DNA of 34,922 nucleotides from the NCBI GenBank assembly GCA_947490975.1, contig CANLHV010000003.1:1-34922 (forward strand), given 5' to 3'. The notes beneath the pieces are model-generated. The model saw only the letters and a program-made list of their open reading frames with translations, searched no databases and was not told the DNA's origin. This document shows, piece after piece, positions 1-34,922 of this stretch. Made by a program: the position numbers and the translations under genes. Within the stretch, counting starts at the first letter, position 1, and every line of letters begins with the position of its first letter. Source of the stretch: Acidimicrobiaceae bacterium (GTDB lineage: Bacteria; Actinomycetota; Acidimicrobiia; Acidimicrobiales; Ilumatobacteraceae).

Positions 1-21
1 CAAGTTAATAGGTACACCCCC

Positions 22-2106
22 ATGCCATCACGCGAGTATCCACTTGATAAGTACCGAAATATCGGCATCATGGCGCACATTGACGCCGGTAAAACGACAA
101 CGACTGAGCGAGTTCTTTACTACACCGGAAAGACCTACAAGATCGGCGAAGTGCACGAAGGTGCTGCCGTCATGGACTTCATGGTGCAAGAGCAAGAGCG
201 CGGCATCACCATTACTTCGGCCGCGACGACTGCAGTTTGGCGCGGACATCGAATCAACATCATTGACACTCCTGGTCACGTTGACTTCACAATTGAAGTA
301 GAGCGCTCGTTGCGCGTACTTGACGGTGCAGTTGCGGTGTTTGACTCGGTTGCAGGCGTCGAGCCACAAACCGAAACAGTTTGGCGCCAGGCCAATAAAT
401 ACAAGGTTCCGCGTATGTGCTTCATCAACAAAATGGACCGCACTGGCGCAAACTTCTACCGCACACTCGACATGATTAAAGATCGTCTGCAAGCAGTGCC
501 AGCAGTTCTGCAGTTGCCATATGGTGGCGAAGCAAACTTCAAAGGTTTAATTGACATCGTAAAGATGAAAGCAATCGTCTGGGATGGCGACGAGAAAGAC
601 TCTGAGTACCACGAAGAAGATATTCCGGCTGAATATCTCGACAAAGCGAAACAATTCCGTGCCGAGTTGCTTGACCTGGTTGCTTCTGAAGATGAGCAAC
701 TGATGGAGAAGTTTTTGGCCACCGATAACTTGAGCGAAGAAGACCTGCGCAGAGGCATTCGCAAGGGCACTTTGGCATTTAGCTTTGTGCCAATTCTTTG
801 TGGCTCGGCATTTAAAAACAAAGGTGTGCAGCAAATGCTTGACGCAGTTGTTGACTACATGCCATGCCCGCTCGATATTCCGCCAGCAAACGGCACGAAC
901 GTAAATGGTGATGAGACTTTGACACGTCAAGCCGATGAGAAAGCGCCGTTCTCGGCACTCGCATTCAAGATCGTGGCTGATCCATTTGGTCGCTTGACAT
1001 ACTTCAGGGTTTATTCGGGCACGATCACCAAGGGTGACGAGGTTTATAACTCTGTAAAAGAAAAGCGCGAGCGCGTCGGTCGTTTGTTGTTGATGCACGC
1101 AAACCAACGCGAAGACATTGAGTTTGCAATGGCGGGCGACATTGTCGCTGGTCTTGGTTTCAAAGATGTGACTACGGGTGACACGCTCTGTGATCGTGGC
1201 GACCCGATCGTGCTTGAGCGAATGATTTTTCCTGAGCCTGTTATTCACGTAGCGATCGAACCGAAGACAAAGAACGACCAAGACAAACTTGGTAAGGCGT
1301 TGAAGTCACTTTCAGACGAAGACCCGACGTTTAGAGTGCGCACCGACGAAGAAACTGGTCAGACAGTTATCTCCGGAATGGGTGAGTTGCATCTTGAAAT
1401 TCTCGTCGACCGAATGCAGCGCGAGTTCGCAGTTGATGCGACTGTCGGCAAGCCGCAAGTTGCATATCGCGAAACTGTTACGAAGAAGATCGAGAACATC
1501 GAATACCGACACATCAAACAAACTGGTGGTTCTGGTCAGTTCGCAGTTGTCAAAGTAACGATCGAGCCAAGCGGCCCAGGTGGCGGTTATCAGTTCGAAG
1601 ACGAGATCACCGGTGGACGCATTCCGCGCGAATATATTCAGCCGGTGAACCAAGGCATTCAGTCAGCGCTTGATGCAGGCGTGCTTGCTGGTTATCCAAC
1701 TGTGGACGTAAAAGTCTCGTTGGTTGATGGTCAGTACCACGATGTTGACTCAAGCGAAATGGCATTCAAGATTGCCGGCCAAATGGTGTTCCGCAAGGCT
1801 GCTCAGTTGGCCCGTCCGATCCTTCTCGAGCCGATTATGGCCGTAGAGGTCGTAACTCCAGAGGACTACATGGGTGACGTAATTGGCGATCTTTCAAGCC
1901 GTCGAGGCCGCATTGAAGGCATGGAAGCTAACGGAAACGCACAAATCGTCAAGTCGCAGGTTCCGCTTTCGGAAATGTTCGGATACAGTACAGACCTGCG
2001 TTCTCGCACTCAAGGGCGTGCGACTTACACGATGCAGTTTCATTCGTATCAGCAAGTGCCCGAAGCAATATCAACCGAAATCATCAAGCGCGTGCGCGGC
2101 GAATAA
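22..2106 (+). CDS. fusA: Elongation factor G
   Basis: 694 aa; GTPase motifs [25 protein letters not shown]; followed by tuf. Confidence 0.98.
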
Positions 2107-2158
2107 CCGAGCAAGCCAAAGTTTTAACAGTAACCAGCAATAACAGGAGAGAAGAACA

Positions 2159-3343
2159 ATGAGCAAAGCGAAATTTGAGCGCAACAAGCCACACGTCAAT
2201 ATCGGCACGATGGGCCACATTGACCACGGCAAAACAACTTTGACTGCAGCGATTTCAAAGACGCTCGCCAGCAAGGGTCTCGCCGAGTACACACCTTTCG
2301 ATCAAATCGACAAGGCTCCTGAAGAAAAAGCTCGTGGTATCACGATCTCGATCGCTCACATTGAGTACAACACCGAGAACCGTCACTACGCACACGTCGA
2401 CATGCCAGGTCACGCTGACTACATCAAGAACATGATCACAGGTGCTGCTCAGGTAGACGGTGCGATCTTGGTAGTGGCAGCAACTGACGGCCCGATGCCA
2501 CAAACTCGTGAGCACGTGTTGCTCGCAAAGCAAGTGGGTGTGCCATACATCGTTGTTGCACTCAACAAGTCAGACATGGTTGAAGACGAAGAAATGTTGC
2601 AACTCGTTGAAGAAGAAGTTCGCGACTTGCTCACTTCATATGAGTTCGACGGCAAAGGTTGCCCAGTCGTTCGCGTGTCGGCGCTCAAAGCGCTTGAAGG
2701 CGATGCAGCTTGGCAAGAAAAGATCATGGAGCTCATGGCTGCATGTGACAAGTCAATTCCAGAGCCGAAGCGTGAACTTGATAAGCCATTCTTGATGCCA
2801 ATTGAAGACGTGTTCACGATCACTGGTCGTGGCACCGTAGTAACTGGCAAAGTTGAGCAGGGTAAAGTGCACACAGGTGACGAAATCGAAATCGTTGGTC
2901 TGCGTGACACCCAAAAGACTGTTTGCACAGGTGTTGAAATGTTCCGCAAGTTGCTCGACGAAGGTCAAGCAGGCGACAACATTGGTGCGCTTTTGCGTGG
3001 CACCAAGAAAGAAGAAGTTGAGCGTGGCCAGGTGCTTTGCGCCCCAGGCTCGATTACTCCACACACAAACTTCGAAGGTCAGGTCTACGTATTGAAGAAA
3101 GAAGAAGGCGGACGCCACAAGCCTTTCTTCAACAACTACCGACCACAGTTCTTCTTTAGAACAACTGACGTAACTGGCACAGTTGAATTGCCAAAGGGCA
3201 CCGAAATGGTTATGCCTGGCGACAACGTGACAATGACAGTCGAGCTCGGTAAAGCGATTGCGATGGACGAAGGTCTTCGCTTTGCTATTCGTGAAGGTGG
3301 CCGCACAGTGGGCGCCGGACGCGTAACAAAGATTCTTAAGTAG
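2159..3343 (+). CDS. tuf: Elongation factor Tu
   Basis: 394 aa; [28 protein letters not shown]-like aggagag upstream. Confidence 0.98.
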
Positions 3344-3367
3344 ATCGTCGATAACTGGTAAACGCTG

Positions 3368-3682
3368 ATGGCACAGAGCATTCGCATCCGTCTAAAGGCG
3401 TTTGACCACCAGAACATCGACGATTCTGCAAAGAAGATCGTTGAGACTGTCACTCGTACGAGTGCCACAGTGCGTGGGCCGATACCTCTGCCGACTGACA
3501 AGCATCGTTTCACAGTTATTCGTGGACCACACGTTGACAAAGACTCGCGCGAACACTTTGAGATGCGCATTCATAAGCGCTTGATCGACATTGTTGACCC
3601 GAACGCAAAGACGATCGACAGTTTGCAGCGTTTAGAGTTGCCTGCCGGCGTTGACATCGAAATCAAGATTCAAAACGCTTAA
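3368..3682 (+). CDS. rpsJ: 30S ribosomal protein S10
   Basis: 104 aa; [45 protein letters not shown]. Confidence 0.98.
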
Positions 3683-3744
3683 GAATTTGGTGAGTTTCGT
3701 CATAAAGACGAGGGTTCGAGTTTCTTGAACGGTAGAAATCAATT

Positions 3745-4926
3745 ATGAGTGATTTCAACGAGAATTCGTCACAGTTGCCACCGCCACAGTTGCCTGTGCA
3801 ATCAGATTTGCCGTTGCAAAATTATGACGAAGCAGGTCGATCGCCGCGTCGTCGCTTTGGAGTGGTGCTTATTGCAGCAGTGTTTGGTTTATTTGGCGGA
3901 ATAATCGGCGCTTATGTTGCCCAAGAGGCAAATCTCGTTGACTTAGACAACTCAGATTCGACCACGCAGATAACTTCGGCGCCTGTTGTTGTAGCCGAAG
4001 ACGATGGTTTGTCTGGCGGTTCGTTGATCGCCCAAGTTGCTGAGCGATTAGCAAATAGTGTCGTCACAATTTCGACGACTGTGGATGACGACTTTGGCGG
4101 CGGTCGTGGCGTTGGCACAGGTGTTGTGTTGACATCTGATGGCGAAATTTTGACGAATGCTCACGTGATTGAAGATGCGACCGAAGTAGTAGTTCGATTT
4201 GCCGGAGAAACTGAGCCGCGAGTTGCAAAAATTCTTGCTTCAGATTTGGGCAACGATTTGGCATTGATCAAAGTTGATGTAACTGGACTAATCGCAGCAA
4301 CTTTTGCCAAGCCGGGCAGCGTGCAAATTGGCGACACAGTTGTTGCGATCGGTTATGCATTAGCGCTTGATGGCGGACCAACTGTTACGTCGGGCATCGT
4401 CTCGGCGTTAAAGCGAACGATTGAGACTGACTCAGGTGCATTAAACAGTTTGATTCAAACTGATGCCGCCATTTCATCGGGCAACTCGGGTGGACCATTG
4501 GTCAATCTCAAAGGCGAAGTTGTCGGCATCAACACAGCCGTAGCGCGAGGCGATTCTGAATCTGCAGCGAACAACATTGGATTTTCAATTTCGGTTGACG
4601 AAGTATTAATTGTCATCGAACAGTTGCGCGAGCAAGCAAAGGGCACAGTGCGTGAAGAGGGCTTTCTTGGAGTTGGTTTGGCTGCGCGCGAAGATGGTGG
4701 TCAGGGTGCAATCATCACCAACGTGCAACCAGGCTCACCAGCCGACAAGGCGGGCATTTTGATCGACGACGTCGTGCTTGCCGTAGATGGCGAGCCGATT
4801 GACGGCCAGGCAGGTTTGGTGGCGGCGATTCGAGATGCCGAGCCTGGTCAAACTGTCAAAATTGAGATTTTTCGAGACGGAGAAAGGCTCGTTTTTGAGG
4901 CAACTTTGATCGCTCGTTCTGAATAA
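3745..4926 (+). CDS. HtrA/DegP-like trypsin-family serine protease with N-terminal TM segment and C-terminal PDZ domain
   Basis: 393 aa; TM segment FGVVLIAAVFGLFGGIIGAYVA; triad motifs TNAHV, NDLALIKV, GNSGGPL; PDZ-like GFLGVGL...IITNVQPGSPADKAGI. Confidence 0.93.
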   Translation: MSDFNENSSQLPPPQLPVQSDLPLQNYDEAGRSPRRRFGVVLIAAVFGLFGGIIGAYVAQEANLVDLDNSDSTTQITSAPVVVAEDDGLSGGSLIAQVAERLANSVVTISTTVDDDFGGGRGVGTGVVLTSDGEILTNAHVIEDATEVVVRFAGETEPRVAKILASDLGNDLALIKVDVTGLIAATFAKPGSVQIGDTVVAIGYALALDGGPTVTSGIVSALKRTIETDSGALNSLIQTDAAISSGNSGGPLVNLKGEVVGINTAVARGDSESAANNIGFSISVDEVLIVIEQLREQAKGTVREEGFLGVGLAAREDGGQGAIITNVQPGSPADKAGILIDDVVLAVDGEPIDGQAGLVAAIRDAEPGQTVKIEIFRDGERLVFEATLIARSE

Positions 4927-4960
4927 TCCGTAGAAATTCTTGCGGTTATAACAACGGTCA

Positions 4961-4997
4961 AAAAAGCCCAAAAATAGCCAATTTTCTTGGGTTTTTC
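4961..4997 (+). terminator. Candidate Rho-independent terminator after the protease gene
   Basis: AAAAA-g-CCCAA ... TTGGGTTTTT inverted repeat ending in a T run, 35 bp after the stop codon. Confidence 0.6.
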
Positions 4998-5065
4998 GGT
5001 TTGGGGTCGTGATTTGAGGGGGATAGAGTAAACACTTCGTTCGTGACCCTGGTTCTCAGAGTTGT

Positions 5066-5098
5066 AGACGAAGAGATCAATTCAAAAAATTGATGTCT
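5066..5098 (+). promoter_or_regulatory. Leader hairpin upstream of rplC
   Basis: ATCAATT(caaaa)AATTGAT, flanked by AGAC/GTCT with a 6-nt one-sided bulge. Confidence 0.4.
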
Positions 5099-5147
5099 GT
5101 GTGCGCCCAAGAGTTTTGTGGGTACCTCACAGCGAAAACTATAAGAG

Positions 5148-5176
5148 TGCTCCGTGCGGCCAAGGCCTGCGGAGCA
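5148..5176 (+). promoter_or_regulatory. GC-rich leader hairpin upstream of rplC
   Basis: TGCTCCG...CGGAGCA 7-bp stem enclosing an inner GGCC/GGCC pairing; no T run after it. Confidence 0.5.
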
Positions 5177-5232
5177 TTTGTGCGAATAAACGAATTATTT
5201 CATTAAACATTTCGAGAAAAGGTTTTGGCCTT

Positions 5233-5892
5233 ATGGCACAAAAAGCGATCGTCGGCGAAAAGGTCGGCATGACACAGGTGTGGGGAGACGACCAACGCGT
5301 CGTGCCCGTAACAGTGTTGCGCATAGAGCCAGCCCGAATTGTGCAAGTCAAAACAGGTCTGACTGATGGATACACGGCGTTGCAAGTCACTTACGGACAA
5401 CGCGATGCAAAGAAGCTAAACAAAGCAGAAGCTGGCCATTTCGCACCAAAGAGCGGCGTACGAAACGTTGCCGCGGGTCGTCGACTTGTTGAGTTGCGAC
5501 TTGATTCTGTTGAGGGTTTTGAAATTGGCCAAGAAATTAAAGTTGACACGCTTGCAGTTGGCGAGCGAGTTGACGTAACGGCTGTAAGTCGTGGTAAAGG
5601 TTTTGCCGGCACCATGAAGCGCCACAATTTCGGTGGTCAAGGTGCGAGTCACGGTAACCACAAGCACCATCGTGCACCAGGCTCGATTGGCTCATGCACA
5701 TTTCCGGGTCGCGTTTTCAAAGGTTTGCGCATGTCGGGTCACATGGGTCACCAACAGGTAACAACTTTGAATCTTGAAGTTGTGCAAGCAGATCTTGAGC
5801 GCAATTTGTTGCTCGTCAAAGGTTCAGTTCCTGGTCCAAACGGTGGCGTCGTAATCATTCGTAACGCTGTCAAGGGTGCGGTCAAGGAGTAG
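5233..5892 (+). CDS. rplC: 50S ribosomal protein L3
   Basis: Start reassigned to ATG 5233 (MAQKAIVGEKVGMTQVW); GQGASHGNHKHHRAPGSIG motif. Confidence 0.96.
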   Translation: MAQKAIVGEKVGMTQVWGDDQRVVPVTVLRIEPARIVQVKTGLTDGYTALQVTYGQRDAKKLNKAEAGHFAPKSGVRNVAAGRRLVELRLDSVEGFEIGQEIKVDTLAVGERVDVTAVSRGKGFAGTMKRHNFGGQGASHGNHKHHRAPGSIGSCTFPGRVFKGLRMSGHMGHQQVTTLNLEVVQADLERNLLLVKGSVPGPNGGVVIIRNAVKGAVKE

Positions 5893-5894
5893 CC

Positions 5895-6515
5895 ATGGCA
5901 AAGATTGAAATGAAAAATGCTGCCGGCAAGAAAGCCGCTTCGGTTGAAGTTGCTGACTCAGTATTCGGCATCACACCAAATATTCCGGTATTGCACCAAG
6001 TCGTTGTTGCCCAGCTTGCGCACCGTCGCTCGGGCACACAAAGCACCAAGACTCGTTCAGAAGTAAGAGGCGGTGGCAAAAAGCCGTTTAAGCAAAAGGG
6101 CACTGGTAATGCTCGCCAAGGTTCAATTCGTGCGCCGCATTTCAGTGGTGGTGGCGTTGCACTTGGACCAAAACCCCGCAAATATTCACAACGAACACCA
6201 AAGAAGATGGTGCAACTTGCGTTGCGTTCGGCGCTTTCAGATCGTATGAGCGAGAACAAAGTTGTAGTTGTTGAAGAGTGGGGCTTTTCGGCACCAAGCA
6301 CCAAGTCGGCGACGGCAGCCTTGAAGAGCCTCGGCGTTAACGAGCGAATTTTGGTTGTACTCGAGCGCAAAGATGAAAATGCCTGGAAGAGCTTCCGCAA
6401 CTTGAAAGATGTGCAAGTGCTTAGCACCGGCGAACTCAACGCCTATGACATTTTGTGCAATGACTGGATCGTCTTTACTAAGGCGAGCCTGCCGACAATG
6501 GAGGCCGCAAAGTGA
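5895..6515 (+). CDS. rplD: 50S ribosomal protein L4
   Basis: 206 aa; TRSEVRGGGKKPFKQKGTGNARQGS motif. Confidence 0.98.
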   Translation: MAKIEMKNAAGKKAASVEVADSVFGITPNIPVLHQVVVAQLAHRRSGTQSTKTRSEVRGGGKKPFKQKGTGNARQGSIRAPHFSGGGVALGPKPRKYSQRTPKKMVQLALRSALSDRMSENKVVVVEEWGFSAPSTKSATAALKSLGVNERILVVLERKDENAWKSFRNLKDVQVLSTGELNAYDILCNDWIVFTKASLPTMEAAK

Positions 6516-6802
6516 AAGACCCACGCGACATTATTTTGCGACCGGTTGTCAGCGAAAAAAGCTATTCGTTGATCGACAAGGGCACCTACACATTCGAAGT
6601 TCATCCATTGGCAACAAAACCAGAAATTCGCGATGCGGTTCAGTCAATTTGGGGCGTAAAAGTTCGTCGCGTAAATACGATCAACCGACTTGGTAAGCGT
6701 CGCATCACTCGTGGCACCAACCGCATCGGTGTTCGCGACGGTTCGAAGCATGCTCTTGTCACATTAGAAGCGGGCAATCAAATCCCGTTGTTTGAGAACT
6801 AG
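6512..6802 (+). CDS. rplW: 50S ribosomal protein L23
   Basis: 96 aa; [19 protein letters not shown] start overlapping the rplD stop. Confidence 0.97.
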
Positions 6803-6819
6803 ACAAAGGACGACTCAAG

Positions 6820-7656
6820 ATGCCAATTCGCAAACGCCGCCCGACGAGCCCAGGCCGCCGCTTTCAAACAGTTTCAGATTTCAGCGAGATCACCAAGACG
6901 ACTCCAGAAAAATCGTTGTTGTCACCAAAGCCATCGCGCGGCGGTCGCAACTCTGCTGGTCGAATTACATCGCGTCACCAAGGTGGCGGCCACAAGCAGC
7001 AATATCGCATGGTCGATTTCAAACGTGGCAAAGACAACTGTGTAGCAAAAGTTGCAGCAATTGAATATGACCCGAACCGCACATGTCGAATTGCGTTGTT
7101 GCATTATGCAGACGGTACGAAGTCATACATTCTTGCGCCAAAGGGCCTTGAAGTTGGCGCGAAAGTTGAGAGTGGTCCGAAGGCAGACATCATCGTCGGC
7201 AACGCTTTGCCGCTTCGTTATATGCCAGTCGGTACAACCGTTCACAACATTGAGATGCGTCCTGGTCAGGGTGGCAAGATTGCTCGTTCGGCCGGCATGG
7301 CAGTGCAGCTAGTTGCCAAAGAAGGACAATATGCAACTTTGCGTATGCCTTCGAGCGAAATGCGTCGAATTCCGATCGACTGTCGTGCAACTGTTGGCGA
7401 AATCGGCAACTCAGAACATGAGCAAATCAAGATCGGTAAAGCTGGTCGAAATCGTTGGAAGGGCGTTCGCCCGCAATCTCGTGGTGTTGTAATGAACCCA
7501 GTTGATCACCCACTCGGTGGTGGCGAAGGTAAAACTTCTGGTGGTCGTCCACCAGTTTCACCATGGGGTAAGCCAGAGCGTCGTACTCGCGATAAGAACA
7601 AGTCATCTCAGCAGATGATTGTTCGTCGTCGCCGATCAGGAAAGTCAAGAGGTTAA
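6820..7656 (+). CDS. rplB: 50S ribosomal protein L2
   Basis: 278 aa; [45 protein letters not shown]. Confidence 0.98.
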
Positions 7657-7660
7657 CTAA

Positions 7661-7972
7661 ATGTCACGCAGTCTTAAAAAAGGTCCGTTTGTTGATGAAC
7701 ACCTTCTCAAGAAGTTGGACGAGATGAACGCGAGCGGAGACCGCAAGGTCATCAAGACATGGTCACGTCGTAGCACGATTATCCCTGACATGCTCGGACA
7801 TACATTTGCAGTTCACGATGGTCGCAAGCACGTGCCGGTATACGTGACTGAATCGATGGTCGGTCACAAACTTGGCGAATTCTCACCAACTCGAACATTC
7901 AAATTTCACCAGAGCCAAGAAAAAGCAGCAGCAGCCGCAGCGGCAGCAGCATCGGGTCCAGGTAAGTCATGA
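7661..7972 (+). CDS. rpsS: 30S ribosomal protein S19 with Ala-rich C-terminal tail
   Basis: [31 protein letters not shown]. Confidence 0.98.
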
Positions 7973-8523
7973 CCGGCCCGAAACTCAACGAAGCAACTCG
8001 CGTTGCTGGCGTATCAAGCGGTTATCGTGCGTCGGCTCGATTCGCACGTTTGTCACCTTCGAAAGTTCGCGTCGTTTTGAACCTCGTTCGCGGAATGGAC
8101 GTTCGCTCGGCCGACAATCTATTGCGCCTGACAGATCGCGATTCGGCACACATCGTGCGCAAGTTGCTCGCATCTGCCGTCGCCAATGCAACGAACAATT
8201 TTTCACAAAATGCAGAAGAGCTTTACATCAAGGCTTGCTATGCCGACGGTGGCCCAACGTTAAAGCGCTTTCGTCCTCGCGCCAAAGGTAGTTCAGCAGC
8301 AATTTTCAAGCGCACAAGCCACATCACGATCGTGGTCGACAAGTTGAGTGAGGCTGCTCTTGCAGTCCGCGAAACTCAAAGTGAGTCGCGCGGCGGGGCA
8401 CAGGCTGCACAACGCAAGAGTCGCGTTGAGGCAAGTCGTGCGCGTGCACAAAAGTCAAAAGCCGCAGCGTCTGAGAGTGAAGTTTCAGATGATGCCGAAA
8501 AAGAAGAAGCGACTGGTAACTGA
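7969..8523 (+). CDS. rplV: 50S ribosomal protein L22 with charged C-terminal extension
   Basis: [35 protein letters not shown] overlap with rpsS. Confidence 0.97.
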
Positions 8524-8524
8524 C

Positions 8525-9406
8525 ATGGGACAAAAGATCAATCCGTACGGCTTTCGCTTGGGTGTTACAACCGATTGGAAGAGCAAGTGGTTCAGCACCA
8601 AAGAGTACAAGGCGTATCTCACCGAAGACTGGAAGATTCGCGATTACCTTAAAGTGCAACTTTCAGATGCTGCAGTAAGTCGCATCGAAATTGAGCGCAC
8701 ACGCGACAAACTTCGAATCGATGTTCACACTGCTCGTCCGGGCATCGTTATTGGTCGTAAAGGTCAAAAAGCCGAAGAGCTTCGCGCAGGTCTCACGGCG
8801 TTAACTGGCAACAACAAAGTTCAATTGAACATCACTGAGATTCGTGACGCCGAACTCGACGCAGCACTTGTTGCTCAGGGTGTTGCTGATCAACTTGTAA
8901 ACCGAATTGCGTTTCGTCGTGCGATGAAGCGCGCTGTGCAAAACGCACAGAAGCAAGGCGTGCAAGGTATTCGAGTTCAATGTTCAGGCCGTCTCGGTGG
9001 CGCTGAAATGTGCCGTCGTGAGTGGTATCGCGAAGGACGCGTGCCCCTACACACACTTCGTGCAAACATTGACTACGGTTTCCGCGAAGCTGCAACGACT
9101 GCAGGTCGAATCGGTGTCAAAGTTTGGCTATATAAGGGCGAGATTCTTCCTTACAAAGCCCAGACCGACGATCGCATTGCTCGTGAAGCAGCAATGGCCG
9201 CTGGTGAGACATCGGGTCACTCTGATGCAGCTCGCAAAGTTGTGACTTCGGCCGGCCCTAAGGCAATCGAAGTAGATGACGTCGCAGTTGCGCCACTCGT
9301 CAAAGAAGCTGACCCAGAGTTCGAGCGTTTGTTGGATGAAGAAGAAGATATTCAGCGTCGCAGCCACGATGCTCACGAAACTCCTCACTTTAAGCGAGAG
9401 GTGTAA
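8525..9406 (+). CDS. rpsC: 30S ribosomal protein S3
   Basis: Start at ATG 8525 ([23 protein letters not shown]); the longer 8348 ORF overlaps rplV. Confidence 0.97.
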
Positions 9407-9412
9407 ACAGCC

Positions 9413-9829
9413 ATGTTGGAACCACGCAAAGTTAAGCACCGCAAACAGCATCGCGGTCGCATGAATGGCGTATCAAAAGGTGCGAATGAACTCGCATTCG
9501 GTGAATACGGCATTCAAGCACTCGAACCAGGTTGGATCACTGCTCGCCAAATCGAAGCTTCGCGAATCGCGATGACTCGACACATCAAGCGTGGTGGAAA
9601 AGTTTGGATCAATGTGTTTCCTGACAAATCAGTGACCAAGAAACCTGCTGAAACTCGCATGGGTTCGGGTAAAGGCAACCCAGAGTTGTGGGTAGCAGTA
9701 GTCAAGCCGGGTCGTGTTTTGTTTGAACTTTCATATCCGACTTCGGCAACTGCGCACCAGGCTCTTAGCCGCGCGGCGCAAAAACTGCCGATCAAAACTC
9801 GAATCATCACTCGAAACGAGGCGATCTGA
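9413..9829 (+). CDS. rplP: 50S ribosomal protein L16
   Basis: 138 aa; [39 protein letters not shown]. Confidence 0.98.
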
Positions 9830-9830
9830 C

Positions 9831-10049
9831 ATGGCACGTGAACTGACTGAACTTCGTGAAATGGACCTCGCCACTCTCGTTGATGAGTTGCGCGCGACAA
9901 AACAAGAAGCACTTAATCTCCGCTTTCGTAATGCCACAGGTCAACTAGATGACACTGCTGCTATCACCAAGGCACGTCGTCAAATCGCTCGAATCAGCAT
10001 GCTGATTCGTGAGCGAGAAATTCTTGCTGCAGAATCTGCAGGGAAGTGA
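9831..10049 (+). CDS. rpmC: 50S ribosomal protein L29
   Basis: Start ATG 9831; [32 protein letters not shown]. Confidence 0.95.
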
Positions 10050-10057
10050 GCAAAATC

Positions 10058-10336
10058 ATGGCTGAAACAACACCAGAATCAACAGAGCGCAACCTTCGCA
10101 AGTCGCGAGAGGGCGTAGTCGTGTCGAACAAGATGAACAAGACGATCGTGATCGCGATTGTTGAGCGAATTCGACACAAAAAATATGAGAAGTTCGTAAC
10201 CCGAACCAAGAAGCTTTACGCACACGATGAGGCCAATGACGCAAAAGTCGGCGACCGCGTGCGCGTCATGGAGACTCGTCCAATGTCAAAGCTCAAGCGT
10301 TGGCGTGTTGTCGAAATTTTGGAGCGTGCAAAGTGA
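10058..10336 (+). CDS. rpsQ: 30S ribosomal protein S17
   Basis: [32 protein letters not shown] 10046 is an alternative start. Confidence 0.95.
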
Positions 10337-10701
10337 TTCAACAAGAAACCCGACTTCGAGTTGCTGACAATAGCGGCGCTCGTGAAGTGCTCGTGATCAA
10401 GGTGCTCGGCGGTACACGCCGTCGATACGCATCGATCGGCGACGTCTTCATTGGCACTGTTAAAGATGCGATTCCTGGTGCGGCTGTTAAAAAAGGTGAA
10501 GTTGTGCGCTGCGTTGTCGTGCGCGTTGCCAAAGAAAAGCGCCGTCCAGACGGTAGCTACATCAAGTTCGATGAAAACGCAGCGGTTTTAATCAAAGAAG
10601 ACTTGACACCGCGCGGTACTCGAATTTTCGGCCCAGTGGGTCGAGAGTTGCGCGACAAAAAGTTTATGCGAATCATTTCGCTTGCCCCGGAGGTGTTGTG
10701 A
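10333..10701 (+). CDS. rplN: 50S ribosomal protein L14
   Basis: GTG start; [27 protein letters not shown]. Confidence 0.97.
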
Positions 10702-10702
10702 C

Positions 10703-11005
10703 ATGAAGTTAAAAAAAGGTGACAGCGTGATTGTGATTGCCGGCAAAGACAAAGGTGCAACCGGCACGATCTCAGCCGTACTTCCAGCAAAAAACAAAGT
10801 GATTATCGACAAGGTGAACGTTGCAAAGCGTCACACAGTTGCGCGTGGTCAGAACACCAAGAGTGAAATCGTTGAAAAGTCGATGCCGATTCATGCATCG
10901 AATGTGGCGATCAACCAAGGTGGCAAGCCATCGAAGATTGGTTACAAAGTCGACAAAAAAGGCAACAAAGTAAGAATTGCCAAGAAAACCGGAGCAGAGA
11001 TTTAA
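10703..11005 (+). CDS. rplX: 50S ribosomal protein L24
   Basis: [21 protein letters not shown]. Confidence 0.97.
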
Positions 11006-11613
11006 TGGCTGCAGCAACTAAATACATTCCGCGCATGAAGGCGCACTACCTGAACACGGTTCGTGCCGACTTGTTGAAGCAACTTGAACTTCAGAACCCG
11101 ATGCAGGTGCCAACGATCGAAAAGATCGTCATCAACATGGGTGTAGGGCGTGCGACCCAGCAAGCTTCTCTGCTTGATGGTGCAGTTGCAGATTTGACCG
11201 CGATTACTGGTCAAAAGCCACTCGTGACAAAGTCGCGAATTGCGATCGCATCATTTAAATTGCGCGAGAACCAAGCGATTGGTTGCAAGGTAACTATGCG
11301 TGGAGACCGCATGTGGGAGTTCTTCGATCGCATGTTGTCGATCGCAATTCCTCGAATTCGTGACTTCCGTGGCCTCTCGGGTAAATCGTGGGATGGCAAT
11401 GGCAATTACACATTCGGTTTGACCGAGCAACTTGCATTCATGGAAGTTCGCATTGAGCAAGTTGACGTGCCTCGAGGCATGGACATCACGATTGTGACGA
11501 CAGCTAAGAGTGACATCGAAGGAAAAGCTCTACTTGACGCTTTTGGTTTTCCATTTCGAAAGGGCGAAGTACCAGCATCTGTTACTAAAGCCAAGAAATT
11601 GAAGAAGAAATAA
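11005..11613 (+). CDS. rplE: 50S ribosomal protein L5
   Basis: [39 protein letters not shown]. Confidence 0.98.
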
Positions 11614-11653
11614 TTTCACGGGACTAACACGGCACTAATTAGGACAACAACAT

Positions 11654-11839
11654 ATGGCAAAAAAATCACTCAGAATCAAAGCAGAAGCAAAACCAAAGTT
11701 CAAGGTACGTGGCTATACCCGCTGCCAACGTTGTGGTCGAACCCGTTCGGTTTACAAAAAATTTGGTTTGTGTCGTCTGTGCTTCCGCGAGCTTGCGCAC
11801 GCGGGTGAGATTCCTGGGATCACAAAGGCAAGTTGGTAA
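11654..11839 (+). CDS. rpsN: 30S ribosomal protein S14, zinc-binding (type Z)
   Basis: 61 aa; [25 protein letters not shown]. Confidence 0.97.
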
Positions 11840-11845
11840 ACGCTC

Positions 11846-12247
11846 ATGATGACTGACCCAATCGCCGACATGCTCACACGCATTCGCAACGGCAACGTTG
11901 CCATGCGACCTGAAGTGTTGATGCCGGCATCAAAACAAAAATCAGCGCTCGCCGAAGTTCTCAAGCGCGAAGGTTTTATCGCCGACTATGCAGTTGTGCA
12001 AGATCCAAACGGGTCAGGCAAGGCTCTAAAGATCACGATGAAGTACGGCACCGATCGTCAGCGCACGATTTCGGGTATCAAGCGAATTTCTACACCTGGC
12101 TTGCGTGTCTATCGCGCGGCAACCGAAGTACCTCGTGTGCTTGGTGGCCTTGGTGTTGCAGTTTTGTCAACAAGTCACGGACTCATGACCGACCGCGAAG
12201 CGCGCAAGCGCAACGTTGGTGGCGAAGTCATGTGTTTCGTGTGGTAA
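11846..12247 (+). CDS. rpsH: 30S ribosomal protein S8
   Basis: [42 protein letters not shown]. Confidence 0.98.
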
Positions 12248-12272
12248 TTCGAGAGTTGAACGGAGAAACAAA

Positions 12273-12815
12273 ATGTCACGCATAGGAAAATCAGCACTCG
12301 CAGTGCCGACAGGGGTCGAAGTTACGATCTCTGGCGCAGCGGTGACGATCAAAGGGCCTAAGGGCACTTTGAAGCGCGAACTTCCGGCCGGTGTTTCAGC
12401 TCGTCGTGAAGAAAACAATTTATTTGTCGAACGAGCAAACGACGAGCGTGACGCTAGGTCACGTCACGGTTTGGCTCGCACGCTTTTGTCGAACATGATC
12501 ATCGGTGTAACAGACGGTTACAGCAAGGCTCTTGACATTCAAGGCGTTGGTTACCGCGCAGAGTCACAGGGCCCAAACAAACTGAAGTTGGCTCTCGGCT
12601 TTTCGCACCCAATCGTTTACACGGCGCCAGAAGGTGTCACTTTCGAAGTGACTGCACAGACTCAGATTGTTGTCAAAGGCAACGACAAAGAGACTGTCGG
12701 ACAAGTAGCAGCAAACATTCGTAATATGCGCAAGCCTGAGCCTTACAAGGGCAAGGGTGTTCGATATTTGAACGAGCGTGTTCGTCGCAAGGCCGGCAAG
12801 ACCGGCAAGAAGTAG
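12273..12815 (+). CDS. rplF: 50S ribosomal protein L6
   Basis: Start ATG 12273 (MSRIGKSALAVPTGVEV); EPYKGKGVRYLNERVRRKAGKTGKK. Confidence 0.97.
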   Translation: MSRIGKSALAVPTGVEVTISGAAVTIKGPKGTLKRELPAGVSARREENNLFVERANDERDARSRHGLARTLLSNMIIGVTDGYSKALDIQGVGYRAESQGPNKLKLALGFSHPIVYTAPEGVTFEVTAQTQIVVKGNDKETVGQVAANIRNMRKPEPYKGKGVRYLNERVRRKAGKTGKK

Positions 12816-12834
12816 ATAAAGGACTAACTCGACT

Positions 12835-13203
12835 ATGGCTAGCACAGCAGAAAAAAGACACTCAGGGCGCTTGCGCCGTCAGCGCCGTGTGCGCAAGAAA
12901 ATTCATGGCACTGCCGAGCGTCCGCGTTTGGCAGTTTTCCGCAGCAACAAACACTTGTCTGCGCAGTTGATCGATGATGATGCAGGTCGCACGATTGCTT
13001 CGGCATCGTCGCTTGAAGCCGAGTTTCGCAAATCTGGCTCTGGTGCAACGGTTGATGCTGCCAAGCGAGTTGGCAAGACGGTTGCACAACGCGCCAAACA
13101 GGCCGGAATTACAAAAGTTGTTTATGACCGCGGTGGTTTTTTGTATCACGGTCGTATTGCAGCAGCAGCACAAGCTGCTCGAGAAGAAGGCTTGGAGTTC
13201 TAA
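12835..13203 (+). CDS. rplR: 50S ribosomal protein L18
   Basis: [31 protein letters not shown]. Confidence 0.97.
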
Positions 13204-13860
13204 ATGAGCGATGTAAATCAAGTTCCTGCAGTTCCGGGCGCCGAAGAGACTGGTCGTCGCGATCGTCGCGATCGTCGCGAGCCTCGTGAAAAGCGAGAGC
13301 CACGTCCGCCAGCGAAAGTTGGCGAAATTGGTGATTCACGCGTTGTGCACATCAATCGTGTAGCAAAAGTTGTAAAGGGTGGTCGACGATTTTCGTTCAC
13401 CGCACTTGTAGTTGTGGGTGACCGCAACGGTCGTGTTGGTTTGGGCTATGGCAAGGCGAAAGAAGTGCCATTGGCGATTCAAAAAGGCACCGAAGAAGCA
13501 AAGCGAAATATTTTTCATGTTGCTCTCGCCGGCACAACAATTACGCACGCGACGATCGGCGTCAATGGTGCAGGTCGAGTAATGCTCAAGCCTGCTGCGC
13601 CTGGTACTGGTGTTATCGCCGGTGGTGCTGCACGAATCATTCTTGAAGAAGCCGGCATCAAAGATGTCTTGGCAAAAGTGCTTGGTTCGCCAAACGCAAT
13701 CAATGTTGCTCGAGCAACGATTAACGGCTTGAAGGGTCTGCAACGACCAGACGAAGTCGCTAAGCGTCGTGGTCTACCTGCAGAAGATTTCGTACCAAAA
13801 GGTATGTTGCGCGCCTACACAGAGCGTAAGAAAACTATCTCAAGCCTCGGAGCGAAATAA
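13204..13860 (+). CDS. rpsE: 30S ribosomal protein S5
   Basis: [40 protein letters not shown]. Confidence 0.98.
13255..13281 (+). repeat. Short in-frame 9-bp tandem repeat (CGTCGCGAT, about 3 copies) in the rpsE 5' end
   Basis: cgtcgcgat cgtcgcgat cgtcgcgag, encoding a RRDRRDRRE-type tract. Confidence 0.7.
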
Positions 13861-13862
13861 TC

Positions 13863-14138
13863 ATGGCAACCGCAAAAAAAGTTGCAAAGCCGGCCAAGAA
13901 AGCCGTAGCAAAAAAAGCTGTTGTTACAAAGGCAACTCGCAAAGCTCACACTGGTGCAACAGTTGTGGTCAAGCAAGTTCGCTCACAGATCGGCATCATG
14001 CCTAAGACCAAAGCAACAATGCGTGCCTTGGGTTTGCGCAAAATCGGTGATGTAAATACATTGCCAGATCGACCAGAGATTCGTGGCATGATCGCGCGCG
14101 TTCCTCACCTTATTGAAGTAAGCAAAAAAGGAGCATAA
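13863..14138 (+). CDS. rpmD: 50S ribosomal protein L30 with Lys/Ala-rich N-terminal extension
   Basis: VVKQVRSQIGIMPKTKATMRALGLRKIGDVNTLPDRPEIRGMIARVPHLIEV preceded by MATAKKVAKPAKKAVAKKAVVTKATRKAHTGA. Confidence 0.95.
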   Translation: MATAKKVAKPAKKAVAKKAVVTKATRKAHTGATVVVKQVRSQIGIMPKTKATMRALGLRKIGDVNTLPDRPEIRGMIARVPHLIEVSKKGA

Positions 14139-14140
14139 AC

Positions 14141-14629
14141 ATGCGCGTCGACGAAATCGGACCTCGCTACGGAGCACGAAAGAAGCCAAAGCGCGTCGGT
14201 CGTGGCACCGGTGGTAAAGGCGGAAAAACAGCTGGTCGTGGTACCAAGGGTCAATACGCACGTAACACGGTTGCCCGTGGTTTCGAAGGTGGACAGATGC
14301 CACTCAAGCAGCGCGTGCCGAAACTTAAAGGTTTCAATAACCCGTTTCGTGTTGAGTTTTACGCGGTCAATCTCGACGCCATCGATTCACTTGGCGTAGG
14401 CGAAGTCGACCCAGCCAAACTCGTATCTGGCGGCGTGGCTCACAAAGGTCAGATGATCAAGGTTTTGGGTCGAGGCAAAATTACGCGTGCGGTGAAAGTT
14501 TCGGCGCATGCAGTTTCGAAGTCGGCTCAAGAAGCGATTGTTGCGGCTGGCGGATCTGTAGTGATCTTGCCACCTACTTATAAGGGCGTTCGACCACCAG
14601 CCAAGGGCAGTCAGTTCACCAACCGCTAG
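14141..14629 (+). CDS. rplO: 50S ribosomal protein L15
   Basis: KRVGRGTGGKGGKTAGRGTKGQYAR, FEGGQMPLKQRVPKLKGF. Confidence 0.97.
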   Translation: MRVDEIGPRYGARKKPKRVGRGTGGKGGKTAGRGTKGQYARNTVARGFEGGQMPLKQRVPKLKGFNNPFRVEFYAVNLDAIDSLGVGEVDPAKLVSGGVAHKGQMIKVLGRGKITRAVKVSAHAVSKSAQEAIVAAGGSVVILPPTYKGVRPPAKGSQFTNR

Positions 14630-14676
14630 TACAGTTCGCATTGGCCTGCTTCTAGCAAAAACATCGAGGTAAAGAC

Positions 14677-15996
14677 GTGGCAAAAATCGGCAACATTTTT
14701 AAGGTCGCAGAACTTCGTAACAAGATTTTGTTCACGCTGGCAATGTTGCTTATCTATCGACTGGGTGTTTCGTTGCGAGTGCCTGGTGTAGATGCGCAAG
14801 CTGTAAGTCAGTTGCGTGAAGCGTCAAAATCGCAAGGTGCGCTTGGTTTCTTGAACTTGTTCTCGGGTGGTGCGTTCGGCAGTTTTTCGATTTTTGCACT
14901 CGGCATCATGCCGTACATTACGTCGAGCATCATCATGCAGGTATTGACTGTCGTGATTCCGAAACTTGAGCAATGGCAACAAGAAGGCGCGACTGGCCAA
15001 CGCAAAATAACTCAATGGACTCGCTATGTGGCTATTGGTATTGCGACTTTGCAAGGTGCTGGTCTTACATTTATTTTTGGACAAGGTCGGGGTTCTGCAT
15101 TTTTCGGTGCAAGCACGCAGGCGCCAGATGTTGTGTTGCTTGACCCGTTCATGCCTAGAGCCCTGTTGGTGATTCCGTCATTGGTTGCGGGCACGGCATT
15201 GTTGATGTGGCTTGGCGAACTGATTAGTCAACGAGGCATCGGCAACGGTATGTCGATGGTTATTTTCGCATCAGTTGTCAGCGATCTGCCATATAGCTAT
15301 TACTCGTTGTTGCAAACCCGCAAAACTTTGGTGTTTGTCATTTTGGTTGCGCTAACACTTGGGATCATTCTCGCCGTAGTGCGCGTTGAATTAGGGCAGC
15401 GAAGATTGCCGGTGCAATTTGCAAAACGTGTTGTGGGTCGCAAAATGTATGGTGGGCAAAATACCTATATTCCGTTGAAGGTCAACCAGTCGGGTGTAGT
15501 GCCGATCATTTTCGCGAGTTCGGTTTTGTTGTTACCAGTCTTGATGTCAAATATGTTGGGCAGCGGCGAAGGCTGGCGTGGCTCGATTGCTCGTTTTGTT
15601 GATCAATACTTAATCAATAGCCAAAACCTTTTGTATGTCACCGTTTTTGCTTTGCTGATTATTGCATTTGCGTACTTCTACAACTCGATCGCGTTCGACC
15701 CAATTAGACAAGCAGATCAGTTGCGCAAGCAGGGTGGGTTCATTCCTGGTATTCGACCCGGTCAGCAGACAGAGTCATTCTTGGCCAAGACTGTCAATCG
15801 CATTACATTGCCTGGTGCGATGTTCGTAGCAGTAATCGCAATATTGCCTTACATCGTTTTGTGGGTCGGCAATGTGACTTCGTTTCCGTTTGCTGGCACC
15901 ACAGTTTTGATCGCGGTTGGTGTTGCCTTAGAGCTGATGCGTCAGATCGACAGTCAGTTGATGCAACGCAATTACGAAGGTTTCCTTAAGCAATAA
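14677..15996 (+). CDS. secY: Preprotein translocase subunit SecY
   Basis: 439 aa, multi-spanning; GTG start; LGIMPYITSSIIMQVL, FIPGIRPGQQTESFL. Confidence 0.98.
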   Translation: MAKIGNIFKVAELRNKILFTLAMLLIYRLGVSLRVPGVDAQAVSQLREASKSQGALGFLNLFSGGAFGSFSIFALGIMPYITSSIIMQVLTVVIPKLEQWQQEGATGQRKITQWTRYVAIGIATLQGAGLTFIFGQGRGSAFFGASTQAPDVVLLDPFMPRALLVIPSLVAGTALLMWLGELISQRGIGNGMSMVIFASVVSDLPYSYYSLLQTRKTLVFVILVALTLGIILAVVRVELGQRRLPVQFAKRVVGRKMYGGQNTYIPLKVNQSGVVPIIFASSVLLLPVLMSNMLGSGEGWRGSIARFVDQYLINSQNLLYVTVFALLIIAFAYFYNSIAFDPIRQADQLRKQGGFIPGIRPGQQTESFLAKTVNRITLPGAMFVAVIAILPYIVLWVGNVTSFPFAGTTVLIAVGVALELMRQIDSQLMQRNYEGFLKQ

Positions 15997-16056
15997 TTTC
16001 GAGTCATCTAACTTCGAACAAATTTTTATTAGCCACAGGATCGGAATGAAAAACTC

Positions 16057-16719
16057 ATGAGTGCTGGAGTGAGAATAATCATGTTCGGTCGCCAGGGCGC
16101 TGGTAAGGGCACTCAAAGTGCTCGGCTAGCAAAATACTTTGATGTACCACACATTTCGACAGGTGAGATGTTGCGCAACGCCGTGAAACAAGATTCGGTT
16201 GTGGGTCGCTCGGCCAAAGCAGTTTTAGATCGCGGCGAATTAGTCGATGATGACTTGATGGTCTCGTTGGTTCAGGGTCGAATTGGTCAAGAAGATGCAA
16301 GAACTGCGGGTTTTGTACTTGATGGCTTTCCGCGCACGATTGGTCAGGCCACTGCTTTTGACGCATTGACCCAAATGCGGCCGGTGGGTTTTGTGATCGA
16401 CCTCGATGTCGCACGTGAAATTGTTGTTGGTCGGCTTTCATCGCGGCGAACTTGCGAACGGTGCGATGCGATTTATACGGCGACTGGTAAAGAGCCGAAC
16501 CCATGGAAGTGCGAAAAGTGTGGCGGGGCAGTAGTTCAAAGAACTGATGATGCGCCCGCGGCGATAAACAAGCGTTTAGATGTCTATGAGACCCAGACGG
16601 CGCCGCTGATTTCTTACTATCAGGGACGGGGATCTCTGCACGTAGTTGATGGCTTGGGTTCGCCAGATCAGGTGTTTGATCGCATAAAAACAGTGGTTGA
16701 AACTGGCCTGCGCCGATAG
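16057..16719 (+). CDS. adk: Adenylate kinase with tetracysteine LID
   Basis: GRQGAGKGTQSARLA, DGFPRTIGQA; CERC and CEKC pairs. Confidence 0.97.
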   Translation: MSAGVRIIMFGRQGAGKGTQSARLAKYFDVPHISTGEMLRNAVKQDSVVGRSAKAVLDRGELVDDDLMVSLVQGRIGQEDARTAGFVLDGFPRTIGQATAFDALTQMRPVGFVIDLDVAREIVVGRLSSRRTCERCDAIYTATGKEPNPWKCEKCGGAVVQRTDDAPAAINKRLDVYETQTAPLISYYQGRGSLHVVDGLGSPDQVFDRIKTVVETGLRR

Positions 16720-16731
16720 CCTAACTAGTCG

Positions 16732-16757
16732 CCCTAAACGGTCTTCGGACCGTCGGG
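16732..16757 (+). promoter_or_regulatory. Hairpin with UUCG tetraloop in the adk-infA intergenic region
   Basis: CCC-taa-ACGGTC(TTCG)GACCGT-c-GGG; no T run downstream. Confidence 0.55.
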
Positions 16758-16793
16758 TAATAAGAGAAAAAACCAAATCCGTTCGGAGAAATT

Positions 16794-17018
16794 TTGCCCA
16801 AAAATAAGGAAGATGCAATCGTGCTGGAAGGCAAGATTACTGAATCCCTACCTAATGCAATGTTTCGAGTTGAGTTAGAAAACGGACACACGGTTTTAGC
16901 TCATATTTCAGGAAAGATGCGAATGAATTACATTCGAATTCTTCCTGGCGACAAAGTGCAAGTAGAGCTAACACCGTATGACCTCACCAGAGGTCGTATT
17001 ACATATCGATTTAAATAA
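16794..17018 (+). CDS. infA: Translation initiation factor IF-1
   Basis: 74 aa, TTG start; [43 protein letters not shown]. Confidence 0.97.
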
Positions 17019-17027
17019 AGGCGTGCT

Positions 17028-17141
17028 GTGAAAGTAAGAACCAGCGTTAAAAAAATTTGCGAGAAGTGCAAGATCATTCGTCGGCACAGCCGCGTAATGG
17101 TTATCTGCGAAAACCCACGCCATAAGCAACGTCAAGGCTGA
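17028..17141 (+). CDS. rpmJ: 50S ribosomal protein L36, zinc-binding form
   Basis: 37 aa, GTG start, below the ORF track cutoff; [37 protein letters not shown]. Confidence 0.96.
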
Positions 17142-17155
17142 GCGAGAGAGACAAA

Positions 17156-17536
17156 ATGGCACGTATTTCTGGAGTAGACATTCCGCGCGAGAAGCGCCTT
17201 GAAATTGGTTTGACATACATATTCGGCATCGGTCGAGTGACAGCAAAGAAACTTTGCGATGAGACTGGCGTTAACCCGAACACTCGAGTACGTGATCTCA
17301 CCGACTCTGAGGTCAACAAGATTCGTATGTTCATCGAAAACAACTTGAGCGTAGAAGGTGATCGTCGTCGCAACGTGCAGACCGACATCAAGCGCAAGAT
17401 CGAAATCGGCTCGTACCAGGGCACTCGACATCGCAAAGGTTTGCCAGTTCGTGGCCAGCGCACGCACACAAATGCTCGCACTCGAAAAGGCCCGAAGAAA
17501 ACAGTCGCCAACAAGAAGATCGCAGTTAGGAAGTAA
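17156..17536 (+). CDS. rpsM: 30S ribosomal protein S13
   Basis: [43 protein letters not shown]. Confidence 0.98.
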
Positions 17537-17538
17537 TC

Positions 17539-17934
17539 ATGGCTGAAGCAAAACCAGGAAGTCGCAAGCGCAAGCGCGAGCGTCGCAATGTTTCATCAGG
17601 CATTGTCCATATCAAGAGCACGTTTAACAACACGATTGTTTCAGTGACCGACACTGAAGGCAACGTAATTTCGTGGGCATCATCTGGTGGCGTTGGCTTT
17701 AGTGGTTCGCGAAAGTCGACACCATTTGCTGCACAAATGGCCGCAGAAAAAGCCGGTCGTGCAGCAATGGAGCTTGGCCTTCGTCGCGCAGAAGTGCATG
17801 TGAAGGGCCCGGGTTCGGGTCGTGATACTGCGTTGCGTCAGATTCAAAACCTTGGCATCGAAGTCTCAGGCATTAAAGATCTTTCACCGGTGCCGCACAA
17901 CGGGTGCCGTCAACCAAAGAGAAAGCGACCATAA
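17539..17934 (+). CDS. rpsK: 30S ribosomal protein S11
   Basis: [39 protein letters not shown]. Confidence 0.98.
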
Positions 17935-17937
17935 GTC

Positions 17938-18555
17938 ATGGCTCGTTATACAGGTCCGAAAGTTCGCATCTCACGCCGTCTTGGCGTAAACGTGTTTGAA
18001 AACACCAAGGGTTCGAAGGCTCTCGAGCGTCGCCCGTTTCCGCCAGGTCACCACGGTCGTTCACGCCGCAAGGGTGCAGGCAGCGAATATCTCGCGCAGA
18101 TGCAAGAAAAGCAAAAAGCAAAGTTCATTTATGGCTTGCTTGAGCGTCAGTTTCGCAACCTATATAAGAGGTCAGTTCGTCTGACCGGCCCAACTGGTGA
18201 AAACCTTTTGCGCCTTTTAGAGTTGCGCCTTGACAACGTGGTTTATCGCGCAGGTTGGGCAGCATCTCGTCCGCAAGCACGACAATTTGTGAGCCATGGC
18301 TTGGTCAAAGTCGATGGCAAGCGCGTAGATATTCCGTCATACACATTGCAAAAGGGTGAAGTCGTCACGCTGTCGACAAAAGGCAGCAACATGATCGTCA
18401 TTCAGCACAACATTGACACTCTTGACCGCAAGGTTGTGGCGTGGCTTGACGTTGCCGAAGCCGGCAAGCAAGTCACCGTTCGTGAGTTGCCAGTGCGCGA
18501 GCAAATCGATGTGCCTGTGCGAGAACAATTAATAGTTGAGCTTTATTCGAAGTAA
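17938..18555 (+). CDS. rpsD: 30S ribosomal protein S4
   Basis: MARYTGPKVRISRRLG, ARQFVSHGLVKVDGKRVDIPSY. Confidence 0.98.
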   Translation: MARYTGPKVRISRRLGVNVFENTKGSKALERRPFPPGHHGRSRRKGAGSEYLAQMQEKQKAKFIYGLLERQFRNLYKRSVRLTGPTGENLLRLLELRLDNVVYRAGWAASRPQARQFVSHGLVKVDGKRVDIPSYTLQKGEVVTLSTKGSNMIVIQHNIDTLDRKVVAWLDVAEAGKQVTVRELPVREQIDVPVREQLIVELYSK

Positions 18556-18585
18556 CCCCAGAAAATAACGGTAAGAGGAGAAATC

Positions 18586-19518
18586 ATGCTTGTAATCCAG
18601 CGCCCAACGGTCGAACCGATCGGCTCACCAGAGAACAACCGCCAGAAGTTTTCGGTTGGTCCACTCGAGCCAGGTCTCGGTCACACAATCGGCAACTCGT
18701 TGCGTCGAATGTTGCTGTCGTCGATACCTGGTGCAGCGATTGTTTCGGTCAAGTTCGAGTCGGCATTGCACGAATTCGACACGATCGAGGGTGTTACACA
18801 AGATGTAACTGAAATCATCCTCAACTTGAAAGACATTGTGTTGCAGTCAACTTCAAACGACCCAGTTGTTCTGAGCGTCGATGTGAAGGGCCCGATGGAG
18901 CTAACCGCTGGCGACATTCAATGTCCACCAGAAGTAGAGATTCTCAATAAGTCGCAGAAGATCGCCACGCTTTCAGCCAAGGGCAAACTTGTGTTTGAAC
19001 TTACAGTTGAACAGGGCAAGGGTTATATGTCGTCAGACCGCGATGGTGCTCGCAAGACAATTGGCATCATTCCAATCGATGCAATTTTTTCGCCGATTCG
19101 TCGCGTGACTTTCGAAGTTGTGCCGACACGCGTTGAGCAGTCGACAAACTACGACAACCTGATTCTTGACATTGAGACAGACGGTTCGATTGCACCGGTT
19201 GATGCTCTTGCATCAGCGGGTGCGACACTGCGATCACTTGTAGACCTTGTTGCCAACCTCACCGCTGAGCCGGTTGCTCTTGAACTTGGTGAAGTTTCGG
19301 GTTACTCAAGTGGCACTGGCGACCTTGACTTGCCGATCGAAGATCTTGACTTGTCAGAGCGCCCACGCAACTGCTTGAAGCGCGGTCAGGTCAACACGAT
19401 CGGCGAGTTGTTGACTCGTTCAGAAGAAGACCTGATGAATATCACAAACTTTGGTCAGAAGAGTCTCGACGAAATCAAGCAAAAGCTTGACGAGCGTGGA
19501 CTTTCACTGCGAGTTTGA
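18586..19518 (+). CDS. rpoA: RNA polymerase alpha subunit
   Basis: 310 aa; GHTIGNSLRRMLLSSIPG, LKRGQVNTIGELLTRSEEDLMNITNFGQKSLDEIK. Confidence 0.98.
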   Translation: MLVIQRPTVEPIGSPENNRQKFSVGPLEPGLGHTIGNSLRRMLLSSIPGAAIVSVKFESALHEFDTIEGVTQDVTEIILNLKDIVLQSTSNDPVVLSVDVKGPMELTAGDIQCPPEVEILNKSQKIATLSAKGKLVFELTVEQGKGYMSSDRDGARKTIGIIPIDAIFSPIRRVTFEVVPTRVEQSTNYDNLILDIETDGSIAPVDALASAGATLRSLVDLVANLTAEPVALELGEVSGYSSGTGDLDLPIEDLDLSERPRNCLKRGQVNTIGELLTRSEEDLMNITNFGQKSLDEIKQKLDERGLSLRV

Positions 19519-19560
19519 GCGACTGTTTTAAAACGAATTAGATAAGGGAGACGATTCAAT

Positions 19561-19932
19561 ATGCCAGGAAGACCACGCCGCGGACCAAGTTATGGTGGCA
19601 GCTCGTCGCATGAACGATTGATGATGGCCAACTTGGCTTCATCGTTGTTCGCTGCTGAAGGCATTGTGACGACCGAGTCGAAGGCAAAGGCACTTCGACC
19701 GATCGCCGAAAAATTGATCACCAAAGCGAAAAAAGCTCAGGGCACAAGCCCAATGCGCGTGCACCGCATTCGCCAAATTCAGAGCTACTTGCGCGACAAA
19801 GAAATGACAAACAAACTCGTCAACGTCGTCGCCCCAAGATACTTGGAGCGAAATGGTGGATACTTGCGAATCATGAAGCTTGGTCCACGCCATGGCGACA
19901 ACGCCCCAATGGCGCGCATCGAACTGATCTAG
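19561..19932 (+). CDS. rplQ: 50S ribosomal protein L17
   Basis: HERLMMANLASSLF, EGIVTTESKAKALRPIAEKLIT. Confidence 0.97.
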   Translation: MPGRPRRGPSYGGSSSHERLMMANLASSLFAAEGIVTTESKAKALRPIAEKLITKAKKAQGTSPMRVHRIRQIQSYLRDKEMTNKLVNVVAPRYLERNGGYLRIMKLGPRHGDNAPMARIELI

Positions 19933-19948
19933 CCAAACTATAAAACCG

Positions 19949-20761
19949 ATGCGTCGGGTGCGCTTGGTTGTTGCTTACAACGGGCAACCTTTCCACGGTT
20001 TTGCAATCAACCCGAAAGTAGCGACTGTCGCTGGCACTTTAGGCGGGGCGTTGCAACAAATTTTTCAGAAGTCGATACCGCTTGTGTCGGCCGGTCGAAC
20101 TGATGCTGGTGTTCATGCACTTGCCCAAGTGATTAGTTGCGACATTGCCGAAGATTGTGACTTGTTAACCCTGCGCAAACAATTGAACTCTCTTTGCGGA
20201 CCAGAGATAATCGTCAAAGAGATCGCATGGGCACCGAGCGACTTTCACGCCAGATTTTCGGCCATCTGGCGTCATTATCAATACTTCGTTTACAACGCCG
20301 ACTTTCCTGATCCGTTTAAGGTTGCTTCGTCGTGGCATGTGATAGCGCCGCTGAATTTGCATGCGATGCAGTTGGCATGCGACCCGATAATTGGCACCCA
20401 TGATTTTTCGGCGTTTTGTCGGAGACCCAAACCAGACACAGAACCAGATCTTGAAGGCCCAGAAACCGGGGACGGCTCTGGTGAAGTGGTGCGCGAGAAA
20501 TCGTTGCGTCGTTATGTGATGCAGGCCAGTTGGCGAGAGGTCGGCGAGTCGATGTTTCGTTTTGACATTCGGGCAAACGCTTTTTGTCATCAGATGGTTC
20601 GATCACTCGTCGGCACTTTCATCGAAATCGGCGCACGCAAGCGACCGAGCAGCGACATGATGGCGCTGATTCGCTCGGGCGATCGCGCTGAAGCCTCGCA
20701 ATTGGCACCACCGCAGGGTCTGTTTTTGACCGAAGTTGGCTATCCGAGTGATCTTCTATGA
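19949..20761 (+). CDS. truA: tRNA pseudouridine synthase A
   Basis: VAYNGQPFHGFAINP, SAGRTDAGVHALAQV, FCHQMVRSLVGTFIEIG. Confidence 0.95.
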   Translation: MRRVRLVVAYNGQPFHGFAINPKVATVAGTLGGALQQIFQKSIPLVSAGRTDAGVHALAQVISCDIAEDCDLLTLRKQLNSLCGPEIIVKEIAWAPSDFHARFSAIWRHYQYFVYNADFPDPFKVASSWHVIAPLNLHAMQLACDPIIGTHDFSAFCRRPKPDTEPDLEGPETGDGSGEVVREKSLRRYVMQASWREVGESMFRFDIRANAFCHQMVRSLVGTFIEIGARKRPSSDMMALIRSGDRAEASQLAPPQGLFLTEVGYPSDLL

Positions 20762-20783
20762 GGCAATAACCCATATTTTCAAG

Positions 20784-20831
20784 GGGCCGATTGTGATTTA
20801 GGGTGCTACGGCCCTATCCTTACTAGGCCGT
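20784..20831 (+). promoter_or_regulatory. Candidate structured leader of rplM-rpsI with mutually exclusive pairings
   Basis: CGGCCCTA (20809-20816) can pair with GGGCCG (20784-20789), with TAGGG (20799-20803), or with TAGGCCG (20824-20830). Confidence 0.5.
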
Positions 20832-20887
20832 GAAAACGAGTGCGAAATGCATTCTGGCCAAGGCAATATTTTTTGAAGGAACTTTCT

Positions 20888-21334
20888 ATGCGTACCTATT
20901 CAGCAAAAACTAGCGAAGTGCAGCGTGCCTGGCACATTATTGACGCAGAGGGTTTGGTTCTTGGTCGCCTTTGCACAGAAGTAGCAACCCTGTTGCGCGG
21001 CAAGCACAAGCCGATGTACACACCAAGCATGGACACCGGTGACCATGTCGTAATTATTAACGCTTCGAAGATCGTGCTCACCTCGGGCAAGGCAGACAAA
21101 GAAATGGTCTATGACTATTCGGGTTATCCGGGCGGTCTTAAGTCTGAGACTTACCAAAATTTGCTCGACCGAAAACCGGGCGATGCGATTCGTCGTTCAA
21201 TTCGCGGCATGTTGCCAAAAGGCCCGTTGGGTCGACAGATGATTAAGAAGTTGCAGGTTTATCCAGGTGCAGAGCATCCGCATGCAGCGCAATCACCTAA
21301 AGCTTTTGAAATTGCGCACGCCAAGGCGCGCTGA
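20888..21334 (+). CDS. rplM: 50S ribosomal protein L13
   Basis: Start ATG 20888 (MRTYSAKTSEVQRAWHIIDAEGLVLGRL); GMLPKGPLGRQMIKKLQVYPGAEHPH. Confidence 0.96.
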   Translation: MRTYSAKTSEVQRAWHIIDAEGLVLGRLCTEVATLLRGKHKPMYTPSMDTGDHVVIINASKIVLTSGKADKEMVYDYSGYPGGLKSETYQNLLDRKPGDAIRRSIRGMLPKGPLGRQMIKKLQVYPGAEHPHAAQSPKAFEIAHAKAR

Positions 21335-21368
21335 GTCTTAGAAAATTCGTAGAAAAAGGAACCAACTC

Positions 21369-21764
21369 GTGGGAACAAAGCCATTGACACAAACAACCGG
21401 TCGTCGTAAGAACGCAGTATGTCGTGCACGACTGCGACCAGGTACTGGCGTGGTCAAAATTAATGATCGTGCGTTTGACGAATACTTTCCGTCAGAAGTG
21501 CAGCGCAATTCATCGACTGAAGCACTGAGAATTACGAACACTGAGAAGACTTACGACGTAGACGCCGACATTTTTGGTGGCGGCATTGCCGGCCAGTCAG
21601 GTGCGTTGCGCATGGCGATTGCGCGAGCGCTTGTTGAACTCGACCCAGCACAACGGTTGGCTTTGAAGAAGGCCGGTTTGTTGACTCGCGATTCTCGCCG
21701 TAAAGAAAGCAAGAAATACGGTCTCAAAAAGGCGCGCAAAGCGCCGCAGTACACAAAGCGTTAG
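21369..21764 (+). CDS. rpsI: 30S ribosomal protein S9
   Basis: GTG start; TTGRRKNAVCRARLRPGTG, YGLKKARKAPQYTKR. Confidence 0.98.
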   Translation: MGTKPLTQTTGRRKNAVCRARLRPGTGVVKINDRAFDEYFPSEVQRNSSTEALRITNTEKTYDVDADIFGGGIAGQSGALRMAIARALVELDPAQRLALKKAGLLTRDSRRKESKKYGLKKARKAPQYTKR

Positions 21765-21857
21765 TTCGCTTTTGCAACGCATGGCATTTGCTGTGCGGGT
21801 CTTAAATCTGAAATTCGCGTTCAACACTCTTTGTTACGACAGGACATTGGTGGTTAG

Positions 21858-23216
21858 ATGTTGACATTTGGTACCGACGGAGTTCGCGGAGAGTTTGGCA
21901 AAGAACTGACCGAAACTTATGCAGCCAATCTTGCTGAAGTGGCGGCACAAATACTGCAATGCAAGAAAGTTGTAATCGGTCGAGATACTCGCGAATCTGG
22001 GTCAGCGCTTGAGGATGCGATAGCCGAGGCGCTGACACGAATTGGCGTCGAAGTTCAATTGATGGGTGTTGCCCCGACGCCAGCGATTGCGTTTGCTGCC
22101 CACAAGCATGATGTGGTTGCGATCGCGATTACAGCGTCACACAACTTGTTTCAAGACAACGGAATCAAGATTTTTGTCGGGGGCGGGCTCAAGCTTTCGG
22201 ATGATCAGCAAGCAAGCATTGAACGAGAAATGATTGCCCGCGATTCTGCGGTGCGTGATGGGGCGAGGACCAAAAGCGACGCGTCTAACAAAATCGCATC
22301 GGATAACAAAAAATTAGTGGCGGAGCGACCAGAACTTTTGCGGGAATACTGCGACTGGCTAGTTGATTTGGCGCCACGCGATGCGTTCAAGAATTTGCAT
22401 GTCGCCCTAGATTGCGCCAACGGTGCCTTTAGTTATGTGGCGCCAGAAGTATTTTCAAAACTTGGGGCAACTGTAACAACAGTCAACGCGACACCCGATG
22501 GTCGGAATATCAATTTGCAATGTGGCGCGACGCATCCGTCCGCGTTGGTTGAGGTCGTCAAAAGCGTCGGAGCAAACTTTGGTGTTGCCTTTGACGGAGA
22601 TGGGGACAGATTGATTGCAGTCGACGATAAGGGACAGATTGTCGATGGAGATCACTTGTTGGCGATAAGCGCATTAGATATGAAAACGCAAGGCACGCTG
22701 CGTGGCAACAAAGTAGTGGTGACAGTGATGACCAACATTGGTTTTCACAAAGCGATGAAGAGTGCAGGCATCGAGGTATTAACCACGCCTGTTGGTGACA
22801 GATCAGTTTTGCTCGCGCTCGAAGAGAATTCGCTTTCGTTGGGTGGCGAACAGAGTGGACACATTATCTATCGAGACTTCGCGACAACGGGCGATGGTTT
22901 GCTTGCCGCCATAAAACTCGCGGCTGTTGTTGTGGAAAGTAAAAAAACTTTGAACGAGGTTGCCGTTAATGCGATGACTAGTTTTCCTCAGGTTCTGGTT
23001 AACTTGCGTATCGCCAAGCGAGTTGAAGGTGTCGATTCAATTTTTAGAAGCGAGATTGAGGCGGCAGAGAAAGCTCTCGGTGAGAGTGGTCGAGTATTGG
23101 TGCGAGCAAGTGGCACAGAGCCGATGGTGCGAGTGATGGTCGAGGCACCACAACAAGAAGTTGCTGAACAGGTTGCTGCAACATTGGCCGATGCGATTTC
23201 TGCGCGACTCGGCTGA
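21858..23216 (+). CDS. glmM: Phosphoglucosamine mutase
   Basis: 452 aa; FGTDGVRGEFG, ITASHNLFQDNGIKIF, FDGDGDR, RASGTEPMVRVMVEA. Confidence 0.97.
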   Translation: MLTFGTDGVRGEFGKELTETYAANLAEVAAQILQCKKVVIGRDTRESGSALEDAIAEALTRIGVEVQLMGVAPTPAIAFAAHKHDVVAIAITASHNLFQDNGIKIFVGGGLKLSDDQQASIEREMIARDSAVRDGARTKSDASNKIASDNKKLVAERPELLREYCDWLVDLAPRDAFKNLHVALDCANGAFSYVAPEVFSKLGATVTTVNATPDGRNINLQCGATHPSALVEVVKSVGANFGVAFDGDGDRLIAVDDKGQIVDGDHLLAISALDMKTQGTLRGNKVVVTVMTNIGFHKAMKSAGIEVLTTPVGDRSVLLALEENSLSLGGEQSGHIIYRDFATTGDGLLAAIKLAAVVVESKKTLNEVAVNAMTSFPQVLVNLRIAKRVEGVDSIFRSEIEAAEKALGESGRVLVRASGTEPMVRVMVEAPQQEVAEQVAATLADAISARLG

Positions 23217-23243
23217 TAGCGATGCGAAAGTAGACTAGAAACC

Positions 23244-26200
23244 ATGTGCGGCATCATCTGTGTGCTCAGTCGAAAGACGCGACGAGCAACCCCGACCGCA
23301 AGCGAAATCTTGGCTCTTCTTGATGGCGCCCTTGAAGCAGGCGCCAAGAGCGATATTGATCAACTTGCACAGGCGGTGACCACTGCTGACAAGCTTTTGC
23401 GCGGTGACGCTGGTCAATTGTGCATGGCTGATAATCACCAGTTGATTGCTGCGATGACATCACGAATTGATCAACTCGATGCAATCGTTATCGCTTACGA
23501 GCAATTGATCGAAAAATCGGCAGGCCTGCAAACCGAGTCATCACAACATGCGCTGCAAGAGATTATTCGTGCCAAAGATGCCATTTGGGAGTTGCGCAAT
23601 GATCGCATTCGCACGGCAAAACTTGTTGACGCTTTGGCTGGGCAAGGTGCTTCAGAGTCGGCACGCAGCGGTTATTTCTCGATTCAGCAAGCGTTCTCAG
23701 GTTTAGACCGCCTCGAGGTTCGCGGCCGCGACTCAGCCGGCATTCATGTGCTTGTTTCGAACCACGGACTGAAGGCGACCGACAAACAAGTAAAAGCGCT
23801 TTTGGCGAACCGCAGTGAAGACGCACTGTTTATGTCTGGTTCTGTACGCATGACAGAGAATGCGTGGTCATTTGTATATAAAGCCGCCGCAGAAATCGGC
23901 GAACTTGGCGACAACACGCGTGTGATGCGCAACGCCGTAGTTGCTGACGCATTGCTGCGACTTTGCATTTCTCAACCGAACTCACAAGTTGCAGTTTTGG
24001 CGCACACGCGATGGGCAAGTGTTGGCATTATTTCTGAACCCAATGCTCACCCGGTGAATAGCGAAGAGCTTGAAGGCAAACATGATGACGCATACCTAGT
24101 TGCTGCATTGAACGGCGACGTTGACAACCACGCCGACTTGCGAGTGCAATATGGATTGCGTGTCGCTGGACCGATAACAACAGATGCAAAAGTTATCCCT
24201 GCGTTGGTTTCACGCAGGTTGGCGACGACGAACAATTTGACTGACGCATTTCGTGAAACGGTTGCGCAGTTTGAAGGTTCAGTTGCGATTGCTGTTGCCA
24301 GTGCAACAGAGCCCGACAAGTTGTTGTTGGCTCTGCACGGCAGCGGACAGGGATTATGCATTGGCCTTGCTGAAGATCGGTTTGTTGTTGCCAGCGAGCC
24401 ATATGGTTTGGTCGAAGAAACACTTAATTATGTGCGAATGGACGGCGAGGCGCTCGCAGATCTAGATAATCCGTCGAGCAGGGGTCAAGTTGTCACTTTG
24501 TCTGGCGCAAATGCCGGAGACCTTTCGGGTGTGCAGTTGATTTCTTACGACGGGCGTGAAATTGAATTGGGCAAAGACAAAGTTTTGACTGCAGAGATAA
24601 CAACACGCGACATCAATCGTGGCGAGCATAAACACTTCTTGGCCAAAGAGATTGCTGAGGCGCCAGAGAGTTTTAGAAAGACAATTCGCGGTCGGATTGT
24701 CGAGCAAAATGGCATGTTGACAACCGAATTGGGCGAGAATGTTTTGCCGAAAGCAATTTGTGAACGTTTGGCATCGGGTGAAATTGCGAAGGTTCGTGTA
24801 ATCGGCCAAGGAACTGCCGCAGTCGCAGGCCAAGCATTGGCCAAGTTGTTGAATGAATTAGTTGGCATCGGCTTGAGCGCAGAAGCTCTGCTGGCAAGTG
24901 AGCTTTCGGGTTTTGGTTTGCAACTTGATATGAGTGACACGCTCGTTGTTGCGGTGAGTCAAAGTGGCACGACGACCGACACGAACCGCACGGTCGACTT
25001 AGCGCGTGCCCGTGGTGCGAGTGTTTTGGCGATTGTCAATCGTCGCGGCAGTGAACTCTCGGCAAAAGCAGATGGCGTGATGTATACGTCTGATGGTCGC
25101 GATGTTGAAATGAGCGTCGCTAGTACCAAAGCGTTTTATGCCCAAGTTGCTGCTGGCGCACTTTATGCCTGTGCGATATCGAAAGCGCTCGGCAAGTCTT
25201 CTGATCGAGCACGACACGAACTTTTGGCGGGCTTGCGCTCGATACCCGATGCGCTTGTCGAGGTTTTGACAACTCGACCAGCGATTGCTGCGGCAGCCAA
25301 GCAGTTTGCTTCGTCACGCCGCTATTGGACTGTGGTCGGCAATGGCATGAATTTGATTGCGGCGCAAGAAGTGCGAATCAAATTGTCGGAGCTTTGTTAT
25401 AAGTCGATTTCGAGTGACTCGACTGAAGATAAAAAACACATTGACTTGTCGTGTGAGCCATTAATTTTTGTTTGCGCAACCGGATTGCTTGAGGGCAATG
25501 CATCAGATGTGGCAAAAGAGATTGCGATCTATCGTGCCCACAAAGCTCTGCCGATCGTTGTCGCCACTGCAGGTCAGACACGATTCGATGCCGCTGCAGC
25601 AGTGTTGCTTGTGCCAAATGTAGAGACGCATCTGGCATTTATCTTGAGCGTGATGGTTGGACACTTGTTTGGCTACGAGGCGGCTTTGGCGATTGACGCA
25701 CTTGCACGACCTTTGCGCGAAGCACGCGAAGTTGTTGAGCACGCAGTCGAACGTGGTGGTGACGCAAACAAGTTGTTAGAAAAGATTCGCACAGAATTAG
25801 GCGCACCAGCGACTCGATTTACAGATGCGCTCGCCACCGGAAATTACGACGGCAATTTAGAAGCCAGCACGGCGGTGCGAATCGTGACGATGTTGCGTGA
25901 CACATTGGCCAGCGACCCCGTGCAGGCGTATCAACGCAGTTCGGGCAAAATCGCTTCGCCAGAATTGTTGCTCGATGATTTGACGAGTGCTTTGACACGC
26001 GGTGTCGATGAATTGACGCGCCCAGTTGATGCGATCAAACATCAAGCCAAGACCGTGACTGTGGGTATTTCACGTAGCGACGAAGGTTTGTTTGATCGCA
26101 AGTTGGTTAAGTCGTTACTCGAAGCAGGTGTGGCGCGCGAGCGACTTTCGTATCGTGTGTTGAAGATTGTGGCTGATTTAGATGCTGCAGTTAGCGCGGT

Positions 26201-26654
26201 GACTGGTTTTACGCGGTACCAAATTGAAGGCGATATTGCGGGTGGTTCGGCGACGATAGCAATTGTTGACCGCGGCGGAATGTCGAAGAACTTGACTTCG
26301 CGAGTTGATCGCAATTCACAACTTGTGGGCACCAAACGTCGCGTAGCGAGCGACCAAGAAGTTCTCGTAGCGCGAGGGCGAAGCGATAACCGAACGGTGA
26401 TAATGGTGCCTGAGACCAAGGGTGGTCAGACCACTGGCATCACTTTGCTGCATGTGATGTTTCATGATCGTTTGCCAGCAACAGCGATGCGAGCGGTATT
26501 GCAGGGCTACGACCGCAGATATGACCGACTTGTTGACTGGGTTACAGAAACCGAAGGCGCATTTAGAGAAGATCGTCTTGCTGAAGTTTCGGTTGCCGAC
26601 TTGTTGATTTTGCCGATCAGCGATATGGCTGACCACTGGCGCCCGACGAAGTAG
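23244..26654 (+). CDS. Enlarged GlmS-like protein: N-terminal class II glutamine amidotransferase domain with insertion, two SIS domains, unidentified C-terminal extension
   Basis: MCGII N-terminus; RGRDSAG, AHTRWAS, ALNGDVDNH; HFLAKEIAEAPES linker; SIS motifs VSQSGTTTDT and VASTKAF; KLSE/KKH in the second SIS; directly follows glmM. Confidence 0.85.
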   Translation: MCGIICVLSRKTRRATPTASEILALLDGALEAGAKSDIDQLAQAVTTADKLLRGDAGQLCMADNHQLIAAMTSRIDQLDAIVIAYEQLIEKSAGLQTESSQHALQEIIRAKDAIWELRNDRIRTAKLVDALAGQGASESARSGYFSIQQAFSGLDRLEVRGRDSAGIHVLVSNHGLKATDKQVKALLANRSEDALFMSGSVRMTENAWSFVYKAAAEIGELGDNTRVMRNAVVADALLRLCISQPNSQVAVLAHTRWASVGIISEPNAHPVNSEELEGKHDDAYLVAALNGDVDNHADLRVQYGLRVAGPITTDAKVIPALVSRRLATTNNLTDAFRETVAQFEGSVAIAVASATEPDKLLLALHGSGQGLCIGLAEDRFVVASEPYGLVEETLNYVRMDGEALADLDNPSSRGQVVTLSGANAGDLSGVQLISYDGREIELGKDKVLTAEITTRDINRGEHKHFLAKEIAEAPESFRKTIRGRIVEQNGMLTTELGENVLPKAICERLASGEIAKVRVIGQGTAAVAGQALAKLLNELVGIGLSAEALLASELSGFGLQLDMSDTLVVAVSQSGTTTDTNRTVDLARARGASVLAIVNRRGSELSAKADGVMYTSDGRDVEMSVASTKAFYAQVAAGALYACAISKALGKSSDRARHELLAGLRSIPDALVEVLTTRPAIAAAAKQFASSRRYWTVVGNGMNLIAAQEVRIKLSELCYKSISSDSTEDKKHIDLSCEPLIFVCATGLLEGNASDVAKEIAIYRAHKALPIVVATAGQTRFDAAAAVLLVPNVETHLAFILSVMVGHLFGYEAALAIDALARPLREAREVVEHAVERGGDANKLLEKIRTELGAPATRFTDALATGNYDGNLEASTAVRIVTMLRDTLASDPVQAYQRSSGKIASPELLLDDLTSALTRGVDELTRPVDAIKHQAKTVTVGISRSDEGLFDRKLVKSLLEAGVARERLSYRVLKIVADLDAAVSAVTGFTRYQIEGDIAGGSATIAIVDRGGMSKNLTSRVDRNSQLVGTKRRVASDQEVLVARGRSDNRTVIMVPETKGGQTTGITLLHVMFHDRLPATAMRAVLQGYDRRYDRLVDWVTETEGAFREDRLAEVSVADLLILPISDMADHWRPTK

Positions 26655-26656
26655 GC

Positions 26657-27025
26657 GTGATGATTGGCTTGGGTATTGATGCAGTCAACGTGCATCGGTT
26701 TCGTGAAGCCCTAGATCGAACACCAAATTTGCGCACTCGTATTTTTACCGCTGCCGAACTTGAGTCGCTCGCAAGTCGTGCCGATAGTGCACCGAGTTTG
26801 GCTGTTCGTTTTGCGGCTCGAGAGGCGACGATGAAAGCACTTGGCGTCGGGCTCGGGGCTTTTGATCTGCACGATGTTTCGATCCGTAATTCTGAAAGTG
26901 GTTCTCCTGAATTGATCGTTACAGGACGAGCAGCAGAACTTGCACAGACACGAGGTGTGAAAAGTTGGCTTGTTTCGCTTTCGCACACCGACGACACCGC
27001 TATTGCTGTTGTCGCGAGCAACTGA
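26657..27025 (+). CDS. acpS: Holo-[acyl-carrier-protein] synthase
   Basis: MIGLGIDAVNVHRFREAL, RFAAREATMKALG, VSLSHTDDTAIAVV. Confidence 0.93.
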   Translation: MMIGLGIDAVNVHRFREALDRTPNLRTRIFTAAELESLASRADSAPSLAVRFAAREATMKALGVGLGAFDLHDVSIRNSESGSPELIVTGRAAELAQTRGVKSWLVSLSHTDDTAIAVVASN

Positions 27026-27040
27026 GCGAAAAGTTCACTG

Positions 27041-28174
27041 ATGAGTTCGACAAATCGATGGGCTTGGGTTGAAGTTGACCTGGCGGCCATAAAGGCGAAC
27101 GTTGCGGGGCTTGTCAAACAAGCTGGGTCGTCACAACTTTGGGCAACCGTGAAGGCGAATGGTTACGGGCACGGAGCAGTTGAGGTTGCACGCGCCGCAT
27201 TGAACGCAGGAGCAAGCGGTTTGTGCGTGGCGTTGGCCGATGAAGCTCACGAATTGCGCGAGGCGAAAATTGCTGCACCGATTTTGATCGTGAGCGAGCA
27301 ACCTGAAGCTGCCTTTGAGCAAATGTTGCATGACGATGTGGCGGCAACCGTTTATAACGAGGCGACTATTAACAATTATGCGGCTGTTGCCAAGCGTCTC
27401 GGAGTTGTTGGCAAGGTGCATTTAAAAGTTGATACCGGTATGCATCGAGTTGGTGCGCCAGTTGATTCGGCGATAGCGCGCATTGAGCAGATAAGTGCTC
27501 TGAGTTCTTTGCAACTCGATGGTATTTACACACACTTTGCGGCCGCCGACTTGCCGAGCCATGACGAGACTGACAAACAGCAGCAGCGATTTGACGGGAT
27601 TGTTGCTGAATTAGATCGCAAAGGGTTGCGACCGAAATTTGTGCATACTTCGAATTCGGCAGCTCTACTGCGAAATCTGAACTCAAAGACTGACATCGTG
27701 CGAGTTGGTATTGCGATTTACGGAATTGCGCCGAGCAATGAAACCGAAGATGTAGCCAGTCGTTTACGGCCTGCGATGTCGCTACATGCTCGAGTGAGCC
27801 ATGTGCAACGACTTAGCGCTGGCGAAGGTATTTCGTATGGTCTGCGTACGAGATTAGAAAAATCAGCGAATATCGCCACATTGCCACTCGGTTATGCCGA
27901 TGGCGTGCCACGCCGCTTGTGGCGTGTTGGCGGTGAAGTTTTAATCGGCGGTAAGCGTTGCCCAATTGTTGGTGTCGTGACGATGGATCAAATGATGGTT
28001 AACTGCGGAGACCTTGAAGTGAACATTGGTGACCGAGCAGTTTTGCTTGGCGCACAAAAAAGCGAATCTATTTCGGCAAACGAAATTGCGACTCGCCTTG
28101 AAACAATTGGTTACGAAATAGTCTGCGGTATCAGCGCGCGAATGCCACGCGTTTATGTCGAAAACAAAGCGTAG
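27041..28174 (+). CDS. alr: Alanine racemase
   Basis: 377 aa; WVEVDLAAIKANV, ATVKANGYGHGAVEVA, GYADGVPRRL. Confidence 0.97.
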   Translation: MSSTNRWAWVEVDLAAIKANVAGLVKQAGSSQLWATVKANGYGHGAVEVARAALNAGASGLCVALADEAHELREAKIAAPILIVSEQPEAAFEQMLHDDVAATVYNEATINNYAAVAKRLGVVGKVHLKVDTGMHRVGAPVDSAIARIEQISALSSLQLDGIYTHFAAADLPSHDETDKQQQRFDGIVAELDRKGLRPKFVHTSNSAALLRNLNSKTDIVRVGIAIYGIAPSNETEDVASRLRPAMSLHARVSHVQRLSAGEGISYGLRTRLEKSANIATLPLGYADGVPRRLWRVGGEVLIGGKRCPIVGVVTMDQMMVNCGDLEVNIGDRAVLLGAQKSESISANEIATRLETIGYEIVCGISARMPRVYVENKA

Positions 28175-28179
28175 GGCTC

Positions 28180-28704
28180 GTGAAATTTTCACTCGGGTCT
28201 TTGACTGATACTCAGCGGTTTGCAGAAATTGTCGCAAGTCATGTGCGACCGCGAGACATGATCGTATTAGCCGGCGAGATGGGTGCGGGCAAGACCACGT
28301 TCACGCAGTTTTTTGGTCGCGCCCTCGGAGTAACAGATTTGATTACCTCGCCGACGTTCAATTTGTTGCATAACTATGGATCTGGGCGGATGGCGTTGCA
28401 TCATGCCGATTTATATCGCCTTGAACGAACAGGTGAACTTGAAGACTTGGGGCTTGACGAACTTCAAGACAGTGGTGGGGTTATCGCTGTTGAGTGGGGC
28501 GACATTGTTGGCGACGAGTTGGGTGATGCATTGGTGTTGCGGTTTGAACACGTTGATCAAGCGAGTAGTGAAGCAACCGGCAAAACAGACGAGACGCAAG
28601 TGCGGAGCATAACTTTGTCGAGTCGCGGTGCCCAATGGGAGAGCAGGTTTCGCAAACTGGCAGATGAATTAGCGTCGAAATTAACCGTATTGGCGCGAGG
28701 CTGA
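28180..28704 (+). CDS. tsaE: tRNA t6A biosynthesis ATPase TsaE
   Basis: GTG start; Walker A GEMGAGKTTFTQ; TSPTFNLLHNYGSGRMALHHADLYRL. Confidence 0.95.
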   Translation: MKFSLGSLTDTQRFAEIVASHVRPRDMIVLAGEMGAGKTTFTQFFGRALGVTDLITSPTFNLLHNYGSGRMALHHADLYRLERTGELEDLGLDELQDSGGVIAVEWGDIVGDELGDALVLRFEHVDQASSEATGKTDETQVRSITLSSRGAQWESRFRKLADELASKLTVLARG

Positions 28705-28709
28705 GACTG

Positions 28710-29423
28710 ATGATTGTTTTGGCGATTGATACATCGACTGACGCGGTAAGCGTGGCGATCAATAACTCGAAGCAATTGCTGGCGAGTGCTCATGTGACAA
28801 GCGATCGTCGTCATGCTGAATTGCTTGCGCCGATGATTTCAAACGTGTGCGCACAAGCAGATGTTTCTATGCGCGAAGTCGATGTTGTTGCCGTAGATAT
28901 TGGCCCTGGATTGTTTACCGGTATGCGTGTTGGCATTGCGTCGGCAAAGACAATCTCACAAGTACTCGGCGTGCCAATTGTCGGAGTTTCTAGTTTGGAT
29001 ATTTTGGCGCGCTCTGTGACCACAACCGAGCGCGTCGTGTTGTCGACAATTGATGCCAGACGCGGCGAACTTTATTGGGCGATGTATCGCAACGACATTG
29101 GCTTGAGTATCGAAGTAAAACCACCTCGAGTTGGCACTCTTGACGAGTGTGTTGTCGATATCGTCGATCGCGGTCAAGAAACTTTGATTGTTGGCAATGG
29201 CGCGTTGCGTTATCGTCAAAAGTTGAGCGAGATGTTCGAAACAACGGGCTTGTCGATTGAGTGGGCGAGTGAGCAACTTGCTCAGCCGAGTGCGGCAGTG
29301 TTGGCATTGATCGCTGCCGAGTTGGCATTGCTTGAGCAATGGCAGAGTGCGACTGAGCTGCAAGCACTTTATTTGCGAGCACCTGATGCCGAAATCAATT
29401 GGGAGCAGCGGGTGAAGTCATGA
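28710..29423 (+). CDS. tsaB: tRNA t6A biosynthesis protein TsaB
   Basis: MIVLAIDTSTDAVSVAI, DIGPGLFTGMRVGIASAKTI, DARRGELYWA. Confidence 0.95.
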   Translation: MIVLAIDTSTDAVSVAINNSKQLLASAHVTSDRRHAELLAPMISNVCAQADVSMREVDVVAVDIGPGLFTGMRVGIASAKTISQVLGVPIVGVSSLDILARSVTTTERVVLSTIDARRGELYWAMYRNDIGLSIEVKPPRVGTLDECVVDIVDRGQETLIVGNGALRYRQKLSEMFETTGLSIEWASEQLAQPSAAVLALIAAELALLEQWQSATELQALYLRAPDAEINWEQRVKS

Positions 29424-30001
29424 GCATTTTGGATCGCTTCATTCGCACGAAAGCAGTTGATCGCAACGGCGAATTGCAGATCACAGACGCTGAGCCGTCG
29501 CAAGACTTGGTGATCGTGCCAATGCGACGAGCACATATTCGCAAAATAATGCCCATTGAGCAGCAGGTTTATCCGCGACCATGGACGGCGCAAGTGTTCA
29601 TTGAAGAACTCGAACAAGCCCGAGTTGGCAAGCGTCACTATTTGGTTGGAACGATCGGTGACGAGTTGGTCGGCTACGGCGGACTGTTGTACGTCGAAAA
29701 TGATGCGCACGTGACGAACATTGCTGTTCACCCGATGTGGCGAAGTCGGGGAATTGCGACCGAGTTGCTGCTTGACCTCGCGTGGGAAGCCAATCGTCGC
29801 GGTTGCGAAGCGATGACTCTCGAAGTGCGACACACGAATGTTGCGGCGCAACAGTTATATCGCCGATTTGGTTTTGTACCAGCGGGAGTGCGCAAAAAGT
29901 ATTACGAGAATCGTGACGATGCCATCGTGATGTGGTGCGCTGGCGTGCAACAGCCAGAGTTTGTTGAGCGATTGCAAAAAATTGAATTGAGCCGAATGTG
30001 A
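29420..30001 (+). CDS. rimI: Ribosomal-protein-alanine N-acetyltransferase RimI-like (GNAT)
   Basis: VTNIAVHPMWRSRGIATELL, LEVRHTNVAAQQLYRRFGFVPAGVRKKYY; ATGA overlap with tsaB. Confidence 0.9.
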   Translation: MSILDRFIRTKAVDRNGELQITDAEPSQDLVIVPMRRAHIRKIMPIEQQVYPRPWTAQVFIEELEQARVGKRHYLVGTIGDELVGYGGLLYVENDAHVTNIAVHPMWRSRGIATELLLDLAWEANRRGCEAMTLEVRHTNVAAQQLYRRFGFVPAGVRKKYYENRDDAIVMWCAGVQQPEFVERLQKIELSRM

Positions 30002-31044
30002 ACGGGTCGAATGTGAAACGTGAGTTGAAAATCGATAGCGCGACGGTAGTGCTTGGCATTGAGACCAGTTGCGATGAAACTGCTGCGGCACTCGTCATGG
30101 GTGGTAATGACGTTTTGTCGTCGGTTGTTGCATCGCAGTTAGAAGTTCATGCGCGATTCGGCGGCGTTGTGCCTGAGATCGCGAGTCGCGCTCATCTAGA
30201 AGCAATTACTCCGGTTATTGATGAAGCGGTATCAAAATCGGGCTTGAGTTTTGATCGAGTTGATGCAGTCGCCGCCACAGTCGGGCCGGGCCTTGTCGGT
30301 GCGTTGCTAGTTGGTGTAGCGGCGGCGAAATCTTTGGCGTTGACATTAGATGTGCCATTCGTCGGTGTAAATCATCTTGAGGCGCATCTTTATGCGGCGA
30401 TGCTAGATGACCCGAATGTTGAGTTTCCGATGTTGGTATTGCTTGTTTCTGGTGGGCACACGATGTTGGTTGAAGTGCGCAAGCCTGGGGTTTATCAAAT
30501 TGTCGGGCAAACTCGCGACGATGCTGCCGGTGAGGCGTTCGACAAAGTTGCGCGCTATTTAGATTTGGGTTACCCCGGTGGGCCGGCGATCGACGCGCTG
30601 GCAAAAACTGGTGACGCTAAGGCGATTGATTTTCCGCGAGCGATGATGCACGACGGGCTCGACGTTTCGTTCAGCGGATTAAAAACTGCTGTGATCAACT
30701 ATGTCCGCAAAAATAGTGACGCCAAGACGAACGACATTGTGGCGTCGTTTCAAAAAGCAGTTGTCGACGTGCTGGTTGCTAAGACGATGCAGGCTGCAGA
30801 AAATCTTGGAGCAAAAACAGTTGCACTTGGCGGTGGAGTAGCCGCAAACTCGTTGTTGCGCAGTGAGGCAACTCGAGCGTGTGAGCGTAGAGACTTTCGT
30901 TTGGTGTTACCCTCACTGGCAATGTGCACAGATAATGCGGCGATGATCGCATCAGCAGGGTGGCATCGCTTGCAGTTGAGCGGTGAATCGTCGCTTGATG
31001 CAGGGGCGTATCCGAATTTGGGTTTGACGGTGGCGAGCGTATGA
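29998..31044 (+). CDS. tsaD: tRNA t6A threonylcarbamoyltransferase TsaD
   Basis: VLGIETSCDETAAALV, VPEIASRAHLEAI, GVNHLEAHLYA; GTG start. Confidence 0.97.
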   Translation: MNGSNVKRELKIDSATVVLGIETSCDETAAALVMGGNDVLSSVVASQLEVHARFGGVVPEIASRAHLEAITPVIDEAVSKSGLSFDRVDAVAATVGPGLVGALLVGVAAAKSLALTLDVPFVGVNHLEAHLYAAMLDDPNVEFPMLVLLVSGGHTMLVEVRKPGVYQIVGQTRDDAAGEAFDKVARYLDLGYPGGPAIDALAKTGDAKAIDFPRAMMHDGLDVSFSGLKTAVINYVRKNSDAKTNDIVASFQKAVVDVLVAKTMQAAENLGAKTVALGGGVAANSLLRSEATRACERRDFRLVLPSLAMCTDNAAMIASAGWHRLQLSGESSLDAGAYPNLGLTVASV

Positions 31045-32189
31045 CCGAAGTTGTCACAGCCAAGCCGCTGCAACTTGGTGAGCGGAGTATTTGGCCGCCT
31101 GTTGTATTAGCGCCGATGGCGGGCGTGACGAATCAGCCGTTTCGCACGTTGTGTCGCGAGTTTGCGTCGGGGCTTGTCTATGTCAACGAAATGGTGATGG
31201 CGGCTGCATTGGTTTACAAGAATCCAAAAACTGAAGCGATGATCGCGTTTGGGTCTGATGAATCGTTTCGAAGTCTGCAACTCTATGGAAGCGACCCGAA
31301 AATTATGACTGATGCGATTACGCAACTTGGTCGGCGAAATGCTGTTGATCACATTGACTTGAATTTTGGTTGCCCAGCGCCGAAAGTGACTCGTCGCGGC
31401 GGTGGTGCGGCTGTGCCGCTGAAGAAAAATCTGTTGCGCGAAATCGTTAACGCGGCCGTCAAGACGGCGTCTTCGTTTGGCATACCTGTGACTTGCAAGT
31501 TTCGAATGGGCTTGAACGACGACCTGCTGACCCACATACACACCGGCCTGATTTGCCAAGAAGCTGGTGTTGCGGCGATTGCGTTGCATGCGCGAACTGC
31601 TGAGCAGCATTATGCGCCGTATGCGCGATGGGAGGCGATTGCCGAGTTGAAGAATGCAGTTACAGATATTCCGGTTCTTGGTAACGGCGACATTTGGGAA
31701 GCAAGCGATGCACGCAAAATGATGAACGAGACGGGCTGTGATGGCGTGGTGATTGGTCGTGGGTGTCTCGGCAAACCATGGCTGTTTCGTGACATGGTGG
31801 CGATGTTCAACGGTGATGAGATACCAGCGACACCGAAACTTGGTTGGGTGCTCGAAGTTATGTTGCGACATGCGATTGCACTCGAAGCTCATTTTCCGCC
31901 AGGTCGAGGCATTCGCGAATTTCGCAAACATGCAGGTTGGTATCTGACGGGGTATCCGGTTGGTGGTGACTTGCGTCGACAGTTTGGTGAGATTTCGAGC
32001 ATTGATCATTTGCGACAGTTAATCGAGCAATGTGACCCTGAAGCATCAATTGTTGAAGGCGGCGAAAGATTTGTGCGCGGACACCACAACGGACCCATAA
32101 ATATTGTTTTGCCTCACGGATTTTTAGACAGCCTAGAAGATCTGGTTGCGCCAGATGATGCGACGCTGACGCATATGAGTGGCGGCTGA
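31041..32189 (+). CDS. dusB: tRNA-dihydrouridine synthase (DusB-like)
   Basis: LAPMAGVTNQPFRTLCREF, DHIDLNFGCPAPKVTRRGGGAA, LGNGDIWEASDARKMM. Confidence 0.9.
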   Translation: MTEVVTAKPLQLGERSIWPPVVLAPMAGVTNQPFRTLCREFASGLVYVNEMVMAAALVYKNPKTEAMIAFGSDESFRSLQLYGSDPKIMTDAITQLGRRNAVDHIDLNFGCPAPKVTRRGGGAAVPLKKNLLREIVNAAVKTASSFGIPVTCKFRMGLNDDLLTHIHTGLICQEAGVAAIALHARTAEQHYAPYARWEAIAELKNAVTDIPVLGNGDIWEASDARKMMNETGCDGVVIGRGCLGKPWLFRDMVAMFNGDEIPATPKLGWVLEVMLRHAIALEAHFPPGRGIREFRKHAGWYLTGYPVGGDLRRQFGEISSIDHLRQLIEQCDPEASIVEGGERFVRGHHNGPINIVLPHGFLDSLEDLVAPDDATLTHMSGG

Positions 32190-32217
32190 AGTTGTTTGGT
32201 GAGACTGGTTGCATTTA

Positions 32218-32814
32218 GTGACGAGTCAAATTATTTTGGCATCGCGTTCACCGCGTCGAAAAGAAATTTTAGAAAAACTCGGTTTAGTTTTTGAGATTGA
32301 TCCGCCGGAAATTGACGAGACACCTCGGCATCGCGAAAACCCGTCGAGTTATGTGCAGCGCATCGCAGCTGCTAAAGCCGACAAAGTTGCATTGCGACAC
32401 GAGCAACGGTGCGTGATCATTGCTGCAGATACGACTGTGGCGCTTGATGGTGAAATCTTTGGTCAACCGCGAGACTTGGATGAGGCGCGCAGGATGATCC
32501 AAAAATTATCGAAAAAATCTCACAGCGTGCACACTGCAGTGAGCGTGAGATGCGACGGAAGAAGCGCCAACGGACTCGACACGGCGAGCGTGACGATGCG
32601 CGAGGTGACACCCGAGCTGCTCGATTGGTATTTGGGCACCGGCGAGTCAATGGGCAAAGCGGGGGCGTACGCAGTGCAGGGCCAAGGCGCGGCCTTGGTG
32701 GCCGAGGTGCGCGGCGAAATTGACACGGTGATTGGTTTGCCGGTGTGGCTGCTGACCGAGCGGCTGGCTCAGATTGGCGTGAAATTAAAGGACTTGCAGG
32801 CACTTAGCGATTGA
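32218..32814 (+). CDS. maf: Maf-family nucleotide pyrophosphatase
   Basis: IILASRSPRRKEILEKLGL, AADTTVALDGEIFGQP, GKAGAYAVQGQGA; TTG 32209 is an alternative start. Confidence 0.93.
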   Translation: MTSQIILASRSPRRKEILEKLGLVFEIDPPEIDETPRHRENPSSYVQRIAAAKADKVALRHEQRCVIIAADTTVALDGEIFGQPRDLDEARRMIQKLSKKSHSVHTAVSVRCDGRSANGLDTASVTMREVTPELLDWYLGTGESMGKAGAYAVQGQGAALVAEVRGEIDTVIGLPVWLLTERLAQIGVKLKDLQALSD

Positions 32815-32848
32815 TTTGTGTTGGAAAAATAGCCCTTTGTCAATAGCA

Positions 32849-32875
32849 TTGGCACTCGCACCGTTCGAGTGCTAA
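32849..32875 (+). promoter_or_regulatory. CIRCE element (HrcA operator) upstream of groESL
   Basis: TTGGCACTC-N9-GAGTGCTAA, one mismatch from TTAGCACTC-N9-GAGTGCTAA. Confidence 0.95.
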
Positions 32876-32907
32876 CCAGAAAAACCTAGAGAGAATAAGG
32901 AACCGAT

Positions 32908-33201
32908 ATGAACTTAAAGCCACTTGATGACCGGATTGTGGTCAAGCCAAACGAAGCCGAGAAGACAACTGCATCGGGTCTCGTAATTCCAGACACTGCC
33001 AAAGAAAAGCCGCAGGAAGGCACTGTTGTTGCCGTAGGCCCAGGCCGTTGGAGCGATGACTCTGGCAAGCACACACCACTTGATATCAAGGTTGGCGATG
33101 TTGTTCTTTACTCGAAGTACGGCGGCACAGAAGTTGCGCACAAGGGCGAAGATCTTTTGATTCTTACCAGTCGCGATGTTCTTGCGATCGTCGGCAAGTA
33201 A
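32908..33201 (+). CDS. groES: Co-chaperonin GroES
   Basis: [38 protein letters not shown]. Confidence 0.98.
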
Positions 33202-33231
33202 TTATCTAATTCAATAACTATTTCTATTTAG

Positions 33232-34884
<1,653 letters not shown>

Positions 34885-34889
34885 GCCAT

Positions 34890-34912
34890 AGCTTCTTCAC
34901 AAAGAGGTTTTT
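34890..34912 (+). terminator. Weak candidate Rho-independent terminator after groEL
   Basis: CTTCTT(CACA)AAGAGG followed by TTTTT (one G-U pair), just after the stop codon. Confidence 0.45.
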
Positions 34913-34922
34913 GGTTACATCA

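Follow-up and report, generated by a model that had tools for sequence, protein, structure and literature searches.

Results

A GlmS homologue of nearly twice the normal length at the glmS locus

Why does the reading frame that directly follows glmM in a draft genome of an Acidimicrobiaceae bacterium encode a GlmS-like protein of nearly twice the normal length, and is such a protein a working GlmS? GlmS (glutamine:fructose-6-phosphate amidotransferase) catalyzes the committed step in making UDP-GlcNAc and the cell wall, and organisms regulate it in widely different ways, including through a riboswitch-ribozyme, small RNAs, and allostery. The analyzed stretch of 34,922 nucleotides (hereafter, the window) contains on its forward strand an unbroken open reading frame (23244..26654) of 1136 amino acids, beginning with MCGII, which an earlier note, made from the sequence alone, had assigned to GlmS on account of its position after glmM, its motifs, and two SIS domains. 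The position was borne out: glmM, responsible for the next pathway step, lies immediately upstream on the same strand (21858..23216) and scored 458.6 bits, over the TIGR01455 cut-off, and the conserved neighbors acpS and alr follow downstream (26657..28174, forward strand). Besides MCGII, the motifs RGRDSAG (residues 160-166), AHTRWAS (residues 253-259), and ALNG (residues 288-291) were all located in the frame. The NCBIfam glmS models covered residues 226-816 at scores below their curated cut-offs (TIGR01135, 247 against 418 bits; NF001484, 275 against 381 bits). The equivalog cut-off of TIGR01135 was likewise missed by the other long forms scanned, and these two models were the only ones matched at E 1e-20, in 30 of 30 long forms scanned. 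Pfam recognized only the GATase and the first SIS domain; both SIS domains are nevertheless present, since the GlmS models align over residues 226-816 and Foldseek aligns the whole of Escherichia coli GlmS (PDB 2j6h). A second glmS, for which the earlier note had advised a search, was not found in the source genome (a 1.27-Mb draft, 86% complete), and an Rfam scan of the whole window returned no glmS ribozyme and no other Rfam element. Elsewhere in the window, an HtrA-like trypsin/PDZ protease gene (3745-4926) lies inside the S10 ribosomal protein cluster, with rpsJ (3368-3682) and rplC (5101-5892) as its neighbors.

Domain organization and catalytic residues of the long GlmS

The protein was aligned to E. 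coli GlmS, which served as the reference for residue numbering; PDB chains of the E. coli enzyme gave the same core alignment over residues 243-815. All features described below are on the forward strand. The codon of the N-terminal nucleophile cysteine (C1 in E. coli numbering; 23247..23249) is soon followed by an insertion of 133 residues (residues 13-145; 23280..23678), which forms five to six predicted helices between the first strand and the first helix of the glutaminase fold. The glutaminase (Ntn GATase) core (residues 146-440; 23679..24563) carries R160-G161-D163, R256-W257, N290-G291, and D314, and is itself interrupted by a small insertion of 32 residues (residues 174-205; 23763-23858). 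The isomerase half, composed of the two SIS domains (residues 450-816; 24591..25691), contains S572-Q573-S574-T577, E709, K713, E716, and H732. A third insertion, of 107 residues (residues 817-923; 25692..26012), forms a helical linker that joins the last SIS helix to the catalytic C-tail (residues 924-941; 26013..26066), and there are smaller insertions as well. The E. coli enzyme ends with NLAKSVTVE, and the corresponding tail of the long form is internal (HQAKTVTVGISR, residues 933-944), with K936 (codon 26049-26051) at the place of E. coli Lys603. Instead of terminating the protein, the tail is followed by a 195-residue extension (residues 942-1136; 26067..26651), predicted to hold a PAS/GAF-like domain and C-terminal helices, so that the extra sequence totals about 500 residues.

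All 12 catalytic and ammonia-transfer residues that we checked were invariant in 48 of 48 long forms, namely the equivalents of C1, R73, W74, N98, G99, D123, Q348, E481, K485, E488, H504, and K603. The sites S347, S349, and T352 are also retained alongside Q348, the equivalent of T76 is always serine, and that of H77 is valine, isoleucine, or methionine. According to one report (PMC9272926), Glu488, His504, and Lys603 are the isomerization residues of GlmS; they correspond to E716, H732, and K936 of the long form. In canonical GlmS, the ammonia channel is formed by the C-tail and Trp74 (PMC7948480). An AlphaFold model of the long form superposed through its core on E. coli GlmS (2j6h) with a TM-score of 0.82 by target length (Foldseek), and human GFAT-1 also matched this core. 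The long form is very probably a GlmS-type catalyst, an activity that we infer to proceed as follows: the N-terminal cysteine would hydrolyze glutamine, the released ammonia would move along the channel, and the SIS domains together with the tail lysine K936 would turn fructose-6-phosphate into glucosamine-6-phosphate.

Conservation and predicted fold of the additional segments

Among the long forms, conservation peaked in the catalytic tail (89% mean identity over residues 926-950) and was lowest in the N-terminal insert (34%). No full-length long form lacked the extra sequence, whose length was nearly constant. When the source gene was compared with the four closest relatives tested, pN in the C-terminal extension was 0.03-0.07, below that of the catalytic core, and pS was near saturation, so the dN/dS ratios are rough. 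By this measure, purifying selection acts on the extension no less strongly than on the core. The extra residues had earlier been taken for real coding sequence, and both the purifying selection and the near-constant length in relatives agree with that view. Invariant charged residues are scattered through the extension (R965, R991, K1031, D1048, R1050, and E1057) and might together make up a pocket that binds a phosphorylated ligand.

AlphaFold2 run on 52 natural homologues gave a mean pLDDT of 86.9 and a pTM of 0.77, with the N-terminal insert and the linker predicted as purely helical. The loop 935-947, which holds K936, had a pLDDT below 50 although it belongs to the most conserved segment, which is consistent with a mobile loop that becomes ordered upon binding of a substrate or a partner. 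The C-terminal extension modeled alone reached a pLDDT of 90 and showed strands at residues 983-995, 1004-1012, 1041-1044, 1051-1059, and 1062-1073, plus C-terminal helices. In this model, its elements run strand-strand-helices-strand-strand-strand, an order that, as an order alone, fits the five-stranded PAS/GAF type. The top Foldseek match was the large glutamate dehydrogenase of Mycobacterium smegmatis, L-GDH180 (PDB 7jsr, E 3e-4), followed at E 0.007-0.04 by numerous PAS, GAF, Cache, and LOV domains; superposition was weak (TM about 0.2-0.4), and only one protein fell under E 0.001. Among viral structures, nothing scored under E 0.001. Pfam and PDB sequence searches yielded no PAS/GAF relation for the extension and no convincing match for the inserts, the N-terminal one hitting only designed, coiled-coil, or other helical proteins. 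A common origin of the extension and the large glutamate dehydrogenase was considered and rejected, as the hhalign profile comparison was not significant. The term PAS/GAF-like thus denotes the closest resemblance in predicted fold.

Distribution of the long form and its apparent exchange with canonical GlmS

In a sample of 148 Acidimicrobiia genomes, 57 carried the long form (about 1120-1165 amino acids) and 80 a canonical GlmS of about 610 amino acids, while none had both; the remaining 11 gave no GlmS match at E 1e-20, and 10 of these belong to a single family with small genomes (f14). The partition held at the level of families as well: of 36 families, 19 had the long form, 17 the canonical one, and none was mixed. 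The long form was seen in single-contig genomes (e.g., G002, G027, G110, and G003) and in the complete chromosome of Aquihabitans sp. G128, and loci nearly identical to that of the window occurred in metagenome-assembled genomes labeled acIV, Acidimicrobium, or Ilumatobacteraceae, names that suggest a freshwater acIV-type member of Acidimicrobiia as the source organism. A search of 21 long-form genomes with the glmS model found canonical GlmS absent from 20. The exception, G188, has an estimated contamination of 5%; its long form lies away from glmM (L193/L194), and a canonical GlmS occupies the glmM locus. In a sample of 347 genomes of the phylum, the C-terminal extension was met in 29, always within a GlmS-sized frame or a shorter one that we interpreted as a fragment cut off at a contig edge, and never as a standalone protein. 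No plasmid-borne long form covering 80% of the query was found.

Alongside the long form, GlmM and a GlmU-type uridylyltransferase are both present. NagB exceeded its cut-off in only one of 10 long-form genomes and was not found in six of them (G027, G071, G039, G035, G048, and G003), and therefore, in these NagB-less genomes, the long form is probably the only de novo source of glucosamine-6-phosphate. As a separate observation, the GlmU of the order to which the source genome belongs (G000:C9:221-1306, L186; homologues L187-L191) stops at about position 344 of the 452 of the model, before the acetyltransferase active site. This short GlmU is common to genomes with long and with canonical GlmS in that order, in which the search for a separately encoded missing half turned up only generic hexapeptide proteins.

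In nearly all loci of the class that we examined (exception, G040), both forms share one slot, truA-rplM-rpsI-glmM-GlmS-acpS/alr. In the GlmS tree, the long forms make up one clade, the branch to which is at the model limit (length 10), and the tree does not place the parent lineage of this clade within GlmS. The tree of the neighboring genes shows five changes of form on the best tree, at least two of them forced by well-supported branches. Since several changes occur on the latter tree despite a single long-form clade, an in-place swap of the essential glmS seems to have occurred, through either transfer or the sorting of two ancient copies. Of the indirect arguments for the long form acting as GlmS, this interchangeability at one slot is the strongest. 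In the order of the source genome, two canonical GlmS proteins have very long branches in the GlmS tree (G014 of family f2, L063; G047 of family f4, L068), which suggests relaxed or altered constraint. The long forms outside the class (G181, G188, G321, and the f72 group; loci L193/L194 in G188, L195-L199 in f72, L200, and L201) nest within those of Acidimicrobiia, which suggests that they were transferred. They adjoin glmM in G181 and G321, not in G188 or the f72 group, and in several f72 genomes (L195, L196, and L199) the gene is close to a recN-like one.

Discussion

We consider it reasonably probable that the long form is the working GlmS of a large part of Acidimicrobiia and that it carries its own regulatory domain, attached to the catalytic tail. 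The earlier note had proposed a lineage-specific GlmS architecture with added functions, and this fits the present data. The catalytic role is well supported, and the regulatory role, including ligand binding and the direction of regulation, we infer. For the C-terminal extension taken by itself, a sensor role has slightly better than even chances.

The explanation that competes most seriously with a sensor is that the additional segments serve assembly or protein-protein contacts, e.g., in an oligomer or in a complex with GlmM or GlmU. The purely helical N-terminal insert and linker, the fast divergence of the former, as is often seen in contact modules, and the adjoining glmM all speak for it; still, we regard it as unlikely, as the conservation of the C-terminal extension, its invariant charged residues, and its sensor-type predicted fold are better suited to ligand binding. 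It is much less probable that the extension is a second enzyme making the protein a bifunctional fusion, such as the glucosamine acetyltransferase missing from GlmU. The truncation of GlmU in the order of the source genome and very weak GNAT Pfam matches in two members (E 0.04) would agree with such a fusion, but a complete GlmU coexists with the long form in G003, G048, G020, and G301, a short one coexists with canonical GlmS in G014, G055, and G134, and no acetyltransferase is among the fold matches listed for the extension. With the two traits uncoupled and a complete GlmU in most long-GlmS families outside that order, an acetyltransferase fusion replacing GlmU was rejected.

Two further readings concern the identity of the gene itself. 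A paralogue of other function or altered activity, an alternative already raised in the earlier note, whose true GlmS counterpart was lost from the assembly, would account for scores below the curated glmS cut-offs in a genome that is 86% complete. This is very improbable, however, because the same situation is found in single-contig, 99%-complete genomes devoid of canonical GlmS, the catalytic residues are invariant, and the glmS locus is occupied by the long form. An assembly or sequencing error joining separate frames, which only the unusual length would favor, has a negligible likelihood and was ruled out by recurrence: the same architecture and length are shared by the 57 class genomes, which come from many assemblies, and by the complete Aquihabitans chromosome, and the family-wide tail motif lies within the joined region.

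In the long form, the lysine tail, a free C-terminus in normal GlmS, lies internally between the helical linker and the PAS/GAF-like domain. This additional domain most likely acts allosterically: binding of a metabolite, plausibly UDP-GlcNAc or another nucleotide or phosphorylated metabolite, or of a partner may shift the sensor domain and thereby alter the ordering of the catalytic tail, changing both sugar isomerization and ammonia transfer, for which the tethered lysine loop would be a direct gate. For the helical insert of the glutaminase half, a possible role is in the assembly or coupling of the domains. In its most specific version, which we put forward only tentatively, metabolite binding to the sensor covalently attached to the C-tail pulls or orders the lysine loop and provides a self-contained feedback, in an enzyme repeatedly swapped with ordinary GlmS.

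Canonical bacterial GlmS (TIGR01135; E. coli, PDB 2j6h/1jxa) shares with the long form the order of Ntn glutaminase, SIS1, SIS2, and C-tail, the catalytic residues, and the genomic slot, but carries its tail at the C-terminus and lacks the three insertions and the extension; the canonical GlmS of Acidimicrobiia is only about 30% identical to the long form. Human GFAT-1 (PDB 6r4e and others) likewise has an enlarged GlmS-type core and is allosterically regulated by UDP-GlcNAc (PMC7000685, PMC8041777), but it comprises about 680 amino acids, has no C-terminal extension, and differs in its insertions. The mycobacterial large glutamate dehydrogenase is a PAS/ACT-regulated enzyme (PMC8175468), whose catalytic core is, however, unrelated to the long GlmS and which is not significantly related in sequence to the extension. 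A literature search on glmS in Acidimicrobiia, Acidimicrobiales, or Actinobacteria found no description of a long form; its architecture is thus clearly of the GlmS type and undescribed in the literature searched.

A whole clade of Actinomycetota has this enzyme, whose architecture is unannotated and which misses the curated glmS cut-offs, so that model-based annotation would not give it the name glmS. The in-place swaps with canonical GlmS offer natural pairs for testing the role of the extra 500 residues, and, if true, the tethered sensor would be a new way of controlling an amidotransferase, through its catalytic tail.
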